Origin: Aquiluna borgnonia
Lineage (GTDB): Bacteria; Actinomycetota; Actinomycetes; Actinomycetales; Microbacteriaceae
Direction of reading: 5' to 3'
Length of the DNA stretch: 64,000 nt
Assembly (NCBI RefSeq): GCF_013283855.1
Contig: NZ_CP054056.1
Coordinates: 1 to 64,000, forward strand
The notes beneath the pieces are model-generated. The model searched no databases and was not told the origin of the DNA. It saw only the letters and a program-made list of their open reading frames with translations. Each line of letters opens with the position of its first letter. Within the stretch, counting starts at the first letter, position 1. Both the position numbers and the translations under genes were made by a program. Below are positions 1 to 64,000 of this stretch, piece after piece.

Positions 1-14
1 GTTCCTCGGTGAAG

Positions 15-78
15 TTTTCCACAACCACTTGAAGAGTTTTCCACATAGTCCAAAGACTGTGGAAAAATCTGTGGATAA
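15..78. promoter_or_regulatory. DnaA-box cluster upstream of dnaA
   Basis: Four DnaA-box-like nonamers precede dnaA: TTTTCCACA at 15-23 and 37-45, its reverse complement at 58-66, and a perfect reverse TTATCCACA at 70-78. Known biology: DnaA binds such boxes to autoregulate dnaA and as part of the origin region. Their presence argues that the in-frame stretch before position 101 is regulatory rather than coding. Confidence 0.75.
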
Positions 79-100
79 CTTATTGGGGGAGGAGAGAATT

Positions 101-1489
101 ATGGCTGATGAACAACTGAATTCGTTGTGGCAATCGCTTGTCTCTCAGGTCACCCAAGATGATCGTGTGACTCCCCACCTGCGTGGCCATTTAGAGCTCG
201 CCACCCCCAAGGGTGTCCTAGGGGACACTCTTTACATCGAAGTTCCAAACGACATAACCAGGTCAATGCTTCAGCAGAGGCTCCGGGCCCAATTGCTTGA
301 CGCAATGGCTGCTCTCTCTGAGATGGGAGGCCCATCAAGCTTTGTGGTCATAACGAACGAGGATCTTCAGAGCCAGGACAAAATCGAGTTTGTTGTTGAA
401 CCCGAGCCGAAGCTTCCGGACCGCGATCCTGCTACTGGACCGGTCAAGACCACAGGGGAGTCAAGGCTCAACCCCAAATACAGCTTCGAGAACTTCGTGA
501 CCGGAGGTTCAAATAGGTTCGCCCACGCGGCCGCGTTCGCCGTTTCGGAAGCCCCAGCGGAGGCCTACAACCCACTCTTTATCTATGGTTCCAGTGGTTT
601 GGGCAAAACCCACCTGTTGCACGCGATTGGGCACTACGCGATTCACCTAAAACCAAAGACCAAAGTTCGCTACGTCTCAAGCGAGGAATTCACTAACGAC
701 TTCATCAACGCGATTCAGAACAACAAAAACGCGGAGTTTCAGGCCCAGTACCGCGATGTAGACATCCTGCTTGTCGATGACATTCAATTCCTGTCAGGAA
801 AAGACCAAACCCAGGAGGCCTTCTTCCACACCTTTAACACCCTCCACGACCACAACAAGCAGGTTGTAATCACATCAGATCTCAGACCTAAGCAACTTGC
901 TGGTTTCGAGGAACGCATGCTATCGAGGTTTGAGTGGGGGCTGACCACTGATATCCAGGCTCCAGAGTTTGAAACGCGCGTGGCAATCTTGCGAAAGAAA
1001 GCAGCCCAGGAGCGAATCTCGGTTCCAGACAACGTGATTGAATTTATGGCTGCCAGAATTTCTTCGAATATCCGAGAGCTAGAAGGAACCCTGATCCGCG
1101 TTACTGCATTCGCAAACCTAAATCGCCAAAGCATTGATATGGACCTAGTTCAACTGGTGATGAAGGACAGCTACTCTTCAGGCGACGGAGCAACTATCTC
1201 CCCGCTATCAATCATCACGGCCACTGCCAACTACTACAAAATATCTCCCGACGACATAACAGGATCGGGTAGGCAGCAGGCCGTTGCTCTGGCTAGACAA
1301 ATTGCCATGCACATTTGCCGAGAACTTACCGACATGTCGCTGCCCAAAATAGGCACTCACTTTGGAAACCGGGATCACACAACCGTTATGTACGCAACGA
1401 AAAAAATCTCCACGCAAATGAGAGAAAAGCGCTACATCTATAACCAGGTCTCCGAAATTATTCAAAAGATCAAAGACGAAAACAAATAG
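101..1489 (+). CDS. dnaA: Chromosomal replication initiator DnaA
   Basis: DnaA binds boxes at oriC and opens the duplex for helicase loading. The 462-residue product has a short N-terminal domain, an AAA+ core with Walker A GSSGLGKT (about residues 163-170) and Walker B LLVDDIQF (about 223-230), and the C-terminal DNA-binding signature DHTTVMYA (about 424-431). ATG at 101 is chosen because it follows a strong GGGGGAGGAGAG site; an in-frame upstream ATG at 29 would put the DnaA boxes inside the coding region. It is followed by an oriC-like gap and dnaN, the standard arrangement. Confidence 0.97.
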   Translation: MADEQLNSLWQSLVSQVTQDDRVTPHLRGHLELATPKGVLGDTLYIEVPNDITRSMLQQRLRAQLLDAMAALSEMGGPSSFVVITNEDLQSQDKIEFVVEPEPKLPDRDPATGPVKTTGESRLNPKYSFENFVTGGSNRFAHAAAFAVSEAPAEAYNPLFIYGSSGLGKTHLLHAIGHYAIHLKPKTKVRYVSSEEFTNDFINAIQNNKNAEFQAQYRDVDILLVDDIQFLSGKDQTQEAFFHTFNTLHDHNKQVVITSDLRPKQLAGFEERMLSRFEWGLTTDIQAPEFETRVAILRKKAAQERISVPDNVIEFMAARISSNIRELEGTLIRVTAFANLNRQSIDMDLVQLVMKDSYSSGDGATISPLSIITATANYYKISPDDITGSGRQQAVALARQIAMHICRELTDMSLPKIGTHFGNRDHTTVMYATKKISTQMREKRYIYNQVSEIIQKIKDENK

Positions 1490-1812
1490 TTTTCAAAATT
1501 CTTGTGGATAACTACGGCCACAACTGTGAAAAAACACTCTAAATAAGCTGAAAATCTGAAAAACTTTGTTGAAACAAAAAATAATTTCCACAGCTGATTG
1601 ATTTATCCACAGAGTTATCCCCACCTGTGTAAACAAATTACACGCTTGTAGTTCCCAATGATTTACTAACCCTTGGATACTTATCAACAGTTTCTACGAT
1701 GGTTATTGTTGTTATTCAAGATATTTAAATTTGTTGTTTATTGGGATTCCCAGTCGAAAACAATTTCCGCTCTAGGGTGTGCCAAGATAAAACTCCACAA
1801 AGAGGGTTGTAA
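1490..1812. other. Putative oriC (dnaA-dnaN intergenic region)
   Basis: This 323-bp non-coding gap holds perfect DnaA boxes at 1503-1511 (reverse) and 1603-1611 (forward), near-matches at 1584-1592, 1615-1623 (TTATCCCCA) and 1681-1689 (TTATCAACA), and an AT-rich stretch at about 1690-1750 that could be the unwinding element. Location between dnaA and dnaN is the usual site of oriC in Actinobacteria. The function is inferred; GC skew was not computed. Confidence 0.85.
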
Positions 1813-2943
1813 ATGAAATTTCAAGCTGATCGCGAAGTACTCGGGGATGCTATTTCCTTCGTGGCTCGACTCATGTCTCCAAAGCCTCAGTTACCTCAAC
1901 TTTCCGGAGTTCTAATCACGGCTAACAACAATGAAGTTGTTCTCAGTGTTTTTGACTATGAGGTTTCGGCAAAGGTAAGCATTTCCGCTGCTGTTGATGC
2001 ACCAGGCAAAGTGCTTGTCCAAGGCAAGTTGCTAGCCGAAATTGTCTCTAAACTTCCAGGTTCGACTGTTTCTTTGAACCTTCAAGAGTCAAGACTTCAA
2101 CTGACAAGCGGATCCTCAAAATTCACACTCTCCTCAATGTCACTCTCCGACTACCCTGAGATTCCGGCAATGCCTGAGTCTTCTGGAACTGTTGCCGCCT
2201 CCGAATTTGCACAAGCAGTTTCTCAGGTTGCGATTGCTGCATCACGTGAAGAAGTCACACCTGTTTTGACGGCTGTCATGATCACCGCATCAGCAAAACA
2301 GCTAACTATGGTTGCAACCGACAGATTCAGGGTCGCTGTAAAAGATTTGGCCTGGACTGGAAAGTCCGCTGAGAAAGAGCTCCTCATTCCCGCCCGGGTT
2401 TTGCAAGAGATTGCAAAGACTTTCTCGCACAACGGGGACTTGGAAATAGCATTTGGCCAAGGGGAAAAAGAGGTTGTCGGGTTCAGCGCGGGCAACAAAT
2501 CCGTATCTTCTGCCACCATCAAAGGCAAATATCCACCGGTGCTGCAACTTTTCCCAACTGAAATTTCCAATTTTGCTGTCCTAAGCACCCACGACCTTCT
2601 TGATGCAACGAAGCGAGTTGCCCTTGTTGTTGATCGAGAGAAGCCGCTGCGTTACAAGTTTGGAAGCACAGAGGCTGTTCTGGAATCAATCGGGAGTGAT
2701 GTGGCAGAGGCAAGCGAGCAGGTAGTTTGCTCGCTAACAGGCGAAGAGACAATCGTTTCCCTGCGCCCTCAATTCCTATCCGATGCGCTATCCGGTATCG
2801 AGTCGCCAAATGTGAAAATTGGTTTCACGGTAAACCCGAACAACCCCAACAAACCAGGTCCAGTCTTGATCTCTGCTTCTGACTCAAAGTCTGCTACTCC
2901 AGATTTCAAGTATTTGCTGCAGCCAAATCTGCTTGTCTCCTAG
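1813..2943 (+). CDS. dnaN: DNA polymerase III beta subunit (sliding clamp)
   Basis: DnaN forms the ring that tethers DNA polymerase III to template. The 376-residue length and three-fold domain organisation are normal for the family. Recognisable stretches include the N-terminal MKFQADREVLGDAISFVARL and the mid-protein VATDRFRVAV motif typical of bacterial clamps. ATG at 1813 follows an AGAGGG site. It sits in dnaA-dnaN-recF order with recF only 15 bp downstream, so the two are probably co-transcribed. Confidence 0.97.
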   Translation: MKFQADREVLGDAISFVARLMSPKPQLPQLSGVLITANNNEVVLSVFDYEVSAKVSISAAVDAPGKVLVQGKLLAEIVSKLPGSTVSLNLQESRLQLTSGSSKFTLSSMSLSDYPEIPAMPESSGTVAASEFAQAVSQVAIAASREEVTPVLTAVMITASAKQLTMVATDRFRVAVKDLAWTGKSAEKELLIPARVLQEIAKTFSHNGDLEIAFGQGEKEVVGFSAGNKSVSSATIKGKYPPVLQLFPTEISNFAVLSTHDLLDATKRVALVVDREKPLRYKFGSTEAVLESIGSDVAEASEQVVCSLTGEETIVSLRPQFLSDALSGIESPNVKIGFTVNPNNPNKPGPVLISASDSKSATPDFKYLLQPNLLVS

Positions 2944-2958
2944 AGAGGCGACCCAAGG

Positions 2959-4095
2959 TTGTGGATTTCCGCGCTTCAGCTGAACTCTTTTAGGAATTAC
3001 GATCAGCTTTCGGTATCACTAAAGCCCGGTATCAACCTTTTTATTGGCGAAAACGGCGCTGGGAAGACCAACCTGGTCGAGGCATGTGTCTTCCTTTCGG
3101 ATCTTCAGTCCCACAGGGCCAATAGTTACCTCCCTCTGATAGCCCAGGGAAGAGATTCCGCACAGCTATCGCTTACGGTCACCGCTGGAACCCGTGAAAT
3201 TCAAGTGGCAACAGAGCTAAATCGATCAAAGCCAAATCGCTACTCCTTGAATGGCAATCTAAAAAGACGCTCAAGTGACTTAGTGGGCGCGGTTCAGGTC
3301 GTTGTCTTCTCGCCCGAGGACTTGGATTTGGTGCGGAGAGACCCAGCCGATCGCAGAGGTTTTTTAGACACTGCGGTGATTCAGCTCAAGCCAAGAATGG
3401 CAGGGGTAAAGAGCGATTACGAAAGGGTTTTGAAACAAAAAAACGCTCTCCTAAAATCCGCTCGATCAACCAGCACCCCTGACCTTACGACTCTAGATAT
3501 TTGGGACGACCAGTTAGTGGCGTTCGGAAGTGAGTTGATAGAAGCCCGTCTTGAGCTTATTTCGCTTCTAGAACCGCTAATTCAGGATTTTTACCAAAAA
3601 CTAGCAGGTAGCAAAGATCTCATCGGTTTGGGGTTGGCGGCCTCGATCGAAAACCCTGAAGAGGATGGGACAGAAACCCTGCAGAGTTTGACTCGCTCCG
3701 AAATATCTGAGCGTTTTCACTCCCGAATTTCCGAGCAACGCAGCAAAGAGCTAGAGCGCGGAATCTCTCTAGTGGGGCCACATCGAGACGAACTACTGAT
3801 CACAAAATCGGGCCTACCCGCCAGAAGCCACTCCTCTCAGGGGGAAGCTTGGTCTATTGCGCTGGGTTTGAAGCTGGCACTTGCACACCTGATCAGAGAG
3901 CGATCACAGCAAGGCGATCCGGTTTTGGTTTTGGACGATGTTTTTGCAGTGTTGGATTCCGGCCGGAGAAACCGACTGGTTGAATACGTCTCGGCAAATG
4001 AGCAGGTTCTAATCACCAGCGCCGACCCCGACCAAATGCCCAATCTTGATATCGCTTCCACCTTTAGAGTGGCCGGGGGTGTGGTTGATGCGTGA
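2959..4095 (+). CDS. recF: DNA replication and repair protein RecF
   Basis: RecF is an SMC-like ATPase that helps load RecA at gaps. The 378-residue protein has the N-terminal NSFRNYD motif, Walker A GENGAGKTN (about residues 31-39), an ABC-type SSQGE signature and Walker B VLVLDDVFAVLD near the C terminus. The start is TTG at 2959, giving MWISALQLNSFRNY, which fits the family N terminus. The 3' end overlaps the DUF721 gene by 8 bp, implying translational coupling. Confidence 0.95.
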   Translation: MWISALQLNSFRNYDQLSVSLKPGINLFIGENGAGKTNLVEACVFLSDLQSHRANSYLPLIAQGRDSAQLSLTVTAGTREIQVATELNRSKPNRYSLNGNLKRRSSDLVGAVQVVVFSPEDLDLVRRDPADRRGFLDTAVIQLKPRMAGVKSDYERVLKQKNALLKSARSTSTPDLTTLDIWDDQLVAFGSELIEARLELISLLEPLIQDFYQKLAGSKDLIGLGLAASIENPEEDGTETLQSLTRSEISERFHSRISEQRSKELERGISLVGPHRDELLITKSGLPARSHSSQGEAWSIALGLKLALAHLIRERSQQGDPVLVLDDVFAVLDSGRRNRLVEYVSANEQVLITSADPDQMPNLDIASTFRVAGGVVDA

Positions 4096-4576
4096 ATTGA
4101 ACTTCAGTGCTGCCGATGAGTACTTTCGCAAATATCTTCTTGGCACGGCCGGACTCAAGTCTCGTGATCAGAAACGTCGTGAAGCAAAACAGAAAAGGGG
4201 CTCCCAGCCCTTCGAGGCTGGCCGTGATTTAGTCACTGCCGCAGCCTCGATGGATGCTCTGGTTGGTCAATTCAATTGGGACGCTCGCCTATCCGAGGCG
4301 GACTTATTCGCCAATTGGGAGAAGGTGGTTGGTGAAGACAGTGCCAACGCTTCATTCCCCGAGGAAATCAAGAATCGCGTGCTGAGTGTTCGTTGTCGCT
4401 CCACAGCTTGGGCAACCCAGCTTCGGCTGCTACAAAACGCGATTTTGAACAAAATTCAAGAGCTTTACCCGCAGCTGAGCATCGAAGAAATTAAGTTTGT
4501 TGGACCAAGTGCTCCGAGTTGGAAAAAAGGCCCCAGATCAGTCCCCGGAAGAGGCCCGCGCGACACCTACGGTTAG
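4088..4576 (+). CDS. DUF721 domain-containing protein (DciA-like)
   Basis: A 162-residue protein of the DUF721 family, found between recF and gyrB in most Actinobacteria. DUF721 proteins include DciA, a helicase loader/operator, so a role in replication initiation is plausible but inferred. The DUF721 core is the segment around NWEKVVGEDSANASFPEEIK through VRCRSTAWATQLRLLQ. The N terminus is basic and the C terminus ends in a charged Pro/Arg tail. ATG at 4088 follows GGGGG and overlaps the end of recF. Confidence 0.9.
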   Translation: MRELNFSAADEYFRKYLLGTAGLKSRDQKRREAKQKRGSQPFEAGRDLVTAAASMDALVGQFNWDARLSEADLFANWEKVVGEDSANASFPEEIKNRVLSVRCRSTAWATQLRLLQNAILNKIQELYPQLSIEEIKFVGPSAPSWKKGPRSVPGRGPRDTYG

Positions 4577-4692
4577 GGGTTCAATGCCAAGTAATTTGGC
4601 TAACTGAAGGTAAACTTCAAGGGTTAGCAAACCCGAATCTAAGTCGGCTCACCGGAGTCGCAGTTCATAGGTTCTAACCAAGCAGGAAGTAA

Positions 4693-6636
<1,944 letters not shown>

Positions 6637-6654
6637 GACGAGGAACTTACAAAA

Positions 6655-9171
6655 ATGAGCGAAAACCAGATGGACAAAATCGAGCAGGTCGACCTTCAGG
6701 TCGAAATGCAACGAAGCTACCTCGACTACGCGATGAGCGTCATCGTTGGAAGAGCCCTGCCGGACGTTAGGGACGGACTAAAGCCGGTCCACCGCCGTGT
6801 GCTGTACGCAATGTATGACGGCGGATACCGCCCAGACAAGCAATTTTCAAAGTGCTCCCGCGTGGTCGGCGATGTCATGGGCCAGTACCACCCGCACGGT
6901 GACTCGGCGATTTATGACACATTGGTGCGTCTGGTTCAAGACTGGAACCTGAGATATCCGCTGGTTTCTGGTCAGGGTAACTTCGGATCTCCGGGAAATG
7001 ACCCGGCTGCTGCTCCTCGTTACACCGAGTGCAAGATGGCTCCGCTCGCCATGGAAATGGTTCGCGACATCGATGAGGAAACCGTTGATTTCCAGGACAA
7101 CTACGACGGTAGAACCCAGGAACCGACAATTTTGCCCTCAAGATTCCCAAATCTTTTGGTCAACGGCTCAATTGGTATCGCCGTTGGTATGGCGACCAAC
7201 ATTCCACCCCACAACCTGAGGGAAATCGCTCAGGCCGCGGAATTCGTGCTCGCCAACCCGGACATCACCGGTGAGGCCTTGGTTGAGGAACTCATCAAGA
7301 TCGTCAAGGGCCCAGACTTTCCTACCGGAGCGCAGATTCTCGGCCGCCGAGGCATAGAAGACGCCTACCGAACCGGTCGCGGTTCGATAACAATGCGGGC
7401 CGTGGTCAACGTTGAGGAAATCCACAACCGCACCTGCCTGGTAGTTACCGAGCTTCCCTACCAGGTAAACCCGGACAACCTAGCCCTAAAGATCGCTGAA
7501 CTGGTCAAAGAGGGAAAACTTACCGGAATCGCTGATATCCGTGACGAGACCTCTGGTCGCACCGGTCAGCGTTTGGTGATTGTGCTCAAGCGCGATGCCG
7601 TTGCCCGAGTTGTTCTGAACAACCTCTACAAATACACCCAGCTCCAGGAGAACTTCGGCGCAAACATGCTCGCTCTGGTGGATGGTGTCCCCAGGACACT
7701 GTCGATTGACGGATTTATCACCAACTGGGTAGAGCACCAGATTGACGTGATTGTCCGCAGAACCCAGTTCCGCCTGCGCAAGGCCGAGGAGCGCGCACAT
7801 ATTTTGCGCGGATACCTCAAGGCTCTCGATGCCTTGGACGAGGTAATCGCACTGATTCGACGCAGCTCAACCGTTGACGATGCTCGTGACGGACTGATCA
7901 AGCTACTTGAGATTGATGAGCTGCAGGCTCGTGCAATCTTGAACATGCAGTTGCGTCAGCTTGCCGCCCTTGAACGTCAGAAAATCATTGATGAGGCTGC
8001 TGAACTCGAGCGCCAGATCGCCGAATTCCAGCGCATCATTGCCGATCCTGTTGCTCAACGTGGAATTGTCTCAACCGAACTCGGTGAGATTGTCGCCAAA
8101 TACGGTGACGAGCGTCGTTCTGAAATCCTGATGGGCTTCGACGGCGATGTTTCCATGGAAGATTTGATTCCTGAGGAGGAGATGGTTGTTACTCTCACCT
8201 CTGGGGGGTACATCAAGCGCACCAGAAGCGACAACTATCGCATTCAACACCGCGGTGGCAAGGGTGTGAAGGGCGCCAGCCTGAGAGCTGACGATGTGGT
8301 GCAGAACTTCATCGTCTCTACCACTCACCACTGGCTGATGTTCTTTACCAACACGGGCCGGGTTTACCGCTCCAAGGTCTACGAGATTCAAGAGGCCGGT
8401 AGAGACGCAAAGGGTCAGCACGTAGCCAACCTCCTCGCGCTTCAACCGGATGAGCGAATTGTTGAGGTGGTCGACCTAAAGGACTACCAGCAGTCGCCAT
8501 ACCTAGTTCTGGCAACCAGGAGTGGATTGGTAAAGAAAACCTCCCTGGAGTCTTATGACACCCCGAGAACCGGTGGAATCATTGCAATCAAGCTCCGCGA
8601 AGGCGACGAGCTAGTCAATGCCATGCTGGTTAGCGACGAGAACGACCTACTTTTGGTATCCCGCAAGGGTATGTCAATCAGGTTCTCCGCCTCCAGCGAG
8701 CAGCTGCGCCCAATGGGACGTGACACCTCCGGTGTGATGGGTATGAGCTTCCGCAAGGACGATGAATTGCTCAGCGCATCGGTAATCGGTGAGGCCGGAT
8801 TCGTGTTCGTTGTTACCGAGGGCGGTTATGCCAAGCGCACCAGTGCGGATCAATACCGAGTCCAGAACCGTGGCGGACTGGGTATCAAGGTTGCCAAGCT
8901 CGATGAAAAGCGCGGAGACCTGGTTGGCGCACTAATCGTGGACGAGGCCGATGAGGTCCTAGTCGTTTTGGCTTCGGGCAAGGTAATTCGCACTAACGCT
9001 AGTGAAGTTCCAGCAAAGGGCCGAGACACTATGGGAGTGGTGTTTGCCCGGTTTGAGGAGAGCGATTCAGTTTTGTCTCTGGCGCGAAACAGTGAGCGTA
9101 ATCTAGAGTCTTCGGGGGATCAGACTGAAGCCGAAGGAGAGACTAGTGGCGACACTGTTCAAGCGGAATAG
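6655..9171 (+). CDS. gyrA: DNA gyrase subunit A
   Basis: GyrA cleaves and rejoins DNA in the gyrase A2B2 complex. The 838-residue protein begins with the expected [22 protein letters not shown]-type region, carries the catalytic tyrosine in AAPRYTE (Y123), and has a C-terminal beta-pinwheel with a GyrA-box-like QHRGGKG (about residue 531). It ends in a short acidic/polar tail. A GACGAGGAAC site precedes ATG 6655. The last 26 bp overlap the DUF3566 gene, consistent with one operon. Confidence 0.97.
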
Positions 9172-9547
9172 CGGCCCCAAGGAGCCGGTAAAACAGGTAA
9201 GGCTCAAGCTTCGTTCAATCGATGTTTGGTCTGCGGTGAAGGTTGGCTTCCTGGTCTCCATCGCCTTGGGCATCGCAACGCTCGTTGGTGCCCTGCTGCT
9301 TTGGGCGCTGCTGGCCAACTCCGGCATCTTTTCATCACTGGGCGGACTACTAACCAGCGTTTTGGGTGAGGGCAGCGGATTCAGCCTTGAGAACGAGTTT
9401 TCTTTTGGCAACGTAATGTCAACCGCGCTTTCGCTCTCGCTTTTGAACATCGTGCTGACCACAGCACTCAGTGCTGTCTGGGCCGTCATCTTCAACCTAA
9501 TTTCAAAGTTGGTCGGTGGCGTTTCAGTCACCTTCACCAACAACTAG
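9146..9547 (+). CDS. DUF3566 membrane protein
   Basis: A 133-residue protein with an N-terminal positively charged segment ([21 protein letters not shown]) and two hydrophobic helices, matching the actinobacterial DUF3566 family that commonly follows gyrA. Function is not known to me. It starts at GTG 9146 inside the end of gyrA (26-bp overlap), so expression is probably coupled to gyrA. Confidence 0.85.
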
Positions 9548-9557
9548 AAAATTCGGT

Positions 9558-9578
9558 TTGGCATCTTTGCCAATCTTT
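9558..9578 (+). terminator. Weak hairpin after gyr operon
   Basis: TTGGCA (9558-9563) and TGCCAA (9568-9573) form a 6-bp stem with loop TCTT, followed by TCTTTA. It may act as a weak intrinsic terminator before the tRNA genes; the T-run is short. Confidence 0.4.
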
Positions 9579-9599
9579 AGTAATGTTGTGATGCTCTAC

Positions 9600-9673
9600 G
9601 GGCCTATAGCTCAGGTGGTTAGAGCGCTTCACTGATAATGAAGAGGTCGGAGGTTCAAGTCCTCCTAGGCCCA
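9600..9673 (+). tRNA. tRNA-Ile(GAT)
   Basis: A complete cloverleaf can be drawn: acceptor GGGCCTA pairs with TAGGCCC, the anticodon loop is CTGATAA with anticodon GAT, and the T-loop is TTCAAGT. The discriminator is A and the CCA end is not encoded. It sits just upstream of tRNA-Ala in the conserved post-gyrA position. Confidence 0.96.
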
Positions 9674-9708
9674 CGGTGAGCACTTTCCACTACGGGAAGG
9701 CTCGCTTT

Positions 9709-9781
9709 GGGGACTTAGCTCAGTTGGTAGAGCACCTGCTTTGCAAGCAGGGGGTCAGGGGTTCGACCCCCCTAGTCTCCA
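9709..9781 (+). tRNA. tRNA-Ala(TGC), integration target
   Basis: Acceptor GGGGACT pairs with AGTCTCC (one G-T wobble), the anticodon loop is TTTGCAA with anticodon TGC, and the T-loop is TTCGACC. The 3' end TAGTCTCCAC (9773-9782) recurs at 16353-16362, marking this tRNA as the attachment site of the downstream integrative element. Confidence 0.96.
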
Positions 9782-9782
9782 C
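9773..9782 (+). repeat. attL core (tRNA-Ala 3' end)
   Basis: TAGTCTCCAC at the 3' end of tRNA-Ala, identical to 16353-16362. Only 10 bp are identical, shorter than many tRNA att cores, though a GGGGTTCG stretch also appears upstream of both copies at different spacing. Confidence 0.7.
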
Positions 9783-9791
9783 CCATAAGGT

Positions 9792-9823
9792 AAGACCCTC
9801 TAGAAATAGGGGGTCTTTTCCTT
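9792..9823 (+). terminator. Intrinsic terminator after tRNA-Ala
   Basis: AAGACCC (9792-9798) pairs with GGGTCTT (9811-9817), followed by TTTCCTTT. It would end the tRNA transcript inside the integrated element. Confidence 0.75.
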
Positions 9824-9837
9824 TACCTTTCGTTATT

Positions 9838-9858
9838 TGTCGTAAATGTTGTCGTAAA
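9838..9858 (+). repeat. Arm-type repeat, left copy
   Basis: A 21-bp sequence built from two TGTCGTAAA/TTGTCGTAAA units, identical to 16278-16298. Placement about 55 bp inside the left core suggests an integrase arm-binding site. Function is inferred. Confidence 0.65.
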
Positions 9859-9907
9859 TCTGTAATCGCTCAGTAACGCATTACAAAAGCATTATCTCGT
9901 CCAGGGA

Positions 9908-10042
9908 CTACTTGTCTTTTTTAGGCTGGTTCGAAACTGAAGTTTGGCTTGTTTGAGGCTGACTCTTAGGCTTTGGTGTAACTTCACGGGCTGCCCTTTT
10001 TTCACCTTGCGGGTTAGACGGTTGTGTATTTGATTCACTCAT
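9908..10042 (-). CDS. Small hydrophilic protein, 44 aa
   Basis: A short reading frame of 44 codons starting at ATG 10042 and ending at TAG. It encodes a polar, Pro/Gln/Ser/Lys-rich product (begins MSESNTQPSNPQGEK, ends KKDK) with no hydrophobic core. It lies 12 bp after the membrane-protein gene in the same direction, so it could be the last gene of the methyltransferase cassette. No clear Shine-Dalgarno site is visible. I do not recognise a family; it may be non-coding. Confidence 0.4.
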   Translation of the reverse strand: MSESNTQPSNPQGEKRAAREVTPKPKSQPQTSQTSVSNQPKKDK

Positions 10043-10054
10043 GATTGGGCCGAT

Positions 10055-10429
10055 CTACTTTGTGTTCGCGAAGAGAAAGTAAGCCAGGGAGAGCAAGCCA
10101 CCTACGAAGGTCATAACTCCGATGATGTTAAAAGCATTGATGAAGATGTCCAGGCAACCATCGGTTTCTTCCCGATCGGCGTCTATCTGGTTGATTCGTC
10201 GGCGTTTGTCTGCCTGTTCAAATAAGAGTGCAATCAAAACACTCAAAACAGCGATAAACATTGCACCCCAGGAGAGTTTGATGGCCCAACTTTCTAAAGA
10301 TGCAGCCTCAGTCCCAAGAAGTGCCACCGAGATCGCCAGCACACCTGAACCAACGCTGATGATGAGCCGATCTACTTCTCGGTATGAATCCGTTAGTCGA
10401 CCCTGAAGGCCCTCTCGTCTTGAACTCAT
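10055..10429 (-). CDS. Small three-helix membrane protein
   Basis: A 124-residue protein with a charged N terminus, hydrophobic segments at about residues 22-42, 50-70 and 98-119, and a charged cytoplasmic-looking loop (EQADKRRRINQIDADREE) between the second and third. No family recognised. Its ATG is 2 bp beyond the stop of the DUF262-HNH gene, so it is tightly coupled to it. In defence cassettes such a protein could be an effector or a regulator, but nothing in its sequence proves this. Confidence 0.75.
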   Translation of the reverse strand: MSSRREGLQGRLTDSYREVDRLIISVGSGVLAISVALLGTEAASLESWAIKLSWGAMFIAVLSVLIALLFEQADKRRRINQIDADREETDGCLDIFINAFNIIGVMTFVGGLLSLAYFLFANTK

Positions 10430-10431
10430 GT

Positions 10432-11598
10432 CTACTTGTTGCCCTTGGCGCGATTGTGGGTTTTACAAAGCATCTGGCAGTTCTCAAGGCTTGTGGCTCC
10501 ACCTTTGCTCCAGGCAGCAACGTGATCTGCGTCCATTTCGTCCAACTTCCAAACCCTTGCCCTATTGGCGTCGGTGCCAATAGCGCAGAGGGGACAGTTA
10601 GAAACCTCTTTGATCTGTGCGTCGGCAGCCTGCCTCGCGTAAACGGATTTCTTTGTTGGTTCGTCGAAGACCCGGACTTCAATAAGTTTGGTGTCCAGCT
10701 CGCCGCCTAAAACGAACTCCCAAATGCCTTTGCGGTTCTTAACGTACGCGTCTCCATAGAGTGCTTGTATTCGCTCAGAGACCTTTGAAGGGTCGAACGC
10801 CTTTCCATGATATTGCTCGTAGAGGCGCCCCCACTCCAATCCACGCATTTCATTTTCGACATCAGTGAAAACGGTTGATACCCAGTCGATGACTGTAGTG
10901 AAGTAGGTTTTTACCTCATTGATGTTCTTGTCGAATCGGTGCTTGCTCAAGTAGCCGCCGATGTTGTCTTTGCCGCCGGCCACCCACTCGAGGGCACGTT
11001 CCCAGTACTCTTGGCGGATAACGGCCCCCGAAATGTAGGCGCTCCACTTTTGTATGTTTGAGTTTTGTGAGTTACTGAACTCTTCTTTTCCTAGCGTTAC
11101 AAACGGGCCACTATAAACCGCGTTCAGGAGCTCCTGAGCATTAAGCGGAACCCCGGCGATGTTGATGGTCTGGAACCACTCTTTGATTTCCGTCTCTGTG
11201 CCTTCGCACTCGTAGACGAGTAACTTCGATTCCAAGATTTTGTCCTGTTTGTCGGTGGCGAGACCACTGAAGTATTGCTCCATTCCGTTTTCGTCCTTGA
11301 TGGCGAACTTGCCAGTGATGAATCGCCCAAAACTTGTGATGCGCTGTTGCCCGTCCAACACTTCTAGGCTCTCCTCAGAAACTCTGTTGAAGTATATGAG
11401 CCCGAGCGGGTAGCCCTTCAGAAGTGACGTGATGACAGCAACGTCACGCTTTCCGTCGGCGTAAATGTAGTTGCGTTGATACTCGGGCTGAATAGTTAGA
11501 CGACCGGCGAGGCCGTATAGACCCTTCCCCTCGAGTTCGTTGTATTGAAAACCGTTCGAGATTTCTCGAATGGTGTATTCCTTGAGGTCCGTCTTCAC
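10432..11598 (-). CDS. DUF262 - HNH endonuclease protein (GmrSD/SspE-like)
   Basis: A 388-residue protein combining an N-terminal DUF262 domain with a C-terminal HNH nuclease. DUF262 is marked by [11 protein letters not shown] (about 36-46) and the nucleotide-binding motif DGQQR (82-86). The HNH has a CPLC knuckle (335-338), DADH (356-359), N373 and CKTH (378-381), so its zinc and catalytic residues appear intact. Known relatives with DUF262 (GmrS/GmrD, SspE) are nucleotide-dependent restriction factors. The start GTG 11598 overlaps the methyltransferase stop by 4 bp (GTGA), so the two are translated as a pair. I infer a restriction partner for that methylase. Confidence 0.88.
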
Positions 11599-12788
11599 TT
11601 CGCTGCCTTTCTGTGGCGGATCAGGACGCGGGCGTAAACCTGAATGAGTGATTTGCCATCAACTTTGTAGTAGGTGGACGACGGGGTCTCGGTCACAACG
11701 ATGGCAGCGCCATCATTCAGTTTCCCAACCTGACTTTCTTTTCCATCGGTTGAAACCTGTGTCTGGGTTGAATAGTTTCGAGTTTTCAATCCAGAATCAT
11801 CATTCCAAGTCTTGGTTATACCCAAAATCTCAAACTGCTCGGGACTGTACTTGTGTAAGAAACTGATTGGTACTCCCATGACTCCGGCGTAGTCACTCGG
11901 GATTGCATCAGTGTGCGGAACTTCGATCGCGTTGTAGTTATCGTATTTTCGATAACCGATACCCTTCACATCTTGGTGCTTGCTGAACTTGAAGTTGTCT
12001 GCCTCGCTCATCAAGGGCAGGGGCTCATGACGACGACCATGTTCAATGTTTGTGAACCAACGAACCCCAGGAACCCTAATGAACTTGTTTCCCTGCTCAT
12101 CCACACGGAGGGAGTTGGATCGCGTCACGCTCGCAGGCGGAACTTGGAACTCTCGATCTCCAGAATGGATGCTCGCTCCCAACCAAACCTTGTTATTCAT
12201 CAGCAGGGGGAAAACTTCTTTGTAAGTGATCGCGTTCATGTTGCCGATGATTGTGAACTTTTTGTCTGCCTCCACAATCCAGGCCAAGAACTCGCGGAAG
12301 AGGCTGAACGGTGGGTTGGTGATGACGATGTCGGCTTCGTCCCGAAGAGCCATAATCTCGGCGCTCCGAAAGTCTCCGGTTCCATCCAGGTAGGTCCACT
12401 CCAAGTCGTCAACGTTTACTCGGTTGTCTCCATTTACGTCCTCGGTGAGTGTAAAGATTTTTCCATTTTGCACGGATTTGTCTTCATCATATTGCGGACT
12501 CTCGATTTCAAAGAGGGTCGGCTGGAGATGCAGATCTTGAGGCTTGCTTTTAGGGGCATAACTCGTGCTGACCAGTTTCTTGAGGCCTAGCCTTTCGAAG
12601 TTCTGCGCAAAGTACTTTGTGAAGTTGCTCCATTCGGGGTCATCGCATGGGAGCAGGATGGTCTTCCCCTTGAACACATTCTCGTCATATTCGAGATATG
12701 CATTCATTTCTTTTTCGATGTCGTGGAACTGCGTATAGAACTCATCGTCCTTCGCTCTTTTTGCGTCCCCCAGGTTTTGATTAGCCAC
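11595..12788 (-). CDS. EcoRI-family adenine-specific DNA methyltransferase
   Basis: A 397-residue N6-adenine methyltransferase resembling M.EcoRI along its length. Family-typical blocks are DDEFYTQ (14-20), [16 protein letters not shown] (46-61), GTGDFRS (136-142), the catalytic [11 protein letters not shown] (158-168), a [15 protein letters not shown] block, and near the C terminus YDNYNAIEV and [19 protein letters not shown]. Start is GTG 12788 after TTGGGGT. Unlike the classical EcoRI system, no EcoRI-like endonuclease gene is present; the downstream partner is a DUF262-HNH protein. Recognition sequence is unknown and need not be GAATTC. Confidence 0.92.
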
Positions 12789-12893
12789 ACCCCAATCTTA
12801 AGCCAGCGTTACGACAATAAGGGGAGAACCCTTGGAAGGGGACTTTGTCTCATCCTAGATATATGCTTGGACGTCCATTCGGAAGGACTAGTC

Positions 12894-13388
12894 ATGCCGC
12901 GACAATCAACATCGCTCTTAACAATCGGACCACGCCTTCTGTCGCCTTGGGCCGATCGTGCGTGGCGCGTCTCTGCTTCGGCGCAGCTCGTTTCTGGATC
13001 AGGTGCCTATTGGATCGTCACTCCAACCTTGCCCGCCCAGCACGCCGTGTCGCAGGCAGAAGTGAGCGTCTCTGCCCCGTTCCCCGAGGCCGTCGTGGAT
13101 AGTGTTTTGTTTCTTTTGGCCGCTCACTTCGGAGACAACGAAGTCGAAAACTATTTGGTAGAAACGCACAATGTGAGCCTAAAAGGTGGCACGCGCGAGC
13201 TGGCGCCTTTCTACGAACTGGCCGACACAGCAAGGGATTATCTTGCGAGCAAAATGTCGGCAGTTGTGCGTTTAGGTTTCACACGCTTGGACGACCTAAG
13301 TCTTGTGAATGACGAAGTGGTTGCTGCTCTACTGCGTTACGGCTTCGACGTTGAGGTCTATGACCTGACTTCAACTCCTGAGGTTTAG
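12894..13388 (+). CDS. Hypothetical protein, 164 aa
   Basis: Transcribed divergently from the methyltransferase. ATG 12894 follows a good GGAAGGA site at 12881-12887; an in-frame extension further upstream would run into the methylase gene and is unlikely. The product is soluble, acidic in its second half, and ends with a helical segment (DDLSLVNDEVVAALLRYGF). I do not recognise a domain. Position opposite the R-M-like cassette leaves a regulatory or immunity role possible but unsupported. Its end overlaps the end of the opposing small gene by 18 bp. Confidence 0.7.
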   Translation: MPRQSTSLLTIGPRLLSPWADRAWRVSASAQLVSGSGAYWIVTPTLPAQHAVSQAEVSVSAPFPEAVVDSVLFLLAAHFGDNEVENYLVETHNVSLKGGTRELAPFYELADTARDYLASKMSAVVRLGFTRLDDLSLVNDEVVAALLRYGFDVEVYDLTSTPEV

Positions 13389-13616
13389 ATAAGCGCTCAT
13401 GATTTCGACACCTCTGATGTTCTCGTGCACCCACCATCTGAGGGTGATGGGGAGATTCGCTGCAGTCGCAGCTGCAGTTTCGTTGGGATGCAGGTGAATG
13501 AAATCAACAATCCCGTCCACTCCGTCCTCTGTGATTGCGATACAAAGGGGATCGGGTGTGGTGGCTCGAAAGACACCGCCAACGGTTTGAACTACGGCTT
13601 CATACATTTCATTCAT
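13371..13616 (-). CDS. Hypothetical protein, 81 aa
   Basis: A small acidic protein (starts MNEMYEAVVQTVGGVF) whose ATG overlaps the stop of the preceding gene by 4 bp (ATGA). It contains an IAITEDGVDGIVDFIHLHP stretch and a WW pair but no recognised domain. It is the last gene of a four-gene set on the minus strand inside the element. Confidence 0.6.
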   Translation of the reverse strand: MNEMYEAVVQTVGGVFRATTPDPLCIAITEDGVDGIVDFIHLHPNETAAATAANLPITLRWWVHENIRGVEIMSAYLNLRS

Positions 13617-13846
13617 GAGATGTCCAGACCCTTGTCGTTGCGAGCTCGCTCTTTTGGTGGGTTTGGATTGGCTGTCTTGTATCTCTTGTAAATCTCGGGG
13701 ATGTTTGATTTCTTTGTCGAATAGCCATTACTTGTTCGGGGAATATGTGGCGCTACGGTAGGCGCCTTCAGTCCAGGTAAGTGATCCCTCCGGACCTTCA
13801 CAGTGGTGTTCCAGTTTGGCAAAAACAACTTCAATAGCCAGTTCAT
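13613..13846 (-). CDS. Hypothetical basic protein, 77 aa
   Basis: Starts at ATG 13846 (MNWLLKLFLPNW) after GGAGAATC, a better site than an in-frame GTG at 13888 which would lie within an inverted repeat. The N-terminal 12 residues are hydrophobic, the rest is strongly basic and polar (PEIYKRYKTANPNPPKERAR). This could be a membrane-tethered or nucleic-acid-binding peptide. No family recognised. Confidence 0.5.
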   Translation of the reverse strand: MNWLLKLFLPNWNTTVKVRRDHLPGLKAPTVAPHIPRTSNGYSTKKSNIPEIYKRYKTANPNPPKERARNDKGLDIS

Positions 13847-13863
13847 GATTCTCCGATGTAGGT

Positions 13864-13893
13864 GACGGGTGTCCACACTCGTAGACACCCGTC
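13864..13893. repeat. 10-bp inverted repeat within the small-gene operon
   Basis: GACGGGTGTC (13864-13873) and GACACCCGTC (13884-13893) form a perfect stem with a 10-nt loop in the gap between two minus-strand genes. No T-run follows on either strand, so it is more likely an RNA-processing or protein-binding hairpin than a terminator. Confidence 0.6.
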
Positions 13894-13901
13894 CAATCTG
13901 G

Positions 13902-14150
13902 TTAGTGGCTGGGCGGAACCATCTGCGCGATTACACAGGTCACTTCCAACCGGTCGTATGTGTGCTCTAACCAAGTCCTAGCGGCATTGGCCACTCCGTC
14001 CGTCGACACGTCCAACACAGCAGCGCGTTTGAGGTTTGGTGCGATAGAAGTAACTGGAATGTCGTCCTCGCCCTCGTAGATGGCAATCTCGCCCCTTGGC
14101 GTTAGGTAGGCGAGGAACAATCCGATGTTTGTCTCAATCAGTATTTTCAT
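13902..14150 (-). CDS. Hypothetical protein, 82 aa
   Basis: A small acidic protein beginning MKILIETNIGLFLAYL and containing a GEIAIYEGEDD turn. Its ATG overlaps the stop of the upstream gene by 4 bp. No domain recognised. It is part of the four-gene minus-strand set. Confidence 0.6.
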   Translation of the reverse strand: MKILIETNIGLFLAYLTPRGEIAIYEGEDDIPVTSIAPNLKRAAVLDVSTDGVANAARTWLEHTYDRLEVTCVIAQMVPPSH

Positions 14151-14572
14151 GACACGTCCTGCCCTTCTGTGACTCTAGAAGAGAGGTATTGCGCCTGAGC
14201 CTGCTTGGCCGCTTTTGCTTCCCCGCCTTTTCGGGCGCGTTCAATCCGTTCGGTTTTGTCTTGAATGTGTTGCGCCGCACCGCAGTCGATTCCGACTCCT
14301 GGCACCTCTGTCCAGATTCCGGCGGCGATCAGGTGACTCGCTGCGTCCATCACGCTGGGAGTGCTTGCCGCACCCACAATGATGTGTCTTTCTAGTTCAA
14401 GGTGTGAAACCGTTTCGGTTTCGAAGGCGATGCAATATCCGGTTGACGCTAGGTATAGACCGAGGCAGGCCAGCACCTGCTCCTCTGGAATCTGCGCCCA
14501 TTTTCTGTCGTTGCCGACGTTGTGTGGCACTGCCCACCAGCCTGGTGCTGGGGTGCTGCTTTTGGTAGTCAT
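14147..14572 (-). CDS. Possible replication-type winged-helix protein, 141 aa
   Basis: Residues about 12-100 resemble in layout the N-terminal winged-helix region of actinobacterial phage/plasmid replication proteins: an initial W-A-V-P strand, a helix with EEQVLACLGLYLAS, and a SHLIAAGIWTEVPGVGI hairpin, then a basic coiled C terminus (RIERARKGGEAKAAKQAQ). This is pattern resemblance only. ATG 14572 follows AAAGGAGT, which is itself part of a hairpin (14579-14604). It heads the small-gene operon. Confidence 0.6.
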   Translation of the reverse strand: MTTKSSTPAPGWWAVPHNVGNDRKWAQIPEEQVLACLGLYLASTGYCIAFETETVSHLELERHIIVGAASTPSVMDAASHLIAAGIWTEVPGVGIDCGAAQHIQDKTERIERARKGGEAKAAKQAQAQYLSSRVTEGQDVS

Positions 14573-14578
14573 TTGATG

Positions 14579-14604
14579 ACTCCTTTCTTTTTATGTAAAG
14601 GAGT
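14579..14604 (-). promoter_or_regulatory. Hairpin that can mask the ribosome binding site
   Basis: ACTCCTTT (14579-14586) and AAAGGAGT (14597-14604) are perfect inverted repeats with a 10-nt AT-rich loop. On the minus-strand transcript the 3' arm is the Shine-Dalgarno sequence for ATG 14572, so folding would hide it. Confidence 0.5.
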
Positions 14605-14858
14605 TATCGGCGTGACTTTTTATTGAGGTTTCACTTTCTGCCCCAGCACTGCTAACAGAACAGAACAGACCAAACACAACAGATTAGAGAGTTTCGATGT
14701 GAGTGAGCGTTCGGGAATGGGGGGTTGTCAGGGGGGAGAGAACGGAATGTTTTTGCTTTTGTTGAGTATCTCGAACTCCCTTGTCGCTGGAAGCGACAAG
14801 GGAGTTCGGTTGACCAAAATGCGAAAACTTCCGGTGGATGAATACTTATGAGAACGAG
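14605..14858. other. Non-coding block with AACAG repeats, G-runs and a hairpin
   Basis: No gene is supported between the integrase stop and the small-gene operon. The block holds three tandem AACAG pentamers (14654-14668) and one more at 14678-14682, G-runs at 14713-14715, 14719-14724 and 14731-14736, and a perfect 17-bp inverted repeat at 14772-14808. The combination resembles a replication or excision control region; the function is inferred. Confidence 0.45.
14772..14808. repeat. Perfect 17-bp inverted repeat
   Basis: CGAACTCCCTTGTCGCT (14772-14788) is repeated inverted at 14792-14808 with a 3-nt spacer GGA. Neither side has a T-run, so it is not a standard intrinsic terminator. Confidence 0.8.
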
Positions 14859-16259
14859 TTAGTTGTCAGGGGTTACTGAACTCTTGATCTGAGCAGGTCT
14901 CTCGATAGGTTCGCCAAACTCTCTGCTCATTGCATCCTGTGAAGCACGAGCGTAGTAGGCGTCAAGTTTGCTGTGAGCAGAGTGACCCATAAACCTTCTC
15001 AACATTTCTCTGCTGACTCCTCTACCGTCTGGCCCTCCGTAGTTTGCCCAGTAGGTTGCGCAAGCATGGCGAAGAGAGCCAGGTGAAAGGTTTCGGTATT
15101 GGATCCCGTACTTTTCCATGAACTCATGGAAGAGTGCTGAGTCGTTGTTGAGTTTCTCAGCAGAGCCGTCTTCTCTCAAAAGCACAAGGTCGGCGAAGTC
15201 CGGTCGTGCGCGCCAGCTGGAAGCGTTTTCTGGTTTTAGTGCTTCTTCTCTTCGTGCTTTTGCCGCGATTAGGAATGGACGGGTTATGGGCGTGATTTCA
15301 ATAGTTCGTGCCTCGTTGGCCTTTAGTCGTTCGTCCAAGAAATCCGGCTGTCCAGAGACGTAGTTCATTTGTCGCTGGATTTTCATTTTGCCCCCGGCCA
15401 AGTCAATGTCTGAGTGCTTTAGCCCGCAGCGCTCGCCTCTCCTAAGTCCCTGGCCATAAGCGAGTGCCCAACGCAGTGCTAGGGGATCGGCTATGACCTC
15501 TGGGCGCATCAAAAGCGCGTTTATCTCCCACATGATGTGGTCGATATCTTCAGGAATGCCAGCCGGTTCAAAGGACATTTTGATTCCCACGTCCAAGAAC
15601 TCACCTTCTTCAAGAAGGCCTTTTGCGCCCGCTCGATTCAGTCCCGATCTGAAGACGGAGTAGATGCCTCTGATTCTCTTGTCGCCAAGAAGCCTTTGGT
15701 CGTTATCGTCCAAAACGTTCGGAAGAGTTTCGGTGAAGTGAACTCGCGTTTGCTGGTGGGTCAGTGCTGTCAAGAGAATGCTGCCCAGGTAGGGGTAGAT
15801 CCACTTTTCCAGCATGGTTTGGTTTCGCTTGGCTGTGTTTTCAGCCCATCGGTTTTGAGGGAGCGTATTTGGGTTGGTTTTCGAGGCAACGTACTCCTCC
15901 AAGAAAGATTGGACGGTGTAGGCGGCCCTGCGTTGCTCCTGGGTCAATCTTTCCGGGTTGCGTTCGCGAACTCCGTCTGATCGTTCCATCCAGAACGCCA
16001 GAATCTTCTCCCGGCACTTGGCCTCCGCGTCGGCAGCGCTTTCGCTGCTAGAAGCGGTGATCTGCGGCCGTATTCTGGTGTCATCTTCCGCCCTGGCAAC
16101 TTCTGGAATGTCCCAGCAGCCCTCCCAGTATGGAATCGTGACTGGCTGTCCGCCCTTGGTGCCTTTCCGGCTCTTGTGGCTAACCCAGATGCTAAACACT
16201 TCGGCCTCCGGCGCGAAGTCCACTTCCGCTATGAGCGGTTCGTTTTCGTAATCCCCCAT
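14859..16259 (-). CDS. int: Tyrosine recombinase / phage-type integrase
   Basis: A 466-residue site-specific recombinase. The N-terminal part includes an arm-binding-like segment and a SAM-like core-binding region (about 120-220). The catalytic domain shows GLRRGERCGLKHSDID (first Arg, about 272), SLRHACATYW (second Arg, about 394), MGHSAHSKLDAYY with the conserved GH and the nucleophilic Tyr (about 433). The usual His of HxLRH is Gly here. ATG 16259 is chosen; a longer frame would run across the att site. Arm-type repeats sit 19-50 bp upstream of the start, so the integrase could repress its own promoter. Confidence 0.92.
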   Translation of the reverse strand: MGDYENEPLIAEVDFAPEAEVFSIWVSHKSRKGTKGGQPVTIPYWEGCWDIPEVARAEDDTRIRPQITASSSESAADAEAKCREKILAFWMERSDGVRERNPERLTQEQRRAAYTVQSFLEEYVASKTNPNTLPQNRWAENTAKRNQTMLEKWIYPYLGSILLTALTHQQTRVHFTETLPNVLDDNDQRLLGDKRIRGIYSVFRSGLNRAGAKGLLEEGEFLDVGIKMSFEPAGIPEDIDHIMWEINALLMRPEVIADPLALRWALAYGQGLRRGERCGLKHSDIDLAGGKMKIQRQMNYVSGQPDFLDERLKANEARTIEITPITRPFLIAAKARREEALKPENASSWRARPDFADLVLLREDGSAEKLNNDSALFHEFMEKYGIQYRNLSPGSLRHACATYWANYGGPDGRGVSREMLRRFMGHSAHSKLDAYYARASQDAMSREFGEPIERPAQIKSSVTPDN

Positions 16260-16277
16260 GCCACGAGAATACGCCTC

Positions 16278-16310
16278 TGTCGTAAATGTTGTCGTAAACC
16301 TGTCGTAAAC
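16278..16310 (+). repeat. Arm-type repeats, right copy
   Basis: A 21-bp block identical to 9838-9858 (16278-16298) plus a third TGTCGTAAA unit at 16301-16309. It lies between the integrase start and the right core, the expected place for arm sites. Confidence 0.65.
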
Positions 16311-16352
16311 TCGCCCAGAAGCCGTCTCTGGCGGGGTTCGTTTGGATACCCA

Positions 16353-16362
16353 TAGTCTCCAC
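16353..16362 (+). repeat. attR core
   Basis: TAGTCTCCAC identical to the tRNA-Ala 3' end. What follows (from 16363) is probably the original chromosomal flank, including the original tRNA terminator. Confidence 0.7.
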
Positions 16363-16369
16363 AAACAGA

Positions 16370-16405
16370 AAATCTCCCTCCGGAAACGGAGGGGGATTTC
16401 TTTTT
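16370..16405 (+). terminator. Intrinsic terminator, probably the original tRNA-Ala terminator
   Basis: CCCTCCG (16376-16382) pairs with CGGAGGG (16387-16393), extended by AAATC/GATTT, and followed by CTTTTTC. It lies just outside attR. Confidence 0.75.
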
Positions 16406-16410
16406 CTGGC

Positions 16411-16815
16411 TTAGTGCTCGAGAACGTATGTTGCGTAATTGTTGAGGATCGACTGCCAGCCCTCGCGCTGCATTTCAACTTCATTCTCATCTTCAGCATC
16501 GAATTCGACCGTCACTTTTGAGCTATCGCCAACTTGTTCGAAGACCACCCTGGCAGAGCGATCACCGAAGGAGTACTCCAGGAGATTGTGCTGGACGATG
16601 TTTGTGTAGGTGCCCTCGAAGTCAAACTCGAAGCTTCCGTCTTTTGCCTCCATGTGTGAGGAGAACTTTCCACCAACCCGGAGGTCAACCTTCGCGTCCC
16701 TGCACTGCCAGTCATCGGATGCAAAGTTCCACTGGTTTATGGCGTCTGGGGACACGTAGGCATCCCAGGCTTTCTCAACTGGAGCGGCTATTTCGACGGA
16801 AACAGAAATTTTCAT
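16411..16815 (-). CDS. AHSA1/SRPBCC-domain protein
   Basis: A 134-residue START-like beta-grip protein. It begins MKISVSVEIAAPVEKAWDAYVSPDAI and contains WNFASDDW, a SPDAINQW-type helix and a C-terminal GWQSILNNYATYVL helix typical of AHSA1/polyketide-cyclase-like families. The ligand is unknown. It is the first chromosomal gene right of the integrated element. Confidence 0.85.
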   Translation of the reverse strand: MKISVSVEIAAPVEKAWDAYVSPDAINQWNFASDDWQCRDAKVDLRVGGKFSSHMEAKDGSFEFDFEGTYTNIVQHNLLEYSFGDRSARVVFEQVGDSSKVTVEFDAEDENEVEMQREGWQSILNNYATYVLEH

Positions 16816-16863
16816 GCGTTCAGCATAGGTTCGGCATCAGCTAGAGGGAAGTCCATTCAACGA

Positions 16864-17691
16864 CTAAGTTTCCCGCGAGAACCGAGCAGCCCTTGAGATT
16901 TGATCTTCTGTCAGCTGCACTCCGGTGTAAGTCTCAAATTGCAATGCGGCCTGAAGGGCTGAAACCTCAGCACCACTAATCACCTTTTTGCCCCGTTGTT
17001 GGCCAAGGGAAATCAATGGAGTATCGCTAGGAAAGGCAACCACGTCGAAGACAACTCTGGCTGACTCTATGAATAATTCTGGAAATGCCAGGGCTTGCTG
17101 ATCCTCCCCAGTCATTCCGAGTGGGGTGACGTTCACGAGGATGTCGAATTCACTCACTGCGGCTTCGAAAAGGGCATCATCAGAGAATTGGAATCCGTAT
17201 CGACTGGCCAAGGCCTTACCTCTGACTTCATTTCTTGCAAGAACAGTTAGGTTCTCAAACCCCGCCTGGTTGAAGGCGGCAACCACCGCCTTGGCCATCC
17301 CCCCGGATCCCCGAACCAAAACACTGTCTCGGCGATTGAGGCTGTGCATTTGAATTAGGTCCAAAATCGCCTGATAGTCCGTGTTTGATGCGGTTAGAAC
17401 CCCGTTATCGTTCACAACCGTGTTTACCGATTCAATTGCCTGAGCAGATGGAAGCATTGCGTCCACAAGTTTGATGATGTCTTCTTTGAACGGCATGGAT
17501 ACGGAGCAACCGCGAATGCCTAGCGCTCGGACTCCCGCCACGGCACCCACAAGATCGCTGGTTGTAAAAGCCTTGTAGATGAAGTTCAATCCAAGCTCGT
17601 CATAAAGAAAGTTGTGAAACCTAGTCCCTAGGTTGCTTGGCCTAGCAGCAAGCGAGATGCAGACCTGCATGTCTTTATTGAGAATTGGCAT
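16864..17691 (-). CDS. aroE: Shikimate dehydrogenase family protein
   Basis: A 275-residue NADP-dependent oxidoreductase of the AroE family, which reduces 3-dehydroshikimate to shikimate. It has the substrate-site lysine in VSMPFKED (about residue 69), ASNTDYQA (Asp about 105), and the Rossmann motif GSGGMAKAV (about 129-137). Family members can also act on quinate, so the substrate is not certain. It does not sit in an aro cluster; neighbours are an SRPBCC protein and a DUF1801 protein on the same strand. Confidence 0.82.
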   Translation of the reverse strand: MPILNKDMQVCISLAARPSNLGTRFHNFLYDELGLNFIYKAFTTSDLVGAVAGVRALGIRGCSVSMPFKEDIIKLVDAMLPSAQAIESVNTVVNDNGVLTASNTDYQAILDLIQMHSLNRRDSVLVRGSGGMAKAVVAAFNQAGFENLTVLARNEVRGKALASRYGFQFSDDALFEAAVSEFDILVNVTPLGMTGEDQQALAFPELFIESARVVFDVVAFPSDTPLISLGQQRGKKVISGAEVSALQAALQFETYTGVQLTEDQISRAARFSRET

Positions 17692-17727
17692 TAGGCAAGC
17701 GTATTTTGAGCCGACACCAAGTTGGTC

Positions 17728-18123
17728 CTATTTCTTGGGTTTTAGATTTTGATTTACGGCGGCAGCCTCTAAGACCAGTTGACGCAGCCCCTCTGCTGGT
17801 ATTTGATCCTGCTCCTCGAAATTGATAGCGCGCGCGACCTTGCTATCGAGTCTTGAATTGAAGAGCCCCTGGGGATCTTGAACCTGTGCTCCCTTGGGAA
17901 AGGTGAGCCTGACTGCGTTTTTTAGATAGTCCGCGACGCAAATAATGCCTTCTAACTCCCAGGTCGGGGAACCAAGCGGCTTTGAGGGCATCTTCCACTT
18001 CACATCCTCTGTGATTTCCGAGGAGGCGGAAAGAATTACTTTTCTCAACTCCGCAAGCATTTGACCGTGCCAACTGACTTTGGAGGCGATTATTTGGTCA
18101 ATTTCTTCTGCTGGGGAGCTCAC
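17728..18123 (-). CDS. DUF1801 domain protein
   Basis: A 131-residue protein of the DUF1801 (YdhG-like) fold: LRKVILSASSEITEDVKWKMPSKPL, a CVADYLKNAVRLTFPKGA strand and a terminal basic tail. Function is unknown; the family is related to small iron-binding or cyclase-like folds. It is divergent from the EamA transporter with only 26 bp between. Confidence 0.82.
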   Translation of the reverse strand: MSSPAEEIDQIIASKVSWHGQMLAELRKVILSASSEITEDVKWKMPSKPLGSPTWELEGIICVADYLKNAVRLTFPKGAQVQDPQGLFNSRLDSKVARAINFEEQDQIPAEGLRQLVLEAAAVNQNLKPKK

Positions 18124-18149
18124 CCTTAGAAATCTAATACGCTTATCCG

Positions 18150-19016
18150 GTGACGCGCAGAGGCCTGATTATGTTTCTCCTCACCGGCGTTTTTTGGGGA
18201 CTCCCCTATTACTTCATTGCCATAGCGCTTGAGTCCTTCTCAACCCCCACCATTGTTTTCGCGAGGACCTTTATCGGAGCCTTGGTGTTAGTTCCCTACG
18301 CGATCAAAACGGGGGCATCGCGGCAGGTTCTGAAGGCTTGGCCTTATGTTCTGCTGTTTGCGGTTTTGGAGATGGTCGGCCCCTGGTATTTGATCACCGA
18401 GGCAGAAAAATATATTTCGTCCGGCCTTGCCGGATTACTAATTTCCACCGTGCCGTTTTTTGCGGTGGCGATTCTGGCCTTGGTTTTCAAGGACCGCACC
18501 GCCCTGAAGCCCGTTCCCCTCACGGGAATGATCATCGGTTTTCTCGGGGTGATTGCCCTCGTTGGAATCGATTCTTTCTTGGGCCACGTTGAACCACTCT
18601 GGATTGGCGCTGTGGTGTTGGCCGCCATCGGCTACTCAATTGCGCCGATTATGGCCAATCACAAGATGACGAATGTCCCAACCTCGGGTGTTATCGGCTT
18701 CAGCATGGCGATTGTCGCAATCATCTACTCCGTTCCAGCGGCCTTCGAAATCCCCGGAGAGCTTGCAGCCGCCCCACCCATTGAGGGCTGGGTTGCTCTT
18801 TTGGTCCTGGGGCTTATTTGCTCGGCCCTAGCGTTTGTAATTTTCTTCGAGTTGATTCGTGAAATTGGCCCGGTGAAGGCGAGCCTGATTACCTATGTGA
18901 ACACCGCAGTCGCTCTACTACTCGGTACGGTTTTCCTGTCCGAACCGGTCACGCCCGGCCTACTCATCGGTATTCCACTTATCGCAGTCGGTCTATACCT
19001 GAGTGCGAAAAAATAG
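18150..19016 (+). CDS. EamA/DMT-superfamily transporter
   Basis: A 288-residue inner-membrane protein with ten hydrophobic segments in two EamA repeats. Family signs are FWGLPYYFIAIAL in the first helix, the mid-protein FLGVIALVGID and the second repeat's GPVKASLITYVNTAVALLLG. Such proteins export small metabolites or amino acids; the substrate is not predictable. The start GTG 18150 is uncertain; ATG 18171 follows GAGG and is an alternative. Confidence 0.87.
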   Translation: MTRRGLIMFLLTGVFWGLPYYFIAIALESFSTPTIVFARTFIGALVLVPYAIKTGASRQVLKAWPYVLLFAVLEMVGPWYLITEAEKYISSGLAGLLISTVPFFAVAILALVFKDRTALKPVPLTGMIIGFLGVIALVGIDSFLGHVEPLWIGAVVLAAIGYSIAPIMANHKMTNVPTSGVIGFSMAIVAIIYSVPAAFEIPGELAAAPPIEGWVALLVLGLICSALAFVIFFELIREIGPVKASLITYVNTAVALLLGTVFLSEPVTPGLLIGIPLIAVGLYLSAKK

Positions 19017-19040
19017 CCTGAGCTGCCACACTTAGCAGTT

Positions 19041-19295
19041 ATGGAATCACTCGCCGCTCTAGTTGCAGGAATCTTCGTTGGAATCATTGCCCTGGCCTTG
19101 GCCGACATTGTTACAGCGATCCTGTATCGGCGTGGCAAGTTGAAGTTGTGGATCGCCGTTGTGGTGAATTCAATCGTTGGTTTCGTGGCGATCTGGGGGC
19201 TGAGTGTGTTTTGGACCTTAGCGGTGCCTCCCCTTATTGGGTTGGTCATCAGCTCCATAATCCTCACCTGGCCAAAGAAAAAGCGGGCCGCCTAG
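19041..19295 (+). CDS. Small membrane protein, 84 aa
   Basis: An 84-residue protein with three hydrophobic stretches (about 5-25, 36-55, 58-76) separated by the basic loop YRRGKLKLW and ending in a basic KKKRAA tail. Unknown function. It follows the EamA gene by 24 bp and may be co-transcribed with it. Confidence 0.7.
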   Translation: MESLAALVAGIFVGIIALALADIVTAILYRRGKLKLWIAVVVNSIVGFVAIWGLSVFWTLAVPPLIGLVISSIILTWPKKKRAA

Positions 19296-19309
19296 TTGGC
19301 GACCCGCTT
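19281..19309 (-). terminator. Intrinsic terminator of the DoxX-like gene
   Basis: AAGCGGGCCGCC (19281-19292) pairs with GGCGACCCGCTT (19298-19309) with one mismatch. On the minus strand it is followed by TTTCTTT, so it ends the leftward doxX-like transcript. It overlaps the last codons of the small membrane protein gene. Confidence 0.75.
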
Positions 19310-19319
19310 CAAATAGTCT

Positions 19320-19724
19320 CTAGAGGGTTGGCAACACAGCCCAGAGGCCGGCAGCTACTGCAACCACTATCAGCAACTGAAGGTTCATCTTCAACGTGTA
19401 CTTGCTCTCGCCACGCTTAGCGTGGAGCCAGATGGCGCCGACCATGGTTAGCGCCAGTCCCGCGCCGGCGGCAACTGCAAACCAGATTGCCCAGGTGAAA
19501 CCTAGGAAGTAAGCAATAGGGGCCAGCACCAGACCGGCTGCACCGGCAAACTCAAGCCAAGCGATCAGTCGCACGGTTCCCATTGGTGTGGTCTCGACCC
19601 AACCAAATCCTGCGCCCAGCAGGGTCTCTTTTGAGCTGAAAGCCTTGAATTTTCCGGCCTTGTAGAAGCTGAATGCGCCGAAAATGCTTGCGGCGGCGGC
19701 CAAAACGGTAATGATGATGTCCAT
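19320..19724 (-). CDS. DoxX-like membrane protein
   Basis: A 134-residue protein with four hydrophobic helices and the DoxX-like pattern KETLLGAGFGWVETTPMGTVRLIAWLEFAGAAGLVLAPI. DoxX-like proteins are implicated in redox homeostasis but have no defined activity here. ATG 19724 gives the normal family N terminus; a longer frame would run through the intergenic operator-like region. It is divergent from the HTH protein gene at 19804. Confidence 0.8.
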   Translation of the reverse strand: MDIIITVLAAAASIFGAFSFYKAGKFKAFSSKETLLGAGFGWVETTPMGTVRLIAWLEFAGAAGLVLAPIAYFLGFTWAIWFAVAAGAGLALTMVGAIWLHAKRGESKYTLKMNLQLLIVVAVAAGLWAVLPTL

Positions 19725-19740
19725 AGTTTTTATCCATTTC

Positions 19741-19770
19741 TGTCTAGTCCCTCTAGACAAACCTTGTCTA
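19741..19770. promoter_or_regulatory. Operator-like repeats between doxX-like and HTH genes
   Basis: TGTCTAG (19741-19747) and CTAGACA (19753-19759) form one palindrome; TAGACAA (19754-19760) and TTGTCTA (19764-19770) form another with a 3-bp spacer. Three alternating half sites in a divergent promoter region suggest a regulator binding site. The regulator is unknown. Confidence 0.55.
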
Positions 19771-19803
19771 CCATACCTTATTTTTGGGTGATAGGGTTCT
19801 GAC

Positions 19804-20178
19804 ATGGAAATCAGGGCCGAATGCGAGCGAAAAGCAGGGGCTTGGCGCGTCCGGGTTCCTGAACTCGACAACCTTCTGATCTCCACCAAGCGCCTTGATC
19901 TCGCAACAGAGCAGATTAAGGACCTGGTTCACGAATACCAGGGAATTGACCCCTGCGATGTGGTTGTAAAGGTTGAAGCCGCAATGCCGGGGATCATGTG
20001 TGATCTGGAGGCAGCGCAAATCAAGATGCGGGAATCGCAGCGGCTTCAGGAGGAGGCATCGCGTGAGATTCGCGATGTTGTGTCAAGGCTCCGAAGCGAG
20101 GGGCTGAGCATGCGCGATATTGGTGTTTTGCTACAAATTTCTCCCCAGAGAGTGGCTCAGCTAACCGACAGCATCTAG
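19804..20178 (+). CDS. HicB-like / helix-turn-helix protein
   Basis: A 124-residue protein with a HicB-like N-terminal strand pattern (ERKAGAWRVRVPELDNLLISTKRLDLATEQI) and a C-terminal helix-turn-helix (SEGLSMRDIGVLLQISPQRVAQL). A HicB-type fold with a DNA-binding tail is usual for antitoxins, but no HicA toxin gene is adjacent, so it may be a stand-alone regulator. It faces the repeat-rich divergent region. Confidence 0.75.
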   Translation: MEIRAECERKAGAWRVRVPELDNLLISTKRLDLATEQIKDLVHEYQGIDPCDVVVKVEAAMPGIMCDLEAAQIKMRESQRLQEEASREIRDVVSRLRSEGLSMRDIGVLLQISPQRVAQLTDSI

Positions 20179-20187
20179 ATTGTGGTC

Positions 20188-20973
20188 ATGTCAACGTGGA
20201 CCAGAATTACAACGGAGCAGCGCGGCCATGTCTACCTAATTGGGCTAAACAGACCCGAGAAGCTAAACGCCGCAGACGAGCAAATGCTGCAAGAAATTTC
20301 ACTCGCCTACGGCGAGCTAGACAAAAACCCACAACTTCGAGTTGGTTTAGTTTTTGCCCACGGCGACCACTTCACCGCGGGGCTGGACCTGAATGATGTC
20401 GGACCCAAGCTCGCCAGCGGAGCACTAGCGATGGTGCCCGAGGGTGGTTTAGACCCTTGGGGTATGAGCACCAGGCAGGTGTCAAAACCAGTCGTCATGG
20501 CAATCCAAGGAACGTGCTTCACCCTCGGAGTCGAATTGGCTCTGGCTTCCGAAATTATTGTGGCTGCTGAGAATGCCAGGTTTGCCCAACTTGAGGTAAC
20601 CCGAGGAATATTGCCCTTCGGTGGCGGAACGATTCGTTTTCCGCAGGCTGCTGGCTGGAGCAATGCCATGCGCTACTTGCTGACCGGGGAGTCATTTGAT
20701 GCCAATGAAGCCATGCGGATGAGTTTGGTTACCGAGGTGGTTGCCGCAGGCCAGGAATTCAATAGAGCTTTGGAATTGGCTACTCGGATTGCAGAGCAAG
20801 CACCTTTGGCGGTCCAGGCCACTCTCGCTTCGGCGAGAGGGATGACACCGGAAGCAGATAGAGAAAAACTCATGGTCGTTGATCGACTGAAGAAGTTGAT
20901 GAAAACCAATGACGTTCAACGTGGGATGCAGGCGTTTGCATCAAAAACCCCTGCAAAGTTCGAAGGCGACTGA
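20188..20973 (+). CDS. Enoyl-CoA hydratase/isomerase family protein
   Basis: A 261-residue crotonase-fold enzyme; family members hydrate enoyl-CoA in beta-oxidation. Visible motifs are LNRPEKLNAADEQML near residue 20, HFTAGLDLNDV (oxyanion-hole loop, about 65) and the GILPFGGGTIRF segment (about 139). ATG 20188 is preferred; an in-frame GTG at 20182 adds two residues. It leads the beta-oxidation group (acyl-CoA oxidase, thiolase, multifunctional enzyme), although 148 bp separate it from the next gene. Confidence 0.87.
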   Translation: MSTWTRITTEQRGHVYLIGLNRPEKLNAADEQMLQEISLAYGELDKNPQLRVGLVFAHGDHFTAGLDLNDVGPKLASGALAMVPEGGLDPWGMSTRQVSKPVVMAIQGTCFTLGVELALASEIIVAAENARFAQLEVTRGILPFGGGTIRFPQAAGWSNAMRYLLTGESFDANEAMRMSLVTEVVAAGQEFNRALELATRIAEQAPLAVQATLASARGMTPEADREKLMVVDRLKKLMKTNDVQRGMQAFASKTPAKFEGD

Positions 20974-21121
20974 AGTTTTTGTAAGCAATGGGTAATTTCT
21001 ACCTACCAAATTTATAGCTTTACTACAAAACCAAGATTTTTGTTGTTGGGGTTTTTGTGGTCGCTCACGAATTTTCTCGACACCTCTTACCTTCTTGATT
21101 TTGTTGTGCGTGACTAGAGAC
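20974..21121 (+). promoter_or_regulatory. Likely promoter region of the beta-oxidation operon
   Basis: A 148-bp AT-rich gap before the acyl-CoA oxidase gene. It contains short repeats such as GGTA/TACC (around 20990-21006). I cannot assign -35/-10 boxes with confidence, but this is the only gap before a three-gene overlapping operon. Confidence 0.35.
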
Positions 21122-23080
21122 ATGGATATCAAAGAAGACGTTCAGATTGAAGTTGCAGAGCTTGGCGAAAGAATTCTCGGTCGCTGGGCAGAGGTTCGCC
21201 GTCACACCCGCGGACTGATAGAGTCCGAAAAACTCTTCAAGGTTGAGGGTGAACCCCTGGAGAAACACCGCGAGCGAGTGCTCAAAAATCTCAAAACTTT
21301 GGTTGCCAACGGTGCGACCCAGTACGGTTTCCTTCCTGAGCTCGGCGGTCAGATGAACCCCGGTGGATCTCTGGCATCCTTCGAGGAGCTTTTGTTTGCA
21401 GACCCTTCCCTGCAGATTAAGTTCGGGGTTCAGTGGGGTTTGTTTGGCTCAGCGATCCTTTACCTCGGTACCGAATATCACCACAAAAATTTTCTGCCTT
21501 CGGCAGTGAATTTAGATGTGCCCGGGGCCTTTGCTATGACCGAAACCGGTCACGGTTCAGACGTTGCCTCAATTGGCACAACTGCGACTTTTGATCCCGC
21601 CACCAACGAGTTTGTGATCAACACTCCAAACCGCCACAGCTACAAGGATTACCTGGGAAACGCGGCTCTCCACGGCCAAGCTGCTGTTGTCTTCGCGCAG
21701 CTATACACGCAGGGCAAGAACCACGGGGTTCACGCGTTTTACGTCCCGATTCGCAAACGCGGCAAGTTGTTGCCGGGAGTGGGGAGCGAAGACGATGGTC
21801 TCAAGGGTGGCTTGAACGGTATTGACAACGGAAGGCTTTACTTCAACCAGGTCAGGGTTCCCAGATTGAACCTGTTAAACCGATACGCGGATGTGGCGCA
21901 GGACGGAACCTACTCCTCCGTCATCGAGTCTCCCGGCCGGAGGTTTTTCACTCAGCTTGGAGCTTTGGTTCAGGGTCGAGTCTCACTAACCGGTGCAGTG
22001 ACCAATGCCCAGAAACTGGCCCTCGATATTGCGGTTCGCTACTCAGAGGAGCGCAAGCAGTTTGCCGGTCCCGATGGGGAAGAGCGGACTTTGATGGACT
22101 ACGGTCGCCACCAGCGCAGGTTGCTACCTCTAATAGCCAGAACCTACGCCCACATTTTTGCCCACCAAGAGCTATTGGATGCCTTCCACGAGGTCTTTGC
22201 TGGAATCAATGACACCGAGGAGACCAGGGCTGACCTAGAGACAGTGGCCGCCGCAGCCAAGGCGCTTAGCACTTGGGACGCTCTGGAAACCATTCAGCAG
22301 TGCCGGGAGGCGTGCGGTGGTCAAGGGTTCATGGCGGAACACCGGCTGACTGGACTGCGGGCAGACCTTGACATCTACGTCACATTCGAGGGCGACAACA
22401 ACGTGCTGCTGCAGTTGGTTGCCAAACGTTTGCTTGGAGACTACGCCAAGGCTTTCAAGTCACCGGATTTTGGAACCTTGGCGCAGTATGTTGCCGGCCA
22501 GGTTGGCGAAGCAGCTTTCAACCGCGGCGGACTCAGGGGTCTCGCGCAGAACATTATTGACTTTGGTTCGACTGCAAGGTCAGTTGGATTCATCAAGGAC
22601 CCCGAGCACCAGCACCAACTGTTGACTGACCGGGTCCACACCTCAATTGCCAAGCTCGCCAACGCCATGAAGGCTGCCGGCAAGGATCAACTCAAGCAGG
22701 CGGAGCTTTTCAACCGTCACCAAAATGAACTGATCCTGACCGCCAAGGCTCACGGCGAACTGATCATGTGGGAGGCGTTCACCAGAGCGCTGCCGACCAT
22801 TGAGGACCCAGAGACCAGGCAGGTGTTGACCTGGCTGAGAGATCTATTCGGTTTCACACTGCTGGAAAAGGACATGGCCTGGTATCTGCTCAATGGCCGC
22901 ATCAACTCCGCAAGGGCGGAGGCGATTACCGAATACATCGACACTCGCCTGCTGCCAAGGCTTAGGCCCCACGCAATAGCGCTTGTGGATGCATTCCTAC
23001 TGACACCGGGGCTTGTGAGAACCAACCTCGCCAAAGATGAGGCCGCCAGGCGCGCAGGTATTAAGAAGGGTCAAAACTAA
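21122..23080 (+). CDS. Acyl-CoA oxidase/dehydrogenase (ACOX-type)
   Basis: A 652-residue flavoprotein, clearly longer than ordinary acyl-CoA dehydrogenases (about 390) and matching the acyl-CoA oxidase family. Signs are AMTETGHGSDVASIGTTATF (about 140-160), GLNGIDNGRLYFNQVRVPR, GRVSLTGAV, and ACGGQGFMAEHRL with a following VTFEGDNNVLLQLVAKRLL. Oxidases transfer electrons from acyl-CoA to oxygen with H2O2 release; whether this one uses oxygen or an electron acceptor cannot be read from sequence. ATG 21122 follows AGAGA. Its stop overlaps the thiolase start by one base. Confidence 0.9.
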   Translation: MDIKEDVQIEVAELGERILGRWAEVRRHTRGLIESEKLFKVEGEPLEKHRERVLKNLKTLVANGATQYGFLPELGGQMNPGGSLASFEELLFADPSLQIKFGVQWGLFGSAILYLGTEYHHKNFLPSAVNLDVPGAFAMTETGHGSDVASIGTTATFDPATNEFVINTPNRHSYKDYLGNAALHGQAAVVFAQLYTQGKNHGVHAFYVPIRKRGKLLPGVGSEDDGLKGGLNGIDNGRLYFNQVRVPRLNLLNRYADVAQDGTYSSVIESPGRRFFTQLGALVQGRVSLTGAVTNAQKLALDIAVRYSEERKQFAGPDGEERTLMDYGRHQRRLLPLIARTYAHIFAHQELLDAFHEVFAGINDTEETRADLETVAAAAKALSTWDALETIQQCREACGGQGFMAEHRLTGLRADLDIYVTFEGDNNVLLQLVAKRLLGDYAKAFKSPDFGTLAQYVAGQVGEAAFNRGGLRGLAQNIIDFGSTARSVGFIKDPEHQHQLLTDRVHTSIAKLANAMKAAGKDQLKQAELFNRHQNELILTAKAHGELIMWEAFTRALPTIEDPETRQVLTWLRDLFGFTLLEKDMAWYLLNGRINSARAEAITEYIDTRLLPRLRPHAIALVDAFLLTPGLVRTNLAKDEAARRAGIKKGQN

Positions 23081-24267
23081 TGCAGCAGCAGGATGTCTAC
23101 TTCGTAGACGGTGTCCGCACCCCGTTTGGCAAGGCCGGAGAAAAGGGCGTCTACTGGAACACCAGAGCCGATGACCTGGTCGTGAAGGCCACCATCGGAC
23201 TGCTGGACAGGCATCCGGATCTCGACCGAGCAGCTATTGACGATGTAGCCATTGCGGCAACAACTCAGCAGGGTGATCAGGGTCTGACCATCGGTAGGAC
23301 GGCCGCCATCCTTGCTGGCCTGCCGCAGTCGGTTCCGGGTTACGCGATTGATCGCATGTGTGCTGGTGCGATGACAGCGGTAACCACGGTTTCTGGAGCC
23401 ATTGGGATCGGTGCCTACGACCTAGCACTTGCCGGTGGCGTGGAGCACATGGGTAGACACCCCATGGGGTTTAACTCGGACCCGAACCCGAGGTTTCTCG
23501 CTGAAAAACTAGTCTCTCCAGATGCTCTCAACATGGGCTGCACCGCAGAGAAGATTCACGATCGCTTCCCTCACCTGACCAAGGAGCGGGCCGATGCATA
23601 TGCGGTTTCCTCTCAGCATCGAGCCGCCAAGGCCTACGAGCAGAACTTGGTTCAGCCCGACCTCATTCCAGTTTCAGCAGCCAGTGCCGAGGGCTGGAAG
23701 CTTGTTACCAGGGACGAGCTTATGAGACCGGAGTCGACCATCGAGGGGATGAAGGATCTCAAGACCCCATTCCGCCCGCACGGCAAGGTAACGGCTGGTA
23801 ATGCCTCTCCGCTAACAGACGGCGCAACAATCTCTCTGATTGCTGGAGAGCGAGCACTAAAGCAGCACAACCTAAAGCCCAGGATGCGCATGGTTTCCTT
23901 TGCTTTTGCCGGTGTTGCCCCAGAAATTATGGGTATTGGGCCTATCCCCTCCACGGAAAAGGCCCTTGGCAAAGCCGGCCTCGGAATCTCAGACATCGAC
24001 ATCTTCGAGATAAACGAGGCCTTCGCCATCCAGGTTCTCTCATTCCTAGATCACTTCGGCATTGCCGATGATGACCCCAGGGTGAACCCGTGGGGCGGGG
24101 CGATTGCCTTTGGTCACCCACTTGCCTCCAGTGGCGTGCGCCTGATGAATCAGCTATCTAGACACTTTGAAGCCAACCCCAAGGCCAGATACGGCATGAC
24201 CACAATGTGTATCGGCCTTGGAATGGGCGGCACTGTGATCTGGGAAAACCTCGGATACAAGGGCTAA
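23080..24267 (+). CDS. fadA: Acetyl-CoA C-acyltransferase (thiolase)
   Basis: A 395-residue thiolase that cleaves 3-ketoacyl-CoA to acetyl-CoA. The nucleophilic cysteine is in DRMCAGAMTAV (about residue 90), the base in NEAFA and GGAIAFGHPLASSGVR (His about 346), and the second cysteine in TTMCIGLGMGG (about 380). The gene starts within the stop of the acyl-CoA oxidase gene and is followed after 2 bp by the multifunctional enzyme, so the three are one operon. Confidence 0.94.
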   Translation: MQQQDVYFVDGVRTPFGKAGEKGVYWNTRADDLVVKATIGLLDRHPDLDRAAIDDVAIAATTQQGDQGLTIGRTAAILAGLPQSVPGYAIDRMCAGAMTAVTTVSGAIGIGAYDLALAGGVEHMGRHPMGFNSDPNPRFLAEKLVSPDALNMGCTAEKIHDRFPHLTKERADAYAVSSQHRAAKAYEQNLVQPDLIPVSAASAEGWKLVTRDELMRPESTIEGMKDLKTPFRPHGKVTAGNASPLTDGATISLIAGERALKQHNLKPRMRMVSFAFAGVAPEIMGIGPIPSTEKALGKAGLGISDIDIFEINEAFAIQVLSFLDHFGIADDDPRVNPWGGAIAFGHPLASSGVRLMNQLSRHFEANPKARYGMTTMCIGLGMGGTVIWENLGYKG

Positions 24268-24269
24268 TC

Positions 24270-26387
24270 ATGGGTAAGTACGATCAAATTTTGCGAGATG
24301 ACGAAGTCATCACTCAGAGCTACGTCAGTGACGTGCAGCTGGCCTCCGGAAAGACCCTGGCCCTAATCACCCTGGAAAACGGCCTGGACCACAATCGCCC
24401 CAACACCCTTGGACCACACACCCTGATTCAACTGGGCGAGAAGCTAGATGAGCAGCGCGCGCGAGCAAAGCGCGGCGAGATTGCCGCGGTTGGAGTAACC
24501 GGCAAGCCATATTTTTTGGCTGCCGGAGCTGATCTCTCCAAGGTAAACGAAATTCCGGACCGTCACTCCGGGCGCCTGATTGCAGAGCTCGGTCACGAGG
24601 TCTTGGGAAAGCTCTCGGAACTGGGAGTTCCAAGCTTTGTCTTTATCAACGGTTTGGCCCTGGGTGGTGGGTTGGAAATCGCACTCAATGCGAACTATCG
24701 AACCGTGAACCAGGCAGCTCCGGCCATTGCACTACCCGAGGTGTTTTTGGGGCTGATTCCTGGTTGGGGTGGGGCATACCTGCTTCCAAACCTGATAGGC
24801 ATCAAGAATGCCCTCAAGTTAATCATCGAAAACCCTCTGAAGCAAAACCGCATGCTCAAGCCAGAGGAGGCGCTTGAGCTTGGGATTGCGGATGTGATGT
24901 TTGACTCACAGCGCTTCCTGGAACAGTCGCTCAGCTGGGCGGATCAGGTTTTGGGTGGACTCAAGGTTAAGCGCAAGCACGAACCGGGCATGATCGAGCG
25001 AACCACCATGTGGGGCCCGGCGGTCTCGATTGCAAGGGGCATGCTCGAGGAAAAGATTGGATCTGTCCCCTTAGCGCCCTACCGCGCCCTGGATTTGATT
25101 CTGGCAGCGAAGTCTGGAACTCAAAAGGAAGCTTTTGAGCGCGAGGACCAGGCCATCGAGGACATGATTGCCTCAGATCAGTTCCGAGCCTCAATCTACG
25201 CCTTCAATCTGGTTCAAAAACACGCCAAGAAGCCCTCGGGAGCTCCGGATTCGGCGCTCGCGAAGCCAGTCAGCAAGGTCGGCGTTATAGGTGCCGGTCT
25301 AATGGCTTCGCAGTTTGCCCTGCTGTTCCTTCGCCGCCTAGAGGTTCCGGTGGTAATCACGGACGTCTCCCAGGAGCGAGTGGACAAGGGACTTGCCTAC
25401 ATTGCCCAAGAGCTTGAAAAGCTGGTCGAAAAGGGCAGGCTCTCCACCGATGATCGCAATCGATACCTGGGTAACCTCTCTGGCTCGCTAGATTACGCAG
25501 CTTTCGCAAATTGCGACTGGGTCATTGAGGCGGTTTTCGAGGAGCTGGAGATCAAACGTGAGGTCTTCGCCAGAATTGAGCAGGTTGTGAGACCAGACTG
25601 CATCCTGGCCACCAACACCTCATCGCTCTCTGTTGATGCGATTGGTGCAAACCTGGAGCACCCAGAGCGGCTAGTTGGCTTCCACTTCTTCAACCCGGTT
25701 GCTGTAATGCCATTGGTTGAGGTGGTTAGGGCGGCCAAGACCAGCGAGGAGGCTGTTGCGACCGCCATGAAGGTGGCAAAGAACCTGAAGAAGACCGCAG
25801 TGATCACCTCAGATTCCGCAGGTTTTGTGGTCAACCGACTGCTGGGCTTCCTGCTTGGGGAGGCCATGCGAGCAGTGGATGAGGGAGCGAACTTTGAGAA
25901 GGTCGCCAAGGCCATCGCCCCACTTGGTCTGCCGATGAATCCATTCGATCTGCTTGAGCTAGTTGGCCTAAAGGTTGGAGCGCACGTTTTGGACTCCATG
26001 CACGCCTTCAACCAGGAGCGTTTCTACGCAAGTGCCAACCTCCACAAGCTTGCCGAATACGGCAAACTCCTGGAGCGCGACGGCAGGGGCAAGATCAAGG
26101 GCTATGACCCCAAAGCCATTGAAATTGTGGGTAATTCAGGAAACGGCGGCAGGTCTGAGGCAGAAATCTTTGAGTCGGTGAATCTCGGGTTGGCCAGGGA
26201 AATCAAGTTGATGCTCGATGAAGGCGTGGTGCACTCGGCTCAGGACATTGATTTGTGCATGATCTTGGGTGCCGGATGGCCCTTCCACCTCGGAGGAATC
26301 ACCCCATACCTGGATCGAACCGGTGCTTCTGAGCGCGCATTTGGCTCCAGCTTCCACAGCCCAATGATTATCGGAGTGAGGGACTAG
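24270..26387 (+). CDS. fadB: Multifunctional enoyl-CoA hydratase / 3-hydroxyacyl-CoA dehydrogenase
   Basis: A 705-residue FadB/FadJ-like enzyme performing hydration and NAD-dependent oxidation. The N-terminal crotonase domain shows AAGADLSKV and LALGGGLEIAL (about 125-140); the dehydrogenase domain starts at VGVIGAGLMASQFA (about 340) with NTSSLSVDAI, HFFNPVAVMPLVEVV and a C-terminal helical domain with GFVVNRLL. ATG 24270 is right after the thiolase stop. Together with the upstream genes it completes a beta-oxidation cycle. Confidence 0.93.
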   Translation: MGKYDQILRDDEVITQSYVSDVQLASGKTLALITLENGLDHNRPNTLGPHTLIQLGEKLDEQRARAKRGEIAAVGVTGKPYFLAAGADLSKVNEIPDRHSGRLIAELGHEVLGKLSELGVPSFVFINGLALGGGLEIALNANYRTVNQAAPAIALPEVFLGLIPGWGGAYLLPNLIGIKNALKLIIENPLKQNRMLKPEEALELGIADVMFDSQRFLEQSLSWADQVLGGLKVKRKHEPGMIERTTMWGPAVSIARGMLEEKIGSVPLAPYRALDLILAAKSGTQKEAFEREDQAIEDMIASDQFRASIYAFNLVQKHAKKPSGAPDSALAKPVSKVGVIGAGLMASQFALLFLRRLEVPVVITDVSQERVDKGLAYIAQELEKLVEKGRLSTDDRNRYLGNLSGSLDYAAFANCDWVIEAVFEELEIKREVFARIEQVVRPDCILATNTSSLSVDAIGANLEHPERLVGFHFFNPVAVMPLVEVVRAAKTSEEAVATAMKVAKNLKKTAVITSDSAGFVVNRLLGFLLGEAMRAVDEGANFEKVAKAIAPLGLPMNPFDLLELVGLKVGAHVLDSMHAFNQERFYASANLHKLAEYGKLLERDGRGKIKGYDPKAIEIVGNSGNGGRSEAEIFESVNLGLAREIKLMLDEGVVHSAQDIDLCMILGAGWPFHLGGITPYLDRTGASERAFGSSFHSPMIIGVRD

Positions 26388-26434
26388 TCAAAGCTAGACG
26401 TAGGATTGGCTATATGACAGCTACAGGGAATTTG

Positions 26435-27007
26435 ATGCGCAAGTTTTTGGCTTTCGCGGCAACCATGCTTGCCGTATCACTTTTAGCCGGCTGCTCACAG
26501 CCACTCGGGTCTGGGGTTGATTCGCTGACCACATCAAGCGCGAGCGAAGAATTCTCAGCAAATGATGTCATGTTTGCCCAAATGATGATTCCTCATCACC
26601 AGCAAGCGATCGACATGAGCGAAATGGCACCTTCACGCGCCCAGAGCCCAGCGGTATTGGAGCTTGCGGTTGAAATTCTGAACGAACAAGGTCCTGAAAT
26701 CAGTCAAATGAACCGCTGGTTGGAGAAAGCAGGAGCGAATTCTCACATGGGTCATGACGCTCAAGATATGGGAATGGGCTCCATGCTGAGCGACCAAGAA
26801 ATGCTTGAACTTGAGGCTTCCACCGGAGCGGAATTCGACAAAAAGTTTCTAACCGGGATGATTGCCCACCACGAGGGAGCTATTCAGATGGCTCAAATGA
26901 TTCTGGATTCCGAAAATCCTGAGGCCAAGAGTTTGGCCGAAGCAATTGTTGAGAGTCAGACAAATCAAATTGCTCAAATGAAGGCCATGCTCGCGGATCT
27001 CGGCTAA
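26435..27007 (+). CDS. DUF305 lipoprotein
   Basis: A secreted lipoprotein: MRKFLAFAATMLAVSLLAGC gives a signal peptide with lipobox LAGC. The mature part is a DUF305 ferritin-like helical domain with FAQMMIPHHQQAIDMSEMA and a second MIAHHEGAIQMAQMIL, the paired His motifs typical of this family; a Met/His-rich loop (HMGHDAQDMGMGSM) could bind copper. ATG 26435 follows AGGGA; ATG 26414 is an in-frame alternative. Function is not established. Confidence 0.88.
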   Translation: MRKFLAFAATMLAVSLLAGCSQPLGSGVDSLTTSSASEEFSANDVMFAQMMIPHHQQAIDMSEMAPSRAQSPAVLELAVEILNEQGPEISQMNRWLEKAGANSHMGHDAQDMGMGSMLSDQEMLELEASTGAEFDKKFLTGMIAHHEGAIQMAQMILDSENPEAKSLAEAIVESQTNQIAQMKAMLADLG

Positions 27008-27786
27008 CTGGCCGCCCAGCCCAGCCTTTCAGCCACGACAAGGGACTCGCTGAGCTCTGTGTTTGTCGCAGAGATGGAGCGGTTAACAATCTCAACCAAA
27101 CCCCTCGCGGCTCGCTCGCCCGATTCGGATATCAGACCCCCAATCTCTATCCCAAGCTCTGGATAGTCCAACTCAAACCTGCGGAATGGGTTCAGGGTGT
27201 CGTGCCTTGACTGCTGAACCGGGACAGCATTCCTTATCAATCGCAAGGCATGTGCCAGCGCATATCCCTTTATGTGCTGATCGGCCGCTATAACCTCACC
27301 CCTGCGGTATCGGCCAACCCCGATCAGGATCAAAGCCAAAAACAATTGATACTCGGCGCCGCGATCAAAGGGTTTTGGCAGTGAGCGCTTTGAGGCTGCC
27401 TGCAGCCGCTGGGTAATGTTTCGATTTTCTAGCACCACTCTGAAGTCAGTCCCAACGGCAAGCCAAGGCTGATTTAGATCGTCGTCTTCGAAGACGGCAA
27501 ACTCCAGCAGGTCACCGTTTTCATAAACCACCTTGAGTCCGTGGGCGGTTTCTCTGGGAGCAAAGGCTATTTGCTCGTGATTCGGAAGCCAACTGAGGTC
27601 CTGCCGGAAAGACTCACCGAACCCATCCTCCACCACCAAAAAGAAATCTTGATCGCTGAATTGGTCGGCCCTTGAGACGTCAGCACTGCTTCCGGCAAAC
27701 ATCAGACCCACAACATCGGGAATGTTTATTAGCTTGTCAACCATTGCCTGCTGATAGGCAAGAAACTTGTCCAGATACTCGCTCAT
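27004..27786 (-). CDS. Nucleotidyltransferase-fold protein
   Basis: A 260-residue protein with an N-terminal polymerase-beta-like nucleotidyltransferase core: MFAGSSADVSRADQFSDQDFFLVVE holds the GS and D-x-D metal-binding residues (about 31-52). The C-terminal part is helical, as in aminoglycoside adenylyltransferase-like proteins. The substrate is unknown. It ends overlapping the DUF305 gene by 4 bp tail to tail. Confidence 0.78.
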   Translation of the reverse strand: MSEYLDKFLAYQQAMVDKLINIPDVVGLMFAGSSADVSRADQFSDQDFFLVVEDGFGESFRQDLSWLPNHEQIAFAPRETAHGLKVVYENGDLLEFAVFEDDDLNQPWLAVGTDFRVVLENRNITQRLQAASKRSLPKPFDRGAEYQLFLALILIGVGRYRRGEVIAADQHIKGYALAHALRLIRNAVPVQQSRHDTLNPFRRFELDYPELGIEIGGLISESGERAARGLVEIVNRSISATNTELSESLVVAERLGWAAS

Positions 27787-27817
27787 GCCCTAAACCTTAG
27801 CCACTAACCTTTTAGTC

Positions 27818-28408
27818 ATGCTGCTATCAGACAGAGACATCCGCTCCCAGATCGAGTCCGGTCGTATTGGCCTGGACCCCCTGGACATGAACCTGCTGCA
27901 GCCATCGAGTATGGACGTCCGCCTAGATAGATTTTTTAGGCTTTTTGACAACCACAAATACCCGTTTATTGACCCCCGAGAACAGCAGGATGACCTGACT
28001 CGCTTCGTTGAAGTGCAGAGCGATGAGGCATTTATCCTTCACCCCGGTGAGTTTGTGCTTGGTTCCACCTATGAATTTGTGACGTTGCCGAACGACATCG
28101 CGGCGCGCTTGGAGGGCAAGAGCTCGCTCGGTCGCCTAGGTCTCCTGACGCACTCAACCGCAGGTTTTGTGGATCCTGGTTTTCAGGGCCACGTCACCCT
28201 AGAGCTTTCAAACACCGCAACTTTGCCGATCAAACTTTGGCCGGGGATGAAGATTGGGCAGCTGTGCTTCTTCCAACTTTCTTCAGCCAGCGAGAACCCC
28301 TACGGTTCACAGAAGTATGGATCGCGCTACCAGGGCCAGCGGGGACCTACCGCTTCCAGAAGCTATCTCAACTTCCACATCACCGATGTCGGTAACCAGC
28401 CGCTCTAG
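27818..28408 (+). CDS. dcd: dCTP deaminase (Dcd, probably bifunctional Dcd-Dut)
   Basis: A 196-residue enzyme converting dCTP to dUTP; actinobacterial homologues commonly also hydrolyse dUTP to dUMP. It shows [21 protein letters not shown] at the start, [29 protein letters not shown] and the catalytic [21 protein letters not shown], with a [10 protein letters not shown] tail closing the active site. Bifunctionality is inferred from the family. Confidence 0.95.
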
Positions 28409-29109
28409 GAAAAGAGCCGTCTAGCTTCAACCAAATCCTTTGAGTAGACGCGTCTGAGCGCATAATTATCAGCCGTCAACTCACACAGCTTCGCAATTTC
28501 ATAGCTAAAACCCCTCGAGACGGCAAACCACGGTGCCAACTGCATCATCAGTGCTGTGAAGCGTTTTAGTCGCTGGTGACCAAGGCGAATGTGGCCGTAT
28601 TCGTGCCAGAGGATCGCACTTAGCTGCCTCTGCGGCAACTCAAAAACTGCCTTTGACAGGTAGATCTCGTTGCCTCTGGTTAGAGCTAAATACCCGGGAA
28701 CCTCCAGTTCGAAAACTTTGGCCCGGTGGAAACTCTCGACCTCGCGGAGGGCAAGCATCGAGAGCAGGTCAAATTCTTTCGCCGCCCGAAACATCGGTTC
28801 TAGCCGCTGATTACTGACAGCCAGAAGAACTCCAGCCAGAGCCAGCATCACCCAGGGAGCCAAGCTTGCACCGATGGTGAAGAGCAGGTTTTCATTTGCT
28901 TGCAGCCGATACCAGGTTTCAATGACAGACCAGCTGGCAATAACAACCGCTGAGGTCGCGGCTGCCATGGCAGTAAAGAAGAGGGTGAACCAGAGCGCGA
29001 TGCCAAATTCGGGAGCTTTTTTGAATCGGTTAGCCATCAAAAAGGGAGCCGATGTGGTTACCAGAAGGACATACTCAATGAGTATCACTAGCAGGTAGAA
29101 GGACTCCAT
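28405..29109 (-). CDS. M48/M56-type membrane metalloprotease
   Basis: A 234-residue membrane protein with hydrophobic helices at the N terminus and middle and a zinc protease motif HEYGH ([12 protein letters not shown], about residue 169). It is preceded by a BlaI-family repressor gene with a 9-bp gap. BlaI/M56 pairs form signal-responsive proteolytic switches in which the protease cuts the repressor. No extracellular sensor domain is seen, so the signal is unknown. Confidence 0.85.
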
Positions 29110-29118
29110 CCGCCAAGG

Positions 29119-29472
29119 CTACTGGTTCAGTGCCCGCTTCAAAGATTCGATCTGCTGCGCGGTGAGACCGCTGGTGAAGTGGCTGAAGACCAAAGCGGGG
29201 TTCTGGGTGTTCTGCAGTGCCTCCAGCAGCAGCGAAGCGGTGTGGTGCTCGCGGGATTTTGCAGCACGAAACAGGATGGTTCTGCCGCCAAGGCTCTCCC
29301 GCTGCACAAGTTCCTTGTCCACGAGTCTAGAAAGGACAGTGAGCACGGTTGTGATGGCTAGGTTCTCATCGCCCACCATGGCGAGGATCTGCATGGAGGT
29401 CAGTCCGTCCGGTCGATCCCACAGGCATGAGAGGATCTCGGCCTCTAGTTCACCCTGCTTGCGCTTTGACAT
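29119..29472 (-). CDS. BlaI/MecI/CopY family transcriptional repressor
   Basis: A 117-residue winged-helix repressor: GELEAEILSCLWDRPDGLTSMQIL, then TTVLTVLSRLVDKELVQRE and a dimerising C-terminal helix. It is co-transcribed with the HEYGH protease. A palindrome just upstream of its start (29480-29496) is a likely autoregulatory operator. Confidence 0.9.
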   Translation of the reverse strand: MSKRKQGELEAEILSCLWDRPDGLTSMQILAMVGDENLAITTVLTVLSRLVDKELVQRESLGGRTILFRAAKSREHHTASLLLEALQNTQNPALVFSHFTSGLTAQQIESLKRALNQ

Positions 29473-29479
29473 GCCTGAA

Positions 29480-29496
29480 TTCTACTCAATGTAGAA
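29480..29496. promoter_or_regulatory. Candidate BlaI operator
   Basis: TTCTAC (29480-29485) and GTAGAA (29491-29496) with a 5-bp spacer, 8 bp upstream of the repressor start. The palindrome and spacing fit a dimeric BlaI-type site; binding is inferred. Confidence 0.55.
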
Positions 29497-29504
29497 ATAG
29501 TGTG

Positions 29505-30818
29505 TTACTCCTTTGGAGCAAGCACCGGCTTCACGGTAATCAACAGCAGGAAGCCGATAACCAAAATCAGCATCAGGCCCAGGATTCCCCACAGCGGTGA
29601 GAAGGCCGCAACAAACACTGTCCATGCGGCTGGGGCTAGGAAGCTGACCGCCCTGCCGGTTGTCGCATACAGACCAAACGCTTCGCCCTGTTTATCGTCG
29701 GAGGACAACCTGGACATCATGGTTCTGGAGGCCGCCTGAGCGGGTCCAACAAAGGTGCAGAGGAAAAGACCAAAGCCAAAGAATGCGATGGTTCCCGCGC
29801 CGGCAAAGACAAAGACTCCAAGCCCTCCGAGCATCACACCGATGAGAGAGACAAACACCACTGTTCGCGATCCGATCCGGTCCTCAAAGAACGCCCCGAC
29901 AAAGGCACCGAAGCCGGCGACGATGTTTGCTGCGATTCCGAAGATGATGATCTCGGTTAGTCCCAGGCCAAAGGCCAAACCACCCAGCACGGCCCCGTAG
30001 GCGAAGACTCCGTTTAGCCCGTCGCGGTAGACGGCAGAGGCAATCAGGAATTTCAGAAGATTGGGATTTTCCCTACCCATGGTTGCAAGCGCACGGAACA
30101 GGTTTCCGTAGGCGGCGAAGATCGACTCCTTCTCGGTGCCCGCAATTGGCTTCGCCTCAGGCACGTTCAGCATCAGCGGAATTGAGAAAACTAGAACCCA
30201 GAACATGCTGATGATCATTACCACGCGGACCGAGAGGGCAGCGGTGTCCGGAATCCCAAGCAGTTCAGCGCCACCGAACTGAATGATCCAAAGCGCCATA
30301 ACCAGAAGCACGATGCCGCCCATGTAGCCAAGGCCCCAGCCGAACTGGCTGACCCGGCCGCGATCCTTGGGCCTGGCAACCTCATTGAGCATCGAGTTGT
30401 AGTTCACGGTTGCGAACTCGAAGAAAATACCTCCGACTGCCAAAAGCGTCAGTCCAAAGAAGAAAAAGTCATTGCTGGGCTGGACAAAGAACATCAAACC
30501 AATGGTTCCTGCAAACAGCCAGGTGTTGATCATCAGCCACATCTTCTTGCGCCCGGATGTGTCAGCTCGGCGCCCAACAATCGGTGCAATCAGAGCGATC
30601 AGCAAACCGGAGATGATGCCTGAGATTCCCAGCCAGTAGCCGGTGTACTGCTCGGCATCCGCCTCGCTCATGCCCGCAGGGGCAAAAGCGGTGTCCGTGA
30701 TGTAGCGGCCAAAAATGAATGAGGTGACCACGGTTGGGAAAGACTGGGAAGCCCAGTCCCACAGTGCCCAGGAGAGAGTGCCCTTTGGTTTTGATGAAGC
30801 TACAGCGCTATCGGTCAT
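29505..30818 (-). CDS. UMF1/Atg22-type MFS transporter
   Basis: A 437-residue membrane protein with about twelve hydrophobic helices. The N-terminal LWDWASQSFPTVVTSFIFGRY motif is characteristic of the Atg22/UMF1 branch of MFS, with RRADTSGRKKMW as the cytoplasmic loop signature. Substrates are unknown; eukaryotic Atg22 exports amino acids from vacuoles. Confidence 0.87.
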   Translation of the reverse strand: MTDSAVASSKPKGTLSWALWDWASQSFPTVVTSFIFGRYITDTAFAPAGMSEADAEQYTGYWLGISGIISGLLIALIAPIVGRRADTSGRKKMWLMINTWLFAGTIGLMFFVQPSNDFFFFGLTLLAVGGIFFEFATVNYNSMLNEVARPKDRGRVSQFGWGLGYMGGIVLLVMALWIIQFGGAELLGIPDTAALSVRVVMIISMFWVLVFSIPLMLNVPEAKPIAGTEKESIFAAYGNLFRALATMGRENPNLLKFLIASAVYRDGLNGVFAYGAVLGGLAFGLGLTEIIIFGIAANIVAGFGAFVGAFFEDRIGSRTVVFVSLIGVMLGGLGVFVFAGAGTIAFFGFGLFLCTFVGPAQAASRTMMSRLSSDDKQGEAFGLYATTGRAVSFLAPAAWTVFVAAFSPLWGILGLMLILVIGFLLLITVKPVLAPKE

Positions 30819-30870
30819 GAGCGTCAGATTACTCCGCGCCGGAAACTTTTCCTAGCGCACACGTGAATTT

Positions 30871-31806
30871 CTAGAAGTGGAACTCCCAGCCACCAATCAC
30901 GCTAGTACCGCCCAGCACCTCGGTGGTGTCCGTGCTCATGGCAAGCGCTGCACTCTCCGAGGACATTAGACCCAGTCGGTTTAGTAGCAGCGCCGCGTAA
31001 CCGGCTGCCAGACGCAGCGAACCATCGGCAACCTTCATGGCGAGGGCGTGGCCCGAGGGGGCGGCAACTGTGAAAACGCCTTCGGCTCCCAGTTTGGAGA
31101 AATAGCCCGCGCGCAGAAAGCCGGCGTCCGGGGTGTTTTGGTCGCCGATCAGCTCTGGGTGATCGATTGCAGCGGAAACCAGTTCCGGCTCGGTCAGTGC
31201 AAACTGCGATGTGGCCCTGGCCAATCCAACAGTTGAGATTGCAATCAGAGGGGCTCCGCAGCCATCGGTTGAAACTCGGACGACTGGTTCTGAGCTGCAC
31301 TCCTGCAATACGTCAATCACCAACTGCTGCATGGGGTGGGACTTATCAAGGTAAGTCTCGGTGTCCCAGCCATTGAGCTGGCAGGTGGCCAGGAACCCAG
31401 CGTGCTTGCCCGAGCAATTCATATTGATTTTTTTGCTCGTGGCTCCAATTCGAGCATCAAGGTTCCAGGGCAGTGAGACCGGGCAACCCAAAGAGCTTTC
31501 CGAAAGTCCGTGCGCCTGAAGAATCTCTGACACCAGCCGAACCTGATCGGGGTTGCCGTAGTGGCTTGCCATGCTCATCACCAGCTGCTCGCCGCTGAGC
31601 TTTAGGCCGGCTCGGCGCATGGCCTTGGCTTGAATCGGTTTTAGAGCGCTTCGAGGGTAGATCAGCGCCTCAACATCGCCTTTTGAATAGACCAGCTCTC
31701 CGGCCGGATCAACTACGGCGACCACTCCGTGGTGGAACGACTCGAGCATCTCGTCTCGCACCAGGGTGGCAAGCATTTCAAGGCCTTCGGCAGTTAGTTC
31801 GCGCAT
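30871..31806 (-). CDS. L-asparaginase II family (Rhizobium-type) protein
   Basis: A 311-residue enzyme of the class-3 asparaginase family (Rhizobium etli type), unrelated to E. coli AnsA/AnsB. The Ser-x-x-Lys pair is in YPRSALKPIQ (S53, K56), and the zinc-binding cysteines and lysine are in NCSGKHAGFL (C131, K134) and STDGCGAP (C183); all are present. It hydrolyses asparagine to aspartate and ammonia. It is divergent from dnaK, sharing the HAIR-containing gap. Confidence 0.88.
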   Translation of the reverse strand: MRELTAEGLEMLATLVRDEMLESFHHGVVAVVDPAGELVYSKGDVEALIYPRSALKPIQAKAMRRAGLKLSGEQLVMSMASHYGNPDQVRLVSEILQAHGLSESSLGCPVSLPWNLDARIGATSKKINMNCSGKHAGFLATCQLNGWDTETYLDKSHPMQQLVIDVLQECSSEPVVRVSTDGCGAPLIAISTVGLARATSQFALTEPELVSAAIDHPELIGDQNTPDAGFLRAGYFSKLGAEGVFTVAAPSGHALAMKVADGSLRLAAGYAALLLNRLGLMSSESAALAMSTDTTEVLGGTSVIGGWEFHF

Positions 31807-31830
31807 GCCAAAACACTACTTGTTTTGAAA

Positions 31831-31851
31831 CTTGAGTCATTCACACTCAAC
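31831..31851. promoter_or_regulatory. HAIR element 1 (HspR operator)
   Basis: CTTGAGT (31831-31837), 7-bp spacer, ACTCAAC (31845-31851): one mismatch from the CTTGAGT-N7-ACTCAAG consensus bound by HspR. It lies upstream of the -35 box of the dnaK promoter. Confidence 0.88.
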
Positions 31852-31867
31852 TTTCAGGAATAGGTTC

Positions 31868-31895
31868 TTGACAGGCTGGTTTTACTTAGTAGAAA
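31868..31895 (+). promoter_or_regulatory. dnaK operon promoter
   Basis: TTGACA (31868-31873) matches the -35 consensus. A 16-bp spacer leads to TAGAAA (31890-31895) as a plausible -10. HAIR element 2 overlaps the predicted transcription start. Confidence 0.6.
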
Positions 31896-31916
31896 CTTGA
31901 GTGCAGATGACTCAAC
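31896..31916. promoter_or_regulatory. HAIR element 2 (HspR operator)
   Basis: CTTGAGT (31896-31902), 7-bp spacer, ACTCAAC (31910-31916), positioned to block transcription initiation of dnaK. The repressor HspR is encoded in the same operon (35279). Confidence 0.88.
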
Positions 31917-31951
31917 TTCAGTCATAGTCAGGTTTACAGAAGGAGAAAATA

Positions 31952-33793
31952 ATGGGTAGAGCAGTAGGAATCGACCTAGGAACCACCAACAGCGCGGTAA
32001 CCGTGCTGGAGGCCGGAGAGCCAAAGGTCATTGCAAACGCAGAGGGTTTCAGAACCACACCATCGGTTGTGGCTTTCACCAAGGACGGCAACATCCTGGT
32101 TGGCGAGACCGCCAAGCGTCAGAACGTAACCAACGTGGACCGTACGGTTTCCTCAGTCAAGCGCCACATGGGCACGACCTGGAAGTTCAAGGTTGACGAC
32201 AAGGAGTACACCCCTCAGGAGATTTCCGCTCGCATCTTGATGAAGCTCAAGCGCGATGCTGAGACCTACCTGGGTGAGAGCGTGACCGATGCGGTCATCA
32301 CCGTTCCCGCCTACTTCAACGACGCAGAGCGTCAGGCCACCAAGGAGGCCGGTGAGATTGCCGGACTAAACGTGCTCCGCATCATCAACGAGCCAACTGC
32401 GGCAGCCCTCGCCTACGGCCTTGATAAGGGTAAGGAAGACGAACTGATCCTGGTATTTGACCTCGGTGGTGGAACCTTTGACGTTTCGCTCCTTGAGGTT
32501 GGTAAGGACGATGACTTCTCAACCATTCAGGTTCGTGCAACCTCCGGAGACAACCGACTCGGTGGAGATGACTGGGACCAGCGCCTAGTTGACCACCTGG
32601 TAAAGAAGTTCAAGGAGACCACCGGTGTTGATGTTGCTGGAGACAAGATTGCGCTTCAGCGCCTGAAGGAAGCTGCTGAGCAGGCCAAGAAGGAGCTGAG
32701 CCAGTCGATGTCCACTCAGGTTCAGTTGCCATACCTCTCGCTAACTGAGTCAGGACCAGCCAACCTGGACGAGACCATCACCCGCGCGCAGTTTGAGTCG
32801 CTAACCCAGGACCTTTTGGAGCGCACCCGCAAGCCGTTCCAGGATGTCATCAAGGAGGCCGGCGTCAAGGTTGCCGACATCGCTCACGTGGTTTTGGTTG
32901 GTGGATCGACCCGCATGCCAGCGGTTTCAGAGCTGGTCAAGGGACTGCTGGGCGGCAAGGAGCCTAATAAGGGTGTGAACCCGGATGAGGTTGTTTCGGT
33001 TGGAGCAGCACTTCAGGCTGGTGTCATCAAGGGAGAGCGTAAAGACGTTCTGCTAATTGACGTCACCCCGCTGTCGCTAGGTATTGAGACCAAGGGCGGC
33101 ATCATGACCAAGCTGATTGAGCGCAACACCGCCATCCCAACTAAGCGCAGTGAGACCTTCACCACCGCTGACGATAACCAGCCGAGCGTTTCCATTCAGG
33201 TCTTCCAGGGTGAGCGCGAGTTCACCAGGGACAACAAGTCGCTGGGTAACTTTGAGCTGACCGGAATTGCGCCAGCCCCGAGAGGAATCCCACAGATCGA
33301 GGTCACCTTTGACATCGATGCGAACGGAATCGTTCACGTTTCCGCTAAGGACAAGGGAACCGGCAAGGAGCAGTCAATGACCATCACCGGTGGCTCATCG
33401 CTCTCCACCGAAGACATCGAGCGCATGGTTAAGGATGCCGAAGAGCACGCTGCCGAGGACAAGAAGCGTCGGGAAGAGGCTGAGACTCGCAACCAGGCCG
33501 AGCAGCTTGCCTATTCAACCGAGAAGCTGATCAAGGACAACGACGAGAAGCTCCCCGAAGAGGTAAAGACCGAGGTTCAGGCCGACGTTGACGCTCTGAA
33601 GACGGCGCTCGCCGGTGAGGACATCGAGGCAGTGAAGTCCGCTCAGGAGAAGCTGATGACCTCACAGCAAAAGTTGGGTGAGGCCATCTACGCCGCAACC
33701 CCAGCCGATGCCGAAGCTCAGCCCGAAGCCAGCACCGAGGATGTCGTTGACGCCGAGGTTGTTGAGGACGAGGACGACAAGGACAAAAAGTAA
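31952..33793 (+). CDS. dnaK: Chaperone DnaK (Hsp70)
   Basis: A 613-residue Hsp70 that binds exposed hydrophobic peptides in an ATP cycle. It has the ATPase signature GIDLGTTNS at the N terminus, [27 protein letters not shown], and the substrate-binding domain starting near [15 protein letters not shown], ending in an acidic tail ([18 protein letters not shown]). AGAAGGAG precedes ATG 31952. Stop and grpE start overlap by one base. Confidence 0.97.
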
Positions 33794-34335
33794 TGTCGCA
33801 GGAAAACCAGGAACACGTTGACCCTGAGCACCACGAGGGCGACCCGGTTGAGGAGATGACCGAGGAGGGCTCGCCAGTCGAGCCCGAATCGGACCGCGAA
33901 CCGGTCGATGAAATCGACCGCGAGCTGGCAATCTTCCAGGACCTGCAGCGGTTGCAGGCTGACTTTGTGAACTACCGCGCTCGCGTTGAGCGGGACCGCG
34001 GGGCCGAACGTCAGTCGGCAATTGCTGAGGCAATCCGGGCTTTTCTTCCCGCTCTCGATGACCTAACCCGAGCTCAGCAGCACGGCGATCTGCAGGACGG
34101 GACCCCAATGGCGGCCATCGCCACCAAGCTCAGGGCCGCTGGCGAGAAGTTTGGACTCAAGAGCTTTGGTGAGAAGGGCGACAAGTTTGATCCGGAGCAC
34201 CACGATGCGCTGGTCCAGACCGTAAACCCAGAGGTAACAGAGGCAACCGTGGCAGACGTGATTGAACTCGGCTACCAAATTGGCGACCGCATGCTGCGAC
34301 CAGCTAAGGTCGCAGTTTTTGTGCCGGCTGAATAA
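33793..34335 (+). CDS. grpE: Nucleotide exchange factor GrpE
   Basis: A 180-residue DnaK nucleotide-exchange factor. An acidic, low-complexity N terminus is followed by the coiled-coil LQRLQADFVNYRARVERDR (about 54-72) and the beta domain with GDKFDPEHHDALVQT and YQIGDRMLRPAKVAV. Located between dnaK and dnaJ as usual. Confidence 0.95.
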   Translation: MSQENQEHVDPEHHEGDPVEEMTEEGSPVEPESDREPVDEIDRELAIFQDLQRLQADFVNYRARVERDRGAERQSAIAEAIRAFLPALDDLTRAQQHGDLQDGTPMAAIATKLRAAGEKFGLKSFGEKGDKFDPEHHDALVQTVNPEVTEATVADVIELGYQIGDRMLRPAKVAVFVPAE

Positions 34336-34354
34336 ACGGGAAGGAGTGAGGTAG

Positions 34355-35263
34355 ATGGCGTCGCAAGACTGGCTAGACAAGGACTTTTATAAAATCCTTG
34401 GAGTTTCCAAGGACGTTAGCGAAGCCGAGCTCAAGAAGGTTTATCGCAAGCTCGCGAAAGAGAACCACCCCGACCTGCACCCGGGCGATGCTAAAGCAGA
34501 GGCGAGGTTCAAGGACATTTCCGAAGCCTACGATGTGCTCTCTGACAAGGAGCAGCGCCGCGAGTATGACGCCATCAAGGCCATGGGTGGCGGTGCTCGC
34601 TTCCAGGCTGGGGGCCCCGGCGGAGCCGGAGGTTTTGAAGATGTCTTTAGCAATCTCTTCGGAGGTGGCTTCCAAGGTGGCGGATTCCCGGGCTTTGGAG
34701 GCTTCGGCCCGCAGCGCGGGCAGGATGTCTCCACCAGCTCGAGCATTGATTTCATTGACTCGATCAAGGGAACCACGCTCAAGCTTCAGGTTTCTGGAGA
34801 GAGCGTTAGCCTCAGGGTGCCACCGGGGATTCAGGATGGCCAGAAGCTAAAGGTCTCCGGCAAGGGAAACCCATCACCAAATGGTGGGCCCAGGGGTGAC
34901 CTGGTGGTGACCATCAAGGTCAGGAATCACCAGGTATTCACCAGAGATGGCGACAACGTTCGAGTGGTGGTCCCGGTAACAATCGCCGAGGCGATTTTGG
35001 GCGCGACCATTCAAGTTCCACTCTTGGGCGAAGCGCCGGTGAAGCTCAAGGTTGCTCCCGGAACTCCAAATGGTAGAACCCTCAGGGTTAAGGGCAAAGG
35101 TGTGCAGCGCCCCGGCAAAGAGGGCGATTTGCTCGCCACTGTTGAGATTGCTATCCCCTCTCACATCAGTGAAAAGGCAAAAAACCTAATTGAGCAGTTC
35201 AATCAGGAGCTTCCCGATGAGGACCCCAGAGCTGACCTGATCACCAGAGCCGGCGCACTCTAA
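34355..35263 (+). CDS. dnaJ: DnaJ-family co-chaperone without zinc finger
   Basis: A 302-residue Hsp40 with a J domain ([22 protein letters not shown] at about 39-41), a Gly/Phe-rich linker (about 85-125) and a C-terminal substrate domain. The CxxCxGxG zinc finger of classical DnaJ is absent, so this is a type II (CbpA-like) J protein. It stimulates DnaK ATPase. A GGAAGGAGTGAG site precedes ATG 34355. Confidence 0.93.
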
Positions 35264-35278
35264 ACGAAAGGAGCGAAC

Positions 35279-35692
35279 GTGGAGATCAACGAGAACACTC
35301 CGCTGTTCGTGATTTCGGTTGCCGCGGAGCTTTCCAATATGCATCCGCAAACCCTGCGGCAATACGACCGGATGGGGCTGGTTTCACCAACCAGAACCCA
35401 GGGGCAATCCCGCCGCTACACCATGCAGGATGTTGCCAAACTGAGGGAGATATCCCGGCTCTCCCAAGAGGGGGTTTCCCTCGAAGGTATTCGCCGTGTG
35501 CTGGAGCTGGTAACAGAAAATCAGGATTTGAAGGAACGGGTTCGTGCCCTCGAGACCGAGCTGGCCAACCAGGTCATGAACCAACCCGGCAGACGCGTGT
35601 TTGCCGCAGGGGAGCAGGGCGTAATCAAGCTCAACCCCGGACAGCGGCCCCAAAAGGGCGGCTCACTGGTTTTATGGAGGAGGACGAAGTGA
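35279..35692 (+). CDS. hspR: HspR, MerR-family heat-shock repressor
   Basis: A 137-residue repressor with the MerR-type DNA-binding motif ([24 protein letters not shown]-like segment, about 15-37; split here for length) and a C-terminal coiled coil ([15 protein letters not shown]). HspR represses the dnaK operon by binding HAIR elements and senses heat through DnaK titration in other Actinobacteria. GTG 35279 follows AAAGGAG. The stop overlaps the clpB start (GTGA). Confidence 0.93.
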
Positions 35693-37818
35693 ATCAGCAG
35701 GAAGAACAAAAATCTGCCCTGGAGCAATTTGGTGTTGACCTAACCGCCATTGCCCGCTCGGGAAAACTTGACCCGGTGATTGGCCGTGACGCCGAGATTA
35801 GAAGGGTTAGCCAGGTGCTATCCCGCCGAACCAAAAACAATCCTGTGTTGATTGGTGAACCCGGCGTTGGTAAGACGGCTGTGGTGGAAGGTCTAGCTCA
35901 GCGCATTGTGGCCGGCGATGTTCCAGAATCCCTAAAGGGAAAAACCCTGATTTCGCTGGACCTGGCAGCCATGGTTGCAGGTTCAAAGTTTCGCGGCGAA
36001 TTTGAGGAGCGGCTCAAGGCTGTACTGAAAGAGATTCAGGACTCCGAGGGTTCGGTCATAACTTTTATCGACGAGCTTCACACTTTGGTCGGGGCAGGCT
36101 CGGCAGATGGTTCAATGGATGCCTCAAACATGCTCAAGCCCATGCTTGCCAGGGGCGAGCTGCGGCTGATTGGCGCCACCACGCTGGATGAGTATCGCGA
36201 GCGGGTCGAAAAAGACAGTGCTCTGGAGCGCAGGTTCCAGCAGGTATTCGTTGGCGAACCATCGGTTGAAGACACCGTCGCTATTTTGCGCGGTCTCAAG
36301 GAGCGCTACGAAGCCCACCACAAGGTCACCATTGCCGACAGCGCTCTGGTTGCAGCCGCTCAGCTTTCCAACCGCTACATCACCGGGCGCCAACTGCCGG
36401 ACAAGGCAATTGACCTAGTTGATGAGGCGGCATCAAGACTGCGCATGGAAATTGATTCTGCCCCTGTTGAGATTGATGAGCTCAGGCGCCAGGTGGATCG
36501 CTTGAAGCTTGAGGAGCTAGCCCTCAAAAAAGAGAAAGACGAAGCGTCAAAGCAGCGCCTGGAGAAACTGCAGGAAGACCTTTCAGAGAAGCAGCAAAGG
36601 CTTGACGAGCTCAATGCCCGCTGGGAAAAAGAACGCAGTGAACTAAACAAAATTGGTGAGCTGAAGACCCAACTGGATGCCCTAAGGATTCAAGCTGAAA
36701 AGGCGCAGCGCGAGGCAAACCTAGAGCTGGCCTCCCGCCTTCTCTACGCAGAGATCCCGCAGCTTGAAAAGCAGTTGCTCGCAGTGGAAAACCAGGAGAC
36801 CGATGGCACCCAGCGCATGGTTGGTGAGCAGGTCTCCGAGGACGAGATTGCTGCGGTGGTATCGGCCTGGACCGGCATTCCAACGGGCAAGCTGCTCGCG
36901 GGTGAGAGCGAGAAACTGCTTTCCCTCGAACACCAGCTCGGAAAGCGCCTCATTGGCCAGTCAAAGGCTGTCAAGGCAGTCTCCGACGCGGTTCGGCGAT
37001 CAAAGGCCGGAATATCAGACCCTTCCAGACCAACCGGCTCTTTCATGTTCTTGGGACCAACCGGAGTTGGAAAGACTGAGCTGGCAAAAAGCCTTGCGGA
37101 GTTTCTGTTTGATGACGAGAAGTCAATGGTTCGCATCGACATGAGCGAATACTCCGAGAAGCACAGCGTCTCAAGGCTGGTTGGTGCTCCCCCTGGATAC
37201 GTTGGCTATGACGAGGGCGGGCAGCTAACCGAGGCCATCCGGCGCAGGCCCTATTCGGTCGTGCTTTTGGATGAGGTTGAAAAGGCTCACCCTGAAGTTT
37301 TCGACATTTTGCTTCAGGTTCTCGATGATGGTCGCCTCACTGACGGCCAGGGAAGAACGGTTGATTTTAGAAACGTGATTCTGATCATGACCTCAAACCT
37401 TGGCTCACAGTTCCTCATCGATCCCGAGCTGACCGTTGAGCAGAAGGCAGAGGCCGTGATGGCAACTGTCCGAGCATCCTTCAAGCCAGAGTTCTTGAAC
37501 CGCTTGGATGACATCGTGCTGTTTGATGCGCTGACGATTGCTGAACTTGGTTCGATTGTTGATTTGAACATTGACAAGCTCACTGAGCGTCTGGAGCAGC
37601 GCAGACTGACCCTAGGTGTCACTCCGCAGGCCAGGCTCTGGCTTGCCGAGCACGGCTACGACCCGGTTTACGGGGCAAGGCCACTCAGAAGGCTGATGCA
37701 GCGCGAGATCGAGGACCAGCTTGCCAACCTGCTGCTTGCCGGAAAGGTTAGCGATGGGGCGCTTGTGAAGGTTGAGGTTTCACCCGATCAGCAATCTCTC
37801 CAGGTAATCGCTGGCTAG
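35689..37818 (+). CDS. clpB: ClpB disaggregase lacking the N-terminal domain
   Basis: A 709-residue AAA+ Hsp100 that resolves protein aggregates with DnaK. It has two ATPase modules (Walker A GEPGVGKT at about 56-63 and GPTGVGKT at about 460) and the coiled-coil middle domain that distinguishes ClpB from ClpC/ClpA. The roughly 150-residue Clp_N domain is missing: the protein begins almost directly with [23 protein letters not shown] 35689 is preferred because GGAGGAGG lies 6 bp upstream and it overlaps the hspR stop; ATG 35674 is the alternative. Being fifth in the HspR operon, it should be heat-induced. Confidence 0.92.
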
Positions 37819-37884
37819 CAAAGACCGAGACCTATCCGTTGTGCTCGGCAATACACTTTCCATGTATTGATTCGGGGAGCAAAT

Positions 37885-39771
37885 TTGAAGGCGCTGCAGC
37901 AAAAAATTCGTTACTGGTTTGACAATTCACTTTCGAGGAAAGGCGCCTTCCCAGCCTGGGTTGCCATTAGCTTCACACTGGCAATCGTGCTGGTTGCGAT
38001 TGTGGATCGAATTCTGCACGCCATTCCAGCCCTGAATCAACTTCCTGACGCAGGACTCGGTTGGTTTGAGGCATTTTGGTTTAGCGCTGGAAAAACCCTT
38101 TCAATCGGCACCGCCGAAACCATTGCTGACCGGATCATGGCCTTGGTCTACTGGTTTGTTGGACTGAGTGTTTGGGGTTCAATTTTTGCTTTTAGAACCC
38201 TTGCGATGAATGAGACGATTGCTCGGCTGCGCGCTGCTCCAAGCCCAATTCTCGACAAAAACCACATTTTGATTCTCGGTTGGTCACCGAGGGTTTTCAC
38301 CATTTTGAAAGAACTTGCCATCGCCAACCAAAATGTCCGCAAGCCAAAAGTGGTGATTTTTGCAAATGTTGATCGCACCCTCATGGACACTGAGATTGCG
38401 AAGCGTGCCGGTGATCTAGGCAAGCTGCAAGTCATTACGCGCAAGGGCGATACCACTAACCCAACCGACCTGATGCGGGCGAATGTCACTGGGGCTAAGA
38501 GCGTGATCGTTTTGGACTCGGATCGAGCCGGCGACTCGATGATTGTCTCAACTGTCCTTGCAGCCAGGTCAATAAGTTCAAATCCAACTCAACGTTTTGT
38601 AGCCGAGGTTGATGATCCAAATGTTGCTGATGCGCTGGAGGATGCCACCGGTGGATCCGTTGTGACTGTTATCCCGCGTGAGGTCATTGCCAAGGTGACC
38701 GCCCAAGCCTCGAGGCAGCCGGGCATCCCGGCGGTGATTCTGGAGCTTTTGGACTTTGCCGGGGACGAAATTTACTTCACGACCGTTCCAGCTTTGGAGG
38801 GCAAGACATTTTTTGAGGCGCAGCTGGCCTTTAAGAAGGCTGCCCTGCTGGGGGTTGTGCCATTTGGCAAGGAGCCGGTGCTTAACCCTCCTTACAACTA
38901 CAAGATTCAAAAAGGTGATCAGCTAATTGCCATTGCCGAAGACGATGACAGAGTCAACTACACGGGGCTGGACGAGGAAGTCAAAAGGCCCAGGACCAAC
39001 TCGCTTTCCAGGGAGTCGGCAAAACCAAGAAATCTCCTTGTTATTGGCTGGTCTGCCATGGGCAAGAGCGTGCTCAACGAGCTGGCTGCATTCTTGCCCA
39101 AGGGATCAAGCGCAGACGTTGTTTCACAAGAGCGGTTTACCGAAGAACTGCTGGAAAAAGAGACCAAATTTGGCACGCTCAAGGTCAGCCACATCCCCTC
39201 CACTGGCGAGTTTGAGCAGCTGGCTGATTTAGTTTCCAAAAAGCGCTACGACGAGGTTCTGGTGCTGGGCTACCGCGGAGCCAAGATCTCTGAAACCGAA
39301 GCCGACGGGCAAACCCTGCTCGCAACCATGCAGCTCACCAGGCTGTTCCAGGGCCAGCTGGCTTCAGGAACCGCACCCAGACTGGTCGCGGAAATCCTTG
39401 ACCCGCTCAAGGTTGACCTAGCTCAAACCTCATCTGTTGACGACCTAGTGGTCAGTGAAAACCTCGCAGCGCTACTCGTTGCTCAGCTGAGCGAGAACCC
39501 AGCCCTGGCGACCATATTCAAGGATCTGTTCAACCCGGCCAAAGGTTCAGCCGTCCACGTTAGGCCGCTCGAAGACTATGCGCCGCTGGGCAAGCCGGTC
39601 AGTTTTGCGAAGCTGGTGGCAGCTGCCTCGGCCCGCTCCGAAACCGCAATCGGTTGGCGCGTTCGGACAGAAAATGGCTCCCAGCGCCAGGTTTACCTGA
39701 ACCCCGCAAAGGACTCGTTAGTCACTCCCTTTGAGCTAGATGGTCTTATAGTCATTGGCCAGTCCGTTTAG
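37885..39771 (+). CDS. CASTOR/POLLUX-type ion channel
   Basis: A 628-residue membrane channel with N-terminal hydrophobic segments (about residues 28-46 and 95-115) and two regulatory Rossmann-like RCK domains; ILILGWSPRVFTILKELA starts the first and NLLVIGWSAMGKSVLNEL the second. This fits the CASTOR/POLLUX/DMI1 family, whose plant members are nuclear cation channels. The start TTG 37885 follows GGGGAGC; TTG 37867 is upstream in frame. Ion selectivity is unknown. Confidence 0.82.
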   Translation: MKALQQKIRYWFDNSLSRKGAFPAWVAISFTLAIVLVAIVDRILHAIPALNQLPDAGLGWFEAFWFSAGKTLSIGTAETIADRIMALVYWFVGLSVWGSIFAFRTLAMNETIARLRAAPSPILDKNHILILGWSPRVFTILKELAIANQNVRKPKVVIFANVDRTLMDTEIAKRAGDLGKLQVITRKGDTTNPTDLMRANVTGAKSVIVLDSDRAGDSMIVSTVLAARSISSNPTQRFVAEVDDPNVADALEDATGGSVVTVIPREVIAKVTAQASRQPGIPAVILELLDFAGDEIYFTTVPALEGKTFFEAQLAFKKAALLGVVPFGKEPVLNPPYNYKIQKGDQLIAIAEDDDRVNYTGLDEEVKRPRTNSLSRESAKPRNLLVIGWSAMGKSVLNELAAFLPKGSSADVVSQERFTEELLEKETKFGTLKVSHIPSTGEFEQLADLVSKKRYDEVLVLGYRGAKISETEADGQTLLATMQLTRLFQGQLASGTAPRLVAEILDPLKVDLAQTSSVDDLVVSENLAALLVAQLSENPALATIFKDLFNPAKGSAVHVRPLEDYAPLGKPVSFAKLVAAASARSETAIGWRVRTENGSQRQVYLNPAKDSLVTPFELDGLIVIGQSV

Positions 39772-39807
39772 GGTGAGCCCCCAAGAATTCAGACCGTCTG
39801 CAGTGTC

Positions 39808-40587
39808 TTAGTCGGAAAGCTCAAGCACAACTGGAACGTGGTCACTAGGGCCCTCACCCTTGCGCTCATCGCGCTCTATGCTCGCTCCAACCACACGCTC
39901 GGTCAGTGCCTCTGAGGTTAGGCAGAAGTCAATGCGCATTCCGTTGTTCTTGGGGAAGCAGAGGTCTTTGTAGTCCCAGTAGGTGTATTGGTTGGGAACC
40001 AGATCGCGAACCGTGTCTGTCAGGCCAATCTGCTCAAAAGCCTCGAAGGCTTGGCGCTCGGGTTCAGAGATGTGGGTTTCAAAAAGCGAGAGGTCATAGA
40101 CATCGCTATCCAGTGGAGCAATGTTGAAATCCCCCATCAGACAAAGTTCCAGATCCGGGTTCTCCTCAAGCTGCTCGGCGGTGTCTGAGGCAAGCCGATC
40201 CAGAAATTCCAGCTTGTATTCCATGTGGGGGTCGTCGAGTCCTCTACCGTGCGGAACGTACAGCGACCAAATCCGCACCCCGTTGAAGGTGGCTCCAATG
40301 GCCCTTGCCTCAACCACATCTTTGAAACTCGGCTGCGCCGAGAAGGAAAGTTCGAGGTCCTGAGGCTCTAGTTCTGCCCGGTAGGCAAAGGCGACGCCAT
40401 TCCACTGGTTTAGACCGTGGGCGATGACCTTGTAGCCAATTGCCTCAAAGTCTGCGTAGGGGAACTGCTCCGGTTTGCACTTGATCTCCTGCATGCCAAG
40501 AACATCAACCTTGGTTCGCTCTAAAAAGCTGATTACCCTCGGGGATCTGGCTCTAACCGAGTTGACGTTCCAGGTCGCAATTTTCAC
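39808..40587 (-). CDS. xth: Exodeoxyribonuclease III
   Basis: A 259-residue EEP-fold AP endonuclease/3' exonuclease for base-excision repair. Catalytic motifs are WNVNSVRAR (N7), MQEIKC (E34), a DFNIAPLDSDVYD block and a C-terminal RIDFCLTS and SDHVPVVLEL (final His). It is divergent from pyrE by 15 bp. Confidence 0.94.
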   Translation of the reverse strand: MKIATWNVNSVRARSPRVISFLERTKVDVLGMQEIKCKPEQFPYADFEAIGYKVIAHGLNQWNGVAFAYRAELEPQDLELSFSAQPSFKDVVEARAIGATFNGVRIWSLYVPHGRGLDDPHMEYKLEFLDRLASDTAEQLEENPDLELCLMGDFNIAPLDSDVYDLSLFETHISEPERQAFEAFEQIGLTDTVRDLVPNQYTYWDYKDLCFPKNNGMRIDFCLTSEALTERVVGASIERDERKGEGPSDHVPVVLELSD

Positions 40588-40602
40588 TCCTAAACTCTAA
40601 CC

Positions 40603-41169
40603 ATGACTTTCTCGCACCCCGACAAACCACGTCTTGTTGAGTTGATCAAGGAGCTCGCTGTGGTCCACGGCAAGGTCACCCTCTCCTCGGGTCTGGAAGC
40701 TGACTACTACGTTGACCTGCGTCGGGCAACCCTCCACCACGAGGCGGCCGTGCTGATTGGCCGGGTCATGTTGGCGCTGCTGGATGATAACGATCTCGGT
40801 CAGGTTGCGGCCGTTGGCGGCCTCACCATGGGTGCGGATCCGGTTGGGGCGGCCATTCTGCATCAGGCTGCTGCCCAGGGCCGAGCCATTGACGCTTTCG
40901 TGGTTCGCAAGCAGGCCAAAGCCCACGGCATGGGTCGGCAGGTTGAGGGCCCTTCGGTTGATGGTAAAGAAGTGGTGGTCCTTGAGGACACCTCGACCAC
41001 TGGCGGCTCACCGCTGACAGCAGCGGAGGCGCTCACCGCTGCCGGCGCCAAGGTTTTGGCTGTTGCCACCGTCGTTGATCGCGACACCGGAGCAAAGCAG
41101 GCCATTGAGTCAGCTGGCTACCGCTACCTAACCGCGGTCACGCTGGCGGATCTAGGTTTGGGTAAGTAG
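40603..41169 (+). CDS. pyrE: Orotate phosphoribosyltransferase
   Basis: A 188-residue enzyme converting orotate and PRPP to OMP in pyrimidine synthesis. Visible are SSGLEADYYVDLRRATLHH, the flexible loop RKQAKAHGMGRQVEG and the PRPP-binding VVVLEDTSTTGGSPLTAAE (about 126-144). It is not within a pyr cluster. The MFS gene follows after 6 bp. Confidence 0.95.
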   Translation: MTFSHPDKPRLVELIKELAVVHGKVTLSSGLEADYYVDLRRATLHHEAAVLIGRVMLALLDDNDLGQVAAVGGLTMGADPVGAAILHQAAAQGRAIDAFVVRKQAKAHGMGRQVEGPSVDGKEVVVLEDTSTTGGSPLTAAEALTAAGAKVLAVATVVDRDTGAKQAIESAGYRYLTAVTLADLGLGK

Positions 41170-41175
41170 GTTCAA

Positions 41176-42381
41176 TTGCAGCGCAAGCTCGCCCCCTTTA
41201 TTTTTTTGCAGCTGGCTTCTTTCAGCAGCCTGATCTCCGGATCCATGGTTTTTATTGCGATTCCCTGGATTGCCCTGGAGATAACTGGCTCTGCCGCCTC
41301 CTCAGGTTTGGTGGTTGCTCTTACCTCCATCCCCGGCTTGCTCTTGAGCCCAATCATCGGTTCGGTAATTGACAAGATTGGCCGAAGAAAAACCGCTATT
41401 TGGGTGGAGCTGCTGACCGTAATCACCTCGGTAATGATTCCAATTGCCGCTGGATTCTGGGAGATGACCCTGCCGATCCTGATAGGCATTGGAGTGCTCA
41501 GGGCGATTGTTGCCCCAGGTGGTGGAACCTCCCGTAAGGCACTGGTGCCCGATGTGGCAGCTCCAGCAAACATGACCCTGGACAGGGCAAACTCGATTCA
41601 CGAAGCGGTGGCTGCCTCCGGCTTCGCCATCGGACCGGCGCTCGCGAGCATCTTGATTGCCGTGATTGGTTCAGCCAATACCTTCTGGGTGGTTGCGCTG
41701 TTTGGGCTGCTCTCGGCTGTTTTTGCCTTGTTTATCAAGGTAGAGGAGCAGTACGAAGAAGACTTGGTGGGAGATTCCCAACCCTTCTATGTTTACGCGG
41801 TTCAGGGATTCAAGGCACTGTTCAACACCCCGAGTGTGTTCGTGCTGATGAGTGCCATCATGGTGCTGGCCCTAATTTATCTTCCAACCGAGATGGTGAT
41901 TTTGCCGGCGTATTACAACGAAATTGGCTTCCCCGAGGGGCTGGGCATGGTGATCTCGGCCATGGCTGCCGCGGCGGTCTTTGGCGCACTGTTCTTCGAG
42001 CAGATCCACAAGCGCATCAGCTACACCAATATTCTGAGAATTGGAGTCATTGGAGTTCCACTATCGATGATTCCCATGAGCCAGCTGCCTCCGCAGTGGC
42101 TGATGGTCGGTTTTGGAATTGTGCTTGGTGCTGCCTGGGGACCACTGTTGCCGCTGTTGAACACCATCATTCAAACCAAGATCCCGGCCAACATGCGCGG
42201 CCGCGTATTCTCTTTAGAGATGACCATTTGGACCGCAGGTCCGATGATCTCTATGGTTGCGGCAGGCAGTGCCGTGGATGCTTTTGGAGTGAAGCCGGTA
42301 TACCTTGCCCTGTCGCTGGGAGTATTGGTCGCGGGTGCCCTGGTCTCGTTCAACAAATACATCAAAGAGCTGGATAGTTAG
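41176..42381 (+). CDS. MFS transporter
   Basis: A 401-residue membrane protein with about twelve helices and the loop motif GSVIDKIGRRKTA between helices 2 and 3, typical of MFS exporters. Start TTG 41176 gives MQRKLAPFIFLQLASF; the ribosome site is weak, and coupling to pyrE is likely. Substrate unknown. Confidence 0.87.
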   Translation: MQRKLAPFIFLQLASFSSLISGSMVFIAIPWIALEITGSAASSGLVVALTSIPGLLLSPIIGSVIDKIGRRKTAIWVELLTVITSVMIPIAAGFWEMTLPILIGIGVLRAIVAPGGGTSRKALVPDVAAPANMTLDRANSIHEAVAASGFAIGPALASILIAVIGSANTFWVVALFGLLSAVFALFIKVEEQYEEDLVGDSQPFYVYAVQGFKALFNTPSVFVLMSAIMVLALIYLPTEMVILPAYYNEIGFPEGLGMVISAMAAAAVFGALFFEQIHKRISYTNILRIGVIGVPLSMIPMSQLPPQWLMVGFGIVLGAAWGPLLPLLNTIIQTKIPANMRGRVFSLEMTIWTAGPMISMVAAGSAVDAFGVKPVYLALSLGVLVAGALVSFNKYIKELDS

Positions 42382-42390
42382 TTATCCACA
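42382..42390 (+). other. Perfect DnaA box outside oriC
   Basis: TTATCCACA immediately follows the MFS stop codon in a 101-bp non-coding gap upstream of a toxin-antitoxin pair. It may act as a DnaA-titration or regulatory site; chance is also possible. Confidence 0.45.
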
Positions 42391-42455
42391 ATCTCCTTGG
42401 ATTCGCCCACCATCCAAGCCCTTCAAAGCAAACTACATAAATGGCATTGAGCTCG

Positions 42456-42484
42456 TTGACTAAATCAGATAATCTGATTTATAT
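42456..42484 (+). promoter_or_regulatory. vapBC1 promoter with palindromic operator
   Basis: TTGACT (42456-42461) and TTATAT (42479-42484) are spaced by 17 bp. The spacer holds a perfect 19-bp palindrome AAATCAGATAATCTGATTT (42462-42480), ideally placed for autorepression by the antitoxin. The -10 box overlaps the first antitoxin ATG, so translation may be leaderless from GTG 42492 or ATG 42495. Confidence 0.65.
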
Positions 42485-42770
42485 GAAAAGGGTGATGACA
42501 GCCACTGAAGTAGCACGCAATTTCAGCGAAGTTCTGGATCAAGTTGTGGCGGGAGATCAGATTGTCATCACACGAGGCAATGTTGAGATAGTTGTCATGA
42601 ACTCCGCTAGTTCCCAAGAGCCAAATTCAAAGTTGCTTGCAAAATCCCTGGATGAGCATTTTGCAAAATACGGACCAATCAGCCAAAAAGAAGCCAAACG
42701 CAAACTAGATCGTCTAAATGAAATGCGAGAGCTTGACATGATGCTTGAGGCTGAAAAATGGAATCGGTAA
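42483..42770 (+). CDS. Phd/YefM-family antitoxin (VapB-type)
   Basis: A 95-residue antitoxin with the Phd/YefM DNA-binding N terminus MTATEVARNFSEVLDQVVAGDQIVITRGN (split motif, about residues 5-33) and a charged C-terminal helix for toxin neutralisation. The start is ATG 42483 or 42495. It overlaps the PIN toxin gene by 13 bp. A palindrome covers its promoter. Confidence 0.85.
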   Translation: MKRVMTATEVARNFSEVLDQVVAGDQIVITRGNVEIVVMNSASSQEPNSKLLAKSLDEHFAKYGPISQKEAKRKLDRLNEMRELDMMLEAEKWNR

Positions 42771-43159
42771 TTCTAGATTCGTCGGTTTGGATAGCTCTCG
42801 AGCGGAATGATTCTGAGTCTAGAAAATACCTCAACCGCGAATATCAGATCCTCATGCCTGCCATGGTTTGGGCTGAACTCAAATATGCCTCGATAACCTC
42901 ACAGCGCGATGTGTCGGCAAGACAGACAGCGTTTGATTTCCTGGCTCGCATCCAAAGTCTGACCGATTTTGCACCAATGGATCGTGTCGTAGCCGAGCAC
43001 TACTCGGAATTGAATGAATTTTGCATTTCGCAAGGCAAACCCAGGGCTGTATCTGACCTGATAATTGCAGCAACAGCGAGGGCTTTGGATGCTGCCCTGG
43101 TCTCTTACGACAGAAGAGCTAGGTTTGAGGAACTGCCAAACCTCAGAGTTATTAACTAG
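42758..43159 (+). CDS. vapC: PIN-domain toxin (VapC-like)
   Basis: A 133-residue PIN ribonuclease. Acidic active-site residues are in ILDSSVWIALE (D7), AELKYASI (E45 region), and SDLIIAATARALDAALVSYD (D102 and D/N near 120). PIN toxins cleave tRNA or rRNA when freed from the antitoxin. It ends overlapping the opposing NagD-like gene by 4 bp. Confidence 0.88.
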   Translation: MESVILDSSVWIALERNDSESRKYLNREYQILMPAMVWAELKYASITSQRDVSARQTAFDFLARIQSLTDFAPMDRVVAEHYSELNEFCISQGKPRAVSDLIIAATARALDAALVSYDRRARFEELPNLRVIN

Positions 43160-43926
43160 ATCAGGTCCGCTACTGAATTCAGAATCTCCGTTGGTCTAAA
43201 CGGATACTTTGCAATTTCAGCATCATCTGAGATGCCGGTCCTAACCAAGATGGTGTGGAGACCGGCTTCAATACCCGCAACGATGTCGGTGTCCATGCGG
43301 TCACCGATCATGGCGGTGTCCTCGGAGTGAACATTGATCTTGTTCATGGCACTTCTAAACATCATCGGGTTTGGCTTACCAACGATGTATGGATCCTTAC
43401 CGGTTGCGGCGGTAATCAGAGCTGCTACCGCTCCCGTTGCAGGCAATGGACCTTCGGCCGATGGGCCGGTGACATCGGGGTTGGTCGCAATGAACCTGGC
43501 CCCCTTGTTGATTAGGCGCACTGCCTTGGTTAGAGCGTCAAAGCTTAGGTTTCTGGTTTCACCCAAGACCACGTAGTCGGGATCAACCTCGGTCATTACA
43601 TAGCCGATCTCATGCATGGCCGTTGTCAATCCAGCTTCCCCGATCACGAAGGCCGTGCCGCCTGGCTTTTGAGATCTCACGAAATCTGCGGTGGCCAGGG
43701 CCGAGGTGTAGATGCGGGACTCGGGAACATCCAGGCCACCGGCTTGCAGTCTGGCTGCTAGGTCTCTGGGGGTGTAGATCGAATTGTTGGTCAGCACCAG
43801 GAACTCAGTTCCCTCGGCCTGCCACTTCTTCACCAGCTCTGGAGCTCCTGGTATTGGTTTTCCCTCGTGCCATAGCACGCCATCCATGTCAGTGAGCCAG
43901 TTTTTAACTTTGGAACGTCCAGTCAT
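43156..43926 (-). CDS. HAD-superfamily IIA phosphatase (NagD-like)
   Basis: A 256-residue HAD hydrolase with the nucleophile motif LTDMDGVLWHEGKPIPG (about 10-26), FLVLTNNS (motif II), KPNPMMF (lysine) and IGDRMDTDIVAGIEAG (motif IV). NagD-type enzymes dephosphorylate nucleotides or sugar phosphates. ATG 43926 gives the normal N terminus; a longer frame would cross into the divergent TrmH gene. Confidence 0.88.
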   Translation of the reverse strand: MTGRSKVKNWLTDMDGVLWHEGKPIPGAPELVKKWQAEGTEFLVLTNNSIYTPRDLAARLQAGGLDVPESRIYTSALATADFVRSQKPGGTAFVIGEAGLTTAMHEIGYVMTEVDPDYVVLGETRNLSFDALTKAVRLINKGARFIATNPDVTGPSAEGPLPATGAVAALITAATGKDPYIVGKPNPMMFRSAMNKINVHSEDTAMIGDRMDTDIVAGIEAGLHTILVRTGISDDAEIAKYPFRPTEILNSVADLI

Positions 43927-43956
43927 GGCTATAACCCTAGCTCTAGGCTGTAACAG

Positions 43957-44616
43957 GTGAGTGAAGACAACGTTACGGGAACCCATGAGCAATCAACCTG
44001 GGGAGTTGGCCCGTACCCGGGAGATGCAACTAAAGATCCAGATTTTGCCAAATTTGATCCGGAGCTGGTGCGAGAAGGCGACACCAGAAACGTGGTTGAT
44101 GAATACCGCTACTGGTCCATGGAGGCAATCGTTGCCGATCTAGACACCAAGCGTCACCCCTATCACGTTGCCATTGAGAACTGGCAGCATGATCTAAATA
44201 TCGGTTCGATTGTTAGAACCGCCAACGCTTTTCTTGCCAAAGAAGTCCACATCATTGGAAACAAGCGCTGGAACCGACGCGGCGCCATGGTGACCGATCG
44301 CTATCAGCACGTCACCCACCGACCAAGCATTGAGGACTTTGTCCTCTGGGCGCAAATCGCGGGCCCTAGCGGATCAAAACTTCCCATCATCGCGATCGAC
44401 AATGTGCCGGGCTGCAAACAGATTGAGAATGTTGCCCTGCCCAGCGAATGCATTTTCCTATTTGGCCAGGAGGGCCCAGGTTTGTCGCAGGCTGCGCTAG
44501 ATGCCGCGGACATGGTGCTGGAGATAACGCAGTTCGGCTCCACCAGGTCCATTAATGCCTCGGCTGCAGCAGCCATCACAATGCACACCTGGGTGATGCA
44601 GCACGTTTTTAGTTAG
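43957..44616 (+). CDS. TrmH/SpoU-family RNA 2'-O-methyltransferase
   Basis: A 219-residue SPOUT methyltransferase. Motifs are NWQHDLNIGSIVRTANAF (motif 1), FLFGQEGPGLSQAALDAAD (motif 2) and GSTRSINASAAAAITM (motif 3) forming the SAM-binding knot. The N-terminal about 55 residues are polar and not recognised. The RNA target is not predictable. GTG 43957 lacks a clear ribosome site. Confidence 0.9.
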   Translation: MSEDNVTGTHEQSTWGVGPYPGDATKDPDFAKFDPELVREGDTRNVVDEYRYWSMEAIVADLDTKRHPYHVAIENWQHDLNIGSIVRTANAFLAKEVHIIGNKRWNRRGAMVTDRYQHVTHRPSIEDFVLWAQIAGPSGSKLPIIAIDNVPGCKQIENVALPSECIFLFGQEGPGLSQAALDAADMVLEITQFGSTRSINASAAAAITMHTWVMQHVFS

Positions 44617-44667
44617 AATTGAGACTGGGCCATTTGCCCAAGTTCCCCAAATCTTGGAAGGGGTTAA

Positions 44668-45957
<1,290 letters not shown>

Positions 45958-45967
45958 GTTTTCCAAG

Positions 45968-46465
45968 CTACTTGAGCTTGAGCGGGAATCCTGCATCCAG
46001 CCAGATTGTGTGGTTGGTTCCGTAGGGGTCGACTTGAAACTTTGCACTTGCCTTGACCGGACCGGTTCTATTTAGAAACTCGCAGAACTCGGACGCCAGC
46101 CTTCTGGGGACATAGCCAAACGTGGTCATGCCAGATTCAACCTTCACTGCCTTGGCGTCAAACTCGTGGTCCCGGTCTCGCTTAACAATCACCCAGATCT
46201 CTCTGGTTTCGGGATGGGTTTTGACCAGCCAGTCGGCGTAGAGGTCGAGGGTCTCAGAAAGCCCCTCGGTTCCAAAGAGCTGAATCTCGTAGGTTTCTGG
46301 GCCGCTGAGCTCTGGGAGTGATGCCATGTAGTCGTCGTAATCGCTTTGCATGGCAGCGATCTTTTTCTCTTCACGGCTTTGCTGCTCTCGCGCCTTGCGA
46401 GTCTGCTTGCGTGATTTGAGTGTGAGGTAGAGCCAGAGCGCCACCAGAGCCAAAAAGATTTCCAC
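45968..46465 (-). CDS. Membrane-anchored HIRAN-like protein
   Basis: A 165-residue protein with an N-terminal hydrophobic anchor (about 3-16), a basic/coiled stretch (SRKQTRKAREQQSREEKK) and a HIRAN-like segment VIVKRDRDHEFDAKAVKV...GYVPRRLA (about 92-126; the ellipsis marks skipped residues). HIRAN domains bind DNA ends and usually accompany helicases or nucleases, but here none is nearby. GTG 46465 follows a strong GGGGGGA site. Confidence 0.7.
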   Translation of the reverse strand: MEIFLALVALWLYLTLKSRKQTRKAREQQSREEKKIAAMQSDYDDYMASLPELSGPETYEIQLFGTEGLSETLDLYADWLVKTHPETREIWVIVKRDRDHEFDAKAVKVESGMTTFGYVPRRLASEFCEFLNRTGPVKASAKFQVDPYGTNHTIWLDAGFPLKLK

Positions 46466-46500
46466 AGTTCCCCCCTTTTGCGGTTTCCAAATTACCTCGG

Positions 46501-47085
46501 GTGGCCGACAATTATCAGGTGAGCAATACCCCAGAGGAACTTGATGCCATCCCTTACCCGGATGAAGCTTTCAACACCTGGGGTGCGGCGGCGGTCGGTG
46601 TTGACCCGTTAGCTGCGAGTTTTACCTCGGTGCCCTACCAGCCGGTGCGACCCCACGTTCCTTTTTATCGCTTTTTCGCCTACCCAGACATTTTGGACTT
46701 GAGAAAAGCCGGCTATGAGGTGGATCGTTTTATCCCATTATTTGATCAGCTGGAAAATGTCCGCTATCGCGAGGCGCTGGCGCTCTCTTCAATGCTGCAC
46801 CACCCAAACCCCATGACCCCTTGGAACCCGCGGCGAGCTAAGGAGCTTGAACTAGAGGTTAGAAGTCAGCTTCACGAGCACGGCGTTGGGGAGATTCCAA
46901 CATTCCTGAGAAGGTTTTTGGGAAAAGCTTTTCCGAGCGACACCATCAGCTACCTAACGGTGGATTTAATCAACGTATTTTTCTGGGCGGCGATGGCCGA
47001 GTTGGCCGATGATTTGGCCTGGCGCAACCCAAACCTTTCGTGGAAAGCCGAATACCTGCGCTTCCCAGTGCGCACCCTTAGCTAA
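46501..47085 (+). CDS. Hypothetical protein, 194 aa
   Basis: A soluble, aromatic-rich protein, with YPDEAFNTWGAAAVGVDPL near the N terminus and HHPNPMTPWNPRRAKELELEV in the middle. No domain recognised. GTG 46501 lacks a clear ribosome site. It lies between the HIRAN-like gene (divergent) and the ion channel. Confidence 0.65.
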   Translation: MADNYQVSNTPEELDAIPYPDEAFNTWGAAAVGVDPLAASFTSVPYQPVRPHVPFYRFFAYPDILDLRKAGYEVDRFIPLFDQLENVRYREALALSSMLHHPNPMTPWNPRRAKELELEVRSQLHEHGVGEIPTFLRRFLGKAFPSDTISYLTVDLINVFFWAAMAELADDLAWRNPNLSWKAEYLRFPVRTLS

Positions 47086-47094
47086 CATGCTTGA

Positions 47095-47799
47095 GTGACC
47101 AAACCCGAGGGAGGGTTCGTGGAGAAGTTTCGCAAGCAGCTGGATGTCTTTTTTGAAAAGGTCGAATACCCATACATGATCCTGGGATTTGCCTACCTGG
47201 GCATCTTCTCGGTGCAGGTATTGGCGCAGCCTCCAAAGCAGATTTACGATGCGCTCGAGGGGGCCTCGGATGTCATTTACTGGATCTTTGCAATTGATGT
47301 TCTGCTCAGGGCGCTTTACCTGGGAAAGGGGTTTTTCACCTTCGCCGGAATCATTGGTTTTGTGAAGCAAAACTGGCTGGGTCTGGCATCGCTGCTGCTT
47401 CCAGCCTTCCGCGCGCTCAGAGTCTTGCGTGTACTGATTGTGCTGCGAGGGCTAAAGCCCTTTATGGCAAACCGAGCCAGCAAGGTTGGGTTAGTGGTTG
47501 GTGTAACACTGCCGATCCTTGTTTACACCTCGGCGATTTCCGTGCTCGAGGCTGAGCGCGGAGTTGAAGGAGCAAATATCCAAAACTTCCCAGATGCGCT
47601 CTGGTGGGCTCTTGCTTCGGTAACCACGGTTGGTTACGGAGACCGATTCCCGGTCACCGAGGATGGCCGCTACATCGCCACCATCTTGATGCTGGTCGGC
47701 ATCGGGCTGTTTTCCTCACTCACCGCTCTGTTGGCGGCTTGGGTGCTGGGCGAAAACCAAAAGCGCGAGGAAGAGAAAAAGCAGGCTGACGCCAACTAG
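47095..47799 (+). CDS. Voltage-gated-type potassium channel
   Basis: A 234-residue six-helix-like ion channel. A charged S4-like helix (FRALRVLRVLIVLRGLK, about 105-121) precedes the pore helix and selectivity filter TVGYGD (178-183) and a final helix, then a charged cytoplasmic tail. The start GTG 47095 is uncertain; GTG 47119 follows GAGGGAGGG more closely. Its end overlaps the opposing mutT gene by 4 bp. Confidence 0.92.
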   Translation: MTKPEGGFVEKFRKQLDVFFEKVEYPYMILGFAYLGIFSVQVLAQPPKQIYDALEGASDVIYWIFAIDVLLRALYLGKGFFTFAGIIGFVKQNWLGLASLLLPAFRALRVLRVLIVLRGLKPFMANRASKVGLVVGVTLPILVYTSAISVLEAERGVEGANIQNFPDALWWALASVTTVGYGDRFPVTEDGRYIATILMLVGIGLFSSLTALLAAWVLGENQKREEEKKQADAN

Positions 47800-48179
47800 C
47801 AAAACGGAATCAAAATCCGTTTGAGAGCTGGCAGGTCAGGTTCCGCCCAATCCAGTTTTGAAAGCTCTTGCTCCTGAACCCAGGCCAGTTCCGAGTGATC
47901 GGTGGAGTGAGCGGGCTTTTTGTCCATCAGTTCACACACAAAGCAAACCAGCTCGATTTCTCCGGTGACGCTGCGATCAAATTGGCGAATGACTTTGATT
48001 GTGACCCCGAGCTCCTCTTGGATCTCCCGGACTATTGCTGCATCAAGCTCTTCGCCCACCTCGGGCTTGCCGCCAGGAAATTCCCACTTACCCGGAGCCG
48101 ATTTCCAATCGCCACGCTTGGCACACAGGTAGCGGCCGGCCTCATCTTGAATGATGGCTGCGGTCACCAAAAGTGTCAT
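47796..48179 (-). CDS. mutT: NUDIX hydrolase (MutT-like)
   Basis: A 127-residue hydrolase with the complete Nudix box GGKPEVGEELDAAIVREIQEELG (about 37-59; read as GX5EX7REUXEEXGU) and a preceding KWEFPGG. MutT-like enzymes remove 8-oxo-dGTP. The substrate is inferred from similarity. Confidence 0.88.
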   Translation of the reverse strand: MTLLVTAAIIQDEAGRYLCAKRGDWKSAPGKWEFPGGKPEVGEELDAAIVREIQEELGVTIKVIRQFDRSVTGEIELVCFVCELMDKKPAHSTDHSELAWVQEQELSKLDWAEPDLPALKRILIPFC

Positions 48180-48214
48180 GGGGCCAGAATAGCCTGAGGA
48201 ACGAGGGGGTTTTG

Positions 48215-48319
48215 ATGGAGCTTTGCTCGGTTTGCCTGCAGTTCTTTTTTGACTGTGAGTGTGAATTCTGTGAGTGCGTGATTAAGAAGTCAACGTTTGG
48301 GACTACTGAGGAAGATTAG
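48215..48319 (+). CDS. Cysteine-rich microprotein, 34 aa
   Basis: A short frame from ATG 48215 to TAG 48319, preceded by GAGGGGG at 48203-48209, a good ribosome site with 5-bp spacing. The product has six cysteines at 4, 7, 14, 16, 19 and 21 (CxxC, then CxCxxCxC) with acidic residues around them, and a polar tail. The pattern suggests a metal-binding peptide (zinc or copper). It lies between divergent mutT and the convergent GPx-like gene, whose 3' end it overlaps by 17 bp. No family recognised. Confidence 0.55.
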   Translation: MELCSVCLQFFFDCECEFCECVIKKSTFGTTEED

Positions 48320-48785
48320 CTTCGATCAGCTCAACAATTGACTCGTCGTCTGGTCTAACCGTTGGGCGGAAACGGTGAATCTCACCCTTTGGGGTAACCA
48401 GGTACTTCTCAAAGTTCCAAAGCACTGGACCGGCCATGCCCTTGTTGTCCTTGGTGGTGACCAGCTGCTTGTAGAGGGGGTGGCGCTTGCGCCCGTTGAC
48501 ATCGGTCTTCTCGAGCATTGGGAAGGTGACTCCCCAGGTGGTGGAGCAGTACTCGCCAATTGCTTCGCTGTCTTTAAGCTCCTGCATGAACGATCCGGAC
48601 GGAACTCCCAATACGGTGAAGCCCTTGGGCGAGTACTTCTTGTGCAGCTCCTCGAGTTGCTCGTACTGCGGGGCCAGCCCGCATCGCGACGCTACGTTCA
48701 CGATCATCATTAGCTTTCCCTGAAAATCGCTTAGGTTGCGGGTGGAACCATCAAGCATGGTCAGTGGCACGTTGTAATCAAGCAT
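48303..48785 (-). CDS. Glutathione-peroxidase-family protein
   Basis: A 160-residue thioredoxin-fold peroxidase. The peroxidatic cysteine is in NVASRCGL (C35) and the Trp-Asn pair in VLWNFEKYLV (about 125-126). The usual NQF of the catalytic loop reads GSF here (VPSGSFMQEL, 61-70), so the family's catalytic Gln is replaced by Ser65. It could use thioredoxin rather than glutathione, which Actinobacteria lack. Activity may be altered. Confidence 0.87.
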   Translation of the reverse strand: MLDYNVPLTMLDGSTRNLSDFQGKLMMIVNVASRCGLAPQYEQLEELHKKYSPKGFTVLGVPSGSFMQELKDSEAIGEYCSTTWGVTFPMLEKTDVNGRKRHPLYKQLVTTKDNKGMAGPVLWNFEKYLVTPKGEIHRFRPTVRPDDESIVELIEANLPQ

Positions 48786-48818
48786 GCTGTTCAGAACAAC
48801 GAACTAGCCAAAAGAATT

Positions 48819-49466
48819 TCAGCGCGAGGCGAGCACCTTCAGTGCCGCAAGCCTTGCGCCCAGAACAATAAAGCCCAGCGCAATAAAACTGACCGCAATC
48901 ATGAGGATGTAGCTGACCATCGAGGGGATTCCGCCCTCACTCCCGGGGTTAATGAACCAGTAGGGCCACCAGCCATCGCTCAGACCTCTCATGATTGACA
49001 GCCCAAGCCAGGTGAGCGGATAAACCACAACCCACCATGCCTTTTTCCAACTTGGCTTGTGACCCTGAATCGAGATCAGGTAGTCCACAACCAGGGCAAT
49101 TGGTGCGTAGGTGTGAATCACGAGATTTGGTAGGACTGGCCAGACGTAACCGATGTCCCTCGGGTCTGCGGCGGCATCTCCCAATAGTGCGTGGTAGACC
49201 ACTCCCACGATGATCATGCTCACCACCGCAACCAACCTCAGGGTGTGAAGCCGTGCCGACTCGTCTTTGCCCTGCAGCAGCGTTAGACCGCTGATGGTCA
49301 TCACTAGACCGGCCAGAATCGAGGAGTCAATCGAGAAGTAAGCAAAGTACTCAAAGGGACGGAACAGGTTGTTCGCCATTCGGTCCGAGACCTGCCACAG
49401 CACGCTGCCCAGCAGCGCTAAACCAACGAACAATCTGAAACTGCCGAATACACCCTTGTATAGCAA
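48819..49466 (-). CDS. Pr6Pr-family membrane protein
   Basis: A 215-residue membrane protein with about six hydrophobic helices and the family stretch PFEYFAYFSIDSSILAGLVM. Similar actinobacterial proteins are called Pr6Pr. No activity is known. Start TTG 49466 follows AGGAG. The alpha/beta hydrolase gene is just upstream, with an 8-bp gap. Confidence 0.78.
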   Translation of the reverse strand: MLYKGVFGSFRLFVGLALLGSVLWQVSDRMANNLFRPFEYFAYFSIDSSILAGLVMTISGLTLLQGKDESARLHTLRLVAVVSMIIVGVVYHALLGDAAADPRDIGYVWPVLPNLVIHTYAPIALVVDYLISIQGHKPSWKKAWWVVVYPLTWLGLSIMRGLSDGWWPYWFINPGSEGGIPSMVSYILMIAVSFIALGFIVLGARLAALKVLASR

Positions 49467-49474
49467 CTGAACTC

Positions 49475-50440
49475 CTAATTCTCTGCGGTAAAGCTAAGCA
49501 CGCTTTTTAGAAACTGCTGCGGTTGTTCCTCGTGTGGCAGGTGACCGCACTCAGAGATAACCACCGGCTTCAGTCCGAGCTCTGCGGCCAATCTCAATGA
49601 ATCCTCGGTTGCCACGATGGTGTCGTTGTCACCGGTCAGCACCAGCGTCTTGGTTTTAAGGGCCGCCAACCTACTGGCTACATCGAGCCTGCGGTCCGCT
49701 CGGTTGAACTCCCAGAACGCCCGCTCCCACCCCACCACCTTCAGTGGCTGGGTGTAGTGGGCGAGGGTTTGCTCGGTGATTTTGTTTTGATCAAAGTAGC
49801 TCTGGTTCAAAATCTCTAGGCCGCTGGTGGCAATTGTGGAGACTAGAGCGGGTCCGAGGTGATTCAGCTGCGGAATGAAATAAAGCCAATTTAGCCAGGT
49901 GGGCGTCCCGCCGCTTGAGTAGATAGCGGCATCCTCCAGAACCAGGTAGTCAACCCTCTCGGGGTGCTCTAAGGCATATGCGGCTGCAATCTGTCCACCG
50001 GCCGAGTGGCCCACTAAAACCACCTGCTGGTTTTGATTGAAGCGATCAATGATCCCATCCAGCACCTCCAATGAGGCTTTAGCCGAGTATGGGTTGGTTC
50101 CACTGAAGCTCTCTGGTCGCTCGCTGAATCCAAAAGCAGCGCGGTCATAAGCCACCACCTCACCAACCGCTGCAAGTTCATCTAGAACCGGCAGGTAACT
50201 CAGTGCACTCGCCCCAAAGCCGTGCAGCAGAATGAAGAGCTGTTTAGCCTTTGGGTCCCCGGCACTGACCAGGTGAACTTCGTTTCCGGCGATCTCAACA
50301 AACTGGCTGCGCTCGCCCCAAACTTCTTTAGCTGCCTCCCGATTGGTCAGGGTTCCAGAGCTGTTTACCGGCACCAGAAATGGGACCACCAGCAGCACGC
50401 CTAGAATCAAGGCTGAGACAGTGAGGACTTTGCGCTTCAT
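49475..50440 (-). CDS. Alpha/beta hydrolase, membrane-anchored
   Basis: A 321-residue alpha/beta-fold hydrolase with an N-terminal signal/anchor helix (about 5-24). The oxyanion loop is LLHGFGASA, the nucleophile elbow GHSAGG (Ser about 145), the acid probably GDND, and the His in ECGHLPHEEQ near the C terminus. The substrate is unknown; the sequence resembles haloperoxidase-like/epoxide-hydrolase relatives. It is co-directional with the Pr6Pr gene. Confidence 0.87.
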   Translation of the reverse strand: MKRKVLTVSALILGVLLVVPFLVPVNSSGTLTNREAAKEVWGERSQFVEIAGNEVHLVSAGDPKAKQLFILLHGFGASALSYLPVLDELAAVGEVVAYDRAAFGFSERPESFSGTNPYSAKASLEVLDGIIDRFNQNQQVVLVGHSAGGQIAAAYALEHPERVDYLVLEDAAIYSSGGTPTWLNWLYFIPQLNHLGPALVSTIATSGLEILNQSYFDQNKITEQTLAHYTQPLKVVGWERAFWEFNRADRRLDVASRLAALKTKTLVLTGDNDTIVATEDSLRLAAELGLKPVVISECGHLPHEEQPQQFLKSVLSFTAEN

Positions 50441-50492
50441 GATGCAAGTTAACTCTCAATAGCTGAAATTTCGTTCAAACCAGGGAGATTCA

Positions 50493-51536
50493 ATGCCTAC
50501 CACCGCTTCACTTGTGACAAACGCTCCGGGAGCCCCATTCACCAAGCAGCAGATGCCGCTCCGGGAACTCGGCCCAGACTCGGTAGCCATTCGCATTCTC
50601 TACTCCGGCATCTGCCACTCAGATATTCACCAGGCCAGAGACGAGTGGTTTGAGGGAATATTCCCAATGGTCCCAGGTCACGAGATTGTCGGAGATGTAA
50701 CGGCTGTTGGCGCCGCAGTAGAGCGCTTCAAGGTTGGAGACAGAGTTGGTGTGGGAACATTCGTCGACTCCTGCCGCGAGTGCGAGTACTGCCTGGTTGG
50801 CCGCGAGAACTACTGCCTGAAGGGCAATGTCCAGACCTACAACGGTCGTCACTACGACGAGAGCCCAAGCTTTGGCGGTTACGCCCAAGACATCGTGGTG
50901 GATCAAAACTACGTGCTGAGTGTGCCAGCGAATCTGGACCCGGCAGCAGCCGCGCCACTGCTCTGTGCCGGAATCACTCTGTGGTCGCCACTAAAGCACT
51001 GGAAGGTTGGCCCGGGCATGAGGGTGGCAATCCTGGGGCTTGGCGGCCTCGGACACATGGGCGTCAAGTTCTCCGCAGCCCTCGGTGCCGAGACCTATGT
51101 CCTTGGCCACTCTCCAGCGAAGGCGCAGGATGCCAAGGAATTTGGTGCGGTTGAATACCTAGTAACTGACCAGGTGTTTGAGACCCACAAGAACTTCTTC
51201 GATGTGATCGTGAACACCACCAGTGCGGATCTAAATGTGGACGGTCTGCTGAGCCTGCTGCGAGTTGGCGGATCGCTGTTGAATGTTGGACTACCTGGCA
51301 GCAGCCAAACCTACGACCCATTCAGTTTGGTTACCGGCTTGAAATCAATCGCGGGTGCAAACACCGGCGGCATTGCGGACACCCAGCAGATGTTGGATTT
51401 CTGCGGTGAGCACAACATCGTTTCCACTATCGAGCTGCTAGATGCCTCAGACCCGAGCACCATCGACCACGCCTACCAGCGAGTGGTTGGATCCGATGTC
51501 CGCTACCGCTTTGTGATTGACGCCAAGACCATTTAG
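50493..51536 (+). CDS. Zinc-dependent alcohol dehydrogenase (NAD(P)-dependent)
   Basis: A 347-residue medium-chain dehydrogenase of the cinnamyl-alcohol/YahK-type group. It has the catalytic zinc motif GICHSDIHQ (C39) and GHEIVGDVTAVG, the structural-zinc cysteines in CRECEYCLVGRENYC, and the Rossmann GLGGLGHMG (about 178-186). It reduces aldehydes or oxidises alcohols; the substrate is unknown. GGGAG precedes ATG 50493. Confidence 0.92.
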   Translation: MPTTASLVTNAPGAPFTKQQMPLRELGPDSVAIRILYSGICHSDIHQARDEWFEGIFPMVPGHEIVGDVTAVGAAVERFKVGDRVGVGTFVDSCRECEYCLVGRENYCLKGNVQTYNGRHYDESPSFGGYAQDIVVDQNYVLSVPANLDPAAAAPLLCAGITLWSPLKHWKVGPGMRVAILGLGGLGHMGVKFSAALGAETYVLGHSPAKAQDAKEFGAVEYLVTDQVFETHKNFFDVIVNTTSADLNVDGLLSLLRVGGSLLNVGLPGSSQTYDPFSLVTGLKSIAGANTGGIADTQQMLDFCGEHNIVSTIELLDASDPSTIDHAYQRVVGSDVRYRFVIDAKTI

Positions 51537-51539
51537 GGC

Positions 51540-51548
51540 TGTGGATAA
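51540..51548 (-). other. Perfect DnaA box outside oriC
   Basis: TGTGGATAA (reverse of TTATCCACA) three bases after the ADH stop codon, in the 100-bp gap before a toxin-antitoxin pair. Confidence 0.4.
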
Positions 51549-51578
51549 TGCCCAGGGTATTTGCTCCTAATTTGCTAG

Positions 51579-51595
51579 CTTGACTTGCGGTCAAG
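51579..51595. promoter_or_regulatory. Operator-like inverted repeat upstream of TA module 2
   Basis: CTTGAC (51579-51584), 5-bp spacer, GTCAAG (51590-51595). The left arm overlaps a possible -35 box (TTGACT). A second, shorter repeat AACTT/AAGTT follows at about 51607-51619. Likely autoregulation of the antitoxin gene. Confidence 0.45.
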
Positions 51596-51636
51596 AACTC
51601 TTGGCTAACTTAACTAAGTTGACCTAAACTCAAGGG

Positions 51637-51876
51637 GTGAAGCACAGAGTGAGCATTTTTGACGCCAAAACAAATCTGTCCAAGCTAATTGAGCTTGTCA
51701 TTTCAGGTGAGCAGGTTGAGATTACTAATCGAGGCAGAGTTGTGGCGGAACTTATTGCGGCAACTGGCAAAAGACAAGTCGGCTACGGAGTGCTTGCCGG
51801 TGACCTTGAAGAATTTGATTGGCAGCTGGCCGACGCGGAATTCAACGCAACCATCAATCCCACAAAATTCGAATGA
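51637..51876 (+). CDS. Phd/YefM-family antitoxin
   Basis: A 79-residue antitoxin with VSIFDAKTNLSKLIELVISGEQVEITNRGR, read as the family N terminus (about 5-34; split motif), and a C-terminal acidic tail. The start is GTG 51637; the ribosome site AAGGGG abuts it closely, so GTG 51649 is possible. The stop overlaps the PIN toxin start (ATGA). Confidence 0.83.
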   Translation: MKHRVSIFDAKTNLSKLIELVISGEQVEITNRGRVVAELIAATGKRQVGYGVLAGDLEEFDWQLADAEFNATINPTKFE

Positions 51877-52256
51877 TTCTGCTCGACACGCAAACTCTTG
51901 TCTGGTACCTCACCGCCGATAGGCGGTTGGGTCCAAAAGCAACCAAAAAACTAATTGGGTCCGAAAATCTTTATTTCTCTACTTTGAGCATCTTGGAGTA
52001 TGAAATCAAGCTTTTCGACCGCTCACTGGGAGGCCAGCAAAAAGTTCTAAGTGCCGCTAACGAAGCGGGAATGTTGGAGCTGAAACCAAGTGGTGAGGAA
52101 CTCCAACGGGCATTGGACTTTCCTGCCTTGAGTAAGCACGATCCTTTTGATCGGGCTTTGGTCATGCAGGCTTCTTGGCACAATGCCCAGCTATATACTT
52201 CGGATGCAAAGCTGTTATCCCTGAATTTATCTTGGATAGTTGATTCACAATTGTGA
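51873..52256 (+). CDS. PIN-domain toxin
   Basis: A 127-residue PIN nuclease: MILLDTQTLVWYL (D5), LEYEIKLFD (E about 44), LSKHDPFDRALVMQA (D residues near 90-93) and TSDAKL (about 111). It pairs with the upstream antitoxin (4-bp overlap). ATG 51873 is chosen from the overlap. Its end overlaps the possible GTG start of the aldo/keto reductase. Confidence 0.85.
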   Translation: MILLDTQTLVWYLTADRRLGPKATKKLIGSENLYFSTLSILEYEIKLFDRSLGGQQKVLSAANEAGMLELKPSGEELQRALDFPALSKHDPFDRALVMQASWHNAQLYTSDAKLLSLNLSWIVDSQL

Positions 52257-52264
52257 GGGAGCGT

Positions 52265-53221
52265 ATGAAAATCAAGCGACTTGGGCACCGTGAGGTGTCT
52301 GGCATTGGCATCGGTTGCATGAATGTCTCGTGGATTTGGTCCAATGGTGCGGCGCTGGATCCGGTGCGCCGATATGACTCGGCAATCCCCGCAATCCACG
52401 CAGCCCTTGATGCGGGCATCACGCTGCTGGATACCGCCGATATTTACGCCCCCACCTGGGACGCATTTGGCCACAACGAGATCTTTGTCGCAGAAGCCCT
52501 CAGAACCTGGTCTGGAACCAAAGAGCAAAAAGAAAAAGTGGTCATTGCGACCAAGGCCGGCATCACCAGGCAGCCAGGAGAAAAGTGGGGCAGGAACGCC
52601 TCCCTGGATTACTTGCTTAGAGCAGCTGAGGCATCAGCCGGCAGGTTAGGTGTAACCAAAATTGATCTTTGGCAACACCACAGACTTGACCCGGCTTTGA
52701 GTTTTGAGCAGCAGGTTGAAAACATCGGTGTGCTCAGAGAGCGTGGGATTGTTGACCAGATCGGTGTCTCCAACTACGACGCTAAGCAGCTAAGAATTGC
52801 CATCGATATGCTGGGCGGCCCCAATCAGGGCGGTATCGTCTCAATTCAAAATGAATTCAGCCCCCGCTACCGCTATGACCTCGATGTCCTAGCGCTTTGC
52901 GAGGAATACGGCATTGTCTTCTTGCCGTGGTCACCTCTTGGCGGAGTGAGAACCAAATCCGAGATTGCCAACCAGAGTGTCTTCGAGGAACTGGCCCCAA
53001 GTTACAAAGCCTCACCCTTTGCCCTGGCTCTAGCCTGGGAAATGCGGACATCGGATTCGGTCCTGCCCATCCCTGGTGCAACTCGGGTAGAGAGCATCAT
53101 GGACTGCATTTCGGCTCTTGAAATTGAGCTCACGGACCAGGATTTTGAACGCATCAACCAGAATCTGCCGGAGCAAGCCGAATACTCATCGGAGCTGGAA
53201 CCAAAGCCCAGTCACCGCTAA
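52265..53221 (+). CDS. Aldo/keto reductase
   Basis: A 318-residue NADPH-dependent TIM-barrel reductase. Family motifs are IGIGCMNVSW, LLDTADIYAP (Asp and Tyr of the tetrad), VVIATKAGI (Lys) and LWQHHRLDP (His), followed by IGVSNYDAKQL and LPIPGATR near the C terminus. The ribosome site GAGGGAG points to ATG 52265 (GTG 52253 is possible). The substrate is unknown. Confidence 0.9.
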   Translation: MKIKRLGHREVSGIGIGCMNVSWIWSNGAALDPVRRYDSAIPAIHAALDAGITLLDTADIYAPTWDAFGHNEIFVAEALRTWSGTKEQKEKVVIATKAGITRQPGEKWGRNASLDYLLRAAEASAGRLGVTKIDLWQHHRLDPALSFEQQVENIGVLRERGIVDQIGVSNYDAKQLRIAIDMLGGPNQGGIVSIQNEFSPRYRYDLDVLALCEEYGIVFLPWSPLGGVRTKSEIANQSVFEELAPSYKASPFALALAWEMRTSDSVLPIPGATRVESIMDCISALEIELTDQDFERINQNLPEQAEYSSELEPKPSHR

Positions 53222-53773
53222 CTACTCTTTGTAGAGCTCAGATTTTTTGAGGATTCTCGCTTCAGATTTGTGGCGATCTCCGATGAAGTCCATCACGGCA
53301 AACAGCACACCCGAGATCACGAACACCAGGTGAATCGCAACGCGCCAAACTGTGCCCTCGCCCACCTCTTCAACGCCATTGAGCGAGATAAAGTCCTTGA
53401 GCAGTTCAATCACGGAAATTGCCACGAGTGAGCCGATGAGTTTCATCTTTAACCCGGAGAAGTCGATGGTGCCCATCCAGTGTGGGCGGTCGACCGACTC
53501 GTGCGCCTCGTCAATCCTTGAGACAAAGTTCTCGTAGCCAGCAAAAATCACAATCAGAATCAGGTTCGCGAGCAGCACCAGGTCCAAAAGCGCCAGTAGG
53601 TCCAGCACGAAGTCATGACCATCGCCCATGAAAGTGTGGGAGACGAGCTTTATGAACTCCACGCCAAAGCGATAGATCACCAGGACCAGCACTCCAACCA
53701 AACCCAGGTAGAGCGGAGCTAGCAGCCAACGAGCCTGGAACAGCACTTTTTCAAGAGCGTGAGAAATCTTCAT
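53222..53773 (-). CDS. UPF0114 (YqhA-like) membrane protein
   Basis: A 183-residue membrane protein with about four hydrophobic helices and the family pattern ALEKVLFQARWLLAPLYLGLV at the N terminus and KLIGSLVAISVIELLKDF. UPF0114 function is not known to me. ATG 53773 is chosen from the family N terminus. It ends directly against the AKR stop, tail to tail. Confidence 0.85.
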   Translation of the reverse strand: MKISHALEKVLFQARWLLAPLYLGLVGVLVLVIYRFGVEFIKLVSHTFMGDGHDFVLDLLALLDLVLLANLILIVIFAGYENFVSRIDEAHESVDRPHWMGTIDFSGLKMKLIGSLVAISVIELLKDFISLNGVEEVGEGTVWRVAIHLVFVISGVLFAVMDFIGDRHKSEARILKKSELYKE

Positions 53774-53889
53774 CCCACTATCTAAACACCATTGGGTAAA
53801 TAATCCATGCCCCAAGGTTTTCCACAGCTCCAGAGAAGCAGAACCCCCACAGCTTTGGAGTCAGCAAAATTTGATTGGAAACGAGCAAG

Positions 53890-53904
53890 CAAAGTGCTAC
53901 TTTG
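53890..53904. promoter_or_regulatory. Operator-like palindrome upstream of TA module 3
   Basis: CAAAGT (53890-53895), spacer GCT, ACTTTG (53899-53904), ending 6 bp before the antitoxin ATG. A likely site for antitoxin-mediated autorepression. Confidence 0.5.
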
Positions 53905-53910
53905 TAGAAC

Positions 53911-54195
53911 ATGGAGAAAAGTGTGGGCATCAGAGAGCTGAAGCAAAACCCCTCTGCGGTTTTGTCACAGGTCAAAGCTGGCGAGGAAATTGTCATAACC
54001 GAGCGCGGTAAGCCGGTGGCTCGACTATCGCCAATCCGAAAGAGCTTCCTCGAGGAGCTGGTCGACTCCGGTCGGGTGAAATTGCCTAAGCAGCCTTCGA
54101 GTGCCGTGTTAGCCCAGATCAATCCGACTGAGCTTCCCCTTGGGGCACCAACCGTGCTCGAGTCCCTCGAGCAGTTGCGGCGGGATCGGCTTTGA
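53911..54195 (+). CDS. Phd/YefM-family antitoxin
   Basis: A 94-residue antitoxin with the N-terminal SVGIRELKQNPSAVLSQVKA and EEIVITERGKPVARL segments of the family and a C-terminal Leu/Arg-rich helix (LESLEQLRRDRL) that should bind the toxin. Its stop overlaps the PIN toxin start (TTGA). Confidence 0.88.
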   Translation: MEKSVGIRELKQNPSAVLSQVKAGEEIVITERGKPVARLSPIRKSFLEELVDSGRVKLPKQPSSAVLAQINPTELPLGAPTVLESLEQLRRDRL

Positions 54196-54590
54196 AGCTC
54201 CTCTATGTTGAGTCCTCGGCAATCCTCAAACTTTTCAAGTTAGAAGCCGAGACCAGCGCTGTGTCTGATTTCCTAGCCCAGGTTGAAGGACCACTTCTAA
54301 CCAGCGAACTCTCACAGCTGGAGGTAATTGGGAACCTTCAGAAATTTGGAATTGAAACCAATCTCGCGAGGTCACTCTTTAGAACCATGCTGCTAATTCC
54401 GGTTGAATCGCACATTATTCAAAGTGCTAGCGATGCCATGCTTTTGGGAGTGGGTGCTCTTGATTCAATTCACCTTGCAACCGCCAGAGCGCTCTCGGAG
54501 GATCTCGAGGGTTTTGTGACCTATGACCTTAGGCTCGCAGGTGCCGTGAGCTCAGCCGGCATCCCGGTCATCTCACCCGGGAAAAACTAG
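54192..54590 (+). CDS. vapC: PIN-domain toxin (VapC-like)
   Basis: A 132-residue PIN ribonuclease: YVESSAILKLF near the N terminus (E7 where other PIN proteins have Asp), SQLEVIGNL (E about 43), GALDSIHLATARAL (D about 95) and FVTYDLRLA (D about 115). TTG 54192 start overlaps the antitoxin stop. The substitution of the first Asp by Glu is seen in many actinobacterial VapC proteins. Confidence 0.87.
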   Translation: MKLLYVESSAILKLFKLEAETSAVSDFLAQVEGPLLTSELSQLEVIGNLQKFGIETNLARSLFRTMLLIPVESHIIQSASDAMLLGVGALDSIHLATARALSEDLEGFVTYDLRLAGAVSSAGIPVISPGKN

Positions 54591-54617
54591 AACTCCGGAA
54601 CTAGGTTTGGGAGCCTA

Positions 54618-55628
54618 TTAGTTCAGATGCTCGGAGAAAAACGAGACCAGAGTTTGGGCATAGCGGTCAGTCTCCGAGAGCATTCCCTCGGTGTGGTCTG
54701 CGCCCGTGAAGGTCTCCAACTCAATGTTGGCTCCAACCCCTTTGGCATAGTTGTAAAAATCAACCGAGGACTGGTAATCCAAGCGCTGGTCAATGTCCCC
54801 GTGCAGGATGAGCATCGGCCGCACACCAGCAGCCTCAATGGAATCTGTTACCGCAGTCTCGGCCAAATTCACCCCGTGAAACAGCTGGGCTGAAACCAGG
54901 GCCAACTGCCAGAGGAATCCCGGGTAACCCTGGAACTCAACCTCTTTGGTAGCTGCCGCATTGAAATCAAAGATGGTTCCCTCCATGGCAAAGGCAGACA
55001 CCAGGTCTGTCTTTGCGGGAAGCAGGGAGGTTGCAATCGCGCCTCCGGAAACTCCAAACATGCCAAGTGATGAGGCAGGGATGCCCTTCTCGGTGTTCAA
55101 CCACTTGGCCACCTGGGCGAAGTCCGAGGACTCTTCCTGCCCTGCCGAGTGACGACCATCGGTGCAGGTGGACTCTCCGGTGTCTCGCTGATCAACCAGC
55201 AGCACGTTGAACCCACCCTTGACCAGCATTGCGGTTGGCAGCAGGGTGTTGAAGTCTCGCTTTGAAGTTCCGATGCCGTGGGTGACGATTACGGTTTTGT
55301 TGGTTTCTTGGCTGGCAGGTATGTACCAGGCGGCAAGCGTTACACCCTCTGCAACATCAATCCGAACATCCTCAACCTTGGCATTTTCTAACCACCAGTC
55401 ACTGAGGTCATGCCCCACCCACTTGTTCCAACCATCCCCGGGGAACGGGCCAGAGTTGTAGCCGGCCACAAAGAATTGCTGCGGAGTGTTTTCTAAATCG
55501 TCTGCGTTTATCGCACACGGCACCTTGGTGCCAGAGGTGTAGACATAGTCACCGAGGAACAGTCCAGCACCAGCGACCAGAACCAACGCTCCGGCCGCAA
55601 TGCCTGCAATCAACTTTGATTTCCGCAT
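54618..55628 (-). CDS. Secreted/anchored alpha/beta hydrolase
   Basis: A 336-residue hydrolase with an N-terminal membrane anchor or signal (KLIAGIAAGALVLVAGAGLFLG, about 5-26; split). The catalytic region includes VTHGIGTSKRD, DQRDTGES and GVSGGAIATS (Ser elbow), with HGDIDQRLDY (Asp) and TGADHTEG (His). ATG 55628 has no ribosome site, so translation may be leaderless. The substrate is unknown. Confidence 0.87.
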   Translation of the reverse strand: MRKSKLIAGIAAGALVLVAGAGLFLGDYVYTSGTKVPCAINADDLENTPQQFFVAGYNSGPFPGDGWNKWVGHDLSDWWLENAKVEDVRIDVAEGVTLAAWYIPASQETNKTVIVTHGIGTSKRDFNTLLPTAMLVKGGFNVLLVDQRDTGESTCTDGRHSAGQEESSDFAQVAKWLNTEKGIPASSLGMFGVSGGAIATSLLPAKTDLVSAFAMEGTIFDFNAAATKEVEFQGYPGFLWQLALVSAQLFHGVNLAETAVTDSIEAAGVRPMLILHGDIDQRLDYQSSVDFYNYAKGVGANIELETFTGADHTEGMLSETDRYAQTLVSFFSEHLN

Positions 55629-55719
55629 TCTGGGAGGGTAACACAATTCACAAGATCAAGACTTGGGTGAGTTGGCTGTGTGGGCCGTGCATCAGCTCTT
55701 TAGCTTTGTAGTCTCCGAA

Positions 55720-56202
55720 CTAATCCCCCTGCAGCAATAATCCAAGCGAGAGCAGAAGGGGGTTTGCTGGAGACCGCTCGAAGCCAAGTTTGAGATAGAA
55801 CTCGGCAACTGATTCATCTAGGGCATGAGCCATAAGTCCAACCAGCCCGGCTGCTTGCTGAACCGCTAGGCACTTGATCACGGCGTCCTTGACCATGGCA
55901 GCTCCAAGACCCAGGTGCTGGAACGACTTGTCAACTCCCATTCGGGTTAGCAGCATCATCGGCACCGGATGCTGGCCAAGGTTGTTTCGTTGCGCTTGGG
56001 GCAGTTCTGCATAGAGCAGCGAGGCGGTAGCGAGTGAGAAAAAACCAACCACCTTTTTGTCCGAGAGCACAACAAATGTCCTTGAACTGTTAGCTAGTTG
56101 GGCTTTGAGCGCAGAGTTCTGCAGCCACGAGTTGATCACGTTTGAACCGCAGTCAAAACCCCAAAGGTGGTGCTCGGGGCCAAGCGGCTCGGGTTTGGTC
56201 AT
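55720..56202 (-). CDS. tacT: GNAT-family toxin (TacT-like)
   Basis: A 160-residue acetyltransferase. It carries the family opening PEPLGPEHHLWGFDCGSNVINSWL (split motif), the substrate-side VVGFFSLA and the acetyl-CoA-binding helix region TRMGVDKSFQHLGLGAAMVKDA (split), then a C-terminal FYLKLGFE. TacT toxins acetylate aminoacyl-tRNA. The start ATG 56202 overlaps the antitoxin stop by 4 bp. Confidence 0.88.
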   Translation of the reverse strand: MTKPEPLGPEHHLWGFDCGSNVINSWLQNSALKAQLANSSRTFVVLSDKKVVGFFSLATASLLYAELPQAQRNNLGQHPVPMMLLTRMGVDKSFQHLGLGAAMVKDAVIKCLAVQQAAGLVGLMAHALDESVAEFYLKLGFERSPANPLLLSLGLLLQGD

Positions 56203-56477
56203 CCCTCCCACGGGCTCTTTACATTCAGGATCCCCGCAATAACTTCCCGGTTCTTCTCAACATCATTGGCCCGGGTCAAAAATGCGTCGTAGTCTTCCTC
56301 GCTAAACACAAATACCCGCTGATCCAAAAGAGCATTGGTAGCTTCCTCGACCGCGCTTTCCAAAACAAAGTCCGAGACGCTTCTGCCCCGGATTTGCGAA
56401 GCTCTAGCCAGCAGCTGTTTCTGCTCGCTGGTTGCTCGAATGTGGATTCGTTCTTCTTTTGCCATAGTGCTAGTCAT
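56199..56477 (-). CDS. tacA: DUF1778 antitoxin (TacA-like)
   Basis: A 92-residue ribbon-helix-helix antitoxin: RIHIRATSEQKQLLARASQIRGRSVSDFVLESA (split motif, about 9-41) and a C-terminal toxin-binding tail with VFSEEDYDAFLTRA. ATG 56477 follows AGGA; ATG 56465 is downstream in frame. It precedes tacT, as in known TacAT modules. Confidence 0.88.
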   Translation of the reverse strand: MTSTMAKEERIHIRATSEQKQLLARASQIRGRSVSDFVLESAVEEATNALLDQRVFVFSEEDYDAFLTRANDVEKNREVIAGILNVKSPWEG

Positions 56478-56554
56478 ACTATTCCTTGTGTGTCGATTGT
56501 GCACCCAAACTCACACTAAACATTCAACTAGCTTTTTCTAAATTTGGCTTGCTT

Positions 56555-56563
56555 TTATCCACA
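56555..56563 (+). other. Perfect DnaA box outside oriC
   Basis: TTATCCACA in the 225-bp gap between the divergent tacA and Excalibur genes. Confidence 0.4.
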
Positions 56564-56702
56564 GCACGACAACTGCAGCCGCTCAGTCGCAGGCACGTGG
56601 TAGGTGGTTGAGAGTTGGGTTAACTCTTGGATTCGGTAAACCCCGAGGGCTCAGTCTGGCTTTTTGTCCGATAAATTGAAGTTCTAGAATTTGGGGGAAT
56701 TC

Positions 56703-57227
56703 ATGAAATCCAAAATAATTGCGGCCATTTCTTTAGCAGCCATCCTGAGTCTCGGAGCGATGCTGCCGAGCGAGGCTAAGACGTTTAAGAACTGCACAGA
56801 TCTGCGGAAAACCTACAAGTACGGTGTCGCCCTCAGCTCGAAGTCAGCCAACAAGGGTAATGACCAAATTTTCACTCCAAAAGTTTCCCCTGCTCTTTAC
56901 AAGGCCAACAAATCAAAGGATGCTGACAAAGACGGCATAGCCTGCGAGGTTACGAAACCCAAGGTGGTTGCAAAGCCCATCCCAGCTCCAGTTCCAACGG
57001 AGCAGCCTCTTCCAGTCATCACCCTCGATGCCCTTGATCCGAAGGCCACAAATCTAGTCGCCCAGCAGTTAGTTGCTGCCGCCATCGCCAGCAGCTCTCC
57101 AGTTTCAGAATCTCTACTGTCGGTCCAGTCCGGGCCAAGCCTCAGCCAACAGGACCTCGGGCCGGTCAAAAATTCCGTTCTGACTGCCGTAAAGCTGTTT
57201 CGACCTGTTGTGCTGCCTGAAAGGTGA
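56703..57227 (+). pseudogene. Excalibur-domain secreted protein, N-terminal half of a split gene
   Basis: A 174-residue product with a signal peptide (KSKIIAAISLAAILSLGAML) and an Excalibur calcium-binding domain (FKNCTDLRKTYKYGV ... DADKDGIACE, Cys-Cys with Asp residues). It then continues with a helical linker and stops at TGA 57227 in LFRPVVLPER. The next frame starts at once (GTG 57224) with a zincin-like protease domain and no signal peptide, so the two are probably one secreted protein broken by a single-base shift. If the break is real they might still be coupled. Confidence 0.6.
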
Positions 57228-57913
57228 ATGTGAATTGGTTCACCGGCGCTGATGCTGACTGGGTTGACGATGCCATCAGGAATTCCGGCGCAAACCCAAA
57301 TGCCACCCCCACCAGGGAAAGCTACTCGTCGTGGATTAGAAGCCTAAACAGTTGCAACATGGGTAATGCCGGAATTGGCTCAAAAGGCCCCTACATAAAT
57401 CAGTGCCTCAAGGGTGCCCCCGCAACTCACGAGACCGAGACTGCATCCCACGAGTATTTCCACACTGTTCAGTCCAGCACAATGACTTGGTCCTCTCTTC
57501 CGCACTGGTTCATCGAGGGTTCTGCAACCTTTGTGGGAATTCACGTAGGTGGAAACAGCGCCGGAGAGTTCAAAGGAACTCGGGCGTTCACGGTCGGCAG
57601 GTGGACCGGTGGACTAGATCAGGGAATCCGAGACGCCGTCAGGACTGCGGATGCCAACGCAATTGTGCAGCGCTTCAAGGATCTTCAAGGAAGCCAAGCC
57701 CCCGGGCAAATTCAGACCAGCGGCTACGCTCTGGGCATGTTCCTGACCGAGGCCTTGGTTGCCTCGAAGGGTTTTGATCACTGGGTTGAATACCTAACGA
57801 CAATTAAGTCCCTTGGCTTCGCCCAGGCCACCGAAAAGTCCTACGGACTCACCTTGGACCAGCTCTATGTCAAGGTAGCCCCATACGTAATCAGCCAGCT
57901 CAAAGGAAACTAA
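57224..57913 (+). pseudogene. Zincin-like metalloprotease, C-terminal half of a split gene
   Basis: A 229-residue frame beginning VNVNWFTGADADWVDDAI, which reads as the continuation of the preceding frame. It holds HEYFHTVQ (HExxH-type metal site, His residues about 77 and 81) and WFIEGSATF with a third ligand candidate Glu, typical of gluzincin-like folds. There is no signal peptide of its own, which supports a frameshift after residue 174 of the upstream frame. Confidence 0.6.
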
Positions 57914-57920
57914 TGTCAGA

Positions 57921-57954
57921 CCCCCTAGCTAGCCTTCAGGAGCAAGCTAGGGGG
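57921..57954 (+). promoter_or_regulatory. Hairpin overlapping the ribosome site of the 67-aa gene
   Basis: CCCCCTAGCT (57921-57930) and AGCTAGGGGG (57945-57954) are perfect inverted repeats with a 14-nt loop. The 3' arm is the Shine-Dalgarno sequence for ATG 57959. It could control translation or act as a T-less terminator. Confidence 0.45.
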
Positions 57955-57958
57955 AGAC

Positions 57959-58162
57959 ATGATTCGATTCTTGAAGTGGCTATTTGGTTTTGACTTTGGT
58001 TCTAGAACCACAAGCATCAGCCCAACCAACACACCGGTAACAATGGATGAGGGTGACTATCACTCTGGACCACATGGCTACTCGCCAAATACTGCCTATC
58101 CGCAAACCCAATACGGTTCAGGCTTTGACGAGAATGCTGAGTGGAATGAGGATGAGAGTTAG
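57959..58162 (+). CDS. Small hypothetical protein, 67 aa
   Basis: A short gene with a strong ribosome site (AGGGGGAG). The N terminus MIRFLKWLFGFDFG is an amphipathic/hydrophobic segment, followed by a Thr/Pro/Ser/Tyr-rich acidic tail (YSPNTAYPQTQYGSG). Unknown function; perhaps a membrane-associated small protein. Confidence 0.65.
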   Translation: MIRFLKWLFGFDFGSRTTSISPTNTPVTMDEGDYHSGPHGYSPNTAYPQTQYGSGFDENAEWNEDES

Positions 58163-58308
58163 GCCCACCGGAGCCGGGGGTCCATGCACTGGTCTTTGGC
58201 GAAGCCAAATCCTTTGAGCAATTTAAGTAGCCTGAAATTTCTCATCGTCTCATCGTCTGTTTACTTTTCGTCCTTGTCAACTTCATGTTGACCGACAAAG
58301 TTCACCAC
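58163..58308. other. Intergenic region with one short hairpin
   Basis: No gene supported. TTTGGC (58195-58200) and GCCAAA (58204-58209) form a 6-bp stem, followed by TCCTTTG, perhaps a weak terminator for the 67-aa gene. Confidence 0.35.
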
Positions 58309-59964
58309 ATGAAAACTACACTGGTCTCATTTATCGCAGCCGGCTTGACCGGTGTGCTTCTTCTGTCCACTCCAGCGGTTGCTGAAACCGACTTCTTGGT
58401 CACCGAACTTTCAATTATGGATTCTGGCTCTGGCGAGGGTGGCGCAGAGATCCCCACCTACCACGCCGGCTCTAAGCAGATCTTTGCAACCAACGGTGTC
58501 AAGAACGCCATTGACATCTATGACATCTCTGACCCGGAATCCCCTCTGAAGGTGACCTCCGTTTCCATGGACAGCTTCGGTGATGGCATCACCTCGGTTG
58601 CCGCTGGAAAGAACGTGATTGCTGTGGCGGTAACCCGCAAGGCTACCTTTGCCGCCGATGGAACGCCGAAGCTCAACACCGGCCGAGTTGTGCTCATGTA
58701 CCCTTCCGGAAAGCTAATTAGAAGTGTGGACCTGGGAGCAGTCCAGCCGGATGCTGTCACCTTTACCCCAGATGGATTGACCGCACTGGTCGCAATCGAG
58801 GGTGAGCCAATCTGCGCCTTGGACAACCCTGCTACCGCCGGTGTTGACGAATCTACCGACTATGCATTGGCAAAGGACCCTCGTGGTGCGGTTGCAATCA
58901 TCGACGCACGCAAGCCAAGAACCGCCAAGGCAAAGCTGGCTGGTTTCTCCAACTTTGACGCCGATGAACTCAAGGCAAAGGGCCTAGTTATTTCTTTGAC
59001 CTCAACTAACCCTGCCGTTGACCTGGAGCCAGAAACCGTCACCGCCCCAACCAACCTCAAAGCCTACGTTTCCCTCCAGGAAGCAAACGCCATCGCTGAG
59101 CTGGACATTAAGTCTGGAAAATTTACAAAGATCTACAGCGCTGGGACAACCGATCGTTCCGTCGTCCCCTTTGACTCCTCAGACAAGGATTCCTCCGCAG
59201 GTCTTCGCACCTACAACAACGTCAAGGGACTTGCGATGCCAGACACCATCGCCTCCTACACATCTCAGGGCTCAACCTATGTTGTGACCGCCAACGAGGG
59301 TGATGACCGTGCCGACTGGACCTGCTTCAGCGCCATTGATGATGCACGCGTGAAGGACCTGGACGCGAACACCACCGCGTTCCCTACCTGGGATGTGCTC
59401 AAGACCGACGCTGAGCTCGGGCGATCCAAGGTGAACCCAAACATCGGTGATGCAGACGGCGATGGCAAGTATGAGCAGTTCTTCCTGCTCGGATCTCGCT
59501 CGATGTCAATCTTCAAGGATGGCAAGCGCATCTACGACAGCGCAGCCCTGCTGGAAGAACTCCAGATTGAGCAGTTCGGTGTAGCTAATATCAACGGTTC
59601 ACACTCCCTTACTGCCAGCACCATCAGTTACAAGGCTCAGGACCGCTCCGACGACAAGGGCCCCGAGCCTGAAGGCGTGGCAGTGGGAATGGTTGGCTCG
59701 AGCCGAGTTGCGGTTCTTGGCCTAGAGCGCATGAGCGCCCTGGTGTTCTTCGACATCACCAACCCAGAGGAGCCAGAGGTTATCCAGTGGGAGCAGTTGA
59801 TGCCAACTAATACCACCGCCACCAGCAACTTGTTCAAGGGTGACAAGTGGTCCCCAGAGGGAATTGTGTTCATCCCAGCGAACAAGTCGCCCAACAAGAA
59901 GGCCCTTGTAATTACCTCCTACGAACTGAGTGGAACCATCTCCATCCACCAAATCGAGAAGTAA
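58309..59964 (+). CDS. Choice-of-anchor-I-like secreted protein
   Basis: A 551-residue protein with a signal peptide (TTLVSFIAAGLTGVLLLSTPAVA, split) cut near AVAETD. The body is a beta-propeller-like series of repeats with LVAIEGEP-type and YVVTANEGDDR, DADGDGKYEQ (calcium-like loop), and SDDKGPEPEGVAVG and LGLERMSALVFFDITNPEEP, resembling the bacterial choice-of-anchor-I family (phytase/esterase-like propellers). ATG 58309 gives the signal peptide; ATG 58285 is upstream. No anchor is seen at the C terminus. Confidence 0.82.
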   Translation: MKTTLVSFIAAGLTGVLLLSTPAVAETDFLVTELSIMDSGSGEGGAEIPTYHAGSKQIFATNGVKNAIDIYDISDPESPLKVTSVSMDSFGDGITSVAAGKNVIAVAVTRKATFAADGTPKLNTGRVVLMYPSGKLIRSVDLGAVQPDAVTFTPDGLTALVAIEGEPICALDNPATAGVDESTDYALAKDPRGAVAIIDARKPRTAKAKLAGFSNFDADELKAKGLVISLTSTNPAVDLEPETVTAPTNLKAYVSLQEANAIAELDIKSGKFTKIYSAGTTDRSVVPFDSSDKDSSAGLRTYNNVKGLAMPDTIASYTSQGSTYVVTANEGDDRADWTCFSAIDDARVKDLDANTTAFPTWDVLKTDAELGRSKVNPNIGDADGDGKYEQFFLLGSRSMSIFKDGKRIYDSAALLEELQIEQFGVANINGSHSLTASTISYKAQDRSDDKGPEPEGVAVGMVGSSRVAVLGLERMSALVFFDITNPEEPEVIQWEQLMPTNTTATSNLFKGDKWSPEGIVFIPANKSPNKKALVITSYELSGTISIHQIEK

Positions 59965-59978
59965 AACCAAACCAAGGA

Positions 59979-60019
59979 GTCCCGTCCCAGCCCAAAGGCT
60001 GGGGCGGGATTCCTGTTTT
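59979..60019 (+). terminator. Intrinsic terminator after the choice-of-anchor-I gene
   Basis: CCCGTCCCAGCC (59981-59992) pairs with GGCTGGGGCGGG (59997-60008) with one G-T wobble, followed by ATTCCTGTTTT. Confidence 0.85.
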
Positions 60020-60031
60020 ACTCGGGAATAC

Positions 60032-60050
60032 CCTCGCTTGCGAGGTTTTG
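60032..60050 (+). terminator. Short hairpin with T-run
   Basis: CCTCG and CGAGG (60032-60045) with loop CTTG, followed by TTTTG. Possibly a second, weaker terminator. Confidence 0.4.
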
Positions 60051-60154
60051 CTTGTGAGCCTTCGCCTCGTCCACCATGATCACTCCGAACCCCAAACCGC
60101 ATGAAGGCTTTGACGATGGGGTTGAATGGTGTGCAAGTGAAACATTGATAAGAG

Positions 60155-60937
60155 ATGGCCGAGGGGGTTGTGGCAAAGTTCAAGATCACACCCGGGACGA
60201 TCGTCATCGGGGCAATAGTCCTTTGGGTCGGTTCATTTTTCTCAGGGTCCGACACGGCCGTTCAGCCCGAGCAAACCTCGAGTAAACCGCTAGCAACCAG
60301 GCCTGCCCCAGGTACCAGCACACCCCAGAGAACCACTTCACCAGAGCCAACCACAACCCCGGCAGCCACCACGGAGGCTGCCGAGCAGGTGGCGCAGGCC
60401 TCCGAGCTCAGCGCCCTGCTCTCAGCCCTAGAAATTACCCCTGAGATGAATGACGGTTATGACCGAGATCTCTTTAGGCACTGGGTGGACAACGATGGTG
60501 ATGGCTGCGACACCAGGAAAGAGGTTCTGATTGCAGAGTCTCTCGAGCAGGTCAGTATTGGAGACCGGTGCAAGGTGCTGAGTGGTAACTGGTATTCCAG
60601 CTATGACGGCAGGGTGTTTACCGATCCTTCAGACTTAGACATCGATCACTTCATTCCCCTGAAAGAGGCCTGGGGTTCTGGGGCTTACGCCTGGGATGCG
60701 GACAGGCGCAGAGCATTTGCTAACGACCTCGGGATTGATGAAGCTCTTATTGCTGTGAGTGCCGGGTCTAACAGGTCAAAATCAGATAGAGACCCCAATG
60801 AGTGGTTACCAACCAACACCGACTACACCTGCGACTACATAGAGAACTGGATGGTGGTCAAGATCCGTTGGGAGCTAACAGTTGACCAGGCTGAGTTCAA
60901 TCAGCTCAGTGGTCTTGCGACTAGGTGTGCAAACTAG
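60155..60937 (+). CDS. Membrane-anchored HNH nuclease (GmrSD C-terminal/DUF1524-like)
   Basis: A 260-residue protein with an N-terminal hydrophobic anchor (about 12-30), a Thr/Pro/Ala-rich linker (about 40-80) and a DUF1524-type HNH domain. The domain shows the DNDGDGCDTRKEVLI opening, catalytic DIDHFIPLKEAWGSGA (His about 168) and SNRSKSDRDPNEWLP (Asn and following residues). Such secreted nucleases are common in Actinobacteria and may digest extracellular DNA for nutrients or competition. Cysteines in pairs suggest disulphides. Confidence 0.9.
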   Translation: MAEGVVAKFKITPGTIVIGAIVLWVGSFFSGSDTAVQPEQTSSKPLATRPAPGTSTPQRTTSPEPTTTPAATTEAAEQVAQASELSALLSALEITPEMNDGYDRDLFRHWVDNDGDGCDTRKEVLIAESLEQVSIGDRCKVLSGNWYSSYDGRVFTDPSDLDIDHFIPLKEAWGSGAYAWDADRRRAFANDLGIDEALIAVSAGSNRSKSDRDPNEWLPTNTDYTCDYIENWMVVKIRWELTVDQAEFNQLSGLATRCAN

Positions 60938-60966
60938 TGGTTTGAAATAAAGAATTTCTTGAAGAT

Positions 60967-61019
60967 GGCAATCTGACTACGGATCAGAAGGTTGGGGGTT
61001 CGAGTCTCCGAAGACCCCA
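60967..61019 (+). pseudogene. tRNA-Arg(ACG) 3' fragment
   Basis: The anticodon arm TCTGA-CTACGGA-TCAGA with anticodon ACG, a variable loop and a T-loop TTCGAGT can be drawn, followed by a 3' acceptor-like strand. The 5' half (acceptor and D arm) is absent: the upstream bases do not pair. The T-stem has one mismatch. It looks like the 3' half left behind by integration into a tRNA-Arg gene. Confidence 0.7.
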
Positions 61020-61207
61020 AAAGAGTGAGTCAACTTTCTAAATTTGCCCAGCACCTGCGAATTGGCTATTTGCCTCAGCATTTACCTCAGAACAAATGAA
61101 GAAACTTTCAGGATTCTTTACCTCCTGAGCCTCTCCGCGGTGCTGACGGCTTCTAATCTGAGTGTTCGCACTGGACTACGTGAGCTCTTTGGCTTCTAGT
61201 TATTACA

Positions 61208-61227
61208 GAAAGCGTATGATAACTTTC
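61208..61227 (+). promoter_or_regulatory. Operator-like repeat over the -10 box of the MNT-HEPN pair
   Basis: GAAAG (61208-61212) and CTTTC (61223-61227) flank TATGAT (61215-61220), a plausible -10 box 12 bp upstream of ATG 61233. No clear -35 is visible. It may serve autoregulation by the winged-helix domain. Confidence 0.45.
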
Positions 61228-61232
61228 AATTT

Positions 61233-61817
61233 ATGAAAGATACGACTGTGCCCCTTATGCCGATTCTGCGAAGTGCGGTGCAGGGGAAATTGCTGGCGCT
61301 ACTGATTGTGAATCCCCAGCAGGAATTCTCAATGACGGATCTTGCAGGGCGAGTCGGGACTTCGCTGCCGACAGTTCTGCGTGAGATAAGAAAACTTGAA
61401 CAGGTTGGTTTTGTTACCGTGCGGCCTATGGGAAACATGCAGCTGGTTCGAACCAACATTGAGCATCAGCTCTTCAAGCCCCTTGCCGAAATAGTTCTCT
61501 ACAGCTTTGGCCCGATTGAGGTGTTGAAGAACCTTTTTGTTGAACTCTCCGGTCTTGAAGAGGCTTGGATATATGGATCTTGGGCGGAACGCTATTCTTC
61601 GATAGCAGGGGCTGATCCCGGTGACATTGATCTGTTGGTAATAGGCGATGTGGACAGAGCCAAAAGTTTTGATTTAGCGCAGCGTGCCAGCGCCATGATT
61701 GGCAAAGCGGTGGCTGTGTATAACTTCCGCAGGGAGGACTGGGATAAGTCAGAATCATCGTTTGCTAAAACCGTAAGGGGTAAACCGATGATTGCTGTGA
61801 TCCGAAGTGATTCCTAA
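61233..61817 (+). CDS. Winged-helix - MNT nucleotidyltransferase antitoxin
   Basis: A 194-residue protein fusing an N-terminal winged-helix (about 12-75: LLALLIVNPQQEFSMTDLAG, SLPTVLREIRKLEQVGFV) to a minimal nucleotidyltransferase with GSWAERY (115-121) and DIDLLVIGD (131-139). MNT antitoxins AMPylate or otherwise neutralise HEPN toxins; the HTH would add autoregulation. The end overlaps the HEPN gene by 11 bp. Confidence 0.85.
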   Translation: MKDTTVPLMPILRSAVQGKLLALLIVNPQQEFSMTDLAGRVGTSLPTVLREIRKLEQVGFVTVRPMGNMQLVRTNIEHQLFKPLAEIVLYSFGPIEVLKNLFVELSGLEEAWIYGSWAERYSSIAGADPGDIDLLVIGDVDRAKSFDLAQRASAMIGKAVAVYNFRREDWDKSESSFAKTVRGKPMIAVIRSDS

Positions 61818-62256
61818 AGAGCTACAGCCACTGATTCGTGCTGGGCAGCTGGATTCCATGGTTCAAACTCCGGAAGCCGTTATCCATGAAATTGACATCG
61901 CTAAGCGTCACTATGCCACGGCCAGACGCTCTCTGACTGTTGACCCAGAAGGTGCTTTTCAACTTCTTTATGATTCGGCTAGGAAGGCTCTTCAGGCCCT
62001 ATTGGCGGCTCACGGTTATCGGGTGAGAAAACCGCCCAGAGGCAACCACTACACATACGTCTTAGTAGCAAGAACTTCGCTGGTGAACCAAGAGATTTGG
62101 CTGCCGCTCAATTGGATGCGGGAGCTACGAAATCAAACCGAATACTTTGACCCAGCAAGGCAATCAGCCTCTGAAGAGGATTGCGTCCAAGCTTTAGTGC
62201 ACGTTGCACGAATGCTTGAAGACGTCGAATTTCGGCTGTTGGATTACCTGAAATAG
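61807..62256 (+). CDS. HEPN-domain protein (toxin partner of MNT)
   Basis: A 149-residue all-helical HEPN-like protein starting at GTG 61807. The catalytic motif of classical HEPN RNases, Rx4-6H, reads RNQTEY (108-113) in MRELRNQTEYFD, with Tyr where His is usual; this RNxxxY form occurs in some HEPN branches. It is translated with overlap from the MNT gene. Toxin activity is inferred. Confidence 0.8.
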   Translation: MIPKELQPLIRAGQLDSMVQTPEAVIHEIDIAKRHYATARRSLTVDPEGAFQLLYDSARKALQALLAAHGYRVRKPPRGNHYTYVLVARTSLVNQEIWLPLNWMRELRNQTEYFDPARQSASEEDCVQALVHVARMLEDVEFRLLDYLK

Positions 62257-62267
62257 CAGCAAGCCAC

Positions 62268-62636
62268 TTATTTGGCGGGGCAGAGCTCAGACTCTTTTTC
62301 GAAGCTGGTGAAGAGTTCGTTGACACTTAGGAGCGTGGTGTTGCCATCACCATCTGCAATTGCCTGGGCCAGTTTGCTGGAAATCTCCGACAGTTCTGTG
62401 GCCCAAGGGGCAAGGTCTGATTGAGACTGTTTTGCGGTTTGGGCCAGTGCTCCTGAGGCGTTACTCAGGGTTAGGCGAATCTCCCCCTCCCCAGCACTTT
62501 GGTCCTCGAAGGTGCTGATCATGGAGTCGATTTCTTTGGAGATCTGCTCGCAGCTCTGAGCGCTGGTTAGCTCAACGGTTGCTGCGCAACCGGTGAGGGA
62601 GAGAGAAAGCGCAAGAGCTAGAGGGAGTAGTTTCAT
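62268..62636 (-). CDS. Small lipoprotein
   Basis: A 122-residue lipoprotein: MKLLPLALALSLSLTGC is a signal peptide with lipobox LTGC. The mature part is helical, Ser/Glu-rich and has two further cysteines (SCEQI and ELCPAK) that may form a disulphide. No family recognised. Confidence 0.78.
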   Translation of the reverse strand: MKLLPLALALSLSLTGCAATVELTSAQSCEQISKEIDSMISTFEDQSAGEGEIRLTLSNASGALAQTAKQSQSDLAPWATELSEISSKLAQAIADGDGNTTLLSVNELFTSFEKESELCPAK

Positions 62637-62715
62637 CGTTTCCTTTGATTATCGGGAAAGCATAATGGTGCAGTTTTGTCGGGTACTCAAGTGGCAACCA
62701 CTGACTCACTCAGCG

Positions 62716-64000
62716 CTAGCCAAATAGCTCAGGCAGTGTGTTCTTCCAGCTCTCGCGAACCCTGTTCAGTTCAAGGCTTGCGATGTCTTTAATCTCAATA
62801 GCTTCGGAGGCTTTGTCCGTGACACCGATGCGAAGCACTGGAACTCCTCTAGCTTCGCAGAGGGCCTGGAACTTCACATCGTCCTCTCGGCCGACACTCA
62901 CTAGCACTCTGGCCTGAGACTCAGAGAACAGCGCTGCAGTTTGGTCAACGTCGTCGCGCTCCATTAGCTCGTCCAGCCAGATTCTGGCGCCGACGTTAAA
63001 CCTCAGTGCTGATTCAACTATTGCCACACCCAAGCCGCCCTCCGAGATATCGTGGGCGGAGGCGATTAGTCCTTGGATCGCTGCTCCATGAAGCAGCTCT
63101 GCGAGCAGCTTCTCTTTTTGCAGGTCAATCTTGGGTGGGAAACCACCGAGGTGGTTGTGAATGTCTTTTGCCCAGGCGGAGCCGTCAAGCTCGTCAAAGG
63201 TGGTGCCGAGCAGGTAGAGGTTGTTGCCATCGTCCTGCCAACCCGAGGGGATTCTTCTGGCTACGTTGTCGATTACGCCAAGGACACCAACCACCGGGGT
63301 TGGGTAGATTGCGACGTCACCGGTTTGGTTGTAGAAGGAAACGTTTCCACCGGTGACTGGAATGCCCAGCTCCTGGCAGGCATCGGCAAGGCCCGCGGTG
63401 GCCTGCTTGAACTGCCACATCACCTCTGGGTTCTCGGGGCTTCCAAAGTTTAGGCAGTTGGTTACCGCCCTTGGCTCAGCGCCGGTAACCGCAATATTTC
63501 GGTAAGCCTCGGCTAGCGCCTGTTGGGTCCCGGCGTAAGGGTCTAGGTAGCAGTACTTGCCGTTGGCATCGGTTGCGAGCGCTACACCGAGACCAGAGTC
63601 TTCTTTTACTCGAACCATGCCGCCGTCATCCGGCATTGAAAGCGCTGTGTTGCCCATGACGTATTTGTCGTATTGGGCGGTGATCCAGCTCTTGTCTGCC
63701 TGGTTGGGAGATGCCACCAGCTGCATCAGCTGGGTGGCGAGCTCGGTTGCGGTTTCTGCTCTCGGCAGGGTTGAGGAGGAATTGGCGTTCAGGGCGTCCT
63801 GGTATTTGGGGTATTCAACTGGGCGCTGGTAAACAGGTCCGTCGTGAGCCACGGTTCTCGGTGGCACGTTCACGATTTCTTCCTCACCCCAGTTGATGTA
63901 GAGGCGGTCTTCGGCAATTACCTCACCGATTACATCGTGTTCCACCTCCCACTTCTGAGCAATGCGGTTGAACTCCTTGAGGTGCTTTTTGGGAACAATC
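62716..64000 (-). CDS. purL: Phosphoribosylformylglycinamidine synthase II (partial)
   Basis: The C-terminal part of PurL, the FGAM synthase subunit of purine synthesis. The frame is open to the end of the window (in-frame codons continue before the internal GTG at 63945), so the first several hundred residues are missing. Visible are RPVEYPKYQDALNA, MPDDGGMVRVKEDSGLGVALATD, ATNCLNFGSPENPEVMWQF-type and the C-terminal ATP-binding HDISEGGLGVAIVESAL. A family-sized complete protein is expected. Confidence 0.94.
   Translation of the reverse strand, partial: IVPKKHLKEFNRIAQKWEVEHDVIGEVIAEDRLYINWGEEEIVNVPPRTVAHDGPVYQRPVEYPKYQDALNANSSSTLPRAETATELATQLMQLVASPNQADKSWITAQYDKYVMGNTALSMPDDGGMVRVKEDSGLGVALATDANGKYCYLDPYAGTQQALAEAYRNIAVTGAEPRAVTNCLNFGSPENPEVMWQFKQATAGLADACQELGIPVTGGNVSFYNQTGDVAIYPTPVVGVLGVIDNVARRIPSGWQDDGNNLYLLGTTFDELDGSAWAKDIHNHLGGFPPKIDLQKEKLLAELLHGAAIQGLIASAHDISEGGLGVAIVESALRFNVGARIWLDELMERDDVDQTAALFSESQARVLVSVGREDDVKFQALCEARGVPVLRIGVTDKASEAIEIKDIASLELNRVRESWKNTLPELFG

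Follow-up and report, generated by a model that had tools for sequence, protein, structure and literature searches.

In Type III restriction-modification systems (Mod/Res), the specificity module lies in the methyltransferase and works with a constant second subunit, and both module exchange and phase variation occur. Among nucleases with a DUF262 domain, the GmrSD enzymes are defined by a C-terminal DUF1524 domain (available part of PMC4619093). In LlaJI, a Type IV-related nuclease is active on unmodified sites with partner methyltransferases (available part of PMC12707154). In the open-licence PMC literature, as far as examined, we found no description of the gene pair reported here or of module exchange in EcoRI-type methyltransferases. 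A Paracoccus HNH enzyme (available part of PMC11473606) was rejected as the same protein; at 16.2 kDa it is a different one, and the mentions of DUF262 in the available parts of PMC7785942 and PMC4978471 were unrelated. An earlier note on this DNA had been unaware of any described system with exactly its set of genes. The methyltransferase and nuclease genes are not uncatalogued, as public records annotate both by family and a PADLOC model covers the nuclease. As read from sequence comparison, what goes beyond the earlier note is the exchange of variable regions (VRs) against a constant nuclease, the presence of spare cassettes within loci, and a clade of R.EcoRI-linked methyltransferases inside the family.

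Organisation of the locus and its carrying element

The window (the whole stretch of DNA analysed; 64,000 nt of contig NZ_CP054056.1 of Aquiluna borgnonia) has the four ORFs of the locus within positions 9908-12788, all on the minus strand, and their order and spacing agreed with the earlier note. The methyltransferase (11595..12788; 397 aa, GTG start) belongs to the M.EcoRI family of adenine methyltransferases, as had been claimed: it matched Pfam EcoRI_methylase PF13651 with 430.8 bits (E 5.5e-129; cut-off 26.4), has NPPF at aa 158-161 (invariant across 84 aligned members), and is 41.8% identical (aligned 82%) to the methyltransferase adjoining R.EcoRI in E. coli pU90-3. It is the proposed carrier of specificity, with two segments of low column identity as putative target-recognition modules, VR1 (aa 204-242; 12063..12179, minus strand) and VR2 (aa 320-386; 11631..11831, minus strand). 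The AlphaFold2 models of the methyltransferase and the nuclease were of single chains. That of the methyltransferase had a mean pLDDT of 89.4 and a pTM of 0.86, with VR1 strand-rich at pLDDT 69-80; the fold search gave nothing at E 1e-3 or below, and the sequence search against PDB found no relative (best E 0.81).

The DUF262 (GmrSD_N)-HNH protein (10432..11598; 388 aa, GTG start), proposed to be an NTP-dependent nuclease that lacks an intrinsic target specificity, overlaps the methyltransferase by GTGA, in which its start and the methyltransferase stop are read (11595..11598, minus strand). Overlaps of 4 nt were found in 58 of 110 adjacent methyltransferase-nuclease pairs (copies of the window's own locus counted in). 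The partner is not an EcoRI-like endonuclease, in line with the earlier note: its profile matches were to GmrSD_N PF03235 (75.8 bits, cut-off 33.2) and HNH PF01844 (31.9 bits), and over its full length it matched the PADLOC REase_II model PDLC03418 (E 8.8e-86). The intact HNH that had been reported was also borne out. The C-terminal HNH domain (aa 335-388; 10435..10596, minus strand; PF01844) has CxxC pairs that probably bind zinc; D358-H359, N373 and N382 are present in 123/123 paired nucleases and H381 in 115/123. The DGQQR motif (aa 82-86; 11341..11355, minus strand), a DUF262-family motif to which a role in nucleotide hydrolysis may be assigned by analogy with DndI, is present in 88/88 members of one sequence set and in 122/123 paired nucleases; the most distant one has DGKQR instead. 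The nuclease model (pLDDT 87.5, pTM 0.61) had as its top PDB matches, in order, BrxU, CDP-bound ParB, Gme HNH nickase and McrA; the full-length fold match was weak (best Foldseek E 7.6e-4, TM 0.19 by query).

An EcoRI-family methyltransferase lies upstream of the nuclease in every relative checked, namely the 121/121 with at least 1 kb of upstream sequence (one phage counted twice, L046/L078), and the pairing is not due to chance. Of the gene-order conservation that the earlier note had proposed to search for, the pair stood; all three genes together occurred in a single further locus, L091. In 42 viral contigs the nucleases were 54-76% identical to that of the window; in the best 80 GTDB loci, whose titles name many phyla (among them Patescibacteria, Bacteroidota, Chloroflexota, Actinomycetota and Clostridia), the range was 65-78%. 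We also considered, and rejected, a further conserved gene lying between the two: of the 18 loci in which the genes are spaced apart, L051 and L090 have a second methyltransferase, one ORF is common to L107 and L108, and otherwise nothing is shared. The two genes form a mobile cassette. In the window, the carrying element has a tyrosine integrase (14859..16499, minus strand; PF00589, 42.6 bits), which probably begins in fact on the inner side of the right boundary (16362). The left attachment core TAGTCTCCAC (9773..9782, plus strand) is in the 3' end of a tRNA-Ala, the right one (16353..16362, plus strand) has the same core, and a congener (L193) has the uninterrupted site with one copy of TAGTCTCCAC.

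The membrane ORF (10055..10429; 124 aa), in which a simple hydropathy count gave three hydrophobic stretches, begins 2 nt past the nuclease stop, as had been noted. Its proposed place in the system was not upheld: among the fetched loci, a relative after the nuclease was found in L091 alone (a Microbacteriaceae MAG; 46% identity, overlapping the nuclease stop), and we rejected it as a core component and regard it as a lineage-specific neighbour. No relative was found in the viral contigs, one weak match was found in plasmids (E 4e-3), and the 247 other genomes of the order gave 3 weak matches, to frames of 461-499 aa. A membrane-like ORF of any kind followed the nuclease in 27/121 loci (raw count, own copies included). 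The 44-aa ORF (9908..10042), previously offered as a possible protein, matched no family, and the fetched loci (the sole place searched) contained no relative; we rejected it, finding nothing to support it as a gene.

Exchange of VR1 and VR2 against a constant nuclease

The alignments were restricted to methyltransferases of 310-450 aa that were not truncated at a contig end. VR2 was taken as aa 323-384 for the identities of the L099/L100 type and the pair table, and as aa 320-386 for the allele families and the R.EcoRI comparison. L046 (same phage as L078) was dropped from the allele-family, R.EcoRI and pair-table analyses and kept in the identities for L099/L100 and L041/L045. The mean pairwise column identity was 0.25 in VR1 and 0.21 in VR2, against 0.60 in the methyltransferase core, and with a threshold of 50% identity the 137 methyltransferases fell into 23 allele families for VR1 and 47 for VR2. 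The lowest identity of any 20-residue window was 0.15 in the methyltransferase and 0.43 in the nuclease. In L099 and L100, the nucleases are alike at 385/386 residues and the methyltransferases are 96% identical in the core, 27% in VR1 and 16% in VR2, with abrupt falls in DNA identity at both segments; in L165 and L166, VR2 alone is swapped. Among the 21 locus pairs with nuclease identity of at least 0.88, both segments differ (<0.4) in 14, one in 4, and neither in 3. VR1 is common (at least 0.7) to 315 pairs, in 291 of which VR2 is below 0.4. Not all close pairs show exchange: VR1 mostly agrees (median 0.93) in the six DUF262-linked pairs with core identity of at least 0.9.

Across 112 loci, sharing a VR1 family had no bearing on nuclease identity (difference 0.0005, permutation p 0.43). 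Sharing a VR2 family went with nucleases that were slightly closer to each other (+0.019, p 0.003, uncorrected for relatedness), an association that may reflect shared ancestry; nuclease columns at z>4 numbered 3/301 for VR2 and 2/312 for VR1. Three loci (L051, L057 and L090) have tandem methyltransferases with unlike VR1 ahead of a single nuclease, L061 has an inverted spare VR2 cassette within 18-nt inverted repeats, and L064 and L145 have a direct spare VR2. As judged from the alignments, VR1 and VR2 are exchanged independently as discrete alleles and the nuclease has no such segments; the comparison suggests that the methyltransferase, not the nuclease, sets which DNA sequences are policed.

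The methyltransferases beside true R.EcoRI have, on the same alignments, fixed VR segments: in seven such loci VR1 was 0.62-1.0 and VR2 0.70-1.0 identical, and the medians for DUF262-linked pairs at core identity 0.5-0.6 were 0.27 (VR1) and 0.23 (VR2). In the tree, a single FastTree run on the core columns (L176, with the same methyltransferase as L171, left out), the R.EcoRI-linked methyltransferases formed one clade inside the DUF262-paired sequences (support 0.997; enclosing clades 0.915, 0.959 and 0.792), and the clade was nested whether the root was placed at the midpoint or on the distant L010. An EcoRI-like VR1 is present in L161 (Polaribacter irgensii 23-P) and an EcoRI-like VR2 in L157 (Gillisia mitskevichiae DSM 19839); these two hosts, together with those of L096 (Flavobacterium xanthum) and L139 (Maribellus sediminis), are examples that differ in VR1/VR2.

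Possible modes of action

That the pair is a restriction system in kind, as the earlier note had proposed, is very likely from its genes. We lean slightly towards a mobile two-gene restriction-modification system in which the methyltransferase holds the specificity and most likely guides a constant nuclease. The most likely form is one in which a GmrSD-like nuclease would have no specificity of its own, so that the logic would be like that of Type III and the nuclease like those of Type IV. The methyltransferase would read the target through its exchangeable VR1 and VR2 and mark adenines at host sites. The nuclease, a predicted ParB/Srx-fold NTPase (DGQQR) fused to a McrA-type HNH, would be the constant effector without target specificity, cutting or nicking DNA that is unmethylated at the sites of the current methyltransferase. 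Most likely, the methyltransferase would find an unmethylated site and license the nuclease, itself gated by NTP, in the way that Mod licenses Res in Type III. Marking and restriction would then change together, with the nuclease untouched, through recombination in VR1/VR2, the inversion of spare cassettes or a second methyltransferase in tandem.

It counts against this reading that in L041 and L045 the nucleases are 84% identical and the methyltransferase cores only 55%, which would not be expected from a tight protein-protein interface, unless the interface itself is conserved. A constant nuclease with varied methyltransferase alleles and such diverged cores would be explained if the effector sensed the mark, as in DndI: a nuclease with low sequence preference whose DUF262 domain would recognise the N6-methyladenine made by its partner, which would stimulate NTP hydrolysis and release the enzyme from self DNA, with no need of contact with the methyltransferase. 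DndI is a DUF262-HNH nickase in which phosphorothioate on self DNA stimulates the ATPase, followed by release (available part of PMC11662687), SspE ties mark recognition to GTP hydrolysis (available part of PMC13251355), and the characterised DUF262 nucleases GmrSD, BrxU, SspE and DndI sense modification themselves, as described in the available parts of the sources, a point in favour of mark sensing over guidance. With such an effector, however, hosts rich in unrelated m6A would be blind to kin-grown phages and, if the methyl group alone counts, it is less easy to see why target modules should be selected to change. A Dam-family match over the cut-off was found in 4/16 cassette-bearing genomes (family membership being no proof of GATC methylation), and two of these were strong (E 3.3e-91 in the host of L169 and E 2.0e-86 in that of L147). 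We consider mark sensing possible but doubtful.

Methyltransferase guidance also has to be weighed against a conventional Type II pair, whose nuclease would itself recognise the short site of the methyltransferase and in which VR1/VR2 would not set the target. PADLOC places the nuclease among Type II restriction enzymes, the layout is of two genes, and where this methyltransferase family is paired with R.EcoRI the system is Type II. Nevertheless, the almost identical L099/L100 nucleases go with wholly different VR1/VR2, the VRs are fixed in the examined R.EcoRI-linked loci, and the nuclease columns that covary with VR family are few; a Type II pair is thus improbable. It is more improbable still that the nuclease is a Type IV enzyme that cuts modified phage DNA like GmrSD/BrxU with the methyltransferase as a passenger, given the 121/121 linkage, the overlapping genes and a C-terminal domain that is PF01844 HNH and not DUF1524, even though BrxU is the best structural match. 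The segments vary in length and are flanked by conserved blocks, as mere fast-evolving loops would be; bimodal identities, sharp DNA mosaics, spare and inverted VR2 cassettes, and similar alleles on diverged cores (VR1 shared at 0.7 or above in 102/3831 pairs with core identity of 0.6 or below) make loops that are not exchanged modules highly improbable.

Comparison with known systems

We give an even chance to the joint proposal that the architecture is outside Types I-IV, with one methyltransferase of two independently exchangeable target modules programming a constant, GmrSD-like NTPase-HNH nuclease without a target of its own across phyla and phages, with specificity switching in some loci through inversion, spare cassettes and tandem methyltransferases, and that M.EcoRI descends from it after loss of the programmable nuclease and gain of R.EcoRI, its target frozen at GAATTC. 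If true, restriction would be reprogrammed through cartridges in one protein with the nuclease fixed, in a two-gene cassette of ~2.4 kb, that is, a compact programmable restriction system. It would also provide more than 100 natural paired modules from which to learn a recognition code for adenine methyltransferases, with GAATTC as its anchor, an origin for M.EcoRI, and a direct test of self/non-self discrimination by DUF262 nucleases with a plain N6-methyladenine mark.

As for Type I, profile searches of the four ORFs gave no HsdS/HsdR match. The EcoRI Type IIP system has its methyltransferase family in common with the window pair; however, in the records seen the R.EcoRI gene is upstream, whereas the window pair has in place of an R.EcoRI-type partner a DUF262-HNH gene downstream, and VR1/VR2 are fixed in the former and exchanged in the DUF262-paired family. 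GmrSD/BrxU resemble the window nuclease in a DUF262 domain with DGQQR and an HNH-type nuclease; according to the available parts of the sources they act on modified DNA and carry DUF1524, whereas a profile search found no DUF1524 match at the C-terminus of the window nuclease, which has the PF01844 HNH there and an obligate methyltransferase partner. SspE/DndI, in the available parts of the sources, are likewise DUF262-HNH effectors tied to a DNA-marking partner; in place of DUF262-DUF1524 with phosphorothioate partner genes, the window has the PF01844 C-terminus and a methyltransferase partner, and its mark would presumably be N6-methyladenine made by one methyltransferase with exchangeable modules. 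LlaJI is a precedent for a Type IV-related nuclease acting at unmodified sites alongside methyltransferases, and differs, in the available part of the source, in that its restriction side has McrBC relatives and a B3 DNA-binding domain. From Type III Res the window effector differs in being a predicted ParB/Srx-like NTPase with HNH, and the profile search of methyltransferase and nuclease gave no match to helicase families; with Type III Mod/Res the pair nevertheless appears to share an exchangeable, putatively target-reading specificity module in the methyltransferase, a constant second (restriction) subunit, module exchange and phase variation.

Gene order, distribution and the carrying element

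The four minus-strand ORFs read in the earlier note were all present: an EcoRI-family methyltransferase (11595-12788; Pfam EcoRI_methylase, 430.8 bits), a DUF262-HNH nuclease (10432-11598; GmrSD_N, 75.8 bits, and HNH, 31.9 bits) overlapping it by GTGA, a membrane ORF (10055-10429) after a 2-nt gap, and a 44-aa ORF (9908-10042; ORF reading). With PADLOC, the methyltransferase was assigned to MTase_II (E 6.8e-95) and nuclease residues 17-387 to REase_II (E 8.8e-86); since the latter model spans the nuclease, its family had already been gathered among the putative Type II enzymes. Both gene families, and the pair itself, are already catalogued. The structure model of the nuclease (pLDDT 87.5, pTM 0.61) matched, by domain, BrxU (E 7.6e-4, the sole PDB match below 1e-3), CDP-bound ParB, the Gme HNH nicking enzyme and EcoKMcrA, with SspE lower.

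Relatives were collected from several sources: of 396 genomes of the phylum, 32 gave some kind of match; long matches came from 43 of 111 plasmid records and 4 of 11 phage records; viral contigs contributed 42 loci, and GTDB at least 581 relatives among at least 592 matching stretches, of which the best 80 were kept. When loci with a nuclease identity of at least 50% and 1 kb of upstream sequence were counted, an EcoRI-family methyltransferase was found upstream of the nuclease, on the same strand and within 2 kb, in 121/121. The two genes overlap by 4 nt in 58 of the 110 directly adjacent pairs (the window's own copies counted). Among 24 other loci with weak nuclease matches (fetched loci L011-L032 and the L004-L010 region), 15 had no EcoRI methyltransferase in the short flank; these all fall within L011-L032, which hold more distant DUF262 or HNH proteins, and L004-L010 all have one. 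More distant DUF262 proteins thus need not have this partner.

The gene order is conserved for the methyltransferase and nuclease but not for the membrane gene, which looks like an add-on of a single lineage. Among the fetched loci, a relative of the membrane protein (46% identical, overlapping the nuclease stop by 4 nt) was found only in L091, a Microbacteriaceae MAG; the profile search added a weak match in L082 (E 0.0065), and in Aurantimicrobium L092 (nuclease 76% identical) a membrane-like ORF is absent at that place.

Across the best 80 of the at least 581 GTDB relatives, whose titles point to Patescibacteria, Bacteroidota, Chloroflexota, Clostridia, Proteobacteria and Actinomycetota as well as other groups, the nuclease shares 65-78% identity with the window's; that of Flavobacterium phage laban6-1 shares 73.7%. 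Because identity is this high across phyla and in a phage, the cassette moves horizontally; the pair is a mobile cassette. Of 22 genomes in the window's genus, the window's own alone has the cassette, and one other shows no more than a weak 73-residue match. The 10-mer TAGTCTCCAC is common to the tRNA-Ala 3' end and 16353-16362, near-identical 26-nt arm-like repeats stand at 9838-9863 and 16278-16303, and in the congener genome G654 (L193) the site is uninterrupted, the sequence directly after the tRNA aligning to the window from 16349 onward. Thus, the cassette sits in a 6.6-kb integrative element (9773-16362) with 10-bp core repeats at tRNA-Ala and a tyrosine integrase (PF00589 match). A Pfam search of four small ORFs of the element (12723-14572) gave no match. 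The element lies downstream of apparent gyrB and gyrA, as read from the sequence.

Several loci differ in content. Mycobacterium phages Hami1, Norz and Marchy (methyltransferase hits H125-H127) encode a methyltransferase of the EcoRI family that shares 47% identity with that of the window, and the nuclease search of phages gave no match in them; this methyltransferase could serve as orphan self-protection. L107 and L108 both have a 200-aa ORF between methyltransferase and nuclease, by its look presumably a GIY-YIG/T5orf172-type protein. In L102, the actual nuclease gene is preceded by a 66-nt copy of its own start region (3814-3879; 94% identity), a rearrangement scar at the junction; a comparable remnant occurs in L051.

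Variable methyltransferase segments beside a constant nuclease

In the first alignment (123 paired loci), the methyltransferase had two poorly conserved stretches flanked by well conserved blocks, VR1 (aa ~204-242) and VR2 (aa ~320-386), putative target-recognition modules; the nuclease had no stretch as poorly conserved. A third methyltransferase stretch (aa 81-120) was moderate (0.33-0.39). After removal of one duplicate (122 loci, 7381 pairs), mean column identity was 0.60 in the methyltransferase core, 0.25 in VR1, 0.21 in VR2 and 0.65 in the nuclease, and the lowest 20-residue windows reached 0.15 (methyltransferase) and 0.43 (nuclease). In the methyltransferase model (pLDDT 89.4), VR1 is strand-rich and less confident (pLDDT 69-80 by block) and VR2 is a folded strand-rich insert (pLDDT 85-97); the fold search gave no match at 1e-3 or below, weak ones including RNA methyltransferases and M.TaqI.

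Segment identities were bimodal, clearly so for VR1. Among the 21 locus pairs with nuclease identity of at least 0.88, both segments differed in 14, one in 4 and none in 3. Among 3831 pairs with core identity of 0.6 or less, VR1 was shared (at least 0.7) in 102, VR2 in 24 and both in none. In the full set of pairs, VR2 was below 0.4 in 291/315 pairs sharing VR1, and VR1 in 87/103 pairs sharing VR2. The two segments thus move separately, with pairs alike in both family labels somewhat above chance (42 observed, 25.7 expected). Nuclease residues agreed at 385/386 in L099/L100, 372/387 in L165/L166 and 376/387 in L144/L145. The L099/L100 DNA (45-nt bins) is mostly 87-100% identical through both genes, dips at codons ~200-245 (47-64%) and ~325-380 (31-56%), with some 78-89% bins beside the segments, and drops past the nuclease stop. 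In L165/L166, VR2 alone is replaced (13-24%), and identity begins at the methyltransferase start and stops at the nuclease stop; in L144/L145, the methyltransferase differs more broadly.

R.EcoRI-linked loci and candidate switching devices

R.EcoRI stands beside the methyltransferase in seven plasmid loci (E. coli, two Klebsiella, Raoultella, Leuconostoc, Staphylococcus rostri, of which the unannotated methyltransferase was found by translation, and Rhodococcus); the Raoultella enzyme is the same as one Klebsiella enzyme, so that six are distinct. These loci serve as a natural control for segment exchange: VR1 is 0.62-1.0 and VR2 0.70-1.0 identical, though cores fall to 0.56, as compared with medians of 0.27 (VR1) and 0.23 (VR2) in the 3174 DUF262-linked pairs whose core identity is 0.5-0.6. 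EcoRI-like VR1 with another VR2 occurs in DUF262-linked L049, L074, L077, L111-L113, L116, L121, L143, L160 and L161, and the converse in L064, L118, L123, L138 and L157. In the tree, the methyltransferases linked to R.EcoRI group as a single clade (0.997) nested among the DUF262-linked ones, under both midpoint rooting and rooting with L010, which would place M.EcoRI (326 aa, protecting GAATTC, according to PMC4081073) inside this family. For two more R.EcoRI relatives, a different methyltransferase is annotated, which gave no match to the window's; thus, R.EcoRI changes partners too. In the Rhodococcus pyridinivorans R.EcoRI locus (L087), a separate longer DUF262 protein (4828-6618), not matched in searches with the window nuclease, lies 0.8 kb downstream of the true pair. 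The record of Helicobacter phage Pt11509_1 (H129) is annotated with both an EcoRI methyltransferase and an EcoRI endonuclease.

Among 130 DUF262-linked methyltransferases, candidate switching devices were found at 6 loci, and at a seventh, L084, the gene is interrupted. In L051, L057 and L090, two methyltransferases precede one nuclease (VR1 0.16-0.25, cores 0.66-0.85 identical). L061 (3938-4320) has a perfect 18-nt inverted repeat, of which one arm falls within the methyltransferase at the edge of VR2; the arms enclose a second VR2 with C-terminal tail, which lies on the opposite strand, is open to its stop and may be an invertible specificity switch. In L064 (3644-4997) and L145 (2545-3997), an extra VR2 copy lies downstream as a direct repeat. 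GA-repeat runs at or near VR2 in the methyltransferase gene (L064, 12 nt; L145, 26 nt; L138, 16 nt) are possible slippage or recombination sites.

Possible guidance by the methyltransferase or sensing of its mark

Since the putative target modules are exchanged beside a nearly identical nuclease, a nuclease reading the same site alone is hard to reconcile with the data. By kinship-naive tests (112 loci), nuclease identity differed by 0.0005 with VR1 family match (p 0.43) and by +0.019 with VR2 family match (p 0.003). Columns tied to VR1 at z>4 were 2/312 in the nuclease and 55/255 in the core; for VR2 they were 3/301 and 4/244, so that by this kinship-naive column test nuclease and core show a similar lack of linkage to VR2. 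From the sequences, either the methyltransferase would guide the nuclease, or the nuclease would read the mark and not the sequence.

We lean slightly to guidance, in which the methyltransferase with its predicted target modules would direct the constant nuclease. Sensing of the mark is considered rather unlikely. It has a parallel in DndI and SspE, DUF262-HNH effectors that sense phosphorothioate and link this to NTP hydrolysis (PMC11662687; PMC13251355), but Dam-family genes over the cut-off in 4/16 host genomes argue weakly against context-free m6A sensing. In the open-licence PMC literature, no published account was found of modular specificity combined with an unvarying GmrSD-like nuclease, of switching devices of this family, or of M.EcoRI placed inside it. 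As for known relatives, modified cytosines are the substrate of GmrSD and BrxU (PMC12707154, PMC3874153, PMC4619093), and LlaJI sets a precedent for a Type IV relative active at unmodified sites (PMC12707154).
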